Origin: Bacteroidetes bacterium HGW-Bacteroidetes-8
GTDB taxonomy: Bacteria; Bacteroidota; Bacteroidia; Bacteroidales; UBA932
Assembly (NCBI GenBank): GCA_002840895.1
Contig: PHCZ01000002.1
Span: 1-64,000 of the forward strand
Length of the DNA: 64,000 nucleotides
Direction of reading: 5' to 3'
Made by a program: the position numbers and the translations under genes. The notes beneath the pieces were generated by a model, which was not told where the DNA came from, did no database searches, and was given only the letters and a program-made list of their open reading frames with translations. This document shows positions 1-64,000 of the stretch, in pieces (within the stretch, counting starts at the first letter, position 1; each line of letters starts with the position of its first letter).

Positions 1-140
1 GCCCCCGGGAGCAATAAATATAAAATATTATAATTTAAATTTGGAAAAGTCTTAGAATACGGGAGCCAATGTTTTCCTTAGCTGACAGCGATTTACGTTT
101 TTAACAATCAAATCTCCCAACTTATGCTCGTGATTCTATT

Positions 141-178
141 AAAAAAGGATGACATCAAATTGAGGTCATCCTTTTTTT
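141..178 (-). terminator. Intrinsic terminator of tRNA-Phe
   Basis: A GC-containing stem (GGATGAC/GTCATCC) is flanked by an A run and a T run that extend the stem, so it can act in both directions. On the minus strand it lies 13 bases past the tRNA-Phe gene, which is the transcript it most likely ends. Bases 1-140 upstream of it contain no gene I can support. Confidence 0.8.
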
Positions 179-191
179 AAAACCATTTGGG

Positions 192-264
192 TGGTGCCAC
201 CAGGAATCGAACCGGGGACACAAGGATTTTCAGTCCTTTGCTCTACCAACTGAGCTATGGCACC
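192..264 (-). tRNA. tRNA-Phe (GAA)
   Basis: Read on the minus strand this is a 73-nt cloverleaf. The acceptor arms are GGTGCCA and TGGCACC with discriminator A, the D arm contains AGCTCAGTTGGTAGAGC, and the T loop is GGTTCGATTCC. The anticodon loop CTGAAAATC places GAA in the middle, which reads Phe codons. The bases after the discriminator read CCC, so the CCA end is not encoded and must be added by the CCA-adding enzyme. The gene stands alone, with its own promoter and terminator. Confidence 0.96.
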
Positions 265-280
265 TTTTGGTCAGGGAGTG

Positions 281-311
281 CAAAAGTAGAACAAATTTTG
301 ATTTTTACAAA
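281..311 (-). promoter_or_regulatory. Promoter of tRNA-Phe, Bacteroidetes type
   Basis: On the minus strand a TTTG box (308-311) is followed after exactly 19 bp by TACTTTTG (281-288), matching the Bacteroidetes -33/-7 consensus TTTG-N19-21-TAnnTTTG. The expected start of transcription is about 10 bases before the mature tRNA 5' end. Confidence 0.8.
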
Positions 312-331
312 AAAAGATTCTCCTTTTATTC

Positions 332-339
332 TATCTTTG
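332..339 (+). promoter_or_regulatory. Promoter -7 element of efp
   Basis: TATCTTTG matches the Bacteroidetes -7 consensus and lies 21 bases before the efp ATG. No clear -33 TTTG is seen at the usual spacing; that position is an A-rich run. It lies just outside the oppositely directed tRNA-Phe promoter, so the two share about 60 bases. Confidence 0.6.
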
Positions 340-360
340 CATCAAATTAAAAATAGTTTT

Positions 361-930
361 ATGGCAAACACATCTGATTTTAAAAACGGACTCTTTATCG
401 ATTTCAATGGCAAACCTTGTTCTATTATATGGTTTCAGCACGTTAAACCGGGTAAAGGGGGAGCTTTTGTAAAGGTGAAATTGAGAAACCTGGAGAATGG
501 TAAAATTCTTGAAAACACATATAACGCCGGGGAGAAGATTGAGATTATAAATGTAGAGAGAAGACCATATCAATATCTTTACAAAGATGATATGGGGTTC
601 AATTTTATGCATAACGAGACCTATGAGCAGGTTCGCATCGATCCGGATATGGTTGACAATGCAGACCTTATGAAAGAGGGACAATATGTTGAGATGATGT
701 TTCTGGCAGACCAAGAGAGAGTTTTGACCTGTGAGTTACCTCCTTTCGTTGAGATGGAGATCACCTACACAGAACCTGCTGTCAAAGGAGATACTGCATC
801 AACAAACGCGATGAAATCTGCAACAACCGAAACCGGAGCAGAGATTATGGTTCCTCTTTTTATAAATCAGGGCGAAAGAATAAAAGTAGATACAAGAACA
901 AGAAGCTACTCAGAGAGATGTAAATCTTAG
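361..930 (+). CDS. efp: Translation elongation factor P
   Basis: EF-P binds between the P and E sites of the ribosome and relieves stalling at consecutive prolines. The 189-residue product has the usual length and three-domain layout. Domain I carries the conserved loop PGKGGAF with Lys32 at the tip, the residue that is modified in many bacteria; the C-terminal domain has the family pattern GAEIMVPLFINQGERIKVDT. The frame is open upstream through the tRNA gene, but the ATG at 361 is chosen because the conserved N-terminus begins there and a -7 promoter element lies at 332. Which modification system acts on Lys32 cannot be told from this window. Confidence 0.96.
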   Translation: MANTSDFKNGLFIDFNGKPCSIIWFQHVKPGKGGAFVKVKLRNLENGKILENTYNAGEKIEIINVERRPYQYLYKDDMGFNFMHNETYEQVRIDPDMVDNADLMKEGQYVEMMFLADQERVLTCELPPFVEMEITYTEPAVKGDTASTNAMKSATTETGAEIMVPLFINQGERIKVDTRTRSYSERCKS

Positions 931-967
931 CTTGTGGAAGGCTAAATCCCGGTAAAATAAACAACAT

Positions 968-2413
968 ATGAGAAATTTCTCAATAATATTACTCTCCACA
1001 CTGCTTTTTGCCTGTGGAGAGTCTTTGTCTTATAAGATGCCGGACAAAGGCACAATAGAGACAGCAATTGAAAAAGGTGAGTTCACAGAGGCCTCAAAAA
1101 TGATAGGGCTCTATCTTGCCTGCGATACTCTGACCCCTATAGAGAGGTACGAGATGAACTTCCTTCTGGAGTGGATGGATAGGGTTAAGGATGATTTCGA
1201 CCAAAAGGACTCTTCCGTTATTGCATATATTAAAAAACACTACCCCGATGCAACTGAAGTTCAGATTTCTGAGTGGGAGAAGAGCAATGCTCTGGAAAAT
1301 ATGGTTATTGATGGGCAAAAACGCTATTTTAGCTTGGCAGGAAGGAATCTTTTCCGGATAGACTCCTTGGCAGAGAAACACTTCCAGTACAGGGAGGGAG
1401 AGAAGCCTGACTCTCTGACAAGATTGCTCTCAAAACTTATCCCACAGCTTGTAAAAGAGGCAAAGGTTAAAAAAACTGTATATGTCAATCCTGTGAAGAT
1501 GAAGATTAAGTATACTCTATCGGTTAAGCCAAACGAGGTTCCCGAAGGGGAGAGTGTAAGAGTGTGGATGCCTTACCCGAGAACAGATACTAAAGCTCAC
1601 ACAGATATTCAGCTGCTCTCTACCACCCAGCCTTTATATATTATCTCGCCGGACAGTTATGCTCATAAGAGCATCTATATGGAGGGTAAGGCAGTGAAAG
1701 ATGAGCCTGTAAAATTTGGATTTGAGCTTATTTATACCTCATATTCACAAGTTCATATCTTTGCAGCACAAGATATTAAAGATTACGACACCACCGGTAA
1801 TGTTTACAAGGAGTACACCAGGGAGAGCGGCCAACATATTGTTTTTAGTGATAACATTAAAGCAGCAGTAAAAGAGGCAATAGGCGAAGAGAGCAATCCA
1901 TATCTTAAGGCAAGAAAGATATACGAATGGATAGACAGCAACTTTCCGTGGGCAAGTGCCAGGGAGTACTCAACAATAGAGAATATTCCGGAGTATGTGC
2001 TTAAAAACAGACACGGAGATTGTGGGCAGGTGTCGCTTCTGTTTATAAATATGGCTCGTTGTGCAGGAGTTCCTGCCAAATGGCAATCCGGTTGGATGAT
2101 GCATCCCGGAAATATCAACCTCCACGACTGGGCAGAGGTGTGGTTCGAAGGAGTGGGTTGGGTTCCGGTAGATCAATCATTTGGAAGGGTAAAGAGCTCA
2201 AAAGGTGATGATGATGCATTCTACTTCTTTACCAAAGGGCTCGACCCATACCGCCTTATAGTAAATGACAACATTGGTGGAGAGTTCTTCCCTGCAAAAA
2301 TCTACCCTCGCAGCGAGACTGTAGATTTCCAAAGAGGAGAGGTTGAGTGGCGAGGAGAGAATCTCTATTTCGGCCGCTGGCGATACAAGATGGAGGTAGA
2401 GTATATAAAATAG
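968..2413 (+). CDS. Transglutaminase-like cysteine protease superfamily lipoprotein
   Basis: This 481-residue protein starts with a lipoprotein signal (LLFAC, lipid-attachment Cys at about residue 16), so it is probably anchored in the periplasm or outer membrane. The C-terminal third is a transglutaminase-like core with the full triad visible: Cys352 in GDCGQ, His386 in LHDWAE and Asp402 in VDQSFG. A region of about residues 165-265 looks like the beta-rich domain often found before this core. Bacterial members are usually proteases or peptide-processing enzymes; the substrate is unknown. It follows efp by 37 bases and may be co-transcribed, although no functional link is evident. Confidence 0.82.
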   Translation: MRNFSIILLSTLLFACGESLSYKMPDKGTIETAIEKGEFTEASKMIGLYLACDTLTPIERYEMNFLLEWMDRVKDDFDQKDSSVIAYIKKHYPDATEVQISEWEKSNALENMVIDGQKRYFSLAGRNLFRIDSLAEKHFQYREGEKPDSLTRLLSKLIPQLVKEAKVKKTVYVNPVKMKIKYTLSVKPNEVPEGESVRVWMPYPRTDTKAHTDIQLLSTTQPLYIISPDSYAHKSIYMEGKAVKDEPVKFGFELIYTSYSQVHIFAAQDIKDYDTTGNVYKEYTRESGQHIVFSDNIKAAVKEAIGEESNPYLKARKIYEWIDSNFPWASAREYSTIENIPEYVLKNRHGDCGQVSLLFINMARCAGVPAKWQSGWMMHPGNINLHDWAEVWFEGVGWVPVDQSFGRVKSSKGDDDAFYFFTKGLDPYRLIVNDNIGGEFFPAKIYPRSETVDFQRGEVEWRGENLYFGRWRYKMEVEYIK

Positions 2414-2417
2414 ACAC

Positions 2418-3068
2418 TTACAAAATTCTAATAACTGTGAGTCCGTCGCGCAGGGGCAAAATATAGCTCTCTACGCGACGATCCTCTTTTATCATCTTAT
2501 TGAATTTCACAATCTCCTGCGTTTGTGCATCTTTTGGAAGAGGCTCCATCACCACCTTTTCGTTCCATAGAACATTATCTGCAAGTATATATCCTCCCGG
2601 TCTAACCATATCAAATACAGTTTCGTAGTATCTACAATACTCACGTTTGTTTCCGTCTATGTAGACTATGTCGTAAATATTATCCTTGAATTTTGGAATT
2701 GTTTCAAGGGCATTACCAAAATGGAGTGATATTTTATCTGATACCCCTGCCTTGGCGAAGCCCTCTCTAATTAGCGGCTCAAGATGGTCGTTTTTCTCAA
2801 AGGCATCCAGATGGCCACTCTCATCCATCCCCCTCGCAAGGCAGATTGCCGAGTATCCGGTAAAGGTGCCTATCTCCATAATCCGATGGGGTCTCAACAT
2901 TTGAACAAATGTGGTAAGCAGGCGTCCCAGGGTTGGCCCCGATAACATTCTTCCGTGAGTCGTACGGGTATTTGTCTCATATTCGAGCCACTCCAGCACA
3001 GGGTCTGTGGGGTTGATGTTATCCAGAACATATTGGTCAATTAAAGAGTTCATAACCGAATTGTTCAA
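2418..3068 (-). CDS. SAM-dependent O-methyltransferase (catechol-OMT-like, family 3)
   Basis: The 216-residue protein has a class I methyltransferase fold. Motif I is EIGTFTGYSA, the acidic ribose-binding region follows (DAFEKND), then VYIDGNKREYC with the metal-binding Asp, and GGYILADNVLW with the DN pair that completes the Mg-binding site of caffeoyl-CoA/catechol O-methyltransferases. The natural substrate cannot be read from sequence. It is the last gene of a leftward three-gene run, 15 bases after the M16 peptidase gene. An alternative start five codons downstream (MNSLIDQYV) is possible. Confidence 0.87.
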   Translation of the reverse strand: MNNSVMNSLIDQYVLDNINPTDPVLEWLEYETNTRTTHGRMLSGPTLGRLLTTFVQMLRPHRIMEIGTFTGYSAICLARGMDESGHLDAFEKNDHLEPLIREGFAKAGVSDKISLHFGNALETIPKFKDNIYDIVYIDGNKREYCRYYETVFDMVRPGGYILADNVLWNEKVVMEPLPKDAQTQEIVKFNKMIKEDRRVESYILPLRDGLTVIRIL

Positions 3069-3083
3069 GGTTAATACTGAAAA

Positions 3084-4328
3084 TTAACTATATATAAGGG
3101 TAAAGAATCTCTCTTTATCCATTATCTCATTTGCTATTCTGTGCAGATTGGCCGAATCAATTGCAGATATCCTCTCTCTTATCACCTCTATAGGCTCCAC
3201 CTTGCCGTAAAAAAGGAGTGATTTTCCCATTGAGAGACATTGAGACTCTGCATTGTCGGTAGAGATTGCAAGTTGCCCAAGCAGTTGCTTTTTTGATGCC
3301 TTTAGTGATGTGGCGCTAAACTCTCTCTCTTTGATAATCTCGAGCTCTTTGTAAATAATGTTAAGGCATCTATCTACACTGCCCTTATCTGTTCCAAAGT
3401 AAATTGTAAATAGTCCTGTATCTGTATAGGGGGTATAAGAGGCATCAACTGTGTATGCCAAAGCGTGTCTCTCCCGCAAAGAGAGATTCAGCCTTGAATT
3501 TAATGCAGGGCCGCCCAAAATGTTTGTCAACAGAGCCAGGGGAAGTCTGTTCTCGTTGTAGAGCGAGTAGGCACTGCTACCCATAACACAATGAGCCTGA
3601 TGTGTCTTCTTTGGCAACCTAATTATCTTCTCGCCTTTTGATTCAATCTTGCAGCTAAGGTCGGTCAACTTTGAGGCTACGTTTGGTGCATAGCCGCTCT
3701 TCTCCATTTTTCCGAAATACCTCTCAACCATAGCAGCTCCCCTGGCAGGAGATATATCTGCAATAATTGAGAAGCTCATATTTGAGGGGAGGTAATACTT
3801 CCCGGTGAACTCCTTTATATCTTGTACCTCTATCTGTTTAACACTTTTTGGTTTGCCCAGAATAGGCATAGAGAGAGGGTGTCCGTCAAAGAGATGTTCG
3901 TCAAAGTCATCAAAAATCTGCTCCGAAGGGGTATCCTTATATGAAGATATCTCATCCAGCACAATATCTCTCTCCTTGAGCAACTCTTTAAGAGGGTAGG
4001 TAGAGTTGAAGGCAAGATCTGCAAGAAGCTCTACTGCCTTTGAGATATCCTCACGTAAAACAGTGGCGTGAATTACAGTCTCCTCTTTGGTTGTGTATGC
4101 ATTGAGCTCACCACCCAGGCTCTCCAGATAGTTGTTGATTCGTCTGGCTCCGCGAGTGGAGGTGCCCTTAAAGAGCATATGCTCTGTAAGATGAGCAACC
4201 CCGTTAATTGATGGCTCTTCATCTCTTGTGCCAACTTTTATTGTAAGAGCACAGTAAGCTACGGGGGATGAGATCCGGCGAAACACAAAACCAATTCCGG
4301 AGCTGAGTTGGGTTATATTTATGCTCAT
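3084..4328 (-). CDS. M16 family zinc peptidase (pitrilysin-like, PqqL/processing peptidase type)
   Basis: The inverted zinc motif HxxEH is present as His46-Leu-Thr-Glu49-His50, with the downstream acidic region (KEETVIHA and ERDIVLDEI) that supplies the third ligand. At 414 residues it is the short two-domain form typical of bacterial processing-peptidase-like M16 proteins. The C-terminal half has the usual non-catalytic M16_C fold, including LGGPALNSRLNLSLRERHALAYTV. No signal peptide is seen, so it is probably cytoplasmic. It starts three bases after the secreted unknown gene and precedes the O-methyltransferase, so all three are likely one transcript. Confidence 0.9.
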   Translation of the reverse strand: MSINITQLSSGIGFVFRRISSPVAYCALTIKVGTRDEEPSINGVAHLTEHMLFKGTSTRGARRINNYLESLGGELNAYTTKEETVIHATVLREDISKAVELLADLAFNSTYPLKELLKERDIVLDEISSYKDTPSEQIFDDFDEHLFDGHPLSMPILGKPKSVKQIEVQDIKEFTGKYYLPSNMSFSIIADISPARGAAMVERYFGKMEKSGYAPNVASKLTDLSCKIESKGEKIIRLPKKTHQAHCVMGSSAYSLYNENRLPLALLTNILGGPALNSRLNLSLRERHALAYTVDASYTPYTDTGLFTIYFGTDKGSVDRCLNIIYKELEIIKEREFSATSLKASKKQLLGQLAISTDNAESQCLSMGKSLLFYGKVEPIEVIRERISAIDSANLHRIANEIMDKERFFTLIYS

Positions 4329-4331
4329 CTG

Positions 4332-5183
4332 TTAAAACTGATATGGGGCTGTTATCTTTCGTATATCCTCGGCAGAGAAGCCTGCAGGAGATCTTTTTGA
4401 TATTTTTTGCCTTCTTAAAAAAAGGAGCTCGTGGGAATCTGTCGTTAATATCATTTTGTAACAGTAAGACCCCGTAGTTCCTCCTCTTGGGGTTACTACA
4501 ACAGCTACAGCAGTTTTGTCGCTGTTATTGGAGAGTGCCTCCTCAATATCGGAAGCAGATACCAGCTTTGCATCTCCTTTGAAAAGTGAGGTGAAATCAC
4601 CATCTGAAATTTCGTATCCAAGTTGATCCTTAGAAAAGAGAATAGTTTTACCCTTTAACCAAGAGACTCTGTCTGAGTAAATTAAACTCCCTTTAAAGGC
4701 CAATAAAACGTTCTCCTGAATTCTATAAATGTGATCCTGAATGATATCTACATATGCAGGTATCAGGAAAAGGTTACCGCCATCAAGATCTTCACTCTGC
4801 TGAATAGGCAGATTGATTATGTTATGACTACTATAGAGTCCTCTCTTGATCTCTGTTCCACCCTTGATAAGGGTCAGATACTCAATTTTGGGCTCCAGAT
4901 CTTTTTTATACATCCCATCTACCCTCATCAGAAAGAAGTAGTTCGTATCCTGTTTTATCTTTTCATACTCGGCAACATCACAAAACTCAAACGGGGAGAT
5001 TCTCCAGCTTCTGTTTACCGCATCCCTGAGCATAAGGTCTGCAAGGGAGGTAGATGGGATAACAACTTTTGTGGTCTTTTTCCCGTAGTTATTAAATGTG
5101 TTGCGGGTCTGGTTAATAGGATTCTGGCAAAAGCTCCCGGTAAAAACAAAAAGAGAGGCTGCCAATATTATAAAATGTCTCAT
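4332..5183 (-). CDS. Secreted protein of unknown function
   Basis: I do not recognise a domain. The 283-residue product starts with a clear signal peptide (MRHFIILAASLFVFTGSFC, cleavage near CQN), followed by a low-complexity Asn/Thr-rich segment and a mixed alpha/beta region with many Tyr and Asp. The frame stays open further upstream, but that part overlaps the dnaX promoter and start, so the ATG at 5183 (or one three codons earlier at 5192) is preferred. It is the first gene of a leftward operon with the M16 peptidase and an O-methyltransferase, divergent from dnaX. A periplasmic role is inferred only from the signal peptide. Confidence 0.7.
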   Translation of the reverse strand: MRHFIILAASLFVFTGSFCQNPINQTRNTFNNYGKKTTKVVIPSTSLADLMLRDAVNRSWRISPFEFCDVAEYEKIKQDTNYFFLMRVDGMYKKDLEPKIEYLTLIKGGTEIKRGLYSSHNIINLPIQQSEDLDGGNLFLIPAYVDIIQDHIYRIQENVLLAFKGSLIYSDRVSWLKGKTILFSKDQLGYEISDGDFTSLFKGDAKLVSASDIEEALSNNSDKTAVAVVVTPRGGTTGSYCYKMILTTDSHELLFLRRQKISKRSPAGFSAEDIRKITAPYQF

Positions 5184-5204
5184 ATCTCGCATCTTTATCA
5201 GATG

Positions 5205-5212
5205 CAAAATTA
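5205..5212 (-). promoter_or_regulatory. Promoter -7 element of the leftward secreted protein/M16 operon
   Basis: TAATTTTG on the minus strand fits TAnnTTTG and lies 13-22 bases before the candidate start codons at 5192 and 5183. It is back to back with the dnaX element at 5225-5232. Confidence 0.5.
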
Positions 5213-5224
5213 GATAAAAATTTG

Positions 5225-5232
5225 TACTTTTG
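5225..5232 (+). promoter_or_regulatory. Promoter -7 element of dnaX, implying a leaderless transcript
   Basis: TACTTTTG fits TAnnTTTG, and its last base is only seven positions before the dnaX ATG at 5239. In Bacteroidetes transcription starts about 5-7 bases after this element, so the mRNA would begin at or right next to the start codon. Confidence 0.6.
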
Positions 5233-5238
5233 CCCGGT

Positions 5239-7002
5239 ATGGAAAGATTTATTGTTTCTGCCAGAAAATACCGTCCCGATAGCTTTGAAAGCCTTATCGG
5301 ACAAGAAAATATTGCGACAACCCTAAAGAATTCGATAACCCGCAAACAACTTGCTCACGCCTATCTTTTTTGCGGCCCGAGAGGGGTTGGAAAGACCTCT
5401 ACTGCCAGAATCTTTGCAAAGACCATTAACTGCCTCAATCCGGGGGAGAGTATGGATCCTTGTGGAGAGTGTGAGTCCTGTCTCTCTTTTGCCGAGGGCC
5501 GCTCCTACTCTATTCACGAACTTGATGCTGCTTCAAACAACTCTGTAGACGACATAAGGCAGCTTAACGAGCTTGTGAGAATACCCCCGCAGATAGGAAA
5601 ATACAGCGTATATATTATAGATGAGGTGCATATGCTCTCATCCTCTGCCTTTAACGCTTTCCTTAAGACTCTTGAGGAGCCGCCTGCTCACGCAATTTTC
5701 ATACTTGCCACAACCGAGAAGCACAAGATATTGCCTACGATACTCTCGAGGTGTCAAACCTACGATTTTAACAGAATATCTGTAGAAGACATTGTAAAAA
5801 ATCTTAAAGATATTGCCGTTAAAGAGGGTGTAGAGATTGAGCTTGAGGCTCTTCACATCATAGCTCAAAAGGCAGACGGGGCGATGAGGGATGCACTTAC
5901 AATATTTGACCAGGCTATTGCATTTTGCGGCAGGACAATCTCATACGATAAAGTAATCTCATCTCTTAATGTACTCGACTACGACTACTACATAAGACTA
6001 ACAAATTTTTTCCTTGAAGGGAATCACAGTGAAGCTCTTTTAATATTTGACGAGATACTATCTAAGGGGTTCAACTCTCTCCACTTTATAGGCGGCCTGA
6101 GTGTTCACTTCCGTGATCTTTTAATTTGCAAGGATAAGAGCACTATACAACTACTGGAGCTTGCCCCATCATTTATTCAAAAATACAGAGAGCAATCTGA
6201 ATCCTGCTCTCTTGCCTTCCTTTACGATGCTCTTGGAATTACATCTGCCTGCGAGGCAGGCTATAAAAGTAGCGGGCACCAAAGGCTTCATATAGAGATT
6301 GCCCTTATTCGACTCTGTCGCATCAACTCCCCTGCCTGGGTAGGCGAAAGTTCTCTATCTAAAACTGCAGAGCCGGTAAAGAGAGCAGCTGAAGAGTCTG
6401 CAAAAAAAGTTGATAGTGAACCTGCAATAATTGTTTCAGTTCAACCCGAGGCACAGGATATACAAGAGAGTTCTCCAGAACCTGCAGCTCACGCAAAGGA
6501 GAAATCCCTTGCAGAGCAGGCCCCCTCTCCAAAAGAGGGAAGCGCTGTCTCAATCTCAATTAAGGACCTTATTAAAAGTGCAGGGAGCAGCGCCAAAGCT
6601 GCAACAGCAGTTAGAAAAGGGGAGGTTGGTACAGATCTTTTAGATATCGAAAAACTCACTGATGTTTGGAAAAAGATGGCAGAGTCCGAGAGTCATATGC
6701 CAAGATTGTCTACTGCAATCAACCAGACAAAACCTATATTCCGGGAGGATAATACAATTATCTTTCCTGTTAAAAATGAACTTCAAAAAAACTGGATAGA
6801 GCAGCATTGTAAAGCAAGGCTTTTAGAGTTTTTAAAGGTAAATCTCAACAACAGGGAGTTAAAATTGGATCTTGAGGTAACTGCAGACGATGACCCCCAA
6901 GAGAAGAAGATGTATATGCCCGAAGAGAAGGCAAAGTTTTTGATGGATAGTTACCCGGAGGTTAAAGAGATGCAAAATGATCTCAAGTTGGAATTAAAGT
7001 AG
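5239..7002 (+). CDS. dnaX: DNA polymerase III subunit tau (and probably gamma)
   Basis: Clamp-loader ATPase of the replicative polymerase. The 587-residue product shows Walker [10 protein letters not shown] (46-54), a zinc module with Cys65, Cys75, Cys78 and Cys81, Walker B IIDEVHM (about 127-133) and the sensor region [18 protein letters not shown]. Domains I-III end near residue 366; the rest is a charged, Ala/Glu/Pro-rich linker and a C-terminal domain that in tau binds the polymerase. The ATG at 5239 is preferred over a TTG three codons upstream that overlaps the promoter. A7 at 6402-6408, immediately followed by a -1 frame TGA, could yield a 391-residue gamma-like form (separate entry). 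lptB follows after four bases. Confidence 0.95.
6402..6413 (+). other. Candidate -1 frameshift site in dnaX giving a gamma-like subunit
   Basis: The codons GCA AAA AAA GTT (6400-6411) contain the heptamer A AAA AAA in slippery phase. A -1 slip would read AAA AAA AGT and then TGA at 6411-6413, ending the protein at residue 391, just past clamp-loader domain III. E. coli dnaX makes gamma at an equivalent place with A AAA AAG followed one codon later by TGA. Supporting elements are weak here: a purine-rich GAAGAG lies about five bases upstream, and only a short GAAC/GTTC stem could form downstream. Not demonstrated. Confidence 0.5.
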
Positions 7003-7006
7003 TATT

Positions 7007-7873
7007 ATGCGTTTACATTGCAGTAATCTGGTAAAGAAGTACGGAGCACGTACTGTTGTTAAAAATGTCTCCATCGAGGTGGAGCAGGGGGAGATTGTGG
7101 GGCTGCTGGGGCCAAATGGTGCCGGTAAGACAACCAGCTTTTATATGATAACAGGGCTTATTAAACCTAATGCAGGGAGAATTTTCCTTGATAACGAAGA
7201 GATTACCAATCTTCCTATGTATAAACGAGCGCAGATGGGTCTTGGCTATCTTGCCCAGGAGGCATCAGTTTTCCGCAAGATGAGCGTTGAGGATAATATT
7301 ATGGCCGTAATGGAGTTCTCACCTCTTACCAAGAGAGAGAGAGAGCAGAGGCTGGAGATGCTTATGGATGAGTTCGGGCTGCATAAGGTGAGAAAAAACC
7401 TTGGTGTTCAGCTATCGGGAGGAGAGAGAAGACGATGCGAAATAGCCCGTGCCCTTGCAATAGACCCAAAATTTATACTTCTTGATGAGCCGTTTGCAGG
7501 TGTAGATCCAATTGCTGTAGAGGATATTCAGCACATCATAGCCAAACTCAAAACAAAAAATATCGGAATAATTATAACCGACCACAATGTTCACGAAACT
7601 CTTGCTATTACAGATAGGGCATATCTCCTGTATGAAGGGAGCATTCTTGAGAGCGGCTCTGCAGAGACTCTGGCAAACAACCCTGAGGTTAGGAGGAAAT
7701 ATCTGGGTCAGAACTTTGAACTTAGAAAAGCGGTACTAAAGGATAGAAAAAGCAATGCCGACACCGGAACTTCACCTGTGATCCCTTTAACAGAGAGCTC
7801 TTTAAGCGGTGAATCCGATGCCGACATGATTAGCTATGGCAATAAAGCTAACGATCTGGAGAGAGGAGCTTAG
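7007..7873 (+). CDS. lptB: LPS export ABC transporter ATP-binding protein
   Basis: LptB is the cytoplasmic ATPase that powers LPS extraction from the inner membrane with LptF and LptG. The 288-residue product has Walker [10 protein letters not shown] (from 35), a Q-loop in [21 protein letters not shown] that is typical of LptB, signature [15 protein letters not shown], Walker [14 protein letters not shown] and the switch His in ITDHNVHET. The tail beyond about residue 245 ([10 protein letters not shown] to the end) extends beyond the usual length of about 240 and is polar with low complexity. It sits four bases after dnaX and meets the next gene tail to tail with a 4-base overlap. Confidence 0.95.
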
Positions 7874-8442
7874 TTGTTTACCGGAGCCTCAGCTTTTCTC
7901 TCTATTCTCATTATCTTAACATCTGCACCCGGTTTTCCCTCTTTCCACTGGAAATTCATTGCTCCCGGCCCGGCACCTCTTTGCATAGCACCTCTCTGCA
8001 TTGACATTCTTTGCTGAACGGCTCTTTTAGCAATCACACCTCGTTTTGCGTGTGCTCCTCTTTTGTCAAAGATAAGCCTCTGCTCATCTGTCAGAAGCAA
8101 ACGAATCTTAGCTGTATTGGCAGCTTTTGCTTTCATCATCTTGTTTTGTAAAGATGTGATTTCGTCAATTTTTGAGTTAATCGCCTTCATATCCGGCTTA
8201 TCTACCTGTTGAAGAGTTTTAAGCTGAGCTTTTTTCTCGCCAAGCATATTCTGTACCTGTACCATCTCTTTCTCAAGCTCAAATCTTAACGCTTTAATAG
8301 AAGCCATCTGCTCCTGAGTGAATTTTGGCTCAAGATTTGCGGGGTTGGCCCCCATAAATCCCCTGTTTTGTCCCTGATGGTTTTGTGCAGTAAGTGAAAG
8401 TACTGAAATAACCATAATTAGTGTGATGTAAACCTTTTTCAT
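7870..8442 (-). CDS. Spy/CpxP-like periplasmic protein
   Basis: The 190-residue protein has a signal peptide ([20 protein letters not shown]) and a helical core with two LTxEQ-like repeats ([20 protein letters not shown] and [15 protein letters not shown]), the pattern of the Spy/CpxP LTxxQ family of periplasmic chaperones and metal-stress proteins. The stretch between them is a predicted coiled coil (about residues 45-100). The C-terminal region is rich in Arg, Met, Gln and Ala with short repeats ([11 protein letters not shown]). The repeated Met residues would suit metal or hydrophobic binding, but that is inference. It converges on lptB and overlaps its stop. Confidence 0.7.
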
Positions 8443-8521
8443 CTCCTGTTTATTTAATTTGTTTGTCTGTCTGTAAGACTAACAATAGACGAAAAGGTTT
8501 AATAAATCGGGAAAGTATTTA

Positions 8522-8529
8522 TAACTTTG
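8522..8529 (+). promoter_or_regulatory. Promoter -7 element of mutA-mutB
   Basis: TAACTTTG fits TAnnTTTG and lies 40 bases upstream of the mutA ATG. A partial -33 box (GTTTA) lies near 8497-8501. No cobalamin riboswitch is visible in the short untranslated region. Confidence 0.6.
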
Positions 8530-8569
8530 CGCAATTATTTTGATTATATTCAACAAATAAACTATAAAT

Positions 8570-10432
8570 ATGGCAGAAAAATTATTTTCTGAGTTTTTGC
8601 CTGTTTCCACTCAACAATGGGAAGAGGTTATAAACAAAGACCTAAAGGGAGCCGACTACGAAAAGAGGCTCATCTGGAAAACAATGGAGGGAATTTCGGT
8701 TCGTCCCTACTATCGCAGCGAAGATCTTGAACAGCTAAACCATCTGCAGAGCACTCTTGCCTCTTTCCCTTTTGTTAGGGGGACAAAGGATACCAACAGC
8801 TGGTTGGTTCGTCAGGGTTACTGCGCCTGGGAGAGCTTTACCAAGGCCAATGAACAGGCGGTTGATGCCCTTAAAAAAGGGGTAGATTCGGTCGCCTTTT
8901 GCATTGACGGCAAAAGGGGTATAACTCAGGAGAAGATGGCTATCCTGTTAAAGGGTATAGATCTCTCCAAAACAGAGGTTAACTTTGAGGGGTGTTCTTG
9001 TGCCTGTGGGGAGATCATCTCCTCTTTTCTGAAAGTTGCATACACAAACGGAGTTAACAATAGTGCAATAAAGGCATCATTCGACTTTGACCCTTTAAAA
9101 ACACTAACAACAACAGGTAATTTCTGCTGTACAGATTATCTAACCACTCTTAAAAATTGTTTATCTCAGGTTAAGGATTACCCGGGAGTTCGTGTAGTAG
9201 GAGTTGAGGGTTATGCATTCAACGATGCGGGAGCAACCATTGTTCAGGAGCTTGGTTATGCCCTCTCTATGGGAAGCGAGTATATGAATATGTTGATGGA
9301 TATGGGCTTCTCTGCAGACGAAGCTGCCTCACGAATCAAATTTACATTTGCAATAGGTCCCAACTACTTTATGGAGATTGCTAAGTTCCGTGCTGCAAGA
9401 ATGCTTTGGGCAAATATTGCCAGAGAGTACGGAGCAACAAAAGAGTCTTCACAAAAAATAAATATCCACGCAGTAACAAGTCAGTGGAATATGACCGTTT
9501 ACGACCCACACGTAAATCTTCTCCGCGGAACTACCGAGGCGATGAGTGCCGCTCTGGGTGGGGTAGACTCTCTTGAGGTTCTGCCTTATGACTACACATT
9601 CCGTGAACCGGCTGAATTTAGCAACAGGATAGCAAAAAACACACAGATAATTCTTAAGGAGGAGGCCTATTTCGATAAAATCGTTGATGCCGGAGCCGGC
9701 TCCTACTACATTGAGAACCTCACAGCATCAATTGCAGATAGCGCCTGGAGTCTGTTTAAGTCGTGCGAAGAGAGAGGCGGCTACATTAACTCACTAAAAG
9801 AGGGCTCTATCCAATCTGAGATAAAGAGCACATCTTCCAAGAGAGATCTTAATATTGCAACCAGAAGAGAGATTCTTTTAGGGACAAATCAATATCCAAA
9901 TTTCGGCGAAGTTGCAGATAAAGATATCACCCTGGATGTTGTTACCCGTGGAGCAAACTGGGATAAGAGTGTAACTCCTATTATTGACCCTATAGAGAAA
10001 TACAGGGGTGCTCAGGCATTTGAGGCACTAAGATTTGCCACTCAAACCAGCGGCAAAACACCAAAAGCATTTATGCTCACATTCGGCAATCTCGCTTTTT
10101 GCCGCGCCAGAGCACAATTCGCATCCAACTTCTTTGCCGTTGCAGGGTTTGAGGTTGTGGACAATACCCGTTTCGGCACAGTTGAAGAGGGTGTTAAGGC
10201 TGCAATGGAGGCTAAGGCAGATATTATCGTTGCCTGCTCATCGGATGAGGAGTATGCAGAAGCTGTTGTGGAGATTAAAACTCTCACAAAAGATAGAGCG
10301 ATAATTGTTGTTGCCGGAGAGCCTGCCTGCAAAGAGGATCTTATCGCTGCAGGTGTGACCAACTTTATAAGTGTTAAAAGCAATGTACTTGATACTTTGA
10401 AGAAATATCAATCTCTGCTGGGTATTAAATAG
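8570..10432 (+). CDS. mutA: Methylmalonyl-CoA mutase small (beta) subunit
   Basis: Non-catalytic partner of MutB in the B12-dependent interconversion of succinyl-CoA and (R)-methylmalonyl-CoA. The 620-residue product aligns with the TIM-barrel of the family (for example the FTFAIGPNYFMEIAKFRAARMLW segment and NIHAVTSQWNMTVYDPHVNLLRGT), and keeps a C-terminal Rossmann-like B12-binding fold that lacks the DxHxxG cobalamin ligand motif, as expected for the small subunit. The mutB gene follows after 15 bases. In Bacteroidetes this pair works in propionate formation from succinate. Confidence 0.95.
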   Translation: MAEKLFSEFLPVSTQQWEEVINKDLKGADYEKRLIWKTMEGISVRPYYRSEDLEQLNHLQSTLASFPFVRGTKDTNSWLVRQGYCAWESFTKANEQAVDALKKGVDSVAFCIDGKRGITQEKMAILLKGIDLSKTEVNFEGCSCACGEIISSFLKVAYTNGVNNSAIKASFDFDPLKTLTTTGNFCCTDYLTTLKNCLSQVKDYPGVRVVGVEGYAFNDAGATIVQELGYALSMGSEYMNMLMDMGFSADEAASRIKFTFAIGPNYFMEIAKFRAARMLWANIAREYGATKESSQKINIHAVTSQWNMTVYDPHVNLLRGTTEAMSAALGGVDSLEVLPYDYTFREPAEFSNRIAKNTQIILKEEAYFDKIVDAGAGSYYIENLTASIADSAWSLFKSCEERGGYINSLKEGSIQSEIKSTSSKRDLNIATRREILLGTNQYPNFGEVADKDITLDVVTRGANWDKSVTPIIDPIEKYRGAQAFEALRFATQTSGKTPKAFMLTFGNLAFCRARAQFASNFFAVAGFEVVDNTRFGTVEEGVKAAMEAKADIIVACSSDEEYAEAVVEIKTLTKDRAIIVVAGEPACKEDLIAAGVTNFISVKSNVLDTLKKYQSLLGIK

Positions 10433-10447
10433 ATAAAAAAGAGTAAT

Positions 10448-12571
10448 ATGCGACCAAAATTTACAGATATAAAATATAACGGGGGAACTGCTCCAAAAGC
10501 AGCAGAATCTACCTTTATGACCCCGGAGTTAATTGGCATTAAAGGTACTTACAGCGCCTGCGACCTGGAGGGTCTTGAGCATCTCAACTACGCAGCCGGA
10601 ATACCTCCGTTTTTGCGCGGGCCATATAGTACAATGTACGTTATGAACCCTTGGACAGTAAGACAGTATGCAGGTTTCTCAACAGCAGAGGAGTCAAATG
10701 CATTCTATCGCCGTAACCTGGCAGCAGGGCAAAAGGGGCTTTCGGTTGCCTTTGACCTTGCAACACACCGCGGATACGACGCAGACCACCCTCGTGTTGT
10801 AGGTGATGTAGGGAAAGCAGGAGTAAGCATCTGCAGTGTAGAGGATATGAAGGTTCTTTTTGATCAGATACCTCTAAACAAGATGTCTGTCTCGATGACT
10901 ATGAATGGTGCAGTACTTCCAATACTTGCCTTCTATATTGTTGCAGGTCTTGAGCAGGGTGCAAAGCTGGACGAACTCTCCGGCACAATCCAGAACGATA
11001 TTCTAAAGGAGTTTATGGTAAGAAACACCTACATTTACCCTCCCGATTTCTCAATGAGAATCATCGGGGATATCTTCTCCTTTACATCCGGCCATATGCC
11101 TAAATTCAACTCAATCTCAATATCCGGTTACCATATGCAGGAGGCAGGTGCAACCTGCGACATTGAGATGGCCTATACACTTGCAGATGGTTTGGAGTAT
11201 CTTCGCACAGGTATCGCTGCAGGAATGGATGTAGACCAATTTGCTCCACGTCTCTCATTCTTCTGGGCAATCGGTATGAACCACTTTATGGAGATCGCCA
11301 AGATGCGTGCCGCCAGGATGATCTGGGCCAAACTTGTGAAACAGTTCAACCCTAAGAATCCAAAATCTATGTCTCTGAGAACTCACTCGCAGACATCGGG
11401 CTGGTCACTTACAGAGCAGGATCCATACAATAATGTGACAAGAACCTGTGTCGAAGCTATGGCTGCAACACTAGGTCATACCCAGTCTCTGCACACAAAC
11501 GCTCTTGATGAGGCTATTGCTCTGCCGACAGATTTCTCTGCACGTATCGCAAGAAATACCCAAATCTATATCCAGGAGGAGACTCAAATAACAAAATCAC
11601 TGGACCCTTGGGCAGGCTCATACTTTGTAGAGAAACTCACTGCAGAGATAGCAGAGAGAGCCTGGAGCCACATAGAGGAGGTGGAGAAGCTGGGAGGAAT
11701 GGCAAAAGCTATCGAGACCGGAATTCCTAAACTTCGTATTGAGGAGGCTGCTGCCCGCAAACAGGCAAGAATAGACTCTCACCTGGATACCATAGTGGGT
11801 CTTAACAAATACCGTCTGGAGAAGGAAGATCCTCTGGAGATTCTGGATGTAGACAATACAAAGGTTCGTGAATCACAAATCGAAAGGCTTAAAGAGCTTC
11901 GCGCAAACCGTGACGAGGCCAAGGTTAAAGCCGCTCTTGCTGCCATTACAAAAGCTGCAGCAGAGAAGAGCGGTAACTTACTGGAGCTTGCTGTTGAGGC
12001 TGCAAAGGTGAGGGCTACCCTTGGGGAGATATCAGACGCTTGCGAGGCTGTTGCCGGAAGATACAAAGCAATAATTCGAATGAATACAGGTGTTTACTCA
12101 AGTGAGGTGAAGAATGATGCCGAATTTGACAAAGCAAAAAAACTGGTTGCAGAGTTTGCACAAAAAGAGGGACGCCAGCCTCGGGTAATGATTGCTAAGC
12201 TTGGTCAGGATGGTCACGATCGCGGAGCAAAAGTTGTTGCAACCGGCTACGCAGACTGCGGGTTTGACGTAGATATGGGACCACTATTCCAGACACCGGA
12301 AGAGGCTGCCAAACAGGCAGTTGAGAACGACGTTCACATTGTTGGAGTATCCTCTCTTGCCGCCGGCCACAAAACTCTGGTTCCACAGATAGTGAACGAA
12401 CTAAAAAAACTCGGCCGCGAAGATATTATGGTAATAGTTGGAGGCGTTATCCCTGCACAGGATTACGATGCACTCTACAAAGCCGGTGCAGTGGCTATCT
12501 TCGGCCCCGGAACTACCATTGCCTCAGCTGCCATTAAGCTGATGGAGTTGCTGTTGCAAAAATTTGAGTAA
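10448..12571 (+). CDS. mutB: Methylmalonyl-CoA mutase large (alpha) subunit
   Basis: Catalytic subunit with adenosylcobalamin. The 707-residue protein has the substrate barrel ([29 protein letters not shown], the signature segment around the active-site Tyr), then a linker and the C-terminal B12 domain with the lower-axial-ligand motif DGHDRG in [13 protein letters not shown], followed by GVSSLAAGH and VIVGGVIP. All key features are intact. It is co-transcribed with mutA and followed by a strong bidirectional terminator. The epimerase, the MeaB chaperone and the decarboxylase of the pathway are not in the window. Confidence 0.97.
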
Positions 12572-12614
12572 CCTGCCAAGCAATTTGGGGCTTGCTTGTT
12601 TTTCAAGCATTTAG

Positions 12615-12650
12615 TTTAAAAGGGTTGTCTTAATCGGGCAGCCCTTTTAA
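12615..12650. terminator. Bidirectional terminator between mutB and an alpha/beta-hydrolase gene
   Basis: The stem TTAAAAGGGTTG/CAGCCCTTTTAA (with one G-T pair) encloses a 12-base loop. The A and T flanks let it work for both convergent transcripts, mutAB from the left and the leftward hydrolase operon from the right. Confidence 0.8.
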
Positions 12651-12684
12651 CAACGGCATCAAACGGCTATTTTAAGATTGCCAA

Positions 12685-13779
12685 TTATATCCCCTTAATT
12701 ATAAAGTTTTCAAAGATCTCTTTTACTCTTTGGGGCTCTTCGAAATGGGGGCTGTGTGCAGAGTTCTCAAATGTAAAAAACTCTTTTACCGGTGCTTGAA
12801 TTGCATCAAAATACCTCTTGGCCAAGGTATAAGATACTGTATAGTCGTACCTGCCGTGGAAAAAATAGACCGGGATACTAACTTCATTCATTTGCAGGGT
12901 CAGATCTGTGGAGATCATTTTATTCCAAAGCGGGTGGACTCCCGATTTAGCTTTTCCGCTCCATAAGTTGAATTTTTCCTTCAATGTGTACTCCCTGCAG
13001 GCTAGAGATGGTATAAATAACCCGGTTAATAATGATTTCATATTATGAGTAGTACCAACTCCTAGAGCGTGCATTGTTTGGTCTCGTAGCTTAAGGTACT
13101 CATATGGAATGGTGTCTGTAATAGGTGATGCCTCCAGTTTTCGTACCATTTTTTTGTCACCTGCCTCCCTGTATTTACTCAGGATATACTCATAAGCCAA
13201 TCTTTCTGACTCAAATTGGTTAGACATCTGCCCGACTCCTATGTAGGCGTGATATAACTCCGGAGCGCTTGCTGCCGCCTGGATACCAAAGAAAGTTCCT
13301 CCAGAACGCCCCATAAGGTAGATCTTCTCCTTACCAAAACGGGTTCGGAGATAATTTGTCACCTCCTTAGTGTCGGATATCAGTTGATCCAGAGTCATTG
13401 TCTCAGCGGGAATATCGGCACTGTACGATAGCCCTGACCCGCGCTGGTCCCACCACACTACAGTAAATAACTCTTCCAGCCCGGTTGGATATTTTGAGGT
13501 AAGAAAGTAATCTGTAATGCCACCGTGAAGATAAAGCAAAACGGGGTTTTCCCGGTTTTTGCTCTTGATAAACATACCTTGTCGTAAGCCTCCAATTGTA
13601 ATAAAGATTTTTTCCGAGATACTTCCACTAATTTCCTTACCATTACTGTCCAAAAACGGCTTGGGTTTTCCCGGGCTATATAATAGCAAGACAAGTATAA
13701 GTATCAGGATAGATCCCAATACAACAGAAAGAGTTGTTGTTATCATTTGCTTTTTACTATTTAATAAATTATTCATCAA
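12685..13779 (-). CDS. Membrane-anchored alpha/beta hydrolase (proline-iminopeptidase-like)
   Basis: The 364-residue protein has one N-terminal membrane segment (about residues 12-34), so the hydrolase domain probably faces the periplasm. The oxyanion region is YLHGG, the nucleophile elbow is GRSGG (Ser159), and the likely remaining triad members are Asp312 (GRYDYTV) and His342 (NSAHSPHFEEP). WWDQRGSGLS is typical of the prolyl iminopeptidase-like group. Its start overlaps the preceding small membrane-protein gene by four bases (ATGA), so the two are translationally coupled. The substrate is unknown. Confidence 0.82.
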   Translation of the reverse strand: MMNNLLNSKKQMITTTLSVVLGSILILILVLLLYSPGKPKPFLDSNGKEISGSISEKIFITIGGLRQGMFIKSKNRENPVLLYLHGGITDYFLTSKYPTGLEELFTVVWWDQRGSGLSYSADIPAETMTLDQLISDTKEVTNYLRTRFGKEKIYLMGRSGGTFFGIQAAASAPELYHAYIGVGQMSNQFESERLAYEYILSKYREAGDKKMVRKLEASPITDTIPYEYLKLRDQTMHALGVGTTHNMKSLLTGLFIPSLACREYTLKEKFNLWSGKAKSGVHPLWNKMISTDLTLQMNEVSIPVYFFHGRYDYTVSYTLAKRYFDAIQAPVKEFFTFENSAHSPHFEEPQRVKEIFENFIIKGI

Positions 13780-14084
13780 AAGAAGCTACCAATTGTAATA
13801 ATTGAACAAATAGCCAATAGTATTAAACTCAATTTTGTCAAAAAGTGACTTTCCCCGTTTTTTATTAAAAACAGGGATCCAAGAATTAAAAAAACTATTT
13901 GCGAAATTAAGAAAGGTAGAGTCAATATTTCTCTAAAAAAATCAATAATTGTAATGTCTAATTTGTATTGATTGATTATGTAAATTGACACAAAATAAAA
14001 TACAATAACAAAATTGATAACTGTTAATCTTGTCTCAGATAGTGTTTTGCTCATACTCATTTTTAATCGAATAAAATTAAGCAT
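13776..14084 (-). CDS. Small integral membrane protein of unknown function
   Basis: This 102-residue protein has three hydrophobic segments: about residues 21-38, 52-72 and 82-101. I recognise no family. It lies 36 bases after an alpha/beta-hydrolase gene and overlaps the next one by four bases, so it belongs to the same leftward operon. Base composition is lower in GC than the housekeeping genes nearby. Confidence 0.65.
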   Translation of the reverse strand: MLNFIRLKMSMSKTLSETRLTVINFVIVFYFVSIYIINQYKLDITIIDFFREILTLPFLISQIVFLILGSLFLIKNGESHFLTKLSLILLAICSIITIGSFF

Positions 14085-14120
14085 AAAATCTGAGATAAGC
14101 CGTAAACACTACGAACCAAA

Positions 14121-14960
14121 TCAGCTCTGTGCAAATTTAATCAGCTCTTTATTAAATTTAAGAGTCTCCTCCAGAAACATACTATGACCGCTATTTTCAA
14201 ATGTAATAATATGGGAATTTTTTATCCCTAATTTCATCTGTTCGGCCAAATCAAATGAGCATATTTTATCTCTCTTCCCGTGAATAATTAAGGTGGGAAT
14301 TGTAATTTTCTTCAAATCGGGTCTAAGGTCGGTATCACGTAAAGCCACTAAGCATTGTGCTGTTGCATAAGAAGAGGCACTTAATCCAATTCCGTTTAGC
14401 CAAGCACCTATTCCTTCGTTTAAGGAGGCTTCGGTTGCTGAAAATATCTTTGCGAAATTCGAGAGAAGTTTTGGCCTGTCTTTATTATTCAATTTTATCA
14501 AATCATCAACAGCGCTCTTTGGAAGATTGTATGGAAAATCATTTCGTTGTGTCCAGATCGGGGCTGCTGCTCCACACAATACCAGCTTAGTTATGTGTTC
14601 TCCATTATATATAGACATATAGCGAATTGCAATGGATCCTCCCATTGAAAAGCCAGCTAAAACAGCATCTTTTATCTCTAGTTTACTTAGAACCGTTTTT
14701 ATATCCAATGCGTGTTTTTCGTAATTATACGGTCCGTAAGGCTTATCTGACTTCCCAAAGCCTCTTAGGGTAATCCCGACAGCACGAAAACCAGCATCTA
14801 TCAAATAATTGTATTGATACTCATACATTTCATCACTTAATGGCCAACCGTGAAGCATTATGATTGCTCTTCCCTCGCCAGCATCCGTGATGTGAAGTCG
14901 AACATTAGGCTCTACCTCAATGTATTCTGCCCTTATGGCACCTGTGTTTAGTTTATCCAT
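14121..14960 (-). CDS. Alpha/beta hydrolase (haloperoxidase/arylesterase-like)
   Basis: The 279-residue cytoplasmic protein has the fold and triad in order: oxyanion motif HGWP (37-40), nucleophile Ser105 in GFSMGGS, Asp231 in HGKRDKICSF and His259 in NSGHSMFLEE. The segment LCGAAAPIWTQRNDFPYN is like that of esterase/cofactor-free haloperoxidase relatives. It starts six bases after the baeRF3 gene and is thus surely co-transcribed with it. No signal peptide is present. The substrate cannot be predicted. Confidence 0.85.
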   Translation of the reverse strand: MDKLNTGAIRAEYIEVEPNVRLHITDAGEGRAIIMLHGWPLSDEMYEYQYNYLIDAGFRAVGITLRGFGKSDKPYGPYNYEKHALDIKTVLSKLEIKDAVLAGFSMGGSIAIRYMSIYNGEHITKLVLCGAAAPIWTQRNDFPYNLPKSAVDDLIKLNNKDRPKLLSNFAKIFSATEASLNEGIGAWLNGIGLSASSYATAQCLVALRDTDLRPDLKKITIPTLIIHGKRDKICSFDLAEQMKLGIKNSHIITFENSGHSMFLEETLKFNKELIKFAQS

Positions 14961-14966
14961 TTTAAA

Positions 14967-16121
14967 TTAATATCTGAATATTGCTGCCAGCCCTGTTTTT
15001 GAAGGCATCTTACCTGATGGAAGAACCATAACCTCTCCACCCATCTTCATTACCAACTCTCCCATATCGTCAAGCAGGTCATCAACTTTCGGATTTGTCA
15101 AATCTTTATTCTGAGTATTACCCGTTACAAGATTTGTGATCCTGACAGGAATTATCCGGTCGGCCTCAACAATAAGCATATCAACCCGTCCCTCAACTGC
15201 TGCTACAGCAACCTCTTTGTAATCATCACTCCCTTTACCGTTTGCCCTTGCCTGCTCAAACCTGGCAACAAGGGTGTCAAGTTTCAGATTATATTCTGGC
15301 TCCATTATATCCCAGGCCATATCAGCCAGTTTATCCGATGAAACAGATGACGGGTTAATAGCAATACCGTTGGGTAGCAGTAATGGATTTTTATTTACTT
15401 TTTGAAAAAGGCTTTGGTGTTCCGGCAAAGCGGCAAGAATAAGTGGCCAGCCAGAAGGTTTTGAATAATGTTCATTGACTGCATTCGCTATAACACGGAA
15501 AAACCGTTCACTATCTTTTTCCGTCTCCTCTTTTCTGCCACCCTGACCGTGGTGCATAGGCGAACTCTCTCCTCCGGACCCTCCATAAGAAGCAACAGTT
15601 GTGTGTTTATCTGTCAATTCATCACCAAGCGCTTCGGTTATGGTTTTAGGAGTATCTGTAGTTAGTTCAACTTCAGTTAGTGAGTGACGGTTACCCTCAA
15701 GAAGCCGGATATCACGCAGTGTTAAACACAAAACGTGAAAATGGTCAAGAGACTGCATATATTGCCGTAGCGGCTTGGTATGGAAACTGTCGGCAACTAA
15801 TGCTAACTCCTCAAACGACTTATGTACGCCTATAACTTTAAACAAACCGGTTGCACTAAATACGGCCAGACCGTCAAATGTGTGATTCCAGGTATCACTA
15901 TCTTGTGCAAGAGTCTCGAAAGGTTCAAGATATTTTTGCACCTCTGTGGCCGAGTATTTTTGCAACAGTGATTCTTTCATATGCCGGACAAGATTTTTAT
16001 AAAGAATTATATCCTGAAGATTTTCAGGATGCTTTCGGTGCGTAGGCATATATACGGAAAGACAAGGGGCCATATCTGCTGCCAGAAGCTCTTGAATTAA
16101 TTCTTTTGTAAGTAATTCCAT
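14967..16121 (-). CDS. Bacterial archaeo-eukaryotic release factor-like protein (baeRF family 3 type)
   Basis: The 384-residue protein resembles the bacterial eRF1-like families described from comparative genomics. The N-terminal part begins LLAADMAPCLSVYMPTHR, the typical opening, and the centre (about 185-215) has HHGQGGRKEETEKDSERFFR, which lines up with the HGRGGQ...RF loop and helix of eRF1. The catalytic Gln of GGQ is replaced by Arg196, so peptidyl-tRNA hydrolysis by the standard mechanism is doubtful. The C-terminal part (PLILAALPEHQSLFQ, VEGRVDMLIVEAD) matches the eRF1 third domain, whose relatives bind ribosomes. It is tightly sandwiched (6 bases each side) between two alpha/beta-hydrolase genes. 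Confidence 0.72.
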   Translation of the reverse strand: MELLTKELIQELLAADMAPCLSVYMPTHRKHPENLQDIILYKNLVRHMKESLLQKYSATEVQKYLEPFETLAQDSDTWNHTFDGLAVFSATGLFKVIGVHKSFEELALVADSFHTKPLRQYMQSLDHFHVLCLTLRDIRLLEGNRHSLTEVELTTDTPKTITEALGDELTDKHTTVASYGGSGGESSPMHHGQGGRKEETEKDSERFFRVIANAVNEHYSKPSGWPLILAALPEHQSLFQKVNKNPLLLPNGIAINPSSVSSDKLADMAWDIMEPEYNLKLDTLVARFEQARANGKGSDDYKEVAVAAVEGRVDMLIVEADRIIPVRITNLVTGNTQNKDLTNPKVDDLLDDMGELVMKMGGEVMVLPSGKMPSKTGLAAIFRY

Positions 16122-16127
16122 TGTATT

Positions 16128-16946
16128 TTATTTTAATGTTTTTAAAAATTTATTTAGTTGAAAGTTGAATTGTATCGGATTTTCCATATTGCTTAAATGG
16201 CCTGCACGATCAATAAAGTAGATGGTAGAATTCTTTATTTTTTTATGCATCGACAAGGCTACATCACCAGGTGTAATCTCATCGTCTTTTCCAACCAGAA
16301 TAAGTACCGGCACCTTTATTTCGTGCAGTTTGGTACAACTCTCTGAACGCTGTGCTAAAGCATATAAGGTTTTAAAGATTGATTCTTTGGAAGTTCTAAT
16401 TATCATCTCCCTCACAATTGATATCTCTTCTATCTGTTTTGAAAATGATATTGGAGCAAAAAGTTTTTTCAGACTCTCTTGGGCATATAGCTCAACCCCT
16501 TTTTCCTTGATACTTTCAATGGTTTCCATCCGTTTGTCTTTTGTTTGTGGCAAATCGGCTGCGCAATTAGTGTCGCATAAAAGAAGGGCACTAAATCGCT
16601 CGGGATAGTTTTCAATCGCATTTAACGCAATGTAACCGCCCATTGAAAAGCCACACAGTATGGTTTTATCGATCTTTAGGGCGTCCATCAAACTTATCAG
16701 GTCTTTTACAAAAAGTTCAATCGAGAAATCTTCTTCACCGGCGTTGGAGTTTCCGTGCCCACAAATGTCATAGGCAATTACACGATAACTATCCTTTAGC
16801 TCTCCAACCTGTTTGTTCCACATCTCTTTATTCAACGGAAATCCGTGTATAAAAATGATTGTTGAAGAATTGGCTGATCCTTCATCAATGTAACTAACAA
16901 TTTGATTATTAGCAGGTATTGTGAGGGTTTTTTCTGAGTAGTGCAT
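16128..16946 (-). CDS. Alpha/beta hydrolase
   Basis: A 272-residue cytoplasmic alpha/beta hydrolase and the first gene of the leftward run. The oxyanion motif is HGFP (34-37), the nucleophile is Ser101 in GFSMGGY, and the remaining triad is probably Asp222 (GKDDEITP) and His250 (AGHLSNMENP). DICGHGNS is the usual segment after strand 4. It is a paralogue of the second hydrolase two genes downstream. The 113 bases upstream hold no gene; they contain a spaced inverted repeat GTAAGGT (16969-16975)/ACCTTAC (16996-17002), which could be an operator or part of the terminator of the preceding gene. Confidence 0.84.
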   Translation of the reverse strand: MHYSEKTLTIPANNQIVSYIDEGSANSSTIIFIHGFPLNKEMWNKQVGELKDSYRVIAYDICGHGNSNAGEEDFSIELFVKDLISLMDALKIDKTILCGFSMGGYIALNAIENYPERFSALLLCDTNCAADLPQTKDKRMETIESIKEKGVELYAQESLKKLFAPISFSKQIEEISIVREMIIRTSKESIFKTLYALAQRSESCTKLHEIKVPVLILVGKDDEITPGDVALSMHKKIKNSTIYFIDRAGHLSNMENPIQFNFQLNKFLKTLK

Positions 16947-17059
16947 AAACGTGGTATTTTTTTCCGTAGTAAGGTAGGGATGGTTATGAAGTAAAACCTT
17001 ACATCATTTCAGAAAAAATTTCCATTATTCACACATTGCCGCAAGGGGTGAACTGATTG

Positions 17060-17980
17060 TCACGAATTGCCCAAAACTCTAAACAATGTTAAATATGCAA
17101 CAGCAATAATAGCTATGCTAAGAACTAACAAATAGATAAACTGCGCTGTGGTTACACGCAAAATTGTTGAGAGCCACTTTCTGTCGTAGAGTTTACGGCT
17201 GCCTGCCACAATATAGATTGGGTAGAAAATTAATAGCCAGCTCTCCGGATATATACTCTTTTGTGGAAAAATCATATTTATTGATAGGAGAGTGATAAAT
17301 ATTATGAAAAGAAATGCGTGCTGGTTGATTGCAAAGATAAAGTGTCCAAGAAAGAATCTCTGGTTTTTTCTAAAGAGAAGCCAAAGAAAAGATGCATACA
17401 AAGGCATTAATAGAAACATACTCCAGGAGAGAATTGTAAAAAACCTTGATACATAATACTCCTTATTTGACTCAATCTCTTCAATAATATCTTTAGATTT
17501 AGTATCAGTATCTGCATCACCCTCACTTGTGATGGAGATAACACTGTTTTTCTGCTCTTTAACGGTATCACTCCTCTCCCTGACGCTAAGCAAATTCCAA
17601 TCTCTCTCAACCTGTCTGGTTGCAGAGATATTCAGGAGCAGAAAGAATATGAAACTTATAAAAATATAGAGCCGAAACGGAGGCATATACCGAGCCCTGC
17701 GTCCTGCTACATAGTCCAGAGCCATAACCCCAGGCTTGAGGAGTAAAGATTTTAGAGTTTTAAATACCCTGGTGTCAAATGCCCACATATTTGCCATTAT
17801 ATCAAATATGAGCACCTTGAATGGGATGTCCAAATCCTTTACAGATTGGCCACAGTTGGGACAAAAATGGCCTTGGAAAGAGGTCTCACAATTTTTGCAG
17901 ATAATTTCGGAATTAAAAGTACTCTCTTTGATGGTTTTCGCAGTGGTTCTTTTTTTCATAAGAGAATTGTTAAAACTCAA
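17060..17980 (-). CDS. DUF3667 membrane protein with N-terminal zinc ribbon
   Basis: The N-terminus has a zinc-ribbon knuckle pair, Cys28/Cys31 and Cys40/Cys43 (CKNC and CPNC). The conserved DUF3667 core follows (TRVFKTLKSLLLKPG, GRRARYMPPFRLYIFISFIFF), then about five membrane helices up to residue 306. The family is widespread in Bacteroidetes and without known function. The first ATG at 17980 overlaps the upstream gene's end by 11 bases; the ATG at 17959 (MKKRTT) is an equally plausible start. Confidence 0.8.
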   Translation of the reverse strand: MSFNNSLMKKRTTAKTIKESTFNSEIICKNCETSFQGHFCPNCGQSVKDLDIPFKVLIFDIMANMWAFDTRVFKTLKSLLLKPGVMALDYVAGRRARYMPPFRLYIFISFIFFLLLNISATRQVERDWNLLSVRERSDTVKEQKNSVISITSEGDADTDTKSKDIIEEIESNKEYYVSRFFTILSWSMFLLMPLYASFLWLLFRKNQRFFLGHFIFAINQHAFLFIIFITLLSINMIFPQKSIYPESWLLIFYPIYIVAGSRKLYDRKWLSTILRVTTAQFIYLLVLSIAIIAVAYLTLFRVLGNS

Positions 17981-18863
17981 CTACTTCAAAACATCCACGG
18001 TCTGCCATAGTAATATATGCCCTCTTTTCATCGGGAGAGAGGACTACATTCGAGCATAGTTTCCCCTTAAGAGGAATCTCCTGCAGGGTTACGGCACGAG
18101 GAGAGATTATAAGCAGAGTACCCTTGCCGTGACGTGTCACGTAGAGATTCCCGGAAGAGTCGCAACGCATACCATCCATACCAAAATCTGCAAATGTTGT
18201 AAAAAGTCTTTTGTTTTCAACCGTACCATCTCTTTTAATATCGTACACCCAAATCTTTCTCTGCACAGATTCGTTAACATAAAGACGCTTCCCGTCCGGA
18301 CTTACCTCAATGCCGTTTGTTGTGCCCATATTATCTTCAAGCAGAATAACCTCACCCTTTCGGTTAATGAGCCAAAGCTTACCTGTTGACTCCTTCCAGT
18401 TAGGGTCACTGGCGTAGAGATTTTCGGTTTTAGGGCAGATTGCTATATCGTTAGGTTGGTTCATTGCCGGGTTGTGGGCAAAAACTGAGATGGATCTATC
18501 TGAGGGGTCAACCTTTAAAATATTGTGCCCGGTGTAATCTGCAATATACATAAATCCCTTTTTATCAAAGCGGATACCATTTCCCACAGAGCCCTCCGGA
18601 AGAGTCACATAGAGAGATGCCACACTACCCTCTTGCAGATCTACAACACCGATAGTTCCCTGTTTTGCATAATTGACAGCGTAGAGATTACCGGCTGCGT
18701 CAAATGCAGGTCCCTCTATTCCTTTGGTAAAACTCCACTCGGTGAGAAGATCTTTTACTTTAGGGCTTTGAGCCTGTGCTCCCGGCAGGAGGTTAAGAGA
18801 CAAAAATGAGAGAATAGAAAGGGCTGCCAATTTTCGGAATATAGTTTTTAGATTGTGTGTCAT
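17970..18863 (-). CDS. Secreted SMP-30/gluconolactonase-like beta-propeller
   Basis: The 297-residue protein has a signal peptide (hydrophobic segment ending near GAQAQ) and a series of propeller-blade repeats of the type GNLYAVNY, GFMYIADY, ENLYASDP, KRLYVNES and GNLYVTRH. This fits the SMP-30/LRE gluconolactonase group, where acidic and Asn residues in the centre bind calcium. Periplasmic location is inferred from the signal. It is followed by the DUF3667 gene with overlap and is divergent from the methionine operon. Confidence 0.8.
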   Translation of the reverse strand: MTHNLKTIFRKLAALSILSFLSLNLLPGAQAQSPKVKDLLTEWSFTKGIEGPAFDAAGNLYAVNYAKQGTIGVVDLQEGSVASLYVTLPEGSVGNGIRFDKKGFMYIADYTGHNILKVDPSDRSISVFAHNPAMNQPNDIAICPKTENLYASDPNWKESTGKLWLINRKGEVILLEDNMGTTNGIEVSPDGKRLYVNESVQRKIWVYDIKRDGTVENKRLFTTFADFGMDGMRCDSSGNLYVTRHGKGTLLIISPRAVTLQEIPLKGKLCSNVVLSPDEKRAYITMADRGCFEVVEF

Positions 18864-18951
18864 ATAAAAATATTTGAGGTGGAAATTATAGCGAATTTAC
18901 TTATAAATAGATTACAGCCGAGTTAATTTCGCGAATTTTTCTTACAATAAA

Positions 18952-18982
18952 TTTGCTCATTAATTTTCAATTAATACCTTTG
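18952..18982 (+). promoter_or_regulatory. Promoter of the met/thr leader and operon, with a palindrome in the spacer
   Basis: A TTTG box (18952-18955), a 19-bp spacer and TACCTTTG (18975-18982) form a full Bacteroidetes promoter. The spacer is almost filled by an inverted repeat with 7-bp arms, ATTAATT-TTC-AATTAAT (18959-18975), a possible operator. The predicted transcript start is near 18988, a few bases ahead of the leader reading frame. Confidence 0.8.
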
Positions 18983-19000
18983 CAACTCCTAAATGAGCGT

Positions 19001-19123
19001 ATGAGTTTAAACACAAACATACAAAGAGTGACCTGCGGGGCGATTTTCGCTACGGGCACGACTTGTATAACGCTCATATCCAAACAGATGATGATGCGAA
19101 TGCATCGGCAGATGCATAGATAG
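19001..19123 (+). CDS. Leader peptide sensing Thr/Ile/Met upstream of metY-metX-thrA-asd
   Basis: A 40-residue frame begins shortly after the predicted transcript start. The middle holds ATGTTCITLIS, and in all it has six Thr and four Ile. The end is QMMMRMHRQMHR, with five Met in nine codons (three consecutive ATG codons at 19088-19096). Thr, Ile and Met are the products of the pathway encoded by the downstream operon or its direct branch, which is the hallmark of an attenuator leader peptide such as E. coli thrL. An overlapping frame at 18993 encodes only three codons. The peptide is likely non-functional in itself; ribosome position on it would be the signal. Confidence 0.75.
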   Translation: MSLNTNIQRVTCGAIFATGTTCITLISKQMMMRMHRQMHR

Positions 19124-19227
19124 TTTTCCGGGCCTTTCGAAGGTCCATTGGGTGTAAGCCCATAAATCCGCTCCGGGCTTTCGCCCGAAAAAGATCAAAA
19201 AAATTATCAACTCCTTTAATCATCATC
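19124..19227 (+). promoter_or_regulatory. Structured attenuator region of the met/thr operon leader
   Basis: Right after the leader stop codon three hairpins can form: GGGCCTT/AAGGTCC (19130-19146), TGGG/CCCA (19149-19162) and CGGGC/GCCCG (19174-19187). The last arm, GCCCG, can instead pair with CGGGC at 19129-19133, extended by TTTT/AAAA, so exclusive alternative folds exist. The final hairpin is followed by A-rich sequence, not a U tract. ATCATCATC (19219-19227), just before the metY ATG, is complementary to GATGATGAT (19087-19095) in the Met-codon run of the leader. Upstream, ATGAGCGT (18993-19000) can pair with ACGCTCAT (19070-19077). Confidence 0.6.
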
Positions 19228-19231
19228 TAAA

Positions 19232-20524
19232 ATGACGACAAAACATTTTGATACCCTACAGGTACACGCAGGCCGCAATGTTACATCAAACGGGCCTTGC
19301 GCAACTCCTATTGTACAAACATCTGCATTTCATTTCGATAGTACAACACAGGCAGCCAACCTATTTGCTCTAAAAGAGTTCGGGAATATCTACACAAGGC
19401 TCTCAAACCCTACAACAGATGTTCTGGAGCAGAGAGTCGCAGCCCTGGAGGGGGGTGCCGCGGCTGTGGCAACATCTTCGGGCCAGGCAGCCCAATTCCT
19501 TGCCATCCAGAATATTGCAGGTGAAGGAGATAACATAATCAGCTCCTCTTCACTCTACGGCGGCACCTACAACCAATTTAAAATAAGCTTTGCAAGAGTT
19601 GGCATTGAGTGCCGTTTTGCACCTATTAACGACCCTGCTGCCTTTGAAGCGCTAATAGATAGCAGAACAAAGGCAATCTATTTTGAAACAATAAGTAACT
19701 CAAATTTTTATATCCCCGATTTTAAAGAGTTTGAGAAGATTAGTAAAAAACACGGCGTTCCAATTATTGTAGATAACACATTCGGAGCAGGGGGATATCT
19801 ATGCCGCCCTATCGAGTTGGGAGCAGCAGTTGTTACCCACTCTGCCACAAAGTGGATTGGCGGACACGGCAACTCGCTGGCAGGAATTGTTGTGGATAGC
19901 GGAAAATTCCGTTGGGACAACGGCAGGTTTCCACAAATTACAAATCCATCTGAATCCTATCACGGGATTAGCTTTTGGGAGAGCTTCGGAGAGGGATCTG
20001 CAACCGGTAACATAGCCTTTGCAGTAAGAGCCAGAACTGAGGGGCTTCGCGACTGGGGATGTTGTTTAAGTCCGTTCAATGCATTTCTTATCCTCACAGG
20101 AGTTGAAACTCTATCTCTAAGAGTCGAAAAAGTTGTAAATAATGCACTTGAATTGGCAAAATGGCTCCAAGCACACCCGAAAGTTGAGTCGGTTAACTAC
20201 CCCGGGCTGAGTGATAACCCTAACCACGAAAGAGCTAAGCATTACCTCACTAACGGGTTTGGAGGGGTACTTTCCTTTGCAATCAAGGGGAGCAAAGAGC
20301 AGGCCTCTCAATTTGTTAGCCGGTTGGCTCTAATAAGCCACCTCACCAATGTAGGAGACAATAAAACCCTTATCAGCCATTCGGCATCAACTACCCACTC
20401 TCAGATGACACCACAGGAGCTGCAAATTGCAGGAATCGGAGAGAGCTCCCTTAGAGTATCGCTTGGCATAGAGTATATAGAGGATATAAAAAGAGATCTT
20501 CAAAACGCCTTTTCAACTATTTAG
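19232..20524 (+). CDS. metY: O-acetylhomoserine sulfhydrylase (aminocarboxypropyltransferase)
   Basis: PLP enzyme that makes homocysteine from O-acetylhomoserine and sulfide. The 430-residue length and the segment FETLQVHAG-like N-terminus (HFDTLQVHAGR) fit the MetY branch of the Cys/Met metabolism family. The PLP lysine lies in HSATKWIGGHG, with SRLSNPT-type cofactor contacts (TRLSNPTTDVLEQR) and IVDNTFG upstream. The C-terminal SHSASTTHSQ and LRVSLGIEYIEDI are the family endings. It is the first structural gene after the leader, with a start codon next to the complementary ATCATCATC element. Confidence 0.95.
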   Translation: MTTKHFDTLQVHAGRNVTSNGPCATPIVQTSAFHFDSTTQAANLFALKEFGNIYTRLSNPTTDVLEQRVAALEGGAAAVATSSGQAAQFLAIQNIAGEGDNIISSSSLYGGTYNQFKISFARVGIECRFAPINDPAAFEALIDSRTKAIYFETISNSNFYIPDFKEFEKISKKHGVPIIVDNTFGAGGYLCRPIELGAAVVTHSATKWIGGHGNSLAGIVVDSGKFRWDNGRFPQITNPSESYHGISFWESFGEGSATGNIAFAVRARTEGLRDWGCCLSPFNAFLILTGVETLSLRVEKVVNNALELAKWLQAHPKVESVNYPGLSDNPNHERAKHYLTNGFGGVLSFAIKGSKEQASQFVSRLALISHLTNVGDNKTLISHSASTTHSQMTPQELQIAGIGESSLRVSLGIEYIEDIKRDLQNAFSTI

Positions 20525-20536
20525 GGAGGAGATAAA

Positions 20537-21598
20537 ATGAAGAGAGAGATTTTCAGATATTCCGGAAAATTTGAGACGGAGAGCACAGAGGTTATCGACT
20601 CCCTTGAGATTTGCTATCACCATACGGCAAACTACTCTCCGGATAAAAGAGTTATATGGATCTGCCACGCACTTACCGCCAACTCCAACCCAACAGAGTG
20701 GTGGGATGGACTCGCCGGCCCCGGAAAACTTTTTGACACAGAAAAGTTCTACATAATCTGCGCCAACGTCCTTGGCTCTTGTTACGGTACAACCGGCCCC
20801 ACATCGGTAGAGAAAGATGGAAAGCAGTATCTACTCCGCTTTCCTCAAATAACAGTAAGAGACACAGTTAAAGCCCACAACATTTTAAGAGAGGCGCTTG
20901 GCATTGAGCAGATAGATCTTATAACAGGAGGTTCGATAGGCGGGTTTCAGGCACTTGAATGGGCTGTCACCTACCCCCATATCATTGACAAGCTGGCTCT
21001 TATAGCGTGTAATGCACGGGTTTCACCCTGGGGTACGGCTTTCAATGAATCACAAAGGCTTGCACTACTTGCCGACCCTACATTTACCGAGCAGAGAGAT
21101 AGCAACGGGGGCAAGAAGGGGCTTGAAACAGCCCGTTCAATAGCTCTCCTCTCCTACCGATCTTACGAAGGGTACGGGATATCCCAAAAAGAGCCGGACC
21201 AGGATTTTCTCTTCGCAAAGAGGGCCGGTAGTTACCAGAAGTACCAAGGCGAAAAACTCTCGGCCCGTTTTGATGCCTACTCCTATTTTACTTTGACAAA
21301 ATCTATTGATAGTCACAATATCGGGAGAGGAAGAGGGGGTGTCGTAAACGCACTTTCCAAAGTAGAGGCCAATACTCTGGTAATCGGTATCGATAGCGAT
21401 GTGCTATTCCCTATTGAAGAGCAGCGATTTATGGCAGATAATATTCCAAATGCAACATTAATGGAGATAAAATCCCTATTCGGGCACGATGGTTTTCTGC
21501 TGGAGTATAACCAGACAGCAGATGCAATTATAAAAGCTTTCCCCGATCTATTCAATTCAATAACAACAGTAAATAAAAAAGTATATGCAGGTTCTTAA
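20537..21598 (+). CDS. metX: Homoserine O-acetyltransferase
   Basis: Makes O-acetylhomoserine, the substrate of MetY, from homoserine and acetyl-CoA. The 353-residue alpha/beta-hydrolase-fold protein has the nucleophile elbow GGSIGGFQALEWA (Ser about residue 135), the acid Asp in IDSDVLFP and the terminal His in GHDGFLLEYNQ. The length and the elbow motif are those of MetX, not of a plain esterase. It starts 12 bases after metY and its end overlaps thrA by 14 bases. Confidence 0.94.
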   Translation: MKREIFRYSGKFETESTEVIDSLEICYHHTANYSPDKRVIWICHALTANSNPTEWWDGLAGPGKLFDTEKFYIICANVLGSCYGTTGPTSVEKDGKQYLLRFPQITVRDTVKAHNILREALGIEQIDLITGGSIGGFQALEWAVTYPHIIDKLALIACNARVSPWGTAFNESQRLALLADPTFTEQRDSNGGKKGLETARSIALLSYRSYEGYGISQKEPDQDFLFAKRAGSYQKYQGEKLSARFDAYSYFTLTKSIDSHNIGRGRGGVVNALSKVEANTLVIGIDSDVLFPIEEQRFMADNIPNATLMEIKSLFGHDGFLLEYNQTADAIIKAFPDLFNSITTVNKKVYAGS

Positions 21599-24023
21599 GT
21601 TTGGCGGAAGCTCGGTTGCTAACGCCGCTAACATAATAAAAGTGACCACAATTGTTGCAGATGCAGTAAAAAAAGACAGGACAATTCTGGTCTGTTCGGC
21701 AATTGGGGGGTGTACAGATAAACTTATAAAGGCAGCCTCTCTTGCATCTGAAAGAGATCCTCGCTACAAAGAGATAGTTGAATCGCTCGAGAGTGACCAT
21801 TACAAGATTATTGGCGAGTTGATCCCCGAGGAGTACAGATCAAAAATTAACGCCCGTTGCAGCAATCTCTTTGAATCACTCAAAGGTCTTCTTGAGGGTA
21901 TATCTCTCACCGGAGAGCTCACTCCGGGCTCCTGCGATTTGGCTGTTAGTTATGGAGAGCTGCTCTCTACCTCAATAATATCTGCAAAGCTAAGCTCTCT
22001 CGGGATAAACAACATCTGGACAGACTCTCGTGAACTTGTAAAGACCATCTGCCACAATTCACAAAACATAGTAGATATTGAAGCAACAAACAGAAACATT
22101 GTCCATTTCCTGGGCGCTAACGGAACCAAACTATGGGTTGTTCCGGGTTTTATCGCAAGCGACCACAAGGGGAGAACAACAACATTAGGAAGAGGAGGTT
22201 CAGACTATACTGCATCTCTTTTTTCGGCAGCTTCCGGAGCAAGGGTGCTGGAGATATGGACAGATGTAAACGGAATGATGACCGCAGACCCAAGAGTGGT
22301 TCCCGATGCCAAAACAATAGAGAACATCTCATACAAGGAGGCGCTTGAACTCTCCCACTTCGGGGCAAAGGTGGTCTACCCCCCAACAATCCAGCCGGCA
22401 GTTGCAGGTGGCATTCCTATTGTGGTAAAAAACACTTTTGACCCCTATGGAGCCTCAACAGTGATTGAGAACCGGCCACCCGACGGCAGGGGTAAAATAC
22501 GCGGTATATCGGGCAGTAACAAAATAGCCCTGCTCTCTCTTGAAGGGAGCGGAATGGTAGGTATTCCCGGCTACTCTGCCCGATTGTTCACCGCTCTTGC
22601 AAATGCAAAGGTCAATATTGTTCTTATTACCCAGGCCTCATCACTTCACACAATGTGTGTTGCAATTGAAGAGAGTGCCGCCGAAACTGCCGGGAGTGCG
22701 GTAGATGAAACCTTTGCATACGAAATATCGCTCTCAAAGGTTGAGCCGGTTAAGGTTGAGAGGGGCTATGCAATCATATCCCTTGTTGGTGACGATATGA
22801 AGAACCAGGCGGGTACAAGCGGGAAGATGTTTGATGCGCTTGGAAGAGCAGGCATCAATATCCGCGCAATTGCTCAGGGGTCGTCGGAGAAGAATATATC
22901 TGCAATTGTAAAGGGAGAGGATTCTGACGATGCAGTGAGAGTGGTTCACGAAGAGTTTTTCGGATACAAACGAGAGAGGGTAAATCTCTTTATTGCAGGG
23001 TTTGGGAATGTAGGGAAATCGCTTGTTAATCTCATAAACGAGACCAAAAAAAATATTGCCACAGAGTGGGGTAAAGATATTGTAGTCGCCGGTATCTGCA
23101 ACAGTACAAGATGTATAATAGACAAAGAGGGGGTAGATCTTTCGCATGCGCAGGAGTTGCTCCTCTGTGGAAAAGCTACAGATATTACCGGCTTTGTGAG
23201 AGAGATATCTGCCCTCTCCCTGGGTAACTCCATTTTTGCAGATTGTACTGCTCAAAACACTGTCGCTATGCAGTATGCCGATATTCTGGAAGAGGGGATA
23301 TCTGTTGTGACCTGCAATAAGATAGCCCTCTCTTCATCAATGGAGTACTGGGATCAACTCAAAAGAGTGGCACTTGACAGAAGGGTGTCACTACTCTATG
23401 AGACATCTGCAGGAGCAGCCCTTCCGGTAATCGAGACCATATCGAGGCTAAAGGTGAGCGGAGAGAAGATTCTTTCGGTTGAGGCGATACTTTCGGGAAC
23501 TCTAAACTATCTTTACAGCAGTTATGACGGTTCAAAAAGCTTTGCATCGCTCATAAAGGAGGCGAAAGAGGCGGGATATACCGAACCTGACCCAAGGGTA
23601 GATCTCTCGGGAACAGATGTATTGAGAAAGTGTACAATCATTGCCAGAGAGTGCGGGTTCCGTGCCGAGCAAAAGGATGTCGAGATTGAACCTCTGGTAG
23701 ATAAAGCCCTCTTTTCGGGAACACTTTGCGATTTCTACAACAAAGTTGAAGAGTGGGAGCCAAAATTCTTGCAGAGGTACAATGAGGCTGCCAACAAGGG
23801 GGAGAGGCTAAGATATGTTGCATCCATTGAACAGGGCCAATACAAAGTAGGATTGAGGTCGTTACCTACCAGCCACCCGCTCTACAACATCTCCGGGACA
23901 AACAACTCCGTGATGATAACAACCTCGAACTATCCGGCAGGGGTTGTGATTTCGGGAGCAGGAGCAGGTGCTCGGGTAACAGCGGGGGGAGTCTTGAACG
24001 ACATACTTAAAGTGGGTATTTAA
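21585..24023 (+). CDS. thrA: Bifunctional aspartokinase/homoserine dehydrogenase
   Basis: First and third steps of the aspartate pathway in one 812-residue chain. The N-terminal kinase starts with VLKFGGSSVANA and has TLGRGGSDYTASL and WTDVNGMMTADPR. Two ACT-type regulatory domains lie about residues 310-460 (GSGMVGIPGYSARLFTALA and LVGDDMKNQAGTSGKMFDALG). The C-terminal homoserine dehydrogenase has the NAD-binding GFGNVGKSLV and the catalytic region GTLNYLYSSYDGSKSF...AKEAGYTEPDPRVDLSGTDV. The ACT domains suggest feedback by threonine, as in known ThrA. The start lies within the metX end, so translation is probably coupled. Confidence 0.96.
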   Translation: MQVLKFGGSSVANAANIIKVTTIVADAVKKDRTILVCSAIGGCTDKLIKAASLASERDPRYKEIVESLESDHYKIIGELIPEEYRSKINARCSNLFESLKGLLEGISLTGELTPGSCDLAVSYGELLSTSIISAKLSSLGINNIWTDSRELVKTICHNSQNIVDIEATNRNIVHFLGANGTKLWVVPGFIASDHKGRTTTLGRGGSDYTASLFSAASGARVLEIWTDVNGMMTADPRVVPDAKTIENISYKEALELSHFGAKVVYPPTIQPAVAGGIPIVVKNTFDPYGASTVIENRPPDGRGKIRGISGSNKIALLSLEGSGMVGIPGYSARLFTALANAKVNIVLITQASSLHTMCVAIEESAAETAGSAVDETFAYEISLSKVEPVKVERGYAIISLVGDDMKNQAGTSGKMFDALGRAGINIRAIAQGSSEKNISAIVKGEDSDDAVRVVHEEFFGYKRERVNLFIAGFGNVGKSLVNLINETKKNIATEWGKDIVVAGICNSTRCIIDKEGVDLSHAQELLLCGKATDITGFVREISALSLGNSIFADCTAQNTVAMQYADILEEGISVVTCNKIALSSSMEYWDQLKRVALDRRVSLLYETSAGAALPVIETISRLKVSGEKILSVEAILSGTLNYLYSSYDGSKSFASLIKEAKEAGYTEPDPRVDLSGTDVLRKCTIIARECGFRAEQKDVEIEPLVDKALFSGTLCDFYNKVEEWEPKFLQRYNEAANKGERLRYVASIEQGQYKVGLRSLPTSHPLYNISGTNNSVMITTSNYPAGVVISGAGAGARVTAGGVLNDILKVGI

Positions 24024-24052
24024 AACTGATATTAAAATAATAAAGAAGAGCT

Positions 24053-25036
24053 ATGAAAATTGCAGTAGTGGGTGCAACCGGGCTGGTTGGCACCAAGATG
24101 ACAGAGGTTTTGCAGGAGCGAAACTTTCCGGTAACAGAGTTTATTCCTGTAGCATCATCCAAATCGGCAGGTAAAAAAATAGAATTCGCAGGTAAAAAGT
24201 GGACGGTTAAGACTCCCGAAGAGGCTATCGCGATGAAGCCTCATATTGCTCTCTTCTCTGCAGGATCTGATATCTCCGGGGAGTGGGCCCCAAAATTTGC
24301 AGCTGCAGGGTGCAGGGTGGTAGACAACTCATCCCGCTGGAGAATGGACCCCACAATCAAACTTATTGTTCCTGAGATTAACGGAGAGACCCTCACAAAA
24401 GAGGATATGATTATCGCAAACCCCAACTGTTCTACAATTCAGATGGTTGTAGCATTAAACCTGCTACACCAAAGATACAAACTAAAGAGGATAGTTGTCT
24501 CTACATACCAATCGGTTACAGGAAGCGGAATAAAAGGGATTAACCAGCTAAGGGAAGAGCGTGGGGAGAGAGTGATCGGGGGAGGAGATAAAGCTTATGC
24601 CCACCCGATAGATATGAATCTGATTCCCCAGATAGACCTCTTTACCGAGAACGGTTACACAAAAGAGGAGATGAAGATGGTGAACGAAACCCGAAAGATT
24701 TTCGCAGACAATACCATCGCAATAAGTGCCACCACGGTAAGGGTCCCGGTAGAGGGCGGGCACTCGGAGAGTGTAAATGCAGAGTTTCACGAAGAGTTTC
24801 TCTTAGAGGATATTTTTGCTATATTGCGCAAAACTCCCGGAGCAATATTTATGGACAACTCCAACAACCCACCCTACCCTATGCCTATTTACGCATATGG
24901 TAAAGATGAAGTTTTTGTGGGGCGTGTGAGAGAAGATCTCTCTTGCAAAAAAGCTGTAAATATGTGGGTCGTTGCAGATAACTTAAGAAAAGGGGCTGCA
25001 ACAAATGCCGTTCAAATAGCAGAACTGCTCTCGTGA
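24053..25036 (+). CDS. asd: Aspartate-semialdehyde dehydrogenase
   Basis: NADPH enzyme of the second step, feeding homoserine dehydrogenase and also the lysine/diaminopimelate branch. The 327-residue product has VVGATGLVGTKMTEVL at the N-terminus, the catalytic Cys in NPNCSTIQMV and the His region VPVEGGHSESVNAEF. It follows thrA by 29 bases and completes a route from aspartate to homocysteine within the operon, apart from sulfide supply and methylation. In this family the length is about 330-370, so it is complete. Confidence 0.95.
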   Translation: MKIAVVGATGLVGTKMTEVLQERNFPVTEFIPVASSKSAGKKIEFAGKKWTVKTPEEAIAMKPHIALFSAGSDISGEWAPKFAAAGCRVVDNSSRWRMDPTIKLIVPEINGETLTKEDMIIANPNCSTIQMVVALNLLHQRYKLKRIVVSTYQSVTGSGIKGINQLREERGERVIGGGDKAYAHPIDMNLIPQIDLFTENGYTKEEMKMVNETRKIFADNTIAISATTVRVPVEGGHSESVNAEFHEEFLLEDIFAILRKTPGAIFMDNSNNPPYPMPIYAYGKDEVFVGRVREDLSCKKAVNMWVVADNLRKGAATNAVQIAELLS

Positions 25037-25050
25037 AAAGATAAAATTTA

Positions 25051-25058
25051 TAACTTTG
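25051..25058 (+). promoter_or_regulatory. Promoter -7 element of parE
   Basis: TAACTTTG fits TAnnTTTG and lies 17 bases before the parE ATG, giving a very short untranslated leader. It separates parE transcription from the met/thr operon, whose last gene ends 14 bases upstream. Confidence 0.65.
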
Positions 25059-25075
25059 CAGCAAATTCCTAAAAG

Positions 25076-26911
25076 ATGAGTACATACACAGAGAAAGAGA
25101 TAAGAACCCTTGAGTGGAACGAACATATCCGTAAAAGGCCGGGTATGTATATCGGTAAACTAGGCGACGGTTCTTCCCCGGACGATGGTGTATATGTACT
25201 ACTGAAAGAGGTGATGGATAACTCTGTTGACGAGTATGCAATGGGGTACGGAAAGAGCATTGTAATCACAATTGAGAACAGGGTTGTAACAATCCGTGAC
25301 TTCGGCAGGGGTATTCCTCTGGGCTCACTTGTAGATGTTGCAAGCCGTATGAATACCGGTGCAAAATACGACAGCAAGGCTTTCAAAAAATCTGTAGGGC
25401 TAAACGGAGTTGGTATAAAGGCGGTAAACGCTCTCTCGGTTGCATTCTATATCCAATCTTTCCGCGAAGGCGAGAGTCAATATGCAAGATTCTCCAGAGG
25501 AGAGCTCATAGAGGAGATGAGAATACCTGCAACCGAAAAGAACGGAACCATTGTCACATTTACACCGGACGAAGAGCTCTTTGGAGATTACCTCTTCAAT
25601 ATGGAGTTTATAGAGAGTATGCTTCGCAACTACTCCTACCTTAATACCGGGCTGCTCATAAAACTAAACGGAAAGGAGTTTGTCTCTAAAAACGGACTTC
25701 TGGACCTGCTTAACGAATCGCTCACAAAAGAGCCGTTCTACCCCCCTATTCACCTTAAAGGGGAGGATATCGAGATAGCTCTTACCCACGGAAACGATTA
25801 CGGAGAGGGTATCTCCTCATTTGTAAACGGACAGTTCACAACTCAGGGGGGTACTCACCTGGCAGCCTTTAGAGAGGCGATGGCCAAAACAATAAAGGAT
25901 TTTTATAAAAGAGATTTTGACCCGAGCGATGTGCGTCAGGGTATGATTGCGGCGGTGAGCATAAAGGTTCAGGAGCCTATATTCGAATCTCAGACCAAAA
26001 CCAAACTGGGTTCGAAAGAGATCGCTCCTGGGGGAATCAGTATTAGAAATTTTATAGGCGACTTTATAAAAGAGCAGCTCAATAACTATCTGCACCGCCA
26101 CCCCGATGCAGCCGATGCGATGCTCAAAAAAATCCTTGATTCAGAAAAAGAGCGTAAAGCCATATCCGGAATTCAGAAGCTGGCAAGAGAGAGGGCAAAG
26201 AAGGCAAATCTTCACAACAAAAAGCTGCGTGACTGCCGTGTCCACTACAACGAGAAGCACGAGAGAGCAATGGAGAGCACCCTCTTTATAACTGAGGGGG
26301 ACTCTGCAAGCGGCTCAATAACAAAGAGCCGTGATGTGGTTTCGCAGGCAGTATTTTCGCTTAAGGGTAAACCTCTCAACACCTACGGACTCACCAAAAA
26401 AATTATCTACGAGAACGAGGAGTTCAATCTGCTTCAGGCAGCCCTTAATATAGAGGAAGATCTTGAAAACCTCCGCTACAATCAGATTGTGGTGGCAACC
26501 GATGCCGATGTAGACGGTATGCATATTCGACTGCTGCTGCTTACCTTCTTTTTACAGTACTTCCCGGACCTTATACGCCAGGGGCATCTGCACATTCTCC
26601 AGACACCTCTATTCCGGGTAAGGAGCAAGAAGGAGACCATCTACTGCTACTCCAGCGAGGAGAGAGACAAAGCAATTCGAAAGCTTGGTAATAACCCGGA
26701 GATAACCCGTTTCAAAGGGCTTGGAGAGATCTCTCCAGACGAGTTTAAATACTTTATAGGCGAGAATATCCGTCTTGAGAAGGTGCGACTGGGCAACGAC
26801 GACAATATCCCCGAACTGCTGGAGTTCTATATGGGAAAGAACACCCCCGACAGACAGAACTTCATTCGCGCCAACCTAAGGCCGGAGGTTGTGATGGAGG
26901 ATGCTGTTTAA
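25076..26911 (+). CDS. parE: DNA topoisomerase IV subunit B
   Basis: ATPase subunit of the type IIA topoisomerase that decatenates chromosomes. The 611 residues follow GyrB/ParE order: N-terminal ATPase with [15 protein letters not shown], the ATP lid ([13 protein letters not shown]), then the TOPRIM domain with [11 protein letters not shown] and the DADVDGMHI metal site, ending in RFKGLGEI. The short length and absence of a long C-terminal insertion, together with the sequence [13 protein letters not shown], favour ParE-like over GyrB, but the two are hard to tell apart without an alignment. The partner parC is not adjacent. Confidence 0.85.
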
Positions 26912-27299
26912 ATCACTACGTATGCAAGTATATGTTGTTCAAGTGAATGAAAATAAAACGTTGGCCATTATTGCTGGATTCATACTTTGTGCCAAGCCTG
27001 CTAACATAATCATTAAATTTTTGTTTCGAGCTTTCTCAATTGAAACACCAGATGAAAATCCGGGTGATAGTGAAGAAAAAAGTCTTCCCAACGCAGGAAA
27101 ACTTATTGGTATTACAGAGCGTCTTCTTGCTTTAGCATTGATTATTTTAGGGCAATACGAAGCCGTGGGTCTTATTATCGCAGCTAAATCAATTTTAAGA
27201 TTCAATGCTACTCAGAAAAGTGAATATGTTTTGGTAAGCACTCTTTTAAGTTTTGGAATTGCAGCTTTTGCTGGAATAGTAATCAATTTAATTAATTAA
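26901..27299 (+). CDS. Membrane protein similar to the C-terminal part of DUF3307 proteins
   Basis: The 132-residue product has three or four hydrophobic segments. The part [20 protein letters not shown] to [17 protein letters not shown] resembles the C-terminal module of DUF3307 membrane proteins, which are usually about twice as long. It may be a truncated or naturally short version. The first ATG overlaps the parE stop by 11 bases; the ATG at 26922 is an alternative. Base composition is clearly more AT-rich than parE, as expected if it was acquired or is decaying. In Bacteroidetes DUF3307 genes often pair with satD, which is not seen here. Confidence 0.5.
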
Positions 27300-27350
27300 C
27301 GGTATTTATGACGATAAATATACTTTATCGGTAAATTATCAGATATAAAA

Positions 27351-27437
27351 ATGGACCTTCAACAAAAAATAGAAAGAATCACAGGCACTCTTCGCCAATT
27401 ATATCAATTTCCTAAAAAAGAGAGGATATATTCTTAA
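27351..27437 (+). CDS. Possible 28-residue small protein or gene remnant
   Basis: A short frame (MDLQQKIERITGTLRQLYQ and nine more residues) lies 51 bases after the DUF3307-like gene. It is helical and basic, with no recognised family. A small inverted repeat CGATAAA/TTTATCG (27312-27330) precedes it. It may be the leftover of a longer gene between parE and the AraC regulators, and expression is unproven. Confidence 0.2.
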   Translation: MDLQQKIERITGTLRQLYQFPKKERIYS

Positions 27438-27475
27438 GGTTCAATAGATATAATAGACTTTCTGCCAACAATCTT

Positions 27476-27958
27476 TTAGTGGCAATTCATATGGTTTCTA
27501 AACTGGGAGGGGGTGAACCCCTCCCTCTCTTTAAAGCACCTGACAAAACTCCGTTTACTCCCAAAACCGGATGCTATTGCAAAATCTTCAGTTGACATTA
27601 TTGGTTTATCTGTTCCACATAATGAGCAAGTTGCTCTTTTACTGATTATACTTTTTGCGTACTCAACCCTTTTGCTGTTTATATAGCCGGCAAAGTTCTC
27701 TTTCTTAATATATCTGATAGATCTGGAGAGGTAGGTTCTGTTGGTCCCAATCTCTCTGGCAAGGGTCTCTAACTTGAAGTTTTGGTCCAGAAACAGATGT
27801 TTTTTAGTTAAAAGCTCATCCGATTTGCGGACAATTTCAATAAAATTTCTCAAGTTTGAATTTTTACCCTTTCGCGAGCCTTTTATCTTCAAGAGTTTTG
27901 CAAGCCGCAACAGAGCTCTGTATAGAGCAGATTGTCTAATCTTTCCCTTTTTTATCAT
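27476..27958 (-). CDS. AraC-type DNA-binding protein with a CxxC insertion
   Basis: The 160-residue protein is mostly an AraC-type double helix-turn-helix: the first half is LETLAREIGTNRTYLSRSIRYIKKENFAGYINSKRVEYAKSII, the second EDFAIASGFGSKRSFVRCFKEREGFTPSQFR. Between them an additional segment RATCSLCGTDKP carries a CxxC pair, absent from ordinary AraC proteins, which could bind metal or sense redox. There is no sensory domain other than a basic N-terminal stretch. Its start overlaps the end of the membrane-bound AraC gene upstream by 23 bases, suggesting coupled translation and related evolution. Confidence 0.72.
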   Translation of the reverse strand: MIKKGKIRQSALYRALLRLAKLLKIKGSRKGKNSNLRNFIEIVRKSDELLTKKHLFLDQNFKLETLAREIGTNRTYLSRSIRYIKKENFAGYINSKRVEYAKSIISKRATCSLCGTDKPIMSTEDFAIASGFGSKRSFVRCFKEREGFTPSQFRNHMNCH

Positions 27959-29084
27959 TAAACCCCTTAATTTTTTGCTCCTTACACCAATCTGCCGGAG
28001 AGTTTCCTACAAAAAACCTGAATGCAATGCAGAATGTAGCCATTGACCCAAAACCGGAGAGATCACACATTTGCTGAATTGACATTCTGGGGTCGTTATA
28101 GAATAGTCTTTTCGCCTCCTCTACTCTGTGGTAGTTTACAAACTGGTTGAAATTATTGTCGAAACACTCGTTGATAATACGAGAGAGATAGGTTTTATTT
28201 GAGTAGAGATAGAGAGCTACCTCCTGAATGGTGAGGTCAGGCCTTAAATAGGGCTTCTCATTCTCAAAATAGCTAACAAGCCTCCCCCTCAACTCCTGAG
28301 ATTTTTTTTCGTCTGAAAAACGTTTCGCGGTAATCGTTACAGCCCTTAGCTGAGCACCTCTGCCAATAAAGTTAACTCTTGAGAAAAACTTAGAATATGG
28401 GTAGATAACTTTAACAAATAGAAATATATTCAGAGCACTTAAGATAAACTTAACCCCCTCTCTGGAGAGGGGATTTGCATCAAATGATATCATAATTAGC
28501 ACAATAAAAGAGAGGGCAGATGCCGAAAAGAAAATAACCAGCTCCCCCATATTATTACTACTTTCGTTTAGAGTAGCTAATTTAGATATTGGTCTTACTT
28601 TAATAAGACGGTAGATTTGAACAGCGGTAGAGATCCCTAAAAGTAACAGGAAGAGGTATATTAGGAATTGGAAATCTTCTATCTTATAGTAGGAGAATAA
28701 TATAACAAGAAAAAGATTGATTGTCAGTACAGCTCCTATAACAATAACCCCTCCTATTAGACCAAAAGGGAGTCTGTAATTTTTTTGAAGAAAATACAAT
28801 TGAACCGGGAGGAAAAGCTGAACTATATTACCGGCAAGAATACATTTAACCCCGCATATATCGCTGTACTCCGTCACCTGTGGGAAGATCTGTTTGAATA
28901 AAATCATTAAGGAGATTCCGGCAAAGCCGGCAGAGAGAGTTTTCAATCTTATTTTATCATCGTCAGAGATCTCTCTGTTTTGATTGGCAATATAGAACAG
29001 GTATGCCGAAAGTACCAGATAGATGAGCAACATCAGAGATCCTACCCTTAAAAAGATCTCTCCAAAGATAAAAAAGTTATTCAT
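27936..29084 (-). CDS. Membrane-bound AraC-family regulator
   Basis: The 382-residue protein has about seven hydrophobic helices in the first 240 residues and then a C-terminal AraC double helix-turn-helix (LTIQEVALYLYSNKTYLSRIINECFDNNFNQFVNYHRVEEAKRLF, then MSIQQMCDLSGFGSMATFCIAFR). This layout suggests a one-component regulator sensing a membrane or periplasmic cue. The ATG at 29084 (MNNFFIFGE) is chosen because a longer frame from a TTG at 29111 would overlap the -7 element at 29109-29116. It is followed by an overlapping second AraC-type gene. Confidence 0.8.
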   Translation of the reverse strand: MNNFFIFGEIFLRVGSLMLLIYLVLSAYLFYIANQNREISDDDKIRLKTLSAGFAGISLMILFKQIFPQVTEYSDICGVKCILAGNIVQLFLPVQLYFLQKNYRLPFGLIGGVIVIGAVLTINLFLVILFSYYKIEDFQFLIYLFLLLLGISTAVQIYRLIKVRPISKLATLNESSNNMGELVIFFSASALSFIVLIMISFDANPLSREGVKFILSALNIFLFVKVIYPYSKFFSRVNFIGRGAQLRAVTITAKRFSDEKKSQELRGRLVSYFENEKPYLRPDLTIQEVALYLYSNKTYLSRIINECFDNNFNQFVNYHRVEEAKRLFYNDPRMSIQQMCDLSGFGSMATFCIAFRFFVGNSPADWCKEQKIKGFNDKKGKD

Positions 29085-29108
29085 AGTGATAGTTTTTGAT
29101 TTACATAC

Positions 29109-29116
29109 CAAATATA
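29109..29116 (-). promoter_or_regulatory. Promoter -7 element of the tandem AraC genes
   Basis: TATATTTG on the minus strand fits TAnnTTTG, 25 bases before the chosen ATG at 29084. It supports the shorter start. The rest of the 97-base gap to the YitT gene is AT-rich with no gene. Confidence 0.55.
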
Positions 29117-29208
29117 TTCAAATTCGGCAAATATCCAAAATTTAATCTACTATCAATTAACTATTTATCTAATTTTAGGTTTATTTTCTAAAATAAAAGG
29201 TGATTTTT

Positions 29209-30108
29209 TTACCGCTTCATCTCATCAAACCCTTGCCCATACACACCCATCACATTTCCAACGCTTAAGAATGCGTTTCGGTCAATTTCGCGCACAACTT
29301 TGTAAACATAGTTGCTCTCGGTGCGTCTCACAATAACCATTAGCACCTTCCCCTCCTGTTTGGTGTACCAACCCATCGCATTTATCACGGTAACTCCGCG
29401 CCCGATGGCGGTGATACGCTCTGCAATCTCTTCGTGTCTTTTTGAGAAGATAAAGATCTGGATAGACTGCCTTGCTCCGGAGAGTACAAGGTCAATAGTG
29501 TATCCGGATACCCCAATGAGCACATAGCCGTAAATTACAACAGCCACCCTGCTACCCAACGAGCCATCTGTAGGTATCAGCAGCGAGCTGGCAATAATTA
29601 TGATGTCCATCATCAGAATAAGACGCCCCGGTGATATATTCCTGTATTTATTTATTATAAGGGCAATAATGTCGGTACCGCCGGAGCTGCCCCCCTGGGT
29701 AAATGTCAGGGCAATCCCTGCACCTGCACAGGCACCCCCAATTATTGCAGAGAGCAGTTTGCCGTTACTTATAGCAATATCCTCAATGAGCTCCGGCGGA
29801 ATCACTCCGGGTAAAAATTTCAGGAAAAGAGATACCACCGCAACCGCATAAATAGTCTTTATTCCGAATCCTTTCCCTAAGATCTTTATTGCAAGTACCA
29901 GAAGAACTGTATTTATTATAAGATAGGAGTAGCTTACCGGGAAGCCGCTCATATAGAAGATTATTGCAGATACTCCTGTAACTCCGCCCCCAACTAGCCC
30001 GTTGGGAATAAGAAAGACCACCCAACCAAGTGAGTAGATGAGCAGCCCCAGGGCAATAAGAGAGTACTCTTTTATCCCTGTGAAGATTGTTTTTGTTCTG
30101 GTCTCCAT
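29209..30108 (-). CDS. YitT family membrane protein, second tandem copy
   Basis: The 299-residue protein has about five to six membrane helices (YitT_membrane) followed by a soluble C-terminal DUF2179 domain (RITAIGRGVTVINAMGWYTKQEGKVLMVIVRRTESNYVYKVVREID). The glycine-rich stretch FTQGGSSGGTDIIALIINKY is the family signature. Function is unknown in the family. Its start overlaps the end of the upstream paralogue by 37 bases. The two copies share much of their sequence but have distinct ends. Confidence 0.88.
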   Translation of the reverse strand: METRTKTIFTGIKEYSLIALGLLIYSLGWVVFLIPNGLVGGGVTGVSAIIFYMSGFPVSYSYLIINTVLLVLAIKILGKGFGIKTIYAVAVVSLFLKFLPGVIPPELIEDIAISNGKLLSAIIGGACAGAGIALTFTQGGSSGGTDIIALIINKYRNISPGRLILMMDIIIIASSLLIPTDGSLGSRVAVVIYGYVLIGVSGYTIDLVLSGARQSIQIFIFSKRHEEIAERITAIGRGVTVINAMGWYTKQEGKVLMVIVRRTESNYVYKVVREIDRNAFLSVGNVMGVYGQGFDEMKR

Positions 30109-30977
30109 TTGAATTTTCCCCCTTTTATTTGATCAAACCCCTGCCCATATACGCTTGTAACTGCAGTTACAGACATAAATGCGTTGCGATCTGTCTCTTT
30201 TATTATCTCCGTAATTTGTGGCAGCTGTGTCTTTCTCAATATTATAACCAGCACCTTGCCCTCACTCTTGGAGTACCACCCCATAGATGTAAGAGCAGTA
30301 ACCCCTCGATTCATACCGCTGTTTACCCTTTGGGCTATCTCCTCATATTTGGAGGAGAAGACCATAACCTGCACCGACTGTTTATTACCCGAGAGAATCA
30401 TATCTATCACATAGGAGAAGGATACCATCACAATGTATCCGTAGATAACATCGGAGAGCTCTTTTCCGGGGATAAAGAATACAGATCCTACAATTATAAG
30501 GTCGCAATAGAGAAACACCCTGCCGGGAGATGTCTCTCTGTACTGTGCAATTATTAGTGCTATTATATCTGTCCCTCCTGTGCTCCCACCCTGCATAAAT
30601 ATCATTCCAATTCCAATACCGCTGAGGGTTCCCCCTATTACGGCATTGATTAGTTTGTCCTCAATATCTGTAACCCAGGGAATGAGGGGCAGGAACTCAA
30701 ACATAACTGCCGCAACCAAGATGCAGTAGATAGTCTTTATCCCGAATGCTTTGCCCATCATTAGAACCCCAACCAACAGCAGAACTCCGTTAATAAGAAT
30801 ATAGGAGTACGCCACTTTAAAGCCGGTTGCGTAGTTTATCACCGAAGCCAGTCCGCTCACCCCACCACCGGCTATCTGCTCCGGAATAAGGAAGGCCGTC
30901 CAGCTGAAGACAAATACAAAAAGTCCTATAGTCATTATTGTATAGGACTTTATCGTTTTAAATATGAGTTTATCCAT
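30072..30977 (-). CDS. YitT family membrane protein, first tandem copy
   Basis: The 301-residue protein has the same architecture as its downstream neighbour: helices, the FMQGGSTGGTDIIALIIAQY signature and a DUF2179 tail (RGVTALTSMGWYSKSEGKVLVIILRKT). The C-terminus has an added tail (GGKFKWRPEQKQSSQG), most of which lies in the region overlapping the next gene. The pair arose by tandem duplication. It lies 23 bases after phzF. Confidence 0.88.
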   Translation of the reverse strand: MDKLIFKTIKSYTIMTIGLFVFVFSWTAFLIPEQIAGGGVSGLASVINYATGFKVAYSYILINGVLLLVGVLMMGKAFGIKTIYCILVAAVMFEFLPLIPWVTDIEDKLINAVIGGTLSGIGIGMIFMQGGSTGGTDIIALIIAQYRETSPGRVFLYCDLIIVGSVFFIPGKELSDVIYGYIVMVSFSYVIDMILSGNKQSVQVMVFSSKYEEIAQRVNSGMNRGVTALTSMGWYSKSEGKVLVIILRKTQLPQITEIIKETDRNAFMSVTAVTSVYGQGFDQIKGGKFKWRPEQKQSSQG

Positions 30978-31000
30978 TCCTGCTGTATTAATATGCTTTG

Positions 31001-31786
31001 CTAAATATTCAACTGTGAAACCGAGTAGGTTACGGCACTCCCCTTAATAAAAACCCTGTCCGGGGTAACCGTGCAAAAAATAGTTCCACCTCTGTTAGAT
31101 ATCTGTTTTGCGTAGAGTGAGGTTTTCCCGAGTCTTTTGCTCCAGTATGGGGCGAGGGTGCAGTGGGCAGATCCTGTAACAGGATCTTCCAGTATTGTGG
31201 CCTGTGGCGTAAAGTAACGCGATACAAAATCACAATCAACTCCCGGTGCAGTAATGATAACACCGCCGGGATTCATATTAATCTCGTCAAATACCGGTCG
31301 GTCTATCTCTATATGTTCGATATCTGCCCTCTTATTATAGACCAGCATATAGTCCCTAGCTTTGTACACCTCTAATGGCTTTATACTTAAGCTATCGTAG
31401 ATCTCAATTGGGAGTGTTGCTCTCTCGCCCTCCCTCAGAGGGAAGTCCATAGAGTACAACTCTCCCTCTCTCTTAACTATTAGATCTCCTGAGAGGGTGT
31501 TAAAAACTATCTCATCTCTGTCATAACCAAGTTCAGAGAAGAGAACGTGGGCAGATGCAAGGGTAGCGTGGCCGCAAAGGTCCATCTCAATATCGGGTGT
31601 AAACCACCTAAGGGAGAAGTTATCTCCCTGTGCAAGAATAAAAGCTGTCTCCGGAACAAAGCTCTCTCTGGCAATTTTCATCAGAGTGTCGTCTGTAAGC
31701 CTCTCCTCGAGAATAACCACTACAGCCGGGTTTCCGGTAAAGACGCCCTCTGCAAATGCGTCAACCTGAAATGATTTTAGTATCAT
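31001..31786 (-). CDS. PhzF family isomerase-like protein
   Basis: The 261-residue protein begins FQVDAFAEGVFTGNPAVVV, the standard PhzF opening, with the catalytic Glu in VPETAF, then RWFTPDIEMDLCGHATLASAHVLF and the late motif DPVTGSAHCTLAPYW. Family members have a diaminopimelate-epimerase-like fold; the one with a known role is in phenazine synthesis, but the majority, including this type, have no assigned substrate. There are no phenazine genes nearby. Its ATG shares one base with the leuS stop (TGATG), so translation is coupled. Confidence 0.88.
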   Translation of the reverse strand: MILKSFQVDAFAEGVFTGNPAVVVILEERLTDDTLMKIARESFVPETAFILAQGDNFSLRWFTPDIEMDLCGHATLASAHVLFSELGYDRDEIVFNTLSGDLIVKREGELYSMDFPLREGERATLPIEIYDSLSIKPLEVYKARDYMLVYNKRADIEHIEIDRPVFDEINMNPGGVIITAPGVDCDFVSRYFTPQATILEDPVTGSAHCTLAPYWSKRLGKTSLYAKQISNRGGTIFCTVTPDRVFIKGSAVTYSVSQLNI

Positions 31787-34548
31787 CAGAAAACTATGTT
31801 AATAATCTTTTTAGGAACTACTATTACCTTTTTAATAGAGCCTCCCGATAGATACCGGGCTGTGTTTTCATCCTCTCTAACCGCTTTCTCAATCTCTGCA
31901 ACGGTAAGTGTGTTTGGCAGAGCCAGCTTAAACCTCATTTTACCGTTAAACGAAACCGGATACTCAAACGAATTCTCTATAGTATATGATTCAACGTATT
32001 CCGGGAATTTTGCAGATGCTATACTGCTGCTGTTTCCCAGACGGCTCCAAAGCTCCTCTGTGATGTGCGGTGCAAAAGGCGATAAGAGAATGAGCATAGG
32101 CTCAAGAATCTCTCTCTTATTGCAGTTGAGCTCCATAAGTTCATTGATGGCAATCATAAATGCACTCACACTGGTGTTGAAGGAGAAGTTCTCAATATCC
32201 TCCTGTACCTTTTTTATTAACCTGTGAAGAACCTTGAGCTCTGCAGAAGAGGCCCCCTCGTTAGATACTCCAAACTCCCTCGAGGCGAAGAACAATCTCC
32301 AAAATCTTTTCAGAAACCTGTGCACTCCGTCAATTCCGTTTGTATCCCAAGGCTTGGACTGCTCCAGCGGGCCCAGGAACATCTCGTACATCCTTAGGGT
32401 ATCTGCACCGTAGTTATCACAGATGATATCCGGATTAACCACATTAAACATAGATTTGCTCATCTTCTCTACAGCCCATCCGCAAATATACTCTCCATTT
32501 TCAAGGATAAACTCTGCGTTGGCATAGTCCGGCATCCACTGCTTGAAAGCTTCGGTATTTAGTTTGTCATTATGGACAATATTTACATCTACGTGAAGTT
32601 CGGTTGTGTCGTAGCTATCTTTTAGCCCCAGTGATACAAATTTGTTTGTCCCCTTAACCCTGTAAACAAAGTTTGAGCGACCCTGTATCATACCCTGGTT
32701 TATAAGCTTTTTAAATGGCTCCTCTTCGCACACATAACCCAGGTCATAGAGAAATTTGTTCCAGAAACGAGAGTAGATAAGGTGCCCTGTTGCGTGCTCT
32801 GTGCCTCCTATATAGAGATCTACATCTCTCCAATAGCTGTTGCTCTCCTTTGAGACTAGTGCTGTGTCGTTATATGGGTCCATATACCTGAGGTAGTATG
32901 CACTGCTCCCTGCAAAACCGGGCATTGTGCTCTTCTCAAGAGGGTACCCCTCATAGTTCCAGTTTGCTGCTCTTGCAAGTGGTGGCTCTCCGCTCTCGGT
33001 AGGCAGATACTTATCAACCTCCGGAAGCTCCAGTGGAAGATCTTTAAAATCTACCGGAAAGGCCTCATCATCTTTGTAGAAAATCGGGAATGGCTCTCCC
33101 CAATATCTCTGACGGGAGAAGATAGCATCTCTTAGACGGAAGTTCACCTTTCTCTTTCCAAGAGCCCTCTTCTCAACCTCCTCTATTGCAGCAGGAATTG
33201 CCTCCTTAACTGTAAGACCGTTGAGGAATCCGGAGTTGCACATTATACCCTCCTTGGCATCAAAGCTCTCCTGAGAGATATCGCAGCCCTCAATAAGCGG
33301 GATAATTGGCAGGTTAAAGTGCTTTGCAAAGAGGTAGTCTCTGCTGTCGTGAGCAGGAACGGCCATTATTGCACCTGTCCCATACCCGGCCAGAACATAG
33401 TCTGCAATCCAAACCGGAATCTGCTCATTTGTAAATGGGTTAGTTGCATAGCTGCCGCAGAATACGCCGGTCGCCTTTTTTGTCTCCGCCATCCTCTCCC
33501 TTTCGGTTTTGCGTTTTGAGGCAGTGATATACTCCAGTACAGCCTCCTTGCAATCTTGGGTGGTGAGCAGCTCTACCCACTCGCTCTCAGGCGCCATCAC
33601 CATAAAAGTTGCTCCGAAAACGGTATCTGCCCTTGTTGTAAATATCTCCAGGTCGTACTCCTGTACACCATTAGAGACTTTAAATATCATCTCGGCCCCC
33701 TGCGAACGCCCTATCCAGTTTCGCTGCATCTCCTTAAGAGAGTCTGTCCACTCCACTCTATCCAGGTCGCTTAGTAGTCTTTGGGCATAGGCAGATACTC
33801 TCAGTTGCCACTGCCTCATCTTTCTCTGCTCTACGGGGTGGCCCCCTCTTAGTGAGAGCCCCTCTTTAACCTCGTCGTTGGCAAGCACAGTGCCCAGTGC
33901 AGGACACCAATTAACAGAGGTCTCTCCAAGATAGGCAATACGATAGCTCATCAAAATGGAGCTCTTTTGTTTATCTGAAAATGAGTTCCAGCTCTCTGCC
34001 GTAAAGAGCTCTACATCTGAGTGAGCTGCATCTACACTGCTGTTACCCTCTCTCTCGAAAATCTTTATAAGAGTCTCTATCTTCTCTGCCTTTTGAGTAG
34101 ATCTGTTGTACCAGTGGCCGAACATCTCCAGAAAAGCCCACTGGGTCCATTTATAATATTTAGGATCTGAGGTCCTTACCTCACGGGACCAGTCATATGA
34201 AAAACCAATCCTATCCAGCTGTTTGCGATATCTCTCTATGTTTTTTTCGGTAGTCCGGGCAGGGTGCTGCCCTGTTTGAATAGCGTACTGCTCGGCAGGG
34301 AGCCCGAAAGCGTCATAACCCATAGGGTGCAGAACGTTAAACCCTTTTAATCTTTTATAGCGACTGAATATATCACTGGCAATATAACCCAGCGGATGCC
34401 CTACGTGAAGTCCGGCTCCGGATGGATAGGGAAACATATCCAGAACATAGTATTTGGGCTTTGAAATGTCTGTGTCTACTTTAAAGGTCTGGTTTTTTGA
34501 CCAGTACTCCTGCCAATGTCTCTCAATCTCAAGAAAATTATACTCCAT
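31786..34548 (-). CDS. leuS: Leucyl-tRNA synthetase
   Basis: Class I synthetase of 920 residues, the usual size. The HIGH motif is [10 protein letters not shown] near residue 45 (preceded by FPYPSGA), the CP1 editing domain has the Thr-rich [13 protein letters not shown]-like site ([13 protein letters not shown]), and KMSKS is intact ([15 protein letters not shown]). The C-terminal anticodon-binding helical domain ends in a short beta segment ([15 protein letters not shown]). It is co-transcribed with phzF and follows the M28-TonB fusion gene by 40 bases. Confidence 0.97.
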
Positions 34549-34588
34549 TTTACTACTTTTAAAACAGCTGCAAAAGTAATAAAAAATG

Positions 34589-35890
34589 CTATCTCTTTAG
34601 CTTGAATTCTACAGGTATGGATATTTTAACTCTAACAGGATTTCCTCCAACTGAGGCTGCCCTCCATTTTGGAGATGCCTTTATGACACGAATTGCCTCT
34701 GCATCCAGCAGTTCATCAACAGACTTGGTCACTTTAACATTTGTAACCTCTCCATCTTTCTCAACAATAAATTCGGCTATTACCCTTCCCTGAACTCCCT
34801 CCTCGACAGCTGCAGGTGGGTACCTGAGGTAGTGGTGTACCCATTTTTGCAAAAATTTTCTCTCGTCAGATTTCTGAAATGTTGCTCTTGTATCTACTTC
34901 GTTCTGAGAGTAGATCTTCTCTGCAGAACCCTCTTTTAATGACTCAGCCGCAAGCACTGTTCTCTCAAGCATATTGTCGCTGTTAGCCACTGTCTTAATC
35001 AAGTTAAGTGCATACTGGGAGATATCCTCCATTGTACGCAGGTTGAGTTTTTCGGGAGTATCCTTTGGTGTGTGATAGTCGCTGTGAAGGGAGGTGGTAA
35101 ATAGCACAACCGGTATTCCCAGGGTTGCGAAAACTCGGTGGTCACTTGGAAAGTAGTCTGTTGTATGTATCTGTGGGGTTATCATTGCAGGCATATCGGA
35201 TACATCCTTCAAGAGAGTTACCAGCTGCGTGTTTGGCAAAACAGTATATAGCTTAAGGTCGCTCCCCTGTGAGGCTCTTCCTACCATATCCAAATTCACC
35301 ATTAGTGAGATGTTGTTTACAGGGGCAAACGCTCTGTTGGCAAAGTACCACGAACCTATCATACCCCTCTCCTCTGCTCCAAATGCAACAAAAAGCAGAG
35401 ATCTTCTAAAGTTGAACGACTGTGCTTTTGCCAATCTTGCAACCTCCATCATCACAGCTACTCCGGAGGCGTTGTCGTCTGCTCCTCTGAATATCTGCAC
35501 TGTATCTCTACCTTTAAAGAACATATCGTTATAGCCCAGATGGTCGTAATGAGCTCCCACAACAATATATTGATCTTTTAGTTTAGGGTCCCATCCCTCA
35601 ATTATTCCCACAATGTTCTGGGATCTTAGGGTGTCATTTCCATCCATTACCAAGTAGAAATCCTGGCCGGGAGATGGATAGAGCAGAGTTACACCGCTCT
35701 TTTTGAACAGGTTCTCAATGTAGCGGGCCGCCTTTAGCTCCCAGAGGCTTCCCGAGCCTCTTCCCAAAAGAGAGTCTGCAGATAGAACTGCTACATCTCT
35801 CTTCATTCTATCTATTGCCTCTGTCTGAGAGAAAAGCCCCGCCACACATATCGTGAGCAGAGCTATTGTAAGTAAAAATCTTTTAATCAT
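34589..35890 (-). CDS. Secreted M28 zinc peptidase fused to a TonB C-terminal domain
   Basis: The 433-residue protein has a signal peptide ([22 protein letters not shown]), then an M28 metallopeptidase with the expected zinc ligands: His114 (GAHYDH), Asp138/139 (GADDNASG), Glu173/174 (GAEERG), Asp201 (NLDMVGR) and His273 (SDYHTPKDT). After a linker, residues about 355-430 form a TonB C-terminal domain ([25 protein letters not shown]... with the usual [11 protein letters not shown]). Such TonB domains bind the TonB box of outer-membrane transporters or act as periplasmic adaptors. The fusion is unusual. The protein is likely periplasmic, trimming peptides or glycopeptides. Confidence 0.85.
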
Positions 35891-35892
35891 AT

Positions 35893-36267
35893 CTATTTTT
35901 TGGGTGGCAAAACCTCAAGCCAGTATCCGTCCGGGTCATTTATGAAGTATATCCCCATTTTGCTGTTTTCATAACAGATGCAACCCATCTGCTGATGCTT
36001 CTCGTGTGCCTGTACAAAATTATCTGTTCTGAATGCAAGGTGAAACTCATTATCTCCAAGATTGTAGGCTCTATCCCAATCTTTGAGCCAGGTAAGCTCC
36101 AGTTGGTGTTGTGACTCTCCATCTCCCAAATAGACAATAATAAACGAACCATCTTCCGGGGTAATTCTCCTAACCTCCTCCAGCCCCAGAGCCTCTTTGT
36201 AAAAGGCAAGGCTTTTATTTAGATCCCTAACGTTAATGTTGTTGTGGACAAATCTGAATTTTGCCAT
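35893..36267 (-). CDS. Glyoxalase I-like protein (VOC superfamily)
   Basis: The 124-residue protein has the VOC fold: the first half starts FVHNNINVRDLNKSLAFYKEALGLEEVRR with a metal-ligand His at residue 8, a metal Glu in HQLELTW, and the second half has NEFHLAF and ends FINDPDGYWLEVLPP with the last Glu. These positions and the length fit lactoylglutathione-lyase-like proteins. It is two bases from the M28-TonB gene and 12 from the PAS gene. Methylmalonyl-CoA epimerase, also of this fold, was considered and is less like this sequence. Confidence 0.82.
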   Translation of the reverse strand: MAKFRFVHNNINVRDLNKSLAFYKEALGLEEVRRITPEDGSFIIVYLGDGESQHQLELTWLKDWDRAYNLGDNEFHLAFRTDNFVQAHEKHQQMGCICYENSKMGIYFINDPDGYWLEVLPPKK

Positions 36268-36279
36268 ATATCCTTGTAT

Positions 36280-36612
36280 TTATCTTATAAAGTGCGGCAT
36301 CTGTTGAGGAATCTCAATGGAGAACTCAACTAACCCGCATATCTCTCCATTTTTATGCCAAGGTGTCTGATGAATCAGTTTTTTTACTCCATTTTTCTCA
36401 ATTGTGTAGGAGTTGGAGCCTCCGCTATTAAGCATATCCTCTATCATTCTCCAAGATCTCTCTCCGTGACAATCTTTGAGGCTCTTGCCGATAAGATCTC
36501 CGTAAGAGTCAAATGTCTTTTTCGCCTTTAGGTTTTGATATAAGACAAACCCCTCTCTGTCGCAAACTGTAACGGCACAGGAGAGCTCTGCTGCCCATTC
36601 AAAATTATCCAT
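36280..36612 (-). CDS. Single PAS domain protein
   Basis: The 110-residue protein is essentially one PAS domain (WAAELSCAVTVCDREGFVLYQNLKAKKTFDSYGDLIGKSLKDCHG to PWHKNGEICGLVEFSIEIP). It has no output domain. Similar stand-alone PAS proteins occur in Bacteroidetes with unknown partners. It begins eight bases after gcvT ends and is part of the leftward array. Confidence 0.75.
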   Translation of the reverse strand: MDNFEWAAELSCAVTVCDREGFVLYQNLKAKKTFDSYGDLIGKSLKDCHGERSWRMIEDMLNSGGSNSYTIEKNGVKKLIHQTPWHKNGEICGLVEFSIEIPQQMPHFIR

Positions 36613-36620
36613 AACAGATG

Positions 36621-37727
36621 TTAAGCCTTATAAAACGGTGCTTTTACCACAACTGCCTTTAGCAGCTTCTCTCTGATTTTGATAAAAATTTCGGAGCCAA
36701 CCTTAGAAAATTCAGGTGCAACATATGCCATTCCAACAGCTTTTTTGATTGCCGGACCCATTGTTCCCGAAGTTACAATCCCTACCTCAACCCCTTTTGT
36801 GTCGCAAACAGGGTAACCGTGTCTTGGAATTCCCCTCTCAATAAGTTCAAAACCAACCAGCCTCCTGGTGACTCCCTCATTTTTTTGTTTAAGTAGCAGA
36901 TCCTTATCTGTAAAATCACCCTTTGCCTCACTGAATTTGGTTATCCAACCCAGACCGGCCTCTATAGGGGAGGTAGTGTCATCTATATCATTTCCGTAAA
37001 GACAAAAGCCCATCTCCAGACGAAGTGTATCTCTAGCTCCAAGACCTATTGGCTTTATGTCAAACTCTTTCCCGGCCTCAAAAACCGCATCCCATAATTT
37101 GTCGGCATCTCTGTTTGCAACATATATCTCGCATCCACCCGAACCTGTATAGCCGGTGGTAGAGAATATTGCATCCTTTATTCCTGCAATTGTTAGCTTC
37201 TTAAATGTATAGTACTCCATATCCTCCACACCGGAGTCGCATATTTTTTGCATAGCTTTAAGCGCCAGAGGACCCTGAACTGCAAGCTGGCAAATCTCGT
37301 CCGATGCATTATAGAGCTCTTTTCCCGGAGTAATATTGAACTTTGGAGCTACACTGCAGAGATGGTCGTAATCTTTCTCTACATTGGAGGCATTAACCAC
37401 AAGCAGGTAGGTTAAACTATCAATGCAATACACTAATAGATCATCTACAATCCCACCCTTCCCGTTTGGAAAGCAAGAGTACTGGACCTTCCCCGGAGTG
37501 AGTACCGAAACATCATTGGAGGTTGTGTACTGTAAAAAAGCGAGAGCGTTAGCCCCTTTTACCCAAATCTCTCCCATATGGGAGACATCAAATACTCCAA
37601 CCTTCTCTCTTACGTGATTGTGCTCTTCGCTAATTCCAAAATACTCTACAGGCATATTGTAGCCTGCAAAGGGAACCATTTTTGCCCCCAGCTTGATGTG
37701 CTTATCGGTGAATGCTGTTGTCTTCAT
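36621..37727 (-). CDS. gcvT: Glycine cleavage system T protein (aminomethyltransferase)
   Basis: GcvT moves the aminomethyl unit from lipoylated GcvH to tetrahydrofolate, releasing ammonia. The 368 residues have the expected N-terminus ([28 protein letters not shown]), the [10 protein letters not shown] segment with folate contacts, the central Asp-Tyr-containing [14 protein letters not shown] and the C-terminal [19 protein letters not shown]. The gcvH and gcvP genes are not in this window. It is 23 bases after the SPOR lipoprotein gene. Confidence 0.96.
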
Positions 37728-37750
37728 TATTATATTTTGATGTTTATTAA

Positions 37751-38338
37751 TTAGTTATGCATATTTTGCCGAACATCATAAACCCAGATATCGTCCGGCC
37801 CAAAGTTCTGGTCTCTTAGCTTGTACATCTCGTTAAAAGCCGCTCCCAATGTGCTGTAGGAGGCAGTTGAGACTACCCGAAAGCCATTTTTAAAGTCCAT
37901 AATTGTGGGAGTAAACCCTTTGCTCTTTAAATACTCCGCCATTTTTGCAGAGTTAGAATGATCCTTAAAGCTTCCAATGATTACATAGTACCTATTGGTT
38001 AGATTTGTCTTAGCAGGAGCAGATACTCCTTGTCCTGGTTGGTTTTTTTGTTGAGGCTGGTTAGTTGCCGCAACATTGCTCTCTTTTTTCTGTTCATTAA
38101 AAGCAGAGGTGTCAGTTATCATCATTTTTTTTCCCTCTGATGTACTCATCTCACCGGCGTTTCCGATTATAGCGATAGAGTCGTTCATCAACCTCACAGA
38201 GTCGTCATATTGCCTCTCCTTTTTCATAGCAGCAATATCTTGAGAAGTTGCCATACCAAGCTGCACTCTTATCCAGTCACACCCTGTAACTACCATAATT
38301 GCAGTCATCAGGATTAAAAAAAATTTCACCGTTCTCAT
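37751..38338 (-). CDS. SPOR-domain lipoprotein
   Basis: The 195-residue protein has a lipoprotein signal (MVVTGCDW, lipid Cys near residue 20), a variable Gln/Asn-rich linker and a C-terminal SPOR domain ([33 protein letters not shown]...[23 protein letters not shown]). SPOR domains bind septal peptidoglycan that lacks stem peptides, so this is likely a division-site or cell-wall protein. A -7 promoter element lies 34 bases before the start. It is the first gene of the long leftward array through gcvT and leuS. Confidence 0.85.
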
Positions 38339-38371
38339 AATTGATTAGTGTTAAGGATTTTTCTCTATATA

Positions 38372-38379
38372 CAAAAGTA
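38372..38379 (-). promoter_or_regulatory. Promoter -7 element of the SPOR-gcvT array
   Basis: TACTTTTG on the minus strand fits TAnnTTTG, 34 bases before the SPOR lipoprotein ATG. It is divergent from the element of the DUF389 operon 30 bases away. Confidence 0.6.
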
Positions 38380-38409
38380 ACATATTTAGCTAAAAGAGAA
38401 AAATAAATG

Positions 38410-38417
38410 TATATTTG
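38410..38417 (+). promoter_or_regulatory. Promoter -7 element of the DUF389-CapA-PhoH operon
   Basis: TATATTTG fits TAnnTTTG, 28 bases before the ATG at 38445. Its presence argues against a TTG start at 38415, which lies inside it. Confidence 0.6.
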
Positions 38418-38444
38418 AATTTAGAAGGATTAATTAATAGAGAT

Positions 38445-39779
38445 ATGACTTGGATTAAAGAGCAGTTTTATGCTATTGTAAACATCTCAGATCACGTAGA
38501 TATCGAGAGTACTACAGAAAACATTAAAAAAAGCATTGTCTTTCGAGGGATCAATGTATGGATTCTCGCTTTTGCCGTGATAGTAGCTTCGGTAGGGCTA
38601 AATGTAAACTCAATCCCTGTTATAATCGGGGCAATGCTCATCTCTCCATTGATGGGCCCAATAATGGGAACAGGACTGGCAGTGGGGATAAACGACACCC
38701 AACTCCTGAAGCGCTCACTAAAGAACTTTGCAGTGATGGTTGTAATAAGTGTTGCTGCATCTACAACCTACTTTTTGATCTCACCCCTGGCACTTGCCGA
38801 ACCTACAGAGCTTCTTGCCCGCACAAGACCAACAATCTACGATGTATTCATTGCGTTTTTCGGGGGTATGGCAGGAATTATAGAGAGTGCCCGCAAAGAT
38901 AAGGGGACAGTATTTGCAGGTGTTGCCATAGCAACAGCCCTGATGCCACCACTCTGTACTGCCGGGTACGGTATTGCAAATGGAAGTTTCGCCTATTTCG
39001 GCGGAGCAATGTATCTATTTATAATCAATTCACTTTTTATTGCTCTATCTACATTTCTTATAATAAGGTATTTAAAGTTTCCGTTTGTCCATTTTGCAGA
39101 CCCTGCAAAAGAGAGAAAAGTGAGGCGATCTATCAGCCTCTTTGCTCTGGTAATCATTGTACCGAGTATATACAGCGGGTTTGTGGTTATACGTGAGAAC
39201 AACTTTAATCAATCTGTAAAAAAGTTTATATCTGAGAATAAAAATATTGAAAACGGATATATCTACGATCATAAAATTGACCACTCAAAAAAAATCTCAA
39301 CTCTGGAGCTCTCTATTGCCGGAGAGAGGTTAAGTGAAGCAAGAAAGGAGATTATGTTTGAGAATCTTGAAAAATACGGGATTACAAGAAATCAGGTGGT
39401 AATTAAGGAGAGCGCCGTCTACGATGGAAAATCTTCTGACGAAGCTGTACTAAAGAGCATCTTTGAAAGAAGCGATAAAGAGGTTGCGCAAAGAGAGGAG
39501 ATAATTAAAACACTAAGCTCCCGTTTGGACTCAATAAAAAACTTAGAGATTCCATACGAGCAGATTACAAAAGAGATTATGGCACAGCACCCTGGAGTAG
39601 TTTCAATCTCCCTTGCTCGAGGTACCGAAATTTTTACATCTCCATATGCTGCAAAAAATCAAATAGTTGCAGTAGTAAAATGGTCCGAGCCACTCAAAGA
39701 TATCGAGCTGCAAAAATTACAGGAGTGGCTCTCGGTGAGGCTAAATACGGCTAATATTAGAATCGTTCAAACCAAATGA
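38445..39779 (+). CDS. DUF389 family membrane protein
   Basis: The 444-residue protein has about six membrane helices (roughly residues 40-275) with the DUF389 signature IIGAMLISPLMGPIMGTGLAVGINDTQLLKRSLKNF and AGVAIATALMPPLCTAGYGIANG, followed by a soluble C-terminal half of about 170 residues with a coiled-coil segment (DKEVAQREEIIKTLSSRLDSIK). The function of the family is unknown; distant relatives have been suggested to be transporters. Its stop overlaps the CapA gene by four bases. Confidence 0.82.
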   Translation: MTWIKEQFYAIVNISDHVDIESTTENIKKSIVFRGINVWILAFAVIVASVGLNVNSIPVIIGAMLISPLMGPIMGTGLAVGINDTQLLKRSLKNFAVMVVISVAASTTYFLISPLALAEPTELLARTRPTIYDVFIAFFGGMAGIIESARKDKGTVFAGVAIATALMPPLCTAGYGIANGSFAYFGGAMYLFIINSLFIALSTFLIIRYLKFPFVHFADPAKERKVRRSISLFALVIIVPSIYSGFVVIRENNFNQSVKKFISENKNIENGYIYDHKIDHSKKISTLELSIAGERLSEARKEIMFENLEKYGITRNQVVIKESAVYDGKSSDEAVLKSIFERSDKEVAQREEIIKTLSSRLDSIKNLEIPYEQITKEIMAQHPGVVSISLARGTEIFTSPYAAKNQIVAVVKWSEPLKDIELQKLQEWLSVRLNTANIRIVQTK

Positions 39780-40858
39780 TAAAAGCACTCATCCTCTTTA
39801 TCCTTTTTTCCGGAACTATATCCGCACAACGAGCCGACACCCTTAGGATGCTCTTTCTGGGAGATATAATGCAGCATAAAGAGCAACTGGAAGCTGCCTT
39901 AATCCAGACAAGTATCCCCGGCAAGAGGAGCCCGGCCGAGCCCGCATCTTACAACTACTCCTCATACTTCTCTCACCTCAAAAGCTACTTTGAAAAGGCA
40001 GATATAGTGGGAGCAAATATGGAGACAACCTTTGCTCCGCCTCCGTTCGCCGGTTATCCTGCATTTCGCTCACCAGGTTCACTCGCTGCCGAATGTGTAA
40101 AGAGCGGAATTAATCTGATGTTCGCTGCAAATAACCACTCTGCAGACGCAGGATCGGCAGGTTTAAGGGGATCAATTGAAACCTATGAAAAACTCGAGGT
40201 CCCTTACACCGGAATATACCGCTCCGGCGAAGATGAAGAGCTTTTGAATCCACTGATAATTGAAAAACGGGGGTTTAAAATTGCCTTCCTTAATTACACC
40301 TATGGAACCAACGGAATCAGAACCCCGCTTCCATTTATTATTAAACGTCTTACATCTGCCGAAGTTGAGAAAGATTTGGATTTGGCCAGAAGTAAGTCTG
40401 TCGACCTGATATGTGCTGCCGTACACTGGGGAGAGGAGTATATGACAGAGCCGGGTGAGTATCAGCTAAAGTGGGAGAGAGAGCTATACTCAAAAGGGGT
40501 GGATATAATTATAGGTTCTCACCCGCACGTACCACAGGATGTAGCAGTTTACAGAGATTCTGCCGGGAAAATTTCTAAGATTACTGCCTACTCTCTGGGG
40601 AATGCGATATCCAATATGACAGCAAAAAACACCAGAATAGGAGTAATGCTGGAGATTGCAGTTACTCGAGACAGCACAGGAAAGAGGGAGATTTGCGAAC
40701 CGCAAAAACATCTTATCTGGACAGTAAGACCAACTTTAAAGGGAGAGAACTACTCAATTCTTCCCATCAAAGATTATCTTACGAACAGCCAAACAAAAGG
40801 CAAATTAAGAGAGCACGACTTAATTCTGAACTACTATAAACAATTCAATAAGGAATGA
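39776..40858 (+). CDS. CapA/PgsA family calcineurin-like phosphoesterase, secreted
   Basis: The 360-residue protein has a signal peptide (MIKALILFILFSGTISAQ) and the PGA_cap motifs: FLGDIMQHKEQ, GANMETTFA, ANNHSADAG, VHWGEEY and IIGSHPHVPQ. These make a two-metal phosphoesterase site related to CapA of poly-gamma-glutamate capsule systems, but capsule genes are not present. It probably acts in the periplasm or on the outer surface. It overlaps the DUF389 and PhoH genes by four bases on each side. Confidence 0.85.
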   Translation: MIKALILFILFSGTISAQRADTLRMLFLGDIMQHKEQLEAALIQTSIPGKRSPAEPASYNYSSYFSHLKSYFEKADIVGANMETTFAPPPFAGYPAFRSPGSLAAECVKSGINLMFAANNHSADAGSAGLRGSIETYEKLEVPYTGIYRSGEDEELLNPLIIEKRGFKIAFLNYTYGTNGIRTPLPFIIKRLTSAEVEKDLDLARSKSVDLICAAVHWGEEYMTEPGEYQLKWERELYSKGVDIIIGSHPHVPQDVAVYRDSAGKISKITAYSLGNAISNMTAKNTRIGVMLEIAVTRDSTGKREICEPQKHLIWTVRPTLKGENYSILPIKDYLTNSQTKGKLREHDLILNYYKQFNKE

Positions 40859-41808
40859 CAGAGAGGGTTATAGAACTGGAAGCGATAGATCCGGTTGATA
40901 TTTACGGGGTCAATAATCGAATAATTGACAGACTGGCATATTTCTTCCCAAAACTTAAGATTGCAGCCAGAGGTTCGCAAATATTCCTCAAAGGGAGTGT
41001 TGCCGATATGAAAAAATTTGAAGATAAGCTGAATGCTTTGATTGAGATTAGGGGGAGAAAAAGGAGACTGAATGAAGATGATGTAAACACCCTTTTTGAG
41101 GAGCGGACAACAGAGACTACAAGGTTGGTATCAGAAGATGATGGTGAGGTAATTGTCTACGGAACTGAGGGTAAAATAATACGGGCCAGGACAAAGAACC
41201 AAAAGTTACTGGTAGAGAGCTACTCAAAGAGTGACCTGCTCTTTGCACTGGGGCCTGCAGGAACCGGAAAGACCTATACAGCAATAGCCCTGGCAGTGAG
41301 GGCGCTTAAAAACAAAGAGGTTAAAAGGCTCATCCTCACAAGACCGGCAGTTGAGGCTGGAGAGAGGCTGGGATTTCTTCCCGGCGATATGAGAGAGAAG
41401 CTGGATCCCTATCTGCAACCCCTATATGACGCACTTAAAGATATGATTCCTGCCAGGAGATTAATTGAACTTATGGAGGAGGGGATTATTCAGATTGCAC
41501 CACTTGCTTTTATGCGGGGAAGAACCCTTGAGGGTGCCTTTGTTATCCTGGACGAGGCCCAAAACACCACAATGGGGCAACTTAAGATGTTTCTCACCCG
41601 TATGGGAAACAGCTCTAAGTTTATTGTAACCGGAGATGCTACCCAGATTGACCTTCCCAAAAAGAGCGACTCTGGCCTGTTGAGGGGTGTGGAGATGATT
41701 GGAGATTTAAAGGGGGTATCTGTAATCAATTTTGAAAAATGTGATATTGTCAGGCACCCCCTCGTTTCTCAAATTGTTGAGGCTTTCGAGAAAAGTAAAG
41801 AGGATTAG
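40855..41808 (+). CDS. PhoH family ATPase
   Basis: The 317-residue protein has an N-terminal KH-like region (about 1-80) and a P-loop ATPase with Walker A GPAGTGKTYTAIA and Walker B VILDEAQNTT, the standard PhoH layout. The motifs LTRPAVEAGERLGFLPGD and KMFLTRMGNSSKFIVTGDATQIDLP are diagnostic. The role of PhoH is unsettled; links to RNA metabolism are reported for relatives. The gene ends four bases into the convergent D-aminoacylase gene. Confidence 0.92.
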   Translation: MTERVIELEAIDPVDIYGVNNRIIDRLAYFFPKLKIAARGSQIFLKGSVADMKKFEDKLNALIEIRGRKRRLNEDDVNTLFEERTTETTRLVSEDDGEVIVYGTEGKIIRARTKNQKLLVESYSKSDLLFALGPAGTGKTYTAIALAVRALKNKEVKRLILTRPAVEAGERLGFLPGDMREKLDPYLQPLYDALKDMIPARRLIELMEEGIIQIAPLAFMRGRTLEGAFVILDEAQNTTMGQLKMFLTRMGNSSKFIVTGDATQIDLPKKSDSGLLRGVEMIGDLKGVSVINFEKCDIVRHPLVSQIVEAFEKSKED

Positions 41809-43445
41809 ATAGACTCTCCCAATTTAATGATTCTGCCTCCCCTTTTGCTTGCGGGCTCTCCCCCGGAGAGTGTCCACACTCCGTTAACAATCACCTCATT
41901 AATCCCTGTTGCAAACTGATGTGGGCTGGCAAAGGTAGCTGTGTCTATAATTGTAACAGAGTCAAATACCACAATATCTGCAAAATAACCCGGAAGAATT
42001 GAACCTCTGTTCTTAAGTCCCAATCTTGATGCAGGGAGAGAGGTGCATTTTTTAACGGCAGTAGAGAGGTTCATCAAAGACTCCTCCCTGCAATATTTGC
42101 CCAGAAATCGCGGAAAAGTTCCGTAGGACCTCGGGTGCGGCATACTCTGTGATAGTTTCCCCACAGGAGAGTAGACGCTACCGTCGGAAGCGGGCATTGC
42201 CAGAGGGTGAGAGAGGAACATCTTTACATTCTCTTCTGTCATCGCAAAGCCTATGATGCTCACAGATACATTCTCCTCAATGAGCAGGTCTCTGATAAAC
42301 GGCCACGGCTCTTTTCCGGTGAGCTGACAGCACTGCTCTACGTTTTGCCCGATAAACCTCTTGTTTGAATCTACTCTGCAGGAGGTGACCACTACATTTG
42401 CGGGGCCGCCCAATCTTGCAATTCTGGAGAGTGCATAATCCCCTATCTTTTTGGATTTTGATTCATCTTTAAGGCGTGCAATTATCTCCTCCTTAGAGCC
42501 GTCACGGTCACTCAGAGGTATAAAACTGGACATACCTGTAGAGAACGCAATGTAGGGATAGCGGTCAAATGCAATATCTACACCCTCTGATGCTGCCCTC
42601 TCTATCTGCTTGAGAAGAGCCGGGGCTTTATGCCAGTTAGCAGCATTCTGAGCCTTAAGGTGAGAGATCTGAAGCCGGACTCCGGAGCTTTTTGCTATTT
42701 CAATAGCCTCAGCAACGGCCTCCTCCACTCTGTCATCTTCGTTTCTCATATGTATTGCAAATAGCCCGTTGTAATCTGCCACAACTTTGCAGAGCTGAGC
42801 AATCTCCTCATTGGAGGCGTATGAGCCCGGAGTGTACTCCAACCCACAAGAGATCCCCAAAGAGCCCTGCTCCATTTGTGTCGCAAGAATACTCTTCATC
42901 CTCTCCATCTGCTCCTGGGTACATCTTATGTCTTTGTCACCGACAACAAACTGTCTTAAATCTCCCTGACCGGTAAAAGAGCCATAATTTAACCCCAGCT
43001 TCTGTTGTGACAGGGCACCGTAAAAATCACCTATGCTCTCCCATTTGGTTGTCGGGAATGGGCTGGAGCCGCAGTTCCCTCCAATTTCTGTGGTTACTCC
43101 CTGATATATCTTACTATCTCCCAGGGGTGATTCAAAAAGATTGGCATCTGTATGGGTATGAATATCCACAAACCCGGGTGAAACAGCCGCACCTTTTGCA
43201 TCAATTATAACATCTGCACTATCTCCTAATGATGAGGCAATTGCAGATATCTTTCCACCCTTAATCCCTATCTCACCGGGGAAGGGTTTTCCACCCTCTC
43301 CGTTATATATTACACCCCCTTTGATGATAGTATCAAAGCGGTTATTTGCCTTTAAGATGCTACTGCTTGCGTACCCCAAGCCGAATGCTGCTCCGGCAAA
43401 TAGCGAGCTCTGGATGAATTTTCGTCTGGAAATTGTGCTGCTCAT
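41805..43445 (-). CDS. N-acyl-D-amino-acid deacylase/D-aminoacylase family amidohydrolase, Tat-exported
   Basis: The 546-residue protein begins with a twin-arginine signal (SRRKFIQSSLFAGAAFGLG), so it should be exported folded. The amidohydrolase core has HTHTD after PGFVDI (metal-binding His pair), the mid-sequence GLEYTPGSYASNEEIAQL, the metal or substrate His in LQISHLKAQ, and the late VSDGSV-like ASDGSVYSP, all of the D-aminoacylase/dihydroorotase-like group. It would release D-amino acids from N-acylated peptides or cell-wall products. Convergent with phoH. Confidence 0.82.
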   Translation of the reverse strand: MSSTISRRKFIQSSLFAGAAFGLGYASSSILKANNRFDTIIKGGVIYNGEGGKPFPGEIGIKGGKISAIASSLGDSADVIIDAKGAAVSPGFVDIHTHTDANLFESPLGDSKIYQGVTTEIGGNCGSSPFPTTKWESIGDFYGALSQQKLGLNYGSFTGQGDLRQFVVGDKDIRCTQEQMERMKSILATQMEQGSLGISCGLEYTPGSYASNEEIAQLCKVVADYNGLFAIHMRNEDDRVEEAVAEAIEIAKSSGVRLQISHLKAQNAANWHKAPALLKQIERAASEGVDIAFDRYPYIAFSTGMSSFIPLSDRDGSKEEIIARLKDESKSKKIGDYALSRIARLGGPANVVVTSCRVDSNKRFIGQNVEQCCQLTGKEPWPFIRDLLIEENVSVSIIGFAMTEENVKMFLSHPLAMPASDGSVYSPVGKLSQSMPHPRSYGTFPRFLGKYCREESLMNLSTAVKKCTSLPASRLGLKNRGSILPGYFADIVVFDSVTIIDTATFASPHQFATGINEVIVNGVWTLSGGEPASKRGGRIIKLGESI

Positions 43446-43462
43446 AATATCTCTTTTTTAGG

Positions 43463-44464
43463 TTATCTAATTTTAATGCCGGTACTTTTATACACCTTAA
43501 CGGCCTCTCCCTGTGAATAGACCAAGTATCCCTCAATTGTCGGGTCGCTCTCGATTATCTCAATTGCCTTCTCAACACCCGCTACCATAAACCAGGTTGC
43601 ATAGGCATCTGCTGTCATCGCATCCGGAGCTGTAACTGTTGCACTTAAAATGTTCTCCTTTGCCGGGTAGCCGGTAAGAGGGTTAATAGTATGAGAGTAC
43701 TTTTGGCCATCCTCCTCATAAAATTTCCTATAGTTACCTGAGGTTGCAAGCCCACCGCCGGAAAGAAGCAGAATATCCTGCAAATCCTCTCCCTGAATCA
43801 TACTACCATCAACAGGTCTGTCTATCCCAACACTCCACTTCTTACCTTTTGGATTAACCCCTTTGCAAAATATCTCCCCTCCAACCTCAATCAGGTAATT
43901 TATTATTCCAAGTTTCTCAAATTCAGATGCAATAACATCTGCAGTATAGCCCTGGGCTATAGCGTTAAAGTTGAGAGTTATGTTGGAAATTGTTCTTATT
44001 ACTTTAGAATTCTCAATGGAGATTTTATCCATCCCTGTGAGCTGCATAGCTGAATCAACTCTCTCTTTGGTGATACTCATCTTGTTTTTAAACCCAAACC
44101 CCCAGATGTTGAACAGAGGAGCTGCAGATACATCAAAAAGACCTCCACTAATTTTGTAAATCTCATAAGATCTGTTGAATACATTCCGGAAGAGAGAATC
44201 TACTTCCAGATCCTCTCCGTTATTGATTTTTGTAATCAGAGACTCCTTATTGTAAACCGAGAGTGAGAGGTCGATATTTTTGAGAATACCTTCTACAAGT
44301 GAGTCAAGTGCAACCCCTTTATCGTCACTGTGGGCTATATGATAGGTTGTCCCTTGTGTAAAACCGTCAATCATCCTGTACTCTGCTTTGTTACAGCCGA
44401 TAAATATTGTAACAGAAAGCAGTATTAGTGCGCTGTTTAAAAATTTAATTCTCCAATATTTCAT
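43463..44464 (-). CDS. apbE: FAD:protein FMN transferase, lipoprotein
   Basis: ApbE attaches FMN to a Thr of periplasmic flavoproteins such as Rnf/Nqr subunits. The 333 residues start with a lipoprotein signal (TIFIGCNKAE), then FTQGTTYHI, the segment SLSVYNKESLITKINNGE, LNFNAIAQGYTADVIASEF, the GGEIFCKG region, HTINPLTGYPAKENI, and VTAPDAMTADAYATWFMVAG with the Mg/FAD-binding Asp/Thr. The target flavoprotein is not in the window. A divergent FISUMP lipoprotein gene lies 75 bases away. Confidence 0.93.
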   Translation of the reverse strand: MKYWRIKFLNSALILLSVTIFIGCNKAEYRMIDGFTQGTTYHIAHSDDKGVALDSLVEGILKNIDLSLSVYNKESLITKINNGEDLEVDSLFRNVFNRSYEIYKISGGLFDVSAAPLFNIWGFGFKNKMSITKERVDSAMQLTGMDKISIENSKVIRTISNITLNFNAIAQGYTADVIASEFEKLGIINYLIEVGGEIFCKGVNPKGKKWSVGIDRPVDGSMIQGEDLQDILLLSGGGLATSGNYRKFYEEDGQKYSHTINPLTGYPAKENILSATVTAPDAMTADAYATWFMVAGVEKAIEIIESDPTIEGYLVYSQGEAVKVYKSTGIKIR

Positions 44465-44483
44465 TAGGTGGTATACTTTGGCA

Positions 44484-44491
44484 CAAATTTA
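44484..44491 (-). promoter_or_regulatory. Promoter -7 element of apbE
   Basis: TAAATTTG on the minus strand fits TAnnTTTG, 20 bases before the apbE ATG. It is divergent from the element at 44504-44511. Confidence 0.5.
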
Positions 44492-44503
44492 GAATAAAAA
44501 TAA

Positions 44504-44511
44504 TATCTTTG
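44504..44511 (+). promoter_or_regulatory. Promoter -7 element of the FISUMP lipoprotein gene
   Basis: TATCTTTG fits TAnnTTTG, 28 bases before the ATG at 44539. A TTTG lies at 44477-44480, but with a 23-bp spacer it is further away than the usual 19-21. Confidence 0.55.
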
Positions 44512-44538
44512 CTACTTAATTCGACCTCAGTAAATAAT

Positions 44539-45555
44539 ATGAGAAAGTATTCAATTTTTTTTCTGTCACTGCTATTTTTAACATCTCTCTCCTTTACATC
44601 CTGCAAGAAGGACGACACCGAAGATGATGAAACACTATATATGGAAGGCACTCTTGTCTACACTCTTCCGGCATATTTAACTGCTCTTCAGGAGGTAGAA
44701 CTTAATGCTACCGGCATAACAACCCCTACTACCGGCGCTACATATAAATGGCATACCACCGGTTTTGGAGTTGACTCGATTGTTGGGGAGAGTGTGAAGA
44801 TAATTGCTCCAGGCGGCTATGGAGACTACTCAGTTATACTTACCGTATCACATCCGGATTACGCCTCAAAAACACTATCCAAGACCACAGTAGTAATAAA
44901 CCCGAACGTTGAGGGGAGCTACTCAGGCACAATAAAAGGGCCCGGAACTCTTACAGATTCTCGTGACGGAAAGATCTACAACTATAAACAATTTGACAAA
45001 CTATACTGGTTTACCTCAAATCTACAATGGGAAGGTGCAGGAAAAGCCTATAACAACGAAAAGGCTCTCGCTCCAATCTATGGAGTTCTATACACCTGGA
45101 CCGAGGCGACTGCAGGAGAGAGTAAAACCGGCCTTGGTAACGGTCCTAAAGGGGTCTGCCCACAAGGGTGGAGCGTTCCAACCAAAGAGGATTGGGAAAA
45201 TCTAGGAGGGGCACTCAAAGGCTCTCCTGTTATCTTTGACTCCAATTGGACAGGCTTAGGAGAGATCGCCGCAGCAAATGCAAAACTTAACGGCACATCT
45301 ATCTGGAAATATAGCCCGAATAACCTTAAAAACAATACACTCGGTTGGAATGCTCTTCCGGGAGGAAGCTCTTCCAATAACTTTAAGAGTTTTGCAAATA
45401 TTTCACAATTTGGGTTCTGGTGGAGCTCTTCCCAAAAAGACTCAAACAACGGAGAGTACCGTTTTATCCATTTTGACACCTCAGATTTTCCTTACAACTT
45501 TGGAGACAAAAGCTATATGGGAGCATCTGTCCGTTGCGTGAAACTTGTTCAGTAA
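44539..45555 (+). CDS. FISUMP-domain lipoprotein with PKD-like region
   Basis: The 338-residue protein has a lipoprotein signal (LTSLSFTSCKKDD), an immunoglobulin/PKD-like region (about residues 40-135, ATYKWHTTGFG..DYSVILTVSHPDY) and a C-terminal FISUMP domain: GPKGVCPQGWSVPTKEDWENLGG, GWNALPGGSSS, FGFWWSSSQKDSNNGEYR and GASVRCVK. The domain is common in Fibrobacter and Bacteroidetes surface proteins, where it may bind ligands or sugars; function is unknown. The ATG at 44539 is chosen over a TTG at 44509, which overlaps the promoter. Confidence 0.82.
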   Translation: MRKYSIFFLSLLFLTSLSFTSCKKDDTEDDETLYMEGTLVYTLPAYLTALQEVELNATGITTPTTGATYKWHTTGFGVDSIVGESVKIIAPGGYGDYSVILTVSHPDYASKTLSKTTVVINPNVEGSYSGTIKGPGTLTDSRDGKIYNYKQFDKLYWFTSNLQWEGAGKAYNNEKALAPIYGVLYTWTEATAGESKTGLGNGPKGVCPQGWSVPTKEDWENLGGALKGSPVIFDSNWTGLGEIAAANAKLNGTSIWKYSPNNLKNNTLGWNALPGGSSSNNFKSFANISQFGFWWSSSQKDSNNGEYRFIHFDTSDFPYNFGDKSYMGASVRCVKLVQ

Positions 45556-45586
45556 ATAAGAGTATAAACTTTAAAATTTCAAGCAT

Positions 45587-46183
45587 ATGAAACTTTCAAA
45601 AGGCATCATTACACTGATTATTATTCTCGGTGTCCTGTTCTTAATATTTATGTGGGGAAAGAATGGCTACAATAAAATGGTCAGCCAGGAGGAGGGAGTT
45701 ATTACTGCCTGGTCACAGGTAGAGAACGTCTATCAGAGGCGTGCAGATCTTATTCCAAACCTTGTTGCCACTGTTAAAGGCTACGCCTCACACGAAAGAG
45801 AGACTCTTGAAGGAGTTGTTAATGCAAGAGCAAAAGCAACTCAGACTACAATAGATCCAACCAATATGACACCCGAGAGTATGGCCAAGTTTCAGCAGGC
45901 TCAGGGCGAACTCTCACAAGCAATAGGCAGATTGATGGTGGTTGTAGAGCAGTATCCGGATCTCAAAGCAAGTCAAAATTTTTTAGAATTACAGGCTCAG
46001 CTTGAGGGGACAGAAAACAGAATTACAGTTGAGAGACAAAAGTACAACGAAACAGCAAGGCTGTACAACACAACTATTCGTCTCTTCCCTAAGAATATTC
46101 TAGCCGGTATCTTCGGTTTTGATAAAAAAGAGTACTTTGAGGCTCAAGAGGGTGCAGAGAGTGCTCCTGTAGTGCAGTTCTAG
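45587..46183 (+). CDS. LemA family membrane protein
   Basis: The 198-residue protein has one N-terminal membrane helix (about residues 8-25) and the LemA core: YNKMVSQEEGVITAWSQVENVYQRRADLIPNLVATVKGYASHE, the ARAKATQ segment, QGELSQAIGRLMVVVEQYPDLKASQNFLELQAQLEGTENRI and VERQKYNETARLYN. The soluble part is a four-helix bundle facing the periplasm. Its role is poorly known. It heads a three-gene run with two TPM-domain proteins, a common LemA context. Confidence 0.93.
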   Translation: MKLSKGIITLIIILGVLFLIFMWGKNGYNKMVSQEEGVITAWSQVENVYQRRADLIPNLVATVKGYASHERETLEGVVNARAKATQTTIDPTNMTPESMAKFQQAQGELSQAIGRLMVVVEQYPDLKASQNFLELQAQLEGTENRITVERQKYNETARLYNTTIRLFPKNILAGIFGFDKKEYFEAQEGAESAPVVQF

Positions 46184-46185
46184 CC

Positions 46186-46623
46186 GTGGCCTCCTCAAAA
46201 TATCTCAGTAAAGATGAGCAGGAGCAGATTGTAAAGGCTATCGAGTCTGCGGAGCTCAACACATCTGGAGAGATTCGGGTTCATCTCGAATCTCTTTGCA
46301 GTGGGGATCCATTTGAAAGGGCAGTCTACCTTTTTAATAAACTGAAGATGCATAAAACAAAAGATCGCAACGGCGTTCTTATCTATATTGCATTTGAATC
46401 AAAAAAGTTTGCAATAATCGGAGATTCCGGAATAAATGCGAAGGTACCGGAGAACTTCTGGGACAAGGAGAAAGAGCTGTTACTCTCGTTTCTTCGTGAT
46501 GGAGAGATTGCAAAGGGACTTATTTCGGTTATTGAAATTGCCGGAAACAATCTAAAGAGTTACTTCCCATATCAAACCGACGACACTAATGAACAGAGCA
46601 ATGAGATATCATTTGGTGAGTAG
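46186..46623 (+). CDS. TPM-domain protein, short form
   Basis: The 145-residue protein is one TPM (phosphatase-like) domain: EIRVHLESLCSGDPFERAVYLFNKLKMHKTKDRNGVLIYIAFESKKFAIIGDSGINAKVPENFW. It has no signal peptide or membrane helix. The start is a GTG at 46186, two bases after the lemA stop, chosen because the conserved helix begins right after it (YLSKDEQEQIVKAI). The end overlaps the next TPM gene by 35 bases. Confidence 0.82.
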   Translation: MASSKYLSKDEQEQIVKAIESAELNTSGEIRVHLESLCSGDPFERAVYLFNKLKMHKTKDRNGVLIYIAFESKKFAIIGDSGINAKVPENFWDKEKELLLSFLRDGEIAKGLISVIEIAGNNLKSYFPYQTDDTNEQSNEISFGE

Positions 46624-47410
46624 GCTGGTGCTTTTAGCATCCCTTCTACTCCTGTTACCTGCAGTTATCTTATCTGCAGTTCCCCAAAAACCGGTACCTG
46701 CAGTTCTGGTAAACGATTTTGCCGGAGTTCTCTCTGCAAGTCAGAAGAGTGATTTGGAGAGCAGGCTGGTTGAGTTCTCTAAAAACACCTCAAACCAGGT
46801 TGTAGTAGTCATTGTTGCCTCTCTTGATGGTATGGATAAAGCCCAGATGGCCTACTCGATAGGAGAGACCTGGGGAGTGGGCGATGCCAAATTTAACAAC
46901 GGTATTGTGATTCTTATTAAACCTAAAAGAGGAAATGAGAGAGGTGAGGCTTTTATTGCAACCGGATACGGCCTTGAGGGGGCTCTCCCGGATGCGGTAT
47001 GTAAAAGAATCATTGAAAACGAGATGATCCCAAATTTCAAACTAGACAACTACTATGCTGGAATAGATGCAGCACTAATGGTTATTTTACCTATTGCTGC
47101 AGGAGAGTACAGCTACCAGGAGTACAAAAAGGGCGAAGAGGGTGGTATTGCAGGAGCGTTAGTCATACTCTTTTTTGTTTTTATTTTTATAGTGCTTGCA
47201 ATTGGCAAAAAGGGGGGAAATACTACCAACCTGGGAGGCGGCGGCCGCAGAGGGCCTAGTGCTCTGGACCTACTTTTACTGGGATCGTTACTCTCCGGAG
47301 GGAGAGGCAGTTCAGGTGGATTTGGCGGCGGATTCGGTGGCGGCGGAGGTGGTTTCGGGGGCTTCGGCGGCGGCGGATTTGGCGGTGGCGGTGCCGGTGG
47401 AAGCTGGTAA
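46589..47410 (+). CDS. TPM-domain membrane protein with glycine-rich tail (YgcG-like)
   Basis: The 273-residue protein has a signal or membrane segment (LVLLASLLLLLPAVILSA), a TPM domain (VNDFAGVLSASQKSDLESRLVEFSKNTSNQVVVVIVASLDG to GIVILIKPKR and GYGLEGALPDAVCKRII), a second membrane helix (GALVILFFVFIFIVLAI) and a C-terminal tail rich in Gly and Phe. This is the usual YgcG layout with periplasmic TPM. The first ATG at 46589 overlaps the preceding gene; an ATG at 46601 (MRYHLV) is an alternative. LemA, TPM and YgcG often occur together. Confidence 0.88.
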   Translation: MNRAMRYHLVSRLVLLASLLLLLPAVILSAVPQKPVPAVLVNDFAGVLSASQKSDLESRLVEFSKNTSNQVVVVIVASLDGMDKAQMAYSIGETWGVGDAKFNNGIVILIKPKRGNERGEAFIATGYGLEGALPDAVCKRIIENEMIPNFKLDNYYAGIDAALMVILPIAAGEYSYQEYKKGEEGGIAGALVILFFVFIFIVLAIGKKGGNTTNLGGGGRRGPSALDLLLLGSLLSGGRGSSGGFGGGFGGGGGGFGGFGGGGFGGGGAGGSW

Positions 47411-47412
47411 CC

Positions 47413-48702
47413 TTAGAATGGCCCTACACTCTCAATGTTCCAAACACCTATTGAAGACTCAAGCATTACAAGAGCTTTAGACTTCTCGTATATTGTTGAA
47501 TAGAAGGAGAGCAGAATCTCGTCATAACTTCTTTGAGCATCCATAACCTCTATAAGGTGTATATCTCCTTTGTAGTACTCCTCTCTTTTGGCTTCCAGAA
47601 CCTCTTTTGCACTCTTGACTAAACCGGAAGTAAAGAGTTTCATCTTCTTATCGGCAAACAGATATGCATTAAATGCATTAACCACTTCACTCCTCACCTG
47701 CATCTGAGCCTGCAGGTATCTGAATTCTGCCTCCCTCTCCTTTGTACGGGCAGCTAATATTTCACCCTTGCCTCTGTTAAAGAGTGGTATAGGGAATGAT
47801 ATCCCAAACTCTATGCCGTTATGTTTTGGAGCCGGGGCAATCTCATTTTTAACCTCAGCGTTAATTCCGTAACCTATAAAGAGGTCAAATTCCGGAATCC
47901 TTTCGTTTTTTGCTGCAACCAATGCATATTTTGACAGCTCTATCTCCTTTCTTGCTGCAACAATATCTACCCTGTTGTTTATTGCAGTATTGATAATTTC
48001 GTTAAGATTGTAGTTTCGGCTGTTCCAGATGTTCTTTCTTTCAGGAATATAAATGGTGTCATTCCCTCCGGTTCCACAATAGTTAGAAATAGCTTGATAA
48101 AGGGCATTAAGCTCGCCTTCAATATCTAAAATCTCGCTATATAGGTTTCCTGTCTCGACTCTGTTTTGCAAAGCATCCAGGTCGCGAATAGTTTCGTGCG
48201 CCCTTCTTATGCTGTCTGACTCCATCATCTTGATCTGATCTTTATAGCTGCTCTTGCGAAGCTCATATAGCTCTCTTAGCCGAACAGTCTCAAGCCAGGT
48301 GAGGGTTGCATCCTGTTGCAAGATTCTCATAAAATCTGCAAGCAGCATAGCTGATATCTCCTTTGATGTGTGAGCCAGCTTCATTGCAGCAGATCTTCTG
48401 CCGGGAGAGATTGTCTGGCTTATCTCCACAATCCCACCATATCCCATCTGCTTATTGTTAAGCTCACTATTGTAGTAACCTAACCCAAGTGATGGGTTAT
48501 TGAATACAGAGGCCGATATAATCTCTGCATCTGCAATGTCAATTGAGAGCCTCTGTGATGCATACTCCAGATTATTCTTCCGGACAATCTCAAGATATTC
48601 GGACAATTTAAGCTCTTTAAATAGCTGAGCATTAGCGGACATTGAAATTGCAAGCATCAGAAATGCCAAGACGAAGAGTTTTCTTCTAATAGTTTGTTTC
48701 AT
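47413..48702 (-). CDS. TolC family outer-membrane protein
   Basis: The 429-residue protein has a signal peptide (LAFLMLAISMSANAQ) and an outer-membrane efflux-protein fold with long helices and the two internal repeats: SEYLEIVRKNNLEYASQRLSIDIADAEIISASVFNNPSLGLGYY and NAINNRVDIVAARKEIELSKYALVAAKNERIPEFDLFIGYG. GIEFGISFPIPLFNRGKGEI is the CusC/TolC-type mid segment. The periplasmic adaptor and pump partners are not adjacent, so substrate is unknown. It is convergent with the TPM gene two bases away. Confidence 0.87.
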   Translation of the reverse strand: MKQTIRRKLFVLAFLMLAISMSANAQLFKELKLSEYLEIVRKNNLEYASQRLSIDIADAEIISASVFNNPSLGLGYYNSELNNKQMGYGGIVEISQTISPGRRSAAMKLAHTSKEISAMLLADFMRILQQDATLTWLETVRLRELYELRKSSYKDQIKMMESDSIRRAHETIRDLDALQNRVETGNLYSEILDIEGELNALYQAISNYCGTGGNDTIYIPERKNIWNSRNYNLNEIINTAINNRVDIVAARKEIELSKYALVAAKNERIPEFDLFIGYGINAEVKNEIAPAPKHNGIEFGISFPIPLFNRGKGEILAARTKEREAEFRYLQAQMQVRSEVVNAFNAYLFADKKMKLFTSGLVKSAKEVLEAKREEYYKGDIHLIEVMDAQRSYDEILLSFYSTIYEKSKALVMLESSIGVWNIESVGPF

Positions 48703-48765
48703 CTTTATACTTTCTTAGGTTGTTTAAACTTAATATTTGACAAATAAATATTGATAATCTTACGC

Positions 48766-49899
48766 CTAAATCTTAGATTTTATATCAATTACTACAATCT
48801 CCGATTTTGTTCCTATTCGGAATTTTGGACCCCATAGTCCAATACCAGAAGATACATAATAGTGGGTATCTCCCTTCATCTTATATCCATAAGAGAGTTC
48901 ATACATCCACTTTACAATGAGGCTACCCGGCCAGAACTGCCCATTATGGGTGTGTCCGGAGAGCTGCAGGTCCACCCCCTCGTTTTGAGCCTGCTCAAGA
49001 TTAAAGGGTTGGTGATCCATAAGTATTATGGGTTTTGTTTTATCTATGTTTTCTAATATCTCACTCAGCGGAGCCCTTTTTGGGTTGGTTTTATCGTCAC
49101 GCCCCACAATTTGGATGCTGTCTCCTGCTATTGCTACAGAGTCTATTAGCATTTTAACTCCGGAAGATCTGAGATAGCTGTAGATCTTCTCCTTCTCTCC
49201 TGCATAGAACTCGTGGTTACCGCTAATTGCGTAAGTACCGTATTTAGACTCAATTTTGGAGAGCCGCCCTGCAACATCCCATCTGATGAGGGGCTCAAGG
49301 CTCATATCTGCAATATCACCAGCAATAAGTACAATATCTGCCTTCTCTCTGTTAATCATCTCTACAAACCCGCTTAAATCCTCTCCGTTTATACTTGAAC
49401 CAAGGTGAAGATCGCTCATCATTACCAATCTTATTCCATCTCCGGGGAGAGCTTTCTTTATAGATATTTCAACTCTTGTGGTCTGAGGGTTATTGAAGCG
49501 GTAGTTTCCGTAGAGTAGCAAAAGTGATACTCCGGCTATTGAGATAATTGCAGAGATGGACTTGGCAGCGGCATAGTTCTCCTTTATAAATCGGGGATAG
49601 ATATCAAAAAAGTGGTTGAGAACTCTTAAGAGATCAAAACCAAGAGAGATCAATAAAAAGTAGATAACGGCCACCAACCAGGTAAAAGCTACTGCAGATA
49701 GGGCTACCATTGCTGTTTGCGGAAGTCTCTCTCCGTAAAACATTCTCACAAAAAATGAGAGGGTAAGAGCCCAAAAAACAATTGAGTATAAATATTTTAC
49801 AAATGCAATTGAGGGGAGAATCGAGAGCCCGCGTATGAATACATAGTAGTTGTAACCGATTACGAATGTGAGTATGAAGAGAAAAAATGCAATTTTCAT
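48766..49899 (-). CDS. Membrane metallophosphoesterase (YaeI/UDP-diacylglucosamine hydrolase-like fold)
   Basis: The 377-residue protein has about four membrane helices in residues 1-140 and then a calcineurin-like phosphoesterase with intact metal motifs: MSDLHLGSSI (Asp, His), AGDIAD (Asp), GNHEFYAG (Asn, His), LMDHQPF and GHTHNGQFWPG (His pair). The architecture of membrane helices plus a phosphoesterase is found in YaeI-like proteins. The substrate is unknown. It is divergent from the cation-efflux gene. Confidence 0.86.
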   Translation of the reverse strand: MKIAFFLFILTFVIGYNYYVFIRGLSILPSIAFVKYLYSIVFWALTLSFFVRMFYGERLPQTAMVALSAVAFTWLVAVIYFLLISLGFDLLRVLNHFFDIYPRFIKENYAAAKSISAIISIAGVSLLLLYGNYRFNNPQTTRVEISIKKALPGDGIRLVMMSDLHLGSSINGEDLSGFVEMINREKADIVLIAGDIADMSLEPLIRWDVAGRLSKIESKYGTYAISGNHEFYAGEKEKIYSYLRSSGVKMLIDSVAIAGDSIQIVGRDDKTNPKRAPLSEILENIDKTKPIILMDHQPFNLEQAQNEGVDLQLSGHTHNGQFWPGSLIVKWMYELSYGYKMKGDTHYYVSSGIGLWGPKFRIGTKSEIVVIDIKSKI

Positions 49900-49924
49900 A
49901 TAAAAGTTTATGGATTAAAACAGC

Positions 49925-49932
49925 TATATTTG
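49925..49932 (+). promoter_or_regulatory. Promoter -7 element of the cation-efflux gene
   Basis: TATATTTG fits TAnnTTTG, 29 bases before the ATG at 49961. Confidence 0.55.
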
Positions 49933-49960
49933 AGTTTTGTTTATAAAAGCATATTAAGTT

Positions 49961-50845
49961 ATGAACGAAAGGACTAAGATAGCAAAAAGAGTAACCTGGA
50001 TTGGGTTCTTCGTTAATCTGATTCTTACCCTGGCAAAACTTTTTGCAGGGATAATAGGCAAAAGTGCAGCTATGACTGCAGATGCTATTCACTCCCTATC
50101 AGATTTTTTAACCGATATCGTAGTTATCGCTTTTGTAAATATCTCAGGAAAGGAGTCAGACGAAAATCACCACTACGGACACGGGAAATTTGAAACTTTT
50201 GCAACCCTTATAATTGCTTTGGTTTTGTTTGGAGTAGGCGCCGGAATTCTTATAACCGGAGTTGAAAAGATTATCTCATCAATTGGAGGCGACAAAATTG
50301 AGCAGCCGGGAATGATTGCCTTTTGGGCTGCCATTATATCAATCATTGCAAAGGAGATACTCTTCCGCTACACTCTAAAAATAGGAAAAGAGATAAAGAG
50401 CGATGCAGTAATTGCAAATGGTTGGCACCACCGCTCAGATGCCTTCTCCTCAATAGGAACAGCACTCGGCATTTCCGGAGCAATCTTTTTGGGCGAAAAC
50501 TGGAGAATACTTGACCCCATTGCAGGGGTAATCGTGAGCTTTTTTATTATGAAGATTGCCGTTGAACTCTCCATTCCAAGTATTAAAGAGCTCCTTGAAT
50601 CTTCCCTTTCATTGGAAATTACAACCGAGATAGAGGCCATAATCACTTCCCATCCCGAAATAATTAGATATCACCATCTTAGAACCAGGAAAATAGGCAG
50701 CATTTATGCGATAGATGTTCACATTAAAATAGATAAAGAGACAACGTTTATAAGGTCGCACGATATAGCCTCAGAACTCGAAACCGAACTTCGTAACCGT
50801 TTCGGCAAAGGAACCCAAACAAGCATTCACACAGAACCTGTTTAA
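49961..50845 (+). CDS. Cation diffusion facilitator family transporter
   Basis: The 294-residue protein is a divalent cation/proton antiporter. It has six membrane helices with the metal-site pairs ADAIHSLSDFLTDIV (His, Asp) and NGWHHRSDAFSSIG (His, Asp), the HYGHGKFETFATL loop, and a cytoplasmic C-terminal domain (from about residue 205, EITTEIEAIITSHPEIIRYHHLRTRKIGSIYAIDVHI) that dimerises and binds metal. Zinc, iron or manganese export is likely, but which metal cannot be told. Confidence 0.93.
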   Translation: MNERTKIAKRVTWIGFFVNLILTLAKLFAGIIGKSAAMTADAIHSLSDFLTDIVVIAFVNISGKESDENHHYGHGKFETFATLIIALVLFGVGAGILITGVEKIISSIGGDKIEQPGMIAFWAAIISIIAKEILFRYTLKIGKEIKSDAVIANGWHHRSDAFSSIGTALGISGAIFLGENWRILDPIAGVIVSFFIMKIAVELSIPSIKELLESSLSLEITTEIEAIITSHPEIIRYHHLRTRKIGSIYAIDVHIKIDKETTFIRSHDIASELETELRNRFGKGTQTSIHTEPV

Positions 50846-50908
50846 AATCTGTTTTATTCTATTGACAAAACAAATTTTGGCCATTTTTATTTTATGCACA
50901 AAACGATT

Positions 50909-50977
50909 ATGAGAAAAATACTGCTTTAAGGCATAGTATTTCTTATAGCTTGCAATCCGGCAATTCACTGGCAGTAA
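50909..50977 (+). pseudogene. Possible decayed lipoprotein start
   Basis: Bases 50909-50977 translate in one frame as MRKILL, a stop, then GIVFLIACNPAIHWQ and another stop. Reading over the first stop gives a typical lipoprotein signal with a lipobox ending in Cys. No continuation can be found, so this may be a gene remnant. It lies in a 321-base stretch between the cation-efflux gene and the 33-residue protein that otherwise holds inverted repeats and a leftward terminator. Confidence 0.3.
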
Positions 50978-51053
50978 AACATTTTGGCTAATTGTTGGCA
51001 ACTGCCAGCCCCAATAACAGATTCTCATCGTCTAGTGATGCGCTATGCATAGC
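50968..51053. repeat. Cluster of inverted repeats in an AT-rich intergenic region
   Basis: CTGGCAGT (50968-50975) and ACTGCCAG (51001-51008) can form an 8-bp stem, and GCTATGCATAGC (51042-51053) is a perfect 12-bp palindrome. They may be part of a structured RNA or the edge of a lost element; no protein or known RNA family is recognised. Confidence 0.35.
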
Positions 51054-51058
51054 TCTCA

Positions 51059-51087
51059 TAAAAAACGGAAGCATTTGCTTCCGTTTA
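51059..51087 (-). terminator. Intrinsic terminator of the leftward small-protein operon
   Basis: The stem AAACGGAAGC/GCTTCCGTTT (51063-51086) is followed on the minus strand by a run of T. It lies about 80 bases past the 33-residue membrane protein gene, so it ends a transcript that covers that gene and the upstream lipoprotein. Confidence 0.78.
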
Positions 51088-51166
51088 AGACTTTAATTCT
51101 TTGTTGTAATTAAACTAAAAGAGGCGTTTCTTGTTTATTGTTAACATTTTAAATAACTTAATAATG

Positions 51167-51268
51167 TTATGCCTTTTTATAAAGCTTAATAAAGAGCTTT
51201 ACAACAAAATAGATGACAGTAGCTACTATTGCAAAAACAATAATTTCAATAAAATCAAGTTTATACAT
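51167..51268 (-). CDS. 33-residue single-span membrane protein
   Basis: The frame MYKLDFIEIIVFAIVATV plus IYFVVKLFIKLYKKA gives one hydrophobic helix with a basic Lys-rich C-terminus (KLYKKA), the usual inside-positive pattern. It is 53 bases after the orphan lipoprotein gene and before a strong leftward terminator, so both may share a transcript. I recognise no family. Coding support is only the frame, its hydrophobic design and the terminator. Confidence 0.5.
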   Translation of the reverse strand: MYKLDFIEIIVFAIVATVIYFVVKLFIKLYKKA

Positions 51269-51321
51269 ATTATTATATTTTTAAATGAAGTTATATAAAT
51301 AAATTTAATACTGATAAAAAA

Positions 51322-51912
51322 TTACATTTCAGTGTAATTTATTTCTCCTGTATAATTGTCATAATCAATCATACAGCCAAGTAACCCATTATAAGTATAG
51401 GTAACTCCAATCACTTCAGTAATTTCCAATGTGAAAGCTCCAATAATTTGAAACCTAACAATACGTTGGTTTGAATTAGGGGTGAAAACATGATTTAAAG
51501 ATTGTTGCACATATGAGTAAAATGATACTCCAGTAATCCAAGATGTCGCAGAAAAAGTGGTATCATCAAGTATTGAACCAGCTACATGCAGCCATGTTAA
51601 ATTAAATGCCCAAGTTGTTAGATTTACAGTTTCCATTCCTTTGGTTAATACTGATTCCGTTTTTATTTGCAATGGAATATTTTTACAATTAAGCTCTGCT
51701 AATTTATTTTTAGATGCCAAAATTTCTTTTTCTATCTTACTAATATCCATTTGATTCAAAATTGTTTTTTTCGAATCATTAATTTTAACATTATACTTAT
51801 CTTCTAATTTTTTTAGATTAGATGATACATCATACTCTTCAAAGTTTTTACTACAACTTGTTGAAGAAAAAATAAAACAACAAAGGATGGCAAATAAAAA
51901 TGTTTTTTTCAT
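51322..51912 (-). CDS. Orphan lipoprotein of unknown function
   Basis: The 196-residue product starts MKKTFLFAILCCFIFSSTSCSKN, a lipoprotein signal with Cys at about residue 20; an upstream extension of 17 codons is less likely to be real. An N-terminal coiled coil with Lys/Glu and Leu (SSNLKKLEDKYNVKINDSKKTI) is followed by a Thr/Ser/aromatic-rich C-terminal part that may be a beta domain. I find no known domain. It is AT-rich, unlike the surrounding housekeeping genes, which suggests recent acquisition. Confidence 0.6.
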   Translation of the reverse strand: MKKTFLFAILCCFIFSSTSCSKNFEEYDVSSNLKKLEDKYNVKINDSKKTILNQMDISKIEKEILASKNKLAELNCKNIPLQIKTESVLTKGMETVNLTTWAFNLTWLHVAGSILDDTTFSATSWITGVSFYSYVQQSLNHVFTPNSNQRIVRFQIIGAFTLEITEVIGVTYTYNGLLGCMIDYDNYTGEINYTEM

Positions 51913-52199
51913 AAAAATAGATTTAATAATTATTAGTTTATTGTAGATCAGCACATCAAACATAATTACAAAAAATGAATAAAAAAATCTTATAATACTT
52001 TTTTATTCATGGAGTTCCCTAACAATTAGGATTTAACACCTAAAAAAGTTAAGAATCTCCACGCCCGCTTACGTTTTCTAATGGTTAAATATTATTCAAA
52101 AACTTACAAAGTAGATCCTATCCCATAACCTGAAGAACAGTAGGGAAATAAAATATTACCTGGAATCAGAGTAAAATTACTTGATTAAATAACGGAAAT
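51913..52199. other. AT-rich stretch without a recognised gene
   Basis: No frame of useful length, RNA gene or strong terminator is seen between the orphan lipoprotein and fumarase. It probably holds the promoter of the lipoprotein gene on the minus strand, but no clear TAnnTTTG could be assigned. Confidence 0.4.
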
Positions 52200-53816
52200 T
52201 TACAGCAGTCCGGCAAAAAAGTCGTTGCCTTTGTCGTCCACCAATAAAAATGCAGGGAAATTTTCTACCTCGATTCTCCATATCGCCTCCATCCCTAGTT
52301 CGGGGTACTCAAGCATCTCAACCTTTTTAATGCTCTCCTGGGCAAGTATTGCAGCCGGGCCGCCTATGCTGCCCAGATAGAAGCCGCCAAATTGCTTACA
52401 GGCATCGGTAACCTGTTTGCTCCTGTTTCCTTTGGCTATCATAATCATACTCCCTCCGTGGCTCTGGAAGAGACTTACGTAGGAGTCCATCCTCCCGGCT
52501 GTTGTGGGGCCGAATGAGCCGCTTGCAAATCCCTGTGGTTTTTTTGCAGGACCGGCATAGTAAATGGGGTGGTCTTTAACATACTGCGGCAGTCCCAACC
52601 CGGAGTCAATCCTCTCCTTCAGTTTTGCGTGGGCACTATCCCTTGCAACTATAATTGTCCCGCTAAGAAGCAGAAATGTAGATACCGGATATTGAGAGAG
52701 ATTGGCAAGTATCTCTTTCATAGGGCGGTTAAGGTCTATCTTAACGGCTCCTGTGTGAGTTGCCTCTACATTTCTCAATTTTTCCGGAATTAGTCTGGCA
52801 GGATTTGAGTCCAGTGTCTCCAGCCAGATACCCTCTTTGTTGATTTTAGCCTTAATGTTTCTATCGGCACTGCAGGAGACACCCATCCCCACAGGACAGG
52901 AGGCACCGTGTCTGGGCAGGCGTATAACCCTTATGTCGTGTGCATAGTATTTTCCTCCGAACTGGGCACCTATCCCCAGAGAGTTGGCAGCCTTTAGCAG
53001 CTTTGCCTCCAGCTCAAGATCCCGGAAAGCGTGACCCTCCTCGCCCCCTTTTTTAGGCAGTTCATCCAGATATTTTGCCGATGCAAGCTTCACTGTTTTC
53101 ATACACTGCTCGGCAGAGGTCCCGCCAATCACAAATGCAATATGGTATGGAGGACAGGCAGATGTTCCGAAGAGTTTCATCTTCTCCACAAGGTATTTTT
53201 CAAGGGTGCCCGGATTCAGAAGTGCCTTGGTCTCCTGGAAAAGGAAACTCTTATTTGCAGATCCTCCACCCTTTGCTACAAAAAGAAATTTATACTCACT
53301 CCCGTTTGACGAATAGATATCTATTTGTGCAGGGAGGTTATTTCCTGAGTTCTTCTCGGTGTACATATCGAGCGCAATGGTCTGGGAGTATCTCAGGTTA
53401 TCCTGCTGATATGTGTCAAATACCCCGTGGGCAAGAGCCTGCTCGTCGCCTCCACCCGTCCAAACCTTATCTCCCTTTTTAGCTACGACTGTCGCTGTGC
53501 CTGTATCCTGGCAAAAGGGAAGAACTCCTTTGGATGAGATATCTGCGTTAAGAAGCATTGTTAGGGCAACTGCTCTGTCGTTCACACTTGCCTCGGGATC
53601 ACTAAGTATTTTTGATACCTGCTCATTATGTTCGGGGCGTAACATAAATGCTATGTCGTGCATAGCCTGGCTGGAGAGCATTCTCAAACCCTCTATGTCA
53701 ACTTTTAGTATCTCCTCCCCTTCAAATAGTGATGTTGATACGTATTTATTTGTAAGTAGGTGATATTCTGTTTTGTCGGTTCCCAATGGGAACATCTCAT
53801 TGAATTTAAACTCCAT
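52200..53816 (-). CDS. Fumarate hydratase class I (iron-sulfur)
   Basis: Oxygen-sensitive [4Fe-4S] enzyme converting fumarate and malate. The 538 residues fit the one-chain class I form, with N-terminal alpha and C-terminal beta halves: [11 protein letters not shown] with one cluster Cys, [52 protein letters not shown] and the beta-half [23 protein letters not shown] and [11 protein letters not shown]. The ATG at 53816 (MEFKFNEMF) is chosen because the upstream 19 codons are non-conserved. Fumarase is a step in the reductive branch that leads to succinate and then, through MutAB, to propionate. Confidence 0.93.
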
Positions 53817-53890
53817 CTCTCTCAATTTATATTTGTTGTCCGGTATATAAATAATAAACAAACTGCAGGGCAAATTGTGCGCCCATTGCT

Positions 53891-54983
53891 CTAATTTGCA
53901 CTTGAATTCTGCATTAAAAACTCCCTCATAAACTCATTAAGGCCACCGTCCAGTACCTCCTGAGTGTCCGAAGTCTCATAATCTGTCCGCAAATCTTTAA
54001 CCATCTTATAGGGGTGAAGCACATAGCTTCGAATTTGGGAGCCCCACTCTATCTTCAACTTCTTCCCCTCCAACTCTGCCTCCTTCTCCCTTTTCTTCTT
54101 AAGCTCCAGTTCATAGAGATGAGACTTTAATATTCTCAGAGCATTCTGCCTGTTGTCCAGCTGAGAGCGGGACTCGGTATTCTCTACCGTAATTCCGGTT
54201 GGAAGGTGTCTTACCCTCACCCCTGTCTCTACCTTATTCACATTCTGCCCTCCGGCCCCACCGGAACGAAAGGTATCCCACTCTATATCTCCCGCACTTA
54301 TCTCAATGTTAATAGTATCATCAACTGCGGGGTAAACAAATACAGATGAGAATGTGGTCTGTCTCTTACCCTGAGCATTGAAGGGGGATATTCTCACAAG
54401 ACGGTGTACTCCATTCTCTCCCTTAAGATAGCCATATGCATACTCTCCCTCAAACTCTATTGTAACAGATTTAATTCCAGCCTCCTCACCATCTATAATG
54501 TCATAGATATGGACTTTATACCCGTTTCTCTCACCCCATCTGACATACATCCTCATTAGCATTGAGCTCCAGTCATTACTCTCGGTACCTCCGGCACCGG
54601 AGTTTATCTTAAGAATTGCTCCAAGATTATCTCCCTCATAACCCAGCATACTCCTCATCTCCAGAGCCTCAACCTTTGTTAAGAGATTTCTGTAGTGCCC
54701 CAATATCTCACCCTCAAGAGTGAGATCCTCCTTAAGAAAATCAACCAGAACACCCAAATCCTCCATAAGAGTCTCTGCCTCGGTATAACTCTTGACCCAA
54801 TAATTAACTGCTGATGTTTTTTTTAGAAAGAGCTCTGCCTCTGTCGGGTTTTTCCAGAAGTCGGGATCAACTGTCCTCTGCTCGCTCTGTTGTAACTCTA
54901 CTCTCTTATTTTCGATGTCAAAGAGACCTCCCCAGCGCCAGAATCCGCTGACGGATCTCTTTGTACTGATCCGTTGTAAACAT
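53891..54983 (-). CDS. prfB: Peptide chain release factor 2, with programmed +1 frameshift
   Basis: RF2 reads UGA and UAA stop codons and releases the peptide. The gene is in two frames: [21 protein letters not shown] ends at an in-frame TGA (54918-54920), and a +1 shift continues with [14 protein letters not shown] and on to residue 363. The second part has the stop-codon-reading SPF motif in [11 protein letters not shown] and the catalytic GGQ in [12 protein letters not shown]. Total length 363 residues is normal. A simple gene call would miss the first 70 or so residues. It starts 25 bases after recX and has its own -7 element near 55017-55024. Confidence 0.93.
54918..54930 (-). other. Programmed +1 frameshift site of prfB
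   Basis: On the minus strand the sequence is AGG TCT CTT TGA C. An SD-like AGG (within GGGGAGG) stands three bases before the slippery CTT, and UGA follows, which is the classic self-regulating arrangement known from E. coli: low RF2 slows UGA decoding and the ribosome slips to CUUUGAC, reading Asp. All elements match. Confidence 0.92.
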
Positions 54984-55008
54984 AACTTTATCTATTTGTT
55001 AAATCAAT

Positions 55009-55479
55009 CTATTTGGCAAAGTTAGCCAATAATCTGTTTACCTCACATAAAACCTTTTCGTACTCAAAGCCCCGAGAGAGGGCAAACCGAATAAGTTTTG
55101 CTCTTATCTTCTCCCTATCCTCCTTTTTTAATGTGTGCAGCTTCCTCTCAAGAATGGAGTTGAGCTTATCGTCCCTCTGTTGAGGTGTTATGGTTAACAT
55201 TGCACTCTCTATTATCTCATCCTCTATCGCCTTGCTCCTGAGCGACCACCTTATCTTTGCCGGCCCCCACCCGCTTAAAGAGCTCTTGTCTCTCACAAAT
55301 GATTGAGCAAATCTGCTGTGGTCAAAAAACTTATCATTAGATAGCGACTCTATTATCTCCTCTACCTCCTCACCGGTGAGGGAGTACCTCTTAAGTTTAT
55401 TCAATATCTCGCTCTTGCAGCACTCACGTACCGAACATATCCTCTGCATCGCTGCAAGAGCATTGGAGCCTCTTTCCAT
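55009..55479 (-). CDS. recX: Regulatory protein RecX
   Basis: RecX modulates RecA filament stability. The 156-residue protein has the three-helix repeat architecture: ALAAMQRICSVRECCKSEILNKLKRYSLTGEEVEEIIESL, FDHSRFAQSFVRDKSSLSGWGPAKIRWSLRSKAIEDEII and KLIRFALSRGFEYEKVLCEVNRLL. It is two bases from the P-ATPase gene on its 5' side and 25 before prfB. It is separated from recA by about 4 kb, as often in Bacteroidetes. Confidence 0.9.
   Translation of the reverse strand: MERGSNALAAMQRICSVRECCKSEILNKLKRYSLTGEEVEEIIESLSNDKFFDHSRFAQSFVRDKSSLSGWGPAKIRWSLRSKAIEDEIIESAMLTITPQQRDDKLNSILERKLHTLKKEDREKIRAKLIRFALSRGFEYEKVLCEVNRLLANFAK
55017..55024 (-). promoter_or_regulatory. Internal promoter -7 element for prfB
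   Basis: TAACTTTG on the minus strand fits TAnnTTTG inside the last codons of recX, 33 bases before the prfB start. It would allow RF2 expression independent of recX. Confidence 0.45.
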
Positions 55480-55480
55480 C

Positions 55481-58312
55481 TTAAATAGATATCCTTTTAA
55501 AAAATCTTAGTGTCTCACCTATCCAGAGCACTACTGAGGTGCCTGCAATCACTATCATCCAGTCGCGGAATGTAAGGGGAACTGTTCTAAAGAGCTCTCC
55601 TCCAAACTCCACAATCAGAAGCTGACCAATAATAATAGCACTGGCCACTACTATAAATGCAGGACTTGAAAAGATCCCCTTAAATGCAGATTTCCCTGTT
55701 AAAAATGCCTTTGCATTGAAGAGATTCCAGAACTGCAACATAACAAAAATTGTAAAGAAGAGAGAGATGTTATACTCAGATATCTCATTGTTAGCGTCAC
55801 CCAAATACCAAAGTATCGTTAGAAGCCCAACAATAAAGAGGATAGCAGTAATAAAAATATTGCCCCTCATAGATGGAGTTACAATAAATGCCCCGGGGCT
55901 TCTTGGACTGTTTTTGAGAACTCGAATATCCGGTGGCAGCGAGGCGAGTGCTCCGGCTGCAAATGTGTCCATTATAAGGTTTACCCATAGCATTTGGGTA
56001 ATAGTGAGGGGTATCTCTTTCCCGAAAATGGAACCAAGCAGTACAACCACTAGTGCAGTCACATTTATTGTTAATTGAAAAATAAGGAATCTCTGAATAT
56101 TATTGTAGAGAGACCTTCCCCAAAGAACTGCTGTTACAATTGAGCTGAAAGAGTCGTCCAAAAGGGTTATGTCGCTGGCCTCCTTGGCAACCGATGTGCC
56201 CGAGCCCATTGAGAGACCCACGTGGGCGTGGTTAAGGGCCGGGGCATCATTTGTACCATCCCCCGTTACGGCAACCACCTCACCCAGCCTCTGAAGCAGT
56301 CTCACCATCCTCTCTTTATCTGCAGGCCTTGCTCTGCACATCACTTTAATCCCGGGGAGCCTCTCCATCGCCTCATTATCTGAGAGTGCATCAAATTCGG
56401 AGCCCGAAATAATTCCGCTCACCAACTCATCCTCTCCAAGAATGCCTATCCGCCGGGCAATCTCTCCTGCAGTTCCCGGAGTATCCCCGGTTATCATCTT
56501 CACCTTTATCCCGGCACTTACGCATCTTGCAACAGCTTCGGTAACATCCTCGCGCAAAGGATCTGAAATTGCAACAACTCCCAGATAAGTAAGCCCACCC
56601 TCTTTAACAAGGCTCTCCACATCTTCTGAAGCCATTTCGGGAGAAATTTCACGATAACCGAAACCCAGAGTTCTCATTGCCCTGGCCTGGTATCCGGCAA
56701 GTATTTCAGAGATCTCTGCGGGATAATCATTTGTAAATGAAGCCACAATCTCCGGAGCACCCTTTACATATAGAAGGTACTTCCCAGATTCAGTTGAGAA
56801 GGCAACTGTTGCCATATATTTTCTTTCGGTAGAGAATGTGAGCTGGTTAACTATTTTTGAACTCTCCCTTATTTTAAGATAATCTTTTCCGTTTTCGCTG
56901 AGCCAAATAAGCAGGGCAGCCTCAGTGGGGTTGCCAAGAGTACGGATTTTACCAGCAACAGATCTATCCAGGTGGGCTGTAGAGTTTAGGGCAATGCTCC
57001 CGTCAATAATCTCCGGATTATCAACGAAGAGTTCATAGCTGACCCGCATCTGATTTTGGGTAAGGGTCCCCGTTTTATCTGTGCAGATCACTGTTGCCGC
57101 CCCCATAGTCTCGGTTGCGTGCATCTTTCTTACCAGATTGTTACTGGTAAGCATCTTTCTCATACTAAGAGCAAGAGAGAGTGTAACTGCCATTGGCAGC
57201 CCCTCAGGGACGGCAACAACAATAAGAGTGACAGAGACCATAAAGTACTTTAGAATTCTTACAGCCATATCTCCATCTATCCAGGATGCAGACTCCAGCG
57301 GGTTAAACCCAATAAGGTATCCGATAATAAAAAATATAAGAGCAAATGCAATAGCTATAAGTGCAGAGACTCCCCAACTCAGCTTGGAGAAATAGGTGTG
57401 TTTAACACCCGGCTTTAACAGCTCTATCCCCTCCATAATAATCGGAATCCAGACCTTTGCAATAGCAAGAAATCCTGCGACTATTACTGTAAAAAGGGTC
57501 CACAAAGGGGCAGCTCCGTAATGTGCATCCCCTAAGAAGATATCTTTAACAAAGAGAGCCGCAAATGTTGCCACGGCAAGTATAAAACCGGCAAATCCGA
57601 TAAATCTGGCCAAACCCTCAAGCTGTCTGTTTAAAGGGGTTGGCTCATTACTGATCTCGGCCGAGCGCCTTGCTACCTTTCCATATTCGGTGTTGTCTCC
57701 GACGGATGTTACCCTGCACAGGCAATAGCCCTCTAGAATAGTAGTGCTTTTATATATTTGATTAACAGGATAGGTGGCGTCATTTGAGAGGTTATCCTGG
57801 GTTACCCTCTTCCTTGCCAAAGGCTCTCCTGTGAGTGCAGACTCATTAACCGATAGTGAAACTGCCTCCAACAACTCTCCGTCTGAGGGAATCTCCTCTC
57901 CTGCATCCAGTATTACTATATCTCCAACAACTATATCTCTCTTGGGAACCTCAGTGATAGAGCCATCCCGAATCACTTTTACCGGAATCTCCTCGTTAAC
58001 CTTGTTTAACAGGTTAAACTTCTTGCCAGCATCAGCCTCAAACCAGAAGGCGATTCCGGTTGCAAGAAGAATGGCAAAGATAATCCCGAGGGTCTCGTAA
58101 ACCTCTCCACTGCGAATAGAGATTAGCAGCGAGAGAAGTGCTGCAATCAACAAAATACGGATTATCGGGTCATTGAATTTACCCAGGAACAGACGCCACA
58201 ACGGCTCTCTAGGTGGAGGGGTGAGAATGTTCTCTCCATTGACTCTGCGGCTCTCATCTGCCTGCTCTTTGGTTAGCCCTTTATAATCTGATACGTTAGA
58301 ACTCCTGTTCAT
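55481..58312 (-). CDS. Calcium-type P-type ATPase (P2 subfamily)
   Basis: The 943-residue ion pump has the P2-ATPase layout: N-terminal cation-ATPase region, A domain with SLSVNESALTGEP, membrane helices, the PEGLPMAVTL motif of calcium pumps, the phosphorylation site CTDKTGTLTQNQ, the KGAPE nucleotide motif and TGDGTNDAPAL. The C-terminal helices include the WVNLIMDTFAAGALA segment of the PMCA-type calcium site. Calcium export is the most likely activity, inferred from the family. Its start lies 17 bases inside the rlmN gene's 3' end. Confidence 0.9.
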   Translation of the reverse strand: MNRSSNVSDYKGLTKEQADESRRVNGENILTPPPREPLWRLFLGKFNDPIIRILLIAALLSLLISIRSGEVYETLGIIFAILLATGIAFWFEADAGKKFNLLNKVNEEIPVKVIRDGSITEVPKRDIVVGDIVILDAGEEIPSDGELLEAVSLSVNESALTGEPLARKRVTQDNLSNDATYPVNQIYKSTTILEGYCLCRVTSVGDNTEYGKVARRSAEISNEPTPLNRQLEGLARFIGFAGFILAVATFAALFVKDIFLGDAHYGAAPLWTLFTVIVAGFLAIAKVWIPIIMEGIELLKPGVKHTYFSKLSWGVSALIAIAFALIFFIIGYLIGFNPLESASWIDGDMAVRILKYFMVSVTLIVVAVPEGLPMAVTLSLALSMRKMLTSNNLVRKMHATETMGAATVICTDKTGTLTQNQMRVSYELFVDNPEIIDGSIALNSTAHLDRSVAGKIRTLGNPTEAALLIWLSENGKDYLKIRESSKIVNQLTFSTERKYMATVAFSTESGKYLLYVKGAPEIVASFTNDYPAEISEILAGYQARAMRTLGFGYREISPEMASEDVESLVKEGGLTYLGVVAISDPLREDVTEAVARCVSAGIKVKMITGDTPGTAGEIARRIGILGEDELVSGIISGSEFDALSDNEAMERLPGIKVMCRARPADKERMVRLLQRLGEVVAVTGDGTNDAPALNHAHVGLSMGSGTSVAKEASDITLLDDSFSSIVTAVLWGRSLYNNIQRFLIFQLTINVTALVVVLLGSIFGKEIPLTITQMLWVNLIMDTFAAGALASLPPDIRVLKNSPRSPGAFIVTPSMRGNIFITAILFIVGLLTILWYLGDANNEISEYNISLFFTIFVMLQFWNLFNAKAFLTGKSAFKGIFSSPAFIVVASAIIIGQLLIVEFGGELFRTVPLTFRDWMIVIAGTSVVLWIGETLRFFKRISI

Positions 58313-59336
58313 TAAACTCTCTCTTTATACTGTTTCCGCTCAACATACCGCAGGCAGCCAGAATATCCTCCCCACGTGAGGCTCTTATAGTAGATGTTAT
58401 TCCCGCTCTGTTAAGTCTGTCTCTGAAATTTTCTATGATAAGATCCGGAGAGCTTTTATATCCAAAGTCCGGAATCTGGTGAAATCGAATAAGGTTTACA
58501 CGACACTCAAGCCCTTTGAGCATTCGAGTAAGGGCATCTGCGTGTCTTTTTGTGTCGTTCCATCCCGAGAACATTATATACTCAAAACTGACCCTCCGCT
58601 GCCCGGTAAAGTCATACTCCTTAATTAATGATACTATCTCATCAATCGGCCACGCCTTTTGCATCGGCATCATCTCTGCACGCTCACGTTCAAAAGGGTT
58701 GTGAAGCGAAACTGCCAGGTGACACTTTGACTCGTCCAGGAATCTTCTTAATGTACTACCTACCCCTATAGTAGATACTGTAACTCTTTTTGGACTCCAC
58801 CCAAAACCCCACTCAGATGTGAGGATTTGAGTACTCCTTAGAACCTGCTCATAGTTGTCCAGCGGCTCACCCATCCCCATATATACCACATTGGTGAGTC
58901 TGTCGCTCTCATTTACATTTATGATTTGTGAAATAATCTCGCCAGCTGTAAGTTGCCCCTTAAAGCCCATCCTTCCTGTCATACAGAAGTGGCAACCCAT
59001 TTTACACCCTGCCTGAGACGAGATGCACAGAGTGGCCCTATCTTCGTCCGGAATCATAACAGACTCTATGGGAGTTCCGGTAAGAGAGGAGAAGAGGTAT
59101 TTTTTAGTCCCGTCTGCAGATGTTATCTCCTCAAGCGGTGCATATCCTCCAACCTCAAAATGGTCGGCGAGCCTCTCTCTGGAACTCACCGAGAGATTGC
59201 TCATCTGAGCGATATCTTTTACCTTTTTTTTGTAGAGCCAGTCCAAAATCTGTTTTGCCGTAAATGCCGGAAGTGACAGATTATCTGTTATTTCCCTGAG
59301 TTCGGGTAAAGTTGCTCCAAGTAACCATTTTTTCAT
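58296..59336 (-). CDS. rlmN: 23S rRNA (adenine2503-C2)/tRNA methyltransferase RlmN
   Basis: Radical-SAM enzyme that methylates A2503 of 23S rRNA and A37 of some tRNAs. The 346-residue product has CKMGCHFCMTGRMGF (the CxxxCxxC cluster), GEPLDNYEQVL, the substrate Cys near the end (ILAACGMLSG) and the LSVSSRERLADHF region. The ATG at 59336 (MKKWLLGATL) is chosen because a -7 element ends five bases before it, making a leaderless mRNA; the frame is open for ten codons further. Confidence 0.93.
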   Translation of the reverse strand: MKKWLLGATLPELREITDNLSLPAFTAKQILDWLYKKKVKDIAQMSNLSVSSRERLADHFEVGGYAPLEEITSADGTKKYLFSSLTGTPIESVMIPDEDRATLCISSQAGCKMGCHFCMTGRMGFKGQLTAGEIISQIINVNESDRLTNVVYMGMGEPLDNYEQVLRSTQILTSEWGFGWSPKRVTVSTIGVGSTLRRFLDESKCHLAVSLHNPFERERAEMMPMQKAWPIDEIVSLIKEYDFTGQRRVSFEYIMFSGWNDTKRHADALTRMLKGLECRVNLIRFHQIPDFGYKSSPDLIIENFRDRLNRAGITSTIRASRGEDILAACGMLSGNSIKREFNEQEF

Positions 59337-59340
59337 CCTG

Positions 59341-59348
59341 CAAATGTA
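59341..59348 (-). promoter_or_regulatory. Promoter -7 element of rlmN, implying a leaderless transcript
   Basis: TACATTTG on the minus strand fits TAnnTTTG and its last base is five positions before the chosen rlmN ATG. The arrangement mirrors dnaX. Confidence 0.6.
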
Positions 59349-59370
59349 GAGAAATTTGAAAATCATTTGT

Positions 59371-59378
59371 TATTTTTG
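59371..59378 (+). promoter_or_regulatory. Promoter -7 element of recA
   Basis: TATTTTTG fits TAnnTTTG, 23 bases before the recA ATG, and sits back to back with the rlmN element. No palindromic LexA-like box is obvious in the 65-base gap. Confidence 0.6.
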
Positions 59379-59401
59379 CAAGAATTTAAAACATAAACAT
59401 T

Positions 59402-60436
59402 ATGGCAAAGGAGAAGGAAGAAGTTAACAGAGGTGCCGGGATTAACCCCGAGAAGCTGAAGGCCCTGCAGGCCACGTTGGACAAGATTGAGAAGGATTAC
59501 GGGAAAGGCACCGTTATGAAGTTGGGAGAGCAGCCAAAATGGGAGGTCTCTACTATTCCGTCGGGATCTATATCCCTGGACTTCGCTTTGGGAATAGGCG
59601 GATACCCAAGGGGGAGAGTGGTTGAGATCTATGGGCCCGAGTCCAGCGGTAAGACAACTCTTGCAATACACGCTATTGCAGAGGCTCAAAAAGTGGGTGG
59701 AATTGCTGCAATCATTGATGCAGAGCACGCTTTTGACAGAACATACGCAAAAAAGCTGGGTGTAGATGTAGATACTCTTCTAATATCCCAGCCGGATAAC
59801 GGAGAGCAGGCGCTTGAGATTACAGACCACCTTATTCGCAGCGGTGCAATTGATGTAATTGTGATTGACTCGGTTGCAGCTCTTACCCCTAAAGCAGAGA
59901 TAGAGGGAGAGATGGGAGATTCCAAAATGGGGCTTCAAGCAAGGCTTATGAGCCAGGCTCTAAGAAAACTCACGGCAAACATCAGTAAAACAAACACCTG
60001 CTGCATATTTATTAACCAGCTCCGAGATAAAATTGGTGTTATGTTCGGCAATCCGGAGACAACAACAGGTGGAAACGCTCTTAAGTTTTACTCATCTGTA
60101 AGGGTGGATGTCCGTAGGATTACCCAGCTAAAAGATGGCGAAGAGGCTACCGGAAACAGGGTTAGAGCAAAAATCGTGAAAAACAAGCTTGCACCACCTT
60201 TCAGAAAAGCTGAATTCGATATCGTATTTGGAGAGGGGATTTCAAAAATCGGAGAGATAATTGACCTTGGAGTAGACTTTGAAATTATCAAAAAAAGCGG
60301 CTCGTGGTTTAGCTACGGTGATACCAAACTAGGTCAGGGGAGAGATACAGTTAAGCAGATTATTCTGGACAACCCTGCTTTGATGGAGGAGATAGAACAG
60401 AAAATACGCGTTAAACTACAGGAAAGCAGAGACTAA
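59402..60436 (+). CDS. recA: Recombinase RecA
   Basis: Forms the ATP-dependent filament for homologous recombination and the SOS response. The 344-residue protein has Walker [67 protein letters not shown] and the DNA-binding loop region [33 protein letters not shown]. All RecA features are intact. It is followed by trpS after 16 bases. Confidence 0.98.
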
Positions 60437-60452
60437 ACAGCTCAAAAAACAA

Positions 60453-61457
60453 ATGGAAATTGTATTAAGCGGAATCCGACCCACAGGAAATCTGCACCTT
60501 GGCAACTACTACGGTGCACTAAGGAACTATATTAAGATGCAGGACAACTACAACTGTTTCTTTTTTATAGCAGACCTGCATTCATTAACCACTCATCCTC
60601 ACCCGGATGATTTTCACTCCGGGGTAAGGACAATCCTTGCAGAGTATCTGGCCTCCGGCCTGGATCCCGAAAAATCTGCAATTTTTGTACAGAGCGATGT
60701 TCCGGAAATTGCAGAGCTCTACGTTATTTTAAATATGATCTCATATAAAGGTGAACTGGAGAGGACAACATCATTTAAGGACAAGGTGAGACAGCAGGCA
60801 GATAATATTAACGCAGGGCTTCTCACCTACCCTGTACTTATGGCATCGGATATTCTGATTCACAGGGCCAATCTTGTTCCTGTTGGAAAAGATCAGGAGC
60901 AGCATCTGGAGATGGCAAGAGTTCTTGCAAGAAGGTTCAATACATTCTATAATTCGCCTGTATTCCCGGAGCCCAAAGCCTTTAACTTCGGAGACGATCT
61001 GGTTAAGGTCCCCGGGTTGGACGGAAGCGGAAAGATGGGCAAAAGTGAGGGTAACGGGGTCTATCTCTGTGACGACGAAAAGACAATTCGCAAAAAGGTG
61101 ATGAAAGCGGTAACAGATAGTGGGCCCACAGAGCCAAACAGCACAATGCCGGACTCTGTTGCAAATCTGTTTACACTTCTCAATATTGTCTCCGAAAAAG
61201 AGACTGTCACCCACTTTATGCAGAGCTACAATAACTGCACAATCCGCTACGGAGATCTTAAAAAGCAGCTTGCAGAGGATATCTGCAGGCAGACCCTTCC
61301 GATAAAAGCGAAAATAGAGGAGATATACGAAGATGAGGAGTACCTTCGTAAGGTGGTAAAACGAGGAACAGACCTGGCCAGAGAGAGTGCGAACGCAACC
61401 CTTAAAGAGGTTAGAAAAGCGGTTGGCTTCAGGAGCTTCCTTAGCTGTGATGATTAG
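60453..61457 (+). CDS. trpS: Tryptophanyl-tRNA synthetase
   Basis: Class Ic synthetase of 334 residues, normal for the bacterial form. The HIGH motif is TGNLHLGNYYG near the start, KMSKS is KMGKSEGNGVYL, and LMASDILIHRANLVPVGKDQEQHLEMAR is the tryptophan/AMP site region. It overlaps dnaG by eight bases, so the two are translationally coupled. Confidence 0.97.
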   Translation: MEIVLSGIRPTGNLHLGNYYGALRNYIKMQDNYNCFFFIADLHSLTTHPHPDDFHSGVRTILAEYLASGLDPEKSAIFVQSDVPEIAELYVILNMISYKGELERTTSFKDKVRQQADNINAGLLTYPVLMASDILIHRANLVPVGKDQEQHLEMARVLARRFNTFYNSPVFPEPKAFNFGDDLVKVPGLDGSGKMGKSEGNGVYLCDDEKTIRKKVMKAVTDSGPTEPNSTMPDSVANLFTLLNIVSEKETVTHFMQSYNNCTIRYGDLKKQLAEDICRQTLPIKAKIEEIYEDEEYLRKVVKRGTDLARESANATLKEVRKAVGFRSFLSCDD

Positions 61458-63408
61458 TAAAGAGACTATAGAGAAAATACTGGATGCAGCACAAATTGTT
61501 GACGTAGTCGGCGATTTTGTTGCCTTGCGAAGAAGGGGGGCAAACTATATGGCTTGCTGCCCTTTTCATCACGAAAAGACACCCTCCTTCTCAGTCTCTC
61601 CCTCTAAGGGAATATTCAAATGCTTCGGTTGCGGAAAAGCGGGCAACTCGGTCAATTTCGTTATGGAGCACGAACAGCTGGGTTATGTAGATGCTCTTAA
61701 GTTTCTCGGAAGAAAATACTCAATCGAGATAGCAGACAGGGAGGAGACAGAGCAGGATGCCCAGAACAGATTGAGGTCGGAATCTCTGTTAGCGGTTACC
61801 CAGTTTGCTCAGGAGTTCTACACAAACTCGCTCTGGAATACAGACCAGGGGGTGGCTGTGGGGCTGAGCTACTTTAAAGAGAGGGGCTTTGATGAAGCTC
61901 TTATTAAGAAATTTATGCTGGGCTGGGCCCCCACAGGCAGAGATTCGCTCAGTAAAGCAGCTCTAAAAGCGGGTTACAAAAAAGAGTTTCTTATTGCCGC
62001 AGGGCTCTCCATTGAGCGGGACTCAGATAAAGAGCTGGTAGACCGTTTTTACGACAGAGTTATGTTTCCTGTCCACTCCATCTCCGGAAGGGCTATTGCC
62101 TTTGGGGGCAGAACACTTCGGGCAGATAAAACAGTCGCAAAGTATATTAACTCCCCAGAGACAGAGATCTATATTAAGAGTAGAACTCTCTACGGAATTT
62201 TCTTTGCAAAGAGCTCAATCACCAAGATGCAGAAATGCTATCTCGTAGAGGGATATACAGATGTACTTGCATTTCATAAATCGGGTGTAGATAATGTTGT
62301 GGCATCAAGCGGCACATCTCTTACCACAGAGCAGATCCGGCTCATAAAGCGATTTGCCCCGGAAGTTGTAGTTCTTTACGACGGAGACGCCGCAGGGATA
62401 AAAGCCTCATTAAGGGGAATAGATATGCTTCTGGAGGAGGGACTTCGAATTAAGGTGGTTCTCTTCCCTGATGGAGAGGACCCGGACTCTTTTGCAAGAA
62501 AAAACAGCCCTGAGGTTCTCAAACAATTTCTGGAGGAGTCTCAGGAAGATTTTATTGCATTTAAAACCCGTCTGCTATCTGCCGAGACAAAAAAGGACCC
62601 GATCAAGAGGGCTCAGCTTATTCAGGAGGTAGTTGCAAGTATTGCGGTAATCCCGGATGCTATCAGCAGGGCAGTCTATATTGAGGAGTGCTCTACAAGG
62701 TTAAATATCTCGGAGGACATTCTCTCTACTGAGGTTAAGAAGTTGCGTAAAAAGAGGCAGTACGGAGCCTACTCATCTGAGTTTACCCCTGCCCCTGAAC
62801 CAGGAGTTCCACTCTACTTCCCTACTTTGGAGACAGGAGAGAGGTTGCCTGAGTTCATCACCAACACCTATTGTGAACCTGCAGAGAAAGAGCTTCTCTA
62901 CTATCTTATTAAATTTGGAGAGCACCCCCTCTATGGAGCAGACGAAGAGAATCCGGGGTCGGTTACAGTCTCTCAATTTATACTTACAGAGCTCTCTAAT
63001 GATGATCTTGAGCTTCAAAACCTTATTTACAAAAGCATCTTTGACGAGTACTATCTTGTTAAAGAGATTGGCCAGCAAGAGATTCAAAAACACTTTATTA
63101 ACCACAGAAATCAGGATTTTGTAAATGTGGTGCTGGACCTTCTGCATCAGGAGCATAACCTCACAATTAAACAATTTGTTGCAGAGATACCTCCCGAGGA
63201 GCATCTGCTCTCAACTATGGTTCCAAAATCTATCCTCATCTATAAAGCCAAGATTACTGCAATTGCCTATCAAAATCTATGTAAAGATCTCTCCCTGGCA
63301 GAAAAAGATAAAGACAGCATCCGGCAGAATGAGCTGATGGAGCAGCTTCAGATACTGATGCATATCCGTAACTCCTTCTCCAAGGAGCTTAAGAGATTGA
63401 CCATTTAA
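61450..63408 (+). CDS. dnaG: DNA primase
   Basis: Synthesises RNA primers at the replication fork. The 652-residue product, started at ATG 61450 (MISKETIEKI), has the CHC2 zinc finger (ACCPFHHEKTPSFSVSP and IFKCFGCG), the RNA polymerase domain with TOPRIM motif YLVEGYTDVLAFHKSG and VVLYDGDAAG, and a C-terminal helicase-binding region ending at residue 652. A frame from further upstream overlaps trpS and is not conserved. Confidence 0.96.
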   Translation: MISKETIEKILDAAQIVDVVGDFVALRRRGANYMACCPFHHEKTPSFSVSPSKGIFKCFGCGKAGNSVNFVMEHEQLGYVDALKFLGRKYSIEIADREETEQDAQNRLRSESLLAVTQFAQEFYTNSLWNTDQGVAVGLSYFKERGFDEALIKKFMLGWAPTGRDSLSKAALKAGYKKEFLIAAGLSIERDSDKELVDRFYDRVMFPVHSISGRAIAFGGRTLRADKTVAKYINSPETEIYIKSRTLYGIFFAKSSITKMQKCYLVEGYTDVLAFHKSGVDNVVASSGTSLTTEQIRLIKRFAPEVVVLYDGDAAGIKASLRGIDMLLEEGLRIKVVLFPDGEDPDSFARKNSPEVLKQFLEESQEDFIAFKTRLLSAETKKDPIKRAQLIQEVVASIAVIPDAISRAVYIEECSTRLNISEDILSTEVKKLRKKRQYGAYSSEFTPAPEPGVPLYFPTLETGERLPEFITNTYCEPAEKELLYYLIKFGEHPLYGADEENPGSVTVSQFILTELSNDDLELQNLIYKSIFDEYYLVKEIGQQEIQKHFINHRNQDFVNVVLDLLHQEHNLTIKQFVAEIPPEEHLLSTMVPKSILIYKAKITAIAYQNLCKDLSLAEKDKDSIRQNELMEQLQILMHIRNSFSKELKRLTI

Positions 63409-63417
63409 GATTTTTCT

Positions 63418-63425
63418 TAACTTTG
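63418..63425 (+). promoter_or_regulatory. Promoter -7 element of metG
   Basis: TAACTTTG fits TAnnTTTG, 21 bases before the metG ATG; it lies 9 bases after the dnaG stop. Confidence 0.55.
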
Positions 63426-63445
63426 TCGCCTAAATTTTCCAACCG

Positions 63446-64000
63446 ATGAACAGCAACTTTAAACGTCACCTAATCACCGCAGCCCTGCCCTATGCTAACG
63501 GAGCAGTACATATTGGACATCTTGCAGGGGTATATATTCCTGCCGACATCTATGCCAGATACCTGCGAATGCGAGGTGAGGATGTACGCTTTATATGCGG
63601 TTCGGACGAACACGGGGTTCCAATCACCATCAAGGCAAAGCAGAACAACTGCACTCCTCAGGAGATAGTTGATAAATATCACCTTATCATTAAGGACTCA
63701 TTTGAGAGACTTGGAATCAGTTTTGACATCTACTCCCGGACAAGCTCTGCAATACATCATAAAACAGCATCTGAGTTCTTTAAAAAGCTGTATACAGAGG
63801 GGAAGTTCATCGAGAAGGAGAGTGAGCAGTATTATGACGAGCAGGCAAAGCAGTTTCTTGCCGACAGATATATCTGCGGGACCTGTCCTAAATGTTTGGC
63901 AGAGGGTGCATACGGCGATCAGTGCGAGAAGTGTGGCAGTACCTTAAGCCCAACTGAACTTATCAATCCAAAATCTACCCTTAGCGGCAATATCCCGGTT
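63446..64000 (+). CDS. metG: Methionyl-tRNA synthetase, partial
   Basis: The first 185 residues are present; the gene runs past the window. The HIGH motif is [13 protein letters not shown] near the start, [13 protein letters not shown] follows, and the zinc knuckle [22 protein letters not shown] contains the two CxxC pairs of the class with zinc. The ATG at 63446 (MNSNFKRHL) is the natural start after the promoter element. Confidence 0.95.

Follow-up and report, generated by a model that had tools for sequence, protein, structure and literature searches.

A candidate methionine attenuator ahead of metY in Bacteroidales, with leader Met codons complementary to the start region of the operon

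The trp, his and thr leaders exemplify ribosome-mediated transcription attenuation of amino-acid operons, and in the trp and his leaders a pause hairpin lets the leader ribosome catch up. In erm translational attenuation, by comparison, a leader ribosome stalled by an antibiotic frees a sequestered start region. The SAM-I riboswitch senses SAM directly, and leader peptides have been little studied in Bacteroidetes. Control of bacterial methionine biosynthesis is usually ascribed to SAM riboswitches, T-boxes or repressors (in part, extracts of PMC4239095). The same extracts, from a study of methionine regulation in Proteobacteria, describe a metXZ RNA element and contain neither the term ‘attenuat’ nor ‘leader peptide’.

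In the actinobacterial LEU element a run of Leu codons pairs with the Shine-Dalgarno box of leuA; its authors cite evidence that mutation of the Leu codons leaves regulation unaltered and favour a protein factor (extracts of PMC1262725). A metL leader with several Met, Cys and Thr codons has been proposed before metN in Streptomyces lividans (extracts of PMC8079986). Within the Bacteroidetes, short ORFs in the Bacteroides thetaiotaomicron transcriptome have been likened to leader peptides (extracts of PMC7366714), and the phylum is reported to be generally devoid of Shine-Dalgarno sites (abstract of PMC3155529). Extracts of a terminator survey (PMC2965389) and of a leader-gene survey (PMC4833913) hold nothing on Met leaders in Bacteroidetes, and no published Met leader from the phylum was among the matches listed by a literature search that took in a minority of subscription papers.

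We analysed a stretch of 64,000 nucleotides (the window) from contig PHCZ01000002.1 of Bacteroidetes bacterium HGW-Bacteroidetes-8, in which a first-pass annotation had proposed a leader peptide and a switching RNA, responsive to Met and perhaps to Thr/Ile, ahead of a methionine operon. The leader is genuine, comprising a promoter, a 40-codon ORF and hairpins, followed by metY-metX-thrA-asd, as had been claimed. Gene names rest on NCBIfam model matches, the best model for metX scoring below its cut-off:

18952–18982, plus strand: promoter identified from sequence, with a −33 TTTG (18952–18955) and a −7 TACCTTTG (18975–18982)
19001–19123, plus strand: leader ORF of 40 codons, MSLNTNIQRVTCGAIFATGTTCITLISKQMMMRMHRQMHR, with stop codon TAG at 19121–19123; frame kept across the family
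19088–19107, plus strand: Met codon run and conserved core, ATGCGAATGCATCG (core 19094–19107), encoding the peptide MMMRMHR
19232–20524, plus strand: metY, O-acetylhomoserine sulfhydrylase (TIGR01326, 597.8 bits; cut-off 495.1)
20537–21598, plus strand: metX, homoserine O-acetyltransferase (best model TIGR01392, 318.1 bits, under its cut-off of 500)
21585–24023, plus strand: thrA, aspartate kinase/homoserine dehydrogenase I (NF006959, 895 bits; cut-off 726)
24053–25036, plus strand: asd, aspartate-semialdehyde dehydrogenase (NF011456 and TIGR01296, both above cut-off)

The promoter, which we take to be of the Bacteroidete type, stands ahead of the ORF as had been described, and the ORF has the composition ascribed to it: six Thr, four Ile and the Met-rich end QMMMRMHRQMHR. 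The beginning of the leader region had been set at 18993, where an ATG opens only M-S-V-stop; the 40-codon frame itself begins at 19001. As in an attenuator, this short ORF of the window lies between promoter and operon. The 250-nt leader RNA has a folding energy of −83.1 kcal/mol, against a shuffle mean of −55.75 (z −6.48; equalled in 0 of 200 shuffles). An Rfam search of the whole window returned a tRNA as its sole match, the leader giving none over cut-off, and a loose search of the leader gave one c-di-GMP match far below cut-off. Within the operon, metX and thrA overlap by 14 bases (21585–21598), which suggests translational coupling.

A DNA search of 119 family genomes found same-genus matches whose common part is the Met-rich end together with the hairpins that follow (query positions 145–244). 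The pattern ATGCGNATGCAYCG-N1-5-GATGC was present in 59 of 299 family genomes, belonging to 10 of 25 genera, the majority of family genomes having no match; the reversed control pattern matched none of the 299, and core plus hairpin occurred as a single copy in 58 of the 59 genomes bearing them. A scan of approximately 85,000 genomes yielded 65 loci with the core and a hairpin GCATC-loop-GATGC, where a pattern of this length should yield about six matches by chance (an estimate). The next met gene was metY or metX in 55 of these 65 loci; four others were cut too near the core to judge and six were false, having the look of chance. Carriers include Candidatus Cryptobacteroides, Candidatus Egerieousia, Bacteroidales bacterium UBA932 and Bacteroidales bacterium CF, names that presumably point to the GTDB family UBA932. 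The exact 14-base core, searched in 295 genomes of the order, also matched six non-family genomes, whose 3-kb loci held no metY, metX, thrA or asd and which we treated as chance.

Together with one viral locus and the window, the scanned loci made 67 motif places. Removal of the six false loci, the viral locus and four slices that ended 63–233 bases from the core without a gene match left 56 loci, including the window, which were grouped at 0.72 similarity into 36 clusters represented by their first members, as lineages that are not fully independent. The core is conserved at the base level, yet the pattern search itself forces identity, and for that reason metY upstream regions were also taken by protein search. 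This route, free of the pattern, brought in the variants MRMHL (L163, L168), MQMHR (L179) and one with the first Met lost (L170), all four with the GCATC/GATGC hairpin retained. In genomes G010 and G515 the leader precedes metX (L040, from Bacteroidales bacterium CF, also L081; and L057, also L093), and a metY protein match at E 1e-60 was absent from both.

A TAnnTTTG box lies 30–200 nt upstream of the core in all 36 representatives. In 32 of the 36, the MRMHR frame starts from an ATG no more than 40 nt away from the promoter box, compared with 0 and 1 for the other two frames; in two of the 32 (L074, L129) the opening ATG is the Met codon two codons ahead of the core, and the leaders of L074, L089 and L129, scored at seven codons, may begin farther upstream at another codon. 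The peptides vary widely in length and sequence, ending at MRMHR or a few residues later. Over the 36 representatives, 10.0% of the residues from the start up to the core are Met, or 6.0 times its background in five window proteins, and on the same residues and background (kinship ignored) Ser stands at 2.3 times, Ile at 1.3 times and Thr at 1.1 times. Enrichment in codons for the pathway product, recurring in relatives, is what an attenuator displays, and it is found here in this sixfold excess and in other Met-rich leaders described below. The proposal of a Met-responsive leader is thus well supported by comparison, with Met codons, frame and place before metY or metX all recurring in the family.

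The first-pass annotation had gone further, reading the leader as a two-signal device with Thr/Ile first and Met last, which would be compatible with methionine control as an addition to it. The six Thr and four Ile codons of the window, the presence of thrA within the operon and a Thr content of 12.4% (2.1 times background, p 4e-5, kinship ignored) in ten genus-like representatives—the window's genus and two look-alikes—speak for such a device, but 11 of the roughly 35 Thr in those ten leaders belong to one very Thr-rich leader, L095. Thr drops to 0.5 times background in the other 26 representatives, 16 of which have thrA among the first three downstream matches listed, and near relatives have four, four and two Thr where the window has six. 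Comparison of leaders upstream of metY, which had been suggested as a check, hence divided the claim: the Met codons are conserved, the Thr and Ile codons are not. Moreover, a ribosome stalled at the last Thr codon (19070–19072) would not reach the strand at 19086–19095 considered below, because of the size of the ribosome footprint. We therefore regard Thr/Ile sensing as very unlikely.

A further element lies near the beginning of the leader:

19018–19021, plus strand: CATA element near +18 of the leader, a putative element conserved in most of 31 leaders compared

The comparison covered the 31 of 36 representatives with a start 4–60 nt from the box and a leader of at least 24 nt. CATA(T/C), 16–22 bases past the leader start, is near-constant there amid varying peptide, with A in 29 of 31 at position 19, T in 26 of 31 at position 20, and codon 7 encoding Ile in 26 of 31; the element is also seen, by eye, in the g19 leaders and in L203. 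A pairing partner was sought in nine places, of which the best, gene −15 to +15, was weak (z −2.22, p 0.014) and overlaps P1 in short leaders.

P1 is the pairing that the predicted fold of the window draws between the Met codons (19086–19095) and a stretch just ahead of metY:

19086–19095, plus strand: 5′ strand of P1, AGATGATGAT, over the Met codons (fold; native-versus-swapped tests)
19219–19228, plus strand: 3′ strand of P1, ATCATCATCT, 4–13 nt ahead of the metY start (fold; helix search)

We compared each leader segment paired with its own gene start against the same segment paired with the starts of other clusters, a test across species that needs no single fold. Native duplexes were stronger than swapped ones for leader −24 to +9 against gene −45 to +6 (z −4.78; 0 of 2,000 permutations), and control segments gave z −0.34, −0.13, +1.43, +0.25 and −1.60, the last being the leader against gene +6 to +57. 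Among 20 leader windows scanned, the strongest was −18 to +6 of the core (z −6.08), on the Met codons; the six windows beginning at 0 or later had no native excess, and a distant one, −78 to −54, also reached z −2.46. The excess held separately for the 26 non-genus representatives (p 0.0003) and the ten genus-like ones (p 0.0023). With G-U pairs counted, 19 of 36 representatives had a helix of 8 pairs or longer (7.5 expected), and the other 17, for example L095, L118 and L129, had none; Watson-Crick helices of 10 pairs or longer were present in five of 36 (0.4 expected).

The same pairing is built from different sequences, AGATGATGAT/ATCATCATCT in the window and TGGTTATG/CATAACCA in L073, where ATGGTTATG is the Met codon stretch and CATAACCA the start region. 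In L114 the helix TCATATCTGTC/GACAGATATGG covers the metX start, as do the helices of L087 and L083 with the metX start codon, and in L119 a 15-pair helix that includes G-U pairs extends past the ATG repeats. RNAalifold on the genus alignment did not return P1, whose strand spacing varies. Over the set of 36, the Met codons are significantly complementary to the metY/metX start region, so that a cognate codon run can pair with the start of the first gene, in the manner of the LEU element, both in the window and across the set.

We put at roughly two in three (about 0.65) the probability that this leader is a ribosome-mediated attenuator that responds to methionine and governs how the first gene is translated, a reading that rests on sequence comparison. 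Since the Met codons are themselves the complement of the metY start region, control is likelier to fall on translation than on a terminator. From the computed frame and pairing we infer stalling, its signal and the direction of control as follows. The promoter would give an mRNA whose first ORF encodes the leader peptide, and the Met codons near the end of that ORF could pair, as P1, with the stretch ahead of the metY or metX start codon. With ample charged Met-tRNA, the ribosome would reach the stop codon, P1 would form, the start region would be hidden and the operon would be weakly translated; with charged Met-tRNA scarce, the ribosome would stall on the Met codons and mask the 5′ strand of P1, leaving the start region free. 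H1, a hairpin behind the Met codons, and the U-rich stretch after it might set the timing by making RNA polymerase pause or by blocking the ribosome. If this is true, a Met-codon leader hiding the metY/metX start would sense charged Met-tRNA directly.

We modelled such stalls by blocking 29 nt around the A site, refolding the RNA and comparing the openness of the start region. With the A site at −18 to +9, openness rose by approximately 0.05 on average over the 36 representatives, and at +15 to +24 the modelled gain fell to about 0.015, near zero. A gain of at least 0.1 with the ribosome on the Met codons was seen in 12 of 36, two of which (L071, L084) also gained 0.11–0.12 at stop positions. 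For the window, the gain was 0.18 with the ribosome over the Met codons and 0.01 at +15 to +18; with the window's true stop and a longer RNA (L045) the contrast was small, openness being 0.52 for free RNA, 0.62 when stalled and 0.58 at the stop. The metX-first loci of the window's genus (L040, L057, L081) showed zero modelled gain. In this crude model, then, the predicted structural change on stalling is modest on average.

Other leaders occupy the same place. The 50 family metY regions examined were not a random sample, being the 30 best protein matches (window included) and 20 picked from motif-free genomes. A test for Met-rich upstream ORFs was passed by 32 of these 50, against 2.35 of 50 in shuffles that keep base composition only, and by one of 29 regions from other families, against 1.25 of 29 in shuffles. 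Of the 18 that failed, L150 and L168 are sub-threshold MRMHR/MRMHL leaders, L156 is a short sequence bearing a g19 leader and L180 carries the riboswitch; the other 14 (from g6, g9, g11, g17, g19, g22 and g25) have no visible leader, some with metY placed after other genes. The sole pass among the 29, at shuffle level, is an isolated Met/Cys-rich ORF, MNATTLHTPLSAPATMPMCMCCCGNHS, before metY in L203, from another family of the order.

In g17, regions L177 and L178 carry MRMRRMC leaders without H1, and g19 regions have leaders rich in Met and Cys before metY, so that the case for Met-responsive leaders extends to differently built ones at the same place. The g19 leaders in question are L154, L156, L157, L158, L159, L161 and L162 (Cys above all in L156), the seven terminator-tested among nine g19 regions; the other two, L166 and L169, have no visible leader. 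All seven have TCCGGC-loop-GCCGGA followed by 4–8 T, with an extra copy of GCCGGA 47–55 bases upstream, and from this layout they are likely Met/Cys transcription attenuators. L178 has a 10-bp terminator with T7 (647–670) behind a leader ending in MRMRRMCRLMRC, and the 5′ arm of that terminator can pair, judged by eye, with UAAGGC, a stretch containing the stop codon of the leader; L178 looks like an ordinary transcription attenuator with Met codons. Genome G006 instead has a SAM-I riboswitch (RF00162; L180, 341–446) ahead of metY, the sole one in 149 family genomes under the search filters used, whereas SAM-I lay before metY in four of 20 other-family loci scanned (20 of the 29 having been put to Rfam). 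No SAM-I riboswitch was found in the whole genome from which the window comes. Elsewhere in the family, then, metY follows Met/Cys leaders with terminators, SAM-I in one genome, or a region in which a leader was not seen.

Four hairpins follow the Met codons in the window:

19100–19117, plus strand: hairpin H1, ATGCATC-GGCA-GATGCAT, overlapping the ORF end
19130–19146, plus strand: hairpin HA, GGGCCTT-TCG-AAGGTCC (fold and RNAalifold), present in the genus and L095 and, by eye, not family-wide
19149–19162, plus strand: hairpin HB, TGGG-loop-CCCA, with pairing kept by changed bases in L095, L119 and L127 (by eye)
19174–19187, plus strand: hairpin HC, CGGGC-TTTC-GCCCG, the switching arm of the first-pass annotation; not conserved

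RNAalifold on the genus alignment retained H1, HA and just two pairs of HB. The alternative pairing of the GCCCG arm (19183–19187) that had been proposed as a switch does exist in the window, where the minimum-energy fold uses it, but is not conserved; in L075 and L080, two of the nearest relatives, the corresponding stretch reads CCGGGCATTCACCGG, without a GCCCG arm.

H1 often holds the leader stop codon in its loop, and a T-rich stretch behind it peaks 28–33 bases past the core start, at 52% T against 20–29% beyond +40. Its form would suit a pause hairpin, a roadblock placed after the Met codons or a terminator of low strength, any of which it may be. The last of these bears on classical transcription attenuation, in which the Met leader would govern an intrinsic terminator through competing hairpins or through a weak H1 terminator. 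That arrangement has precedent before metY in the seven g19 leaders and L178, and terminator-like hairpins behind H1 occur in five of 36 MRMHR-group representatives against 1.3 in shuffles; the window's H1 also scored as terminator-like, and at least 4 T in the 8 bases behind H1 were counted in 27 of 36 representatives, by a lenient rule with no shuffled control. Yet the window's H1 stem has 7 bp, three of them G-C, and its T run starts only from the seventh base after it; we judged this stem too weak for a terminator, although the T count leaves H1 a possible one. Hairpins with a T tract behind H1 are absent from the window and from seven other representatives of its genus, and transcription attenuation gives the pairing of Met codons with the start region no place. 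We consider it an unlikely explanation of this leader.

H1 could alternatively be the heart of a metabolite- or protein-binding RNA in which the ORF is incidental, as the unchanged GCATC/GATGC of the four pattern-free leaders (L163, L168, L170, L179) might suggest. Such an RNA would not explain why the frame persists in 32 of 36 representatives, when the alternative frames do so in 0 and 1, or why Met is in sixfold excess; the part shared family-wide is a mere 22 bases or so, the g17 and g19 leaders stay Met-rich without H1, and the leader has no Rfam match over cut-off. This makes a binding RNA distinctly unlikely. Less probable still is that a repressor controls the met operon by binding the dyad ATGCATC-N4-GATGCAT as a DNA operator: the dyad is a near-perfect palindrome and stands in one copy ahead of met genes in 58 of the 59 family genomes having it, but its loop is of 4 or 5 bases, its distance from the promoter box runs from about 45 to 180 bases, and it stays in a single frame with the ORF.

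With methionine attenuation at the level of translation as the preferred reading, a broader one can be set beside it: that the family has largely abandoned SAM riboswitches, that the leader Met codons act as an antisense of the operon start, and that the leader has alternated between a translational form of this sort and transcription attenuators with Met/Cys codons. We regard the chances of this broader reading as even. Translational and transcriptional versions apparently stand before the same gene in one family, which would make a change of mechanism traceable on real sequences and, if true, give a natural series in which attenuators can be followed from one mechanism to another.

Set against known systems, the window's leader resembles those of the trp, his and thr operons in its short cognate-rich ORF, the hairpin overlapping the ORF end and the biosynthetic operon downstream, but differs in that its genus has no clear terminator and control is apparently translational; the seven g19 leaders and L178 fit that classical kind. 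From erm attenuation it takes the proposed freeing of the start by a stalled ribosome, with an amino acid in place of the antibiotic as signal. SAM-I (RF00162) serves the same gene at the same place in G006; the window's leader has no match to it. The S. lividans metL leader, in the extracts of PMC8079986, likewise puts a Met-codon peptide before a methionine gene without a typical terminator, though ahead of a transporter gene, in Actinobacteria and on a leaderless transcript. The nearest published design that we found, judged from the extracts of PMC1262725, is the actinobacterial LEU element: both have a leader ORF with a cognate run that pairs with the first-gene start, and further structure within the closing stem, but the LEU element concerns leucine, Actinobacteria and a pseudoknot, and the present leader concerns Met, Bacteroidales and several sequence solutions for the pairing. 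Attenuators of this kind are known; a variant whose sensing codons double as the repressing strand, for Met and in Bacteroidetes, would be new.
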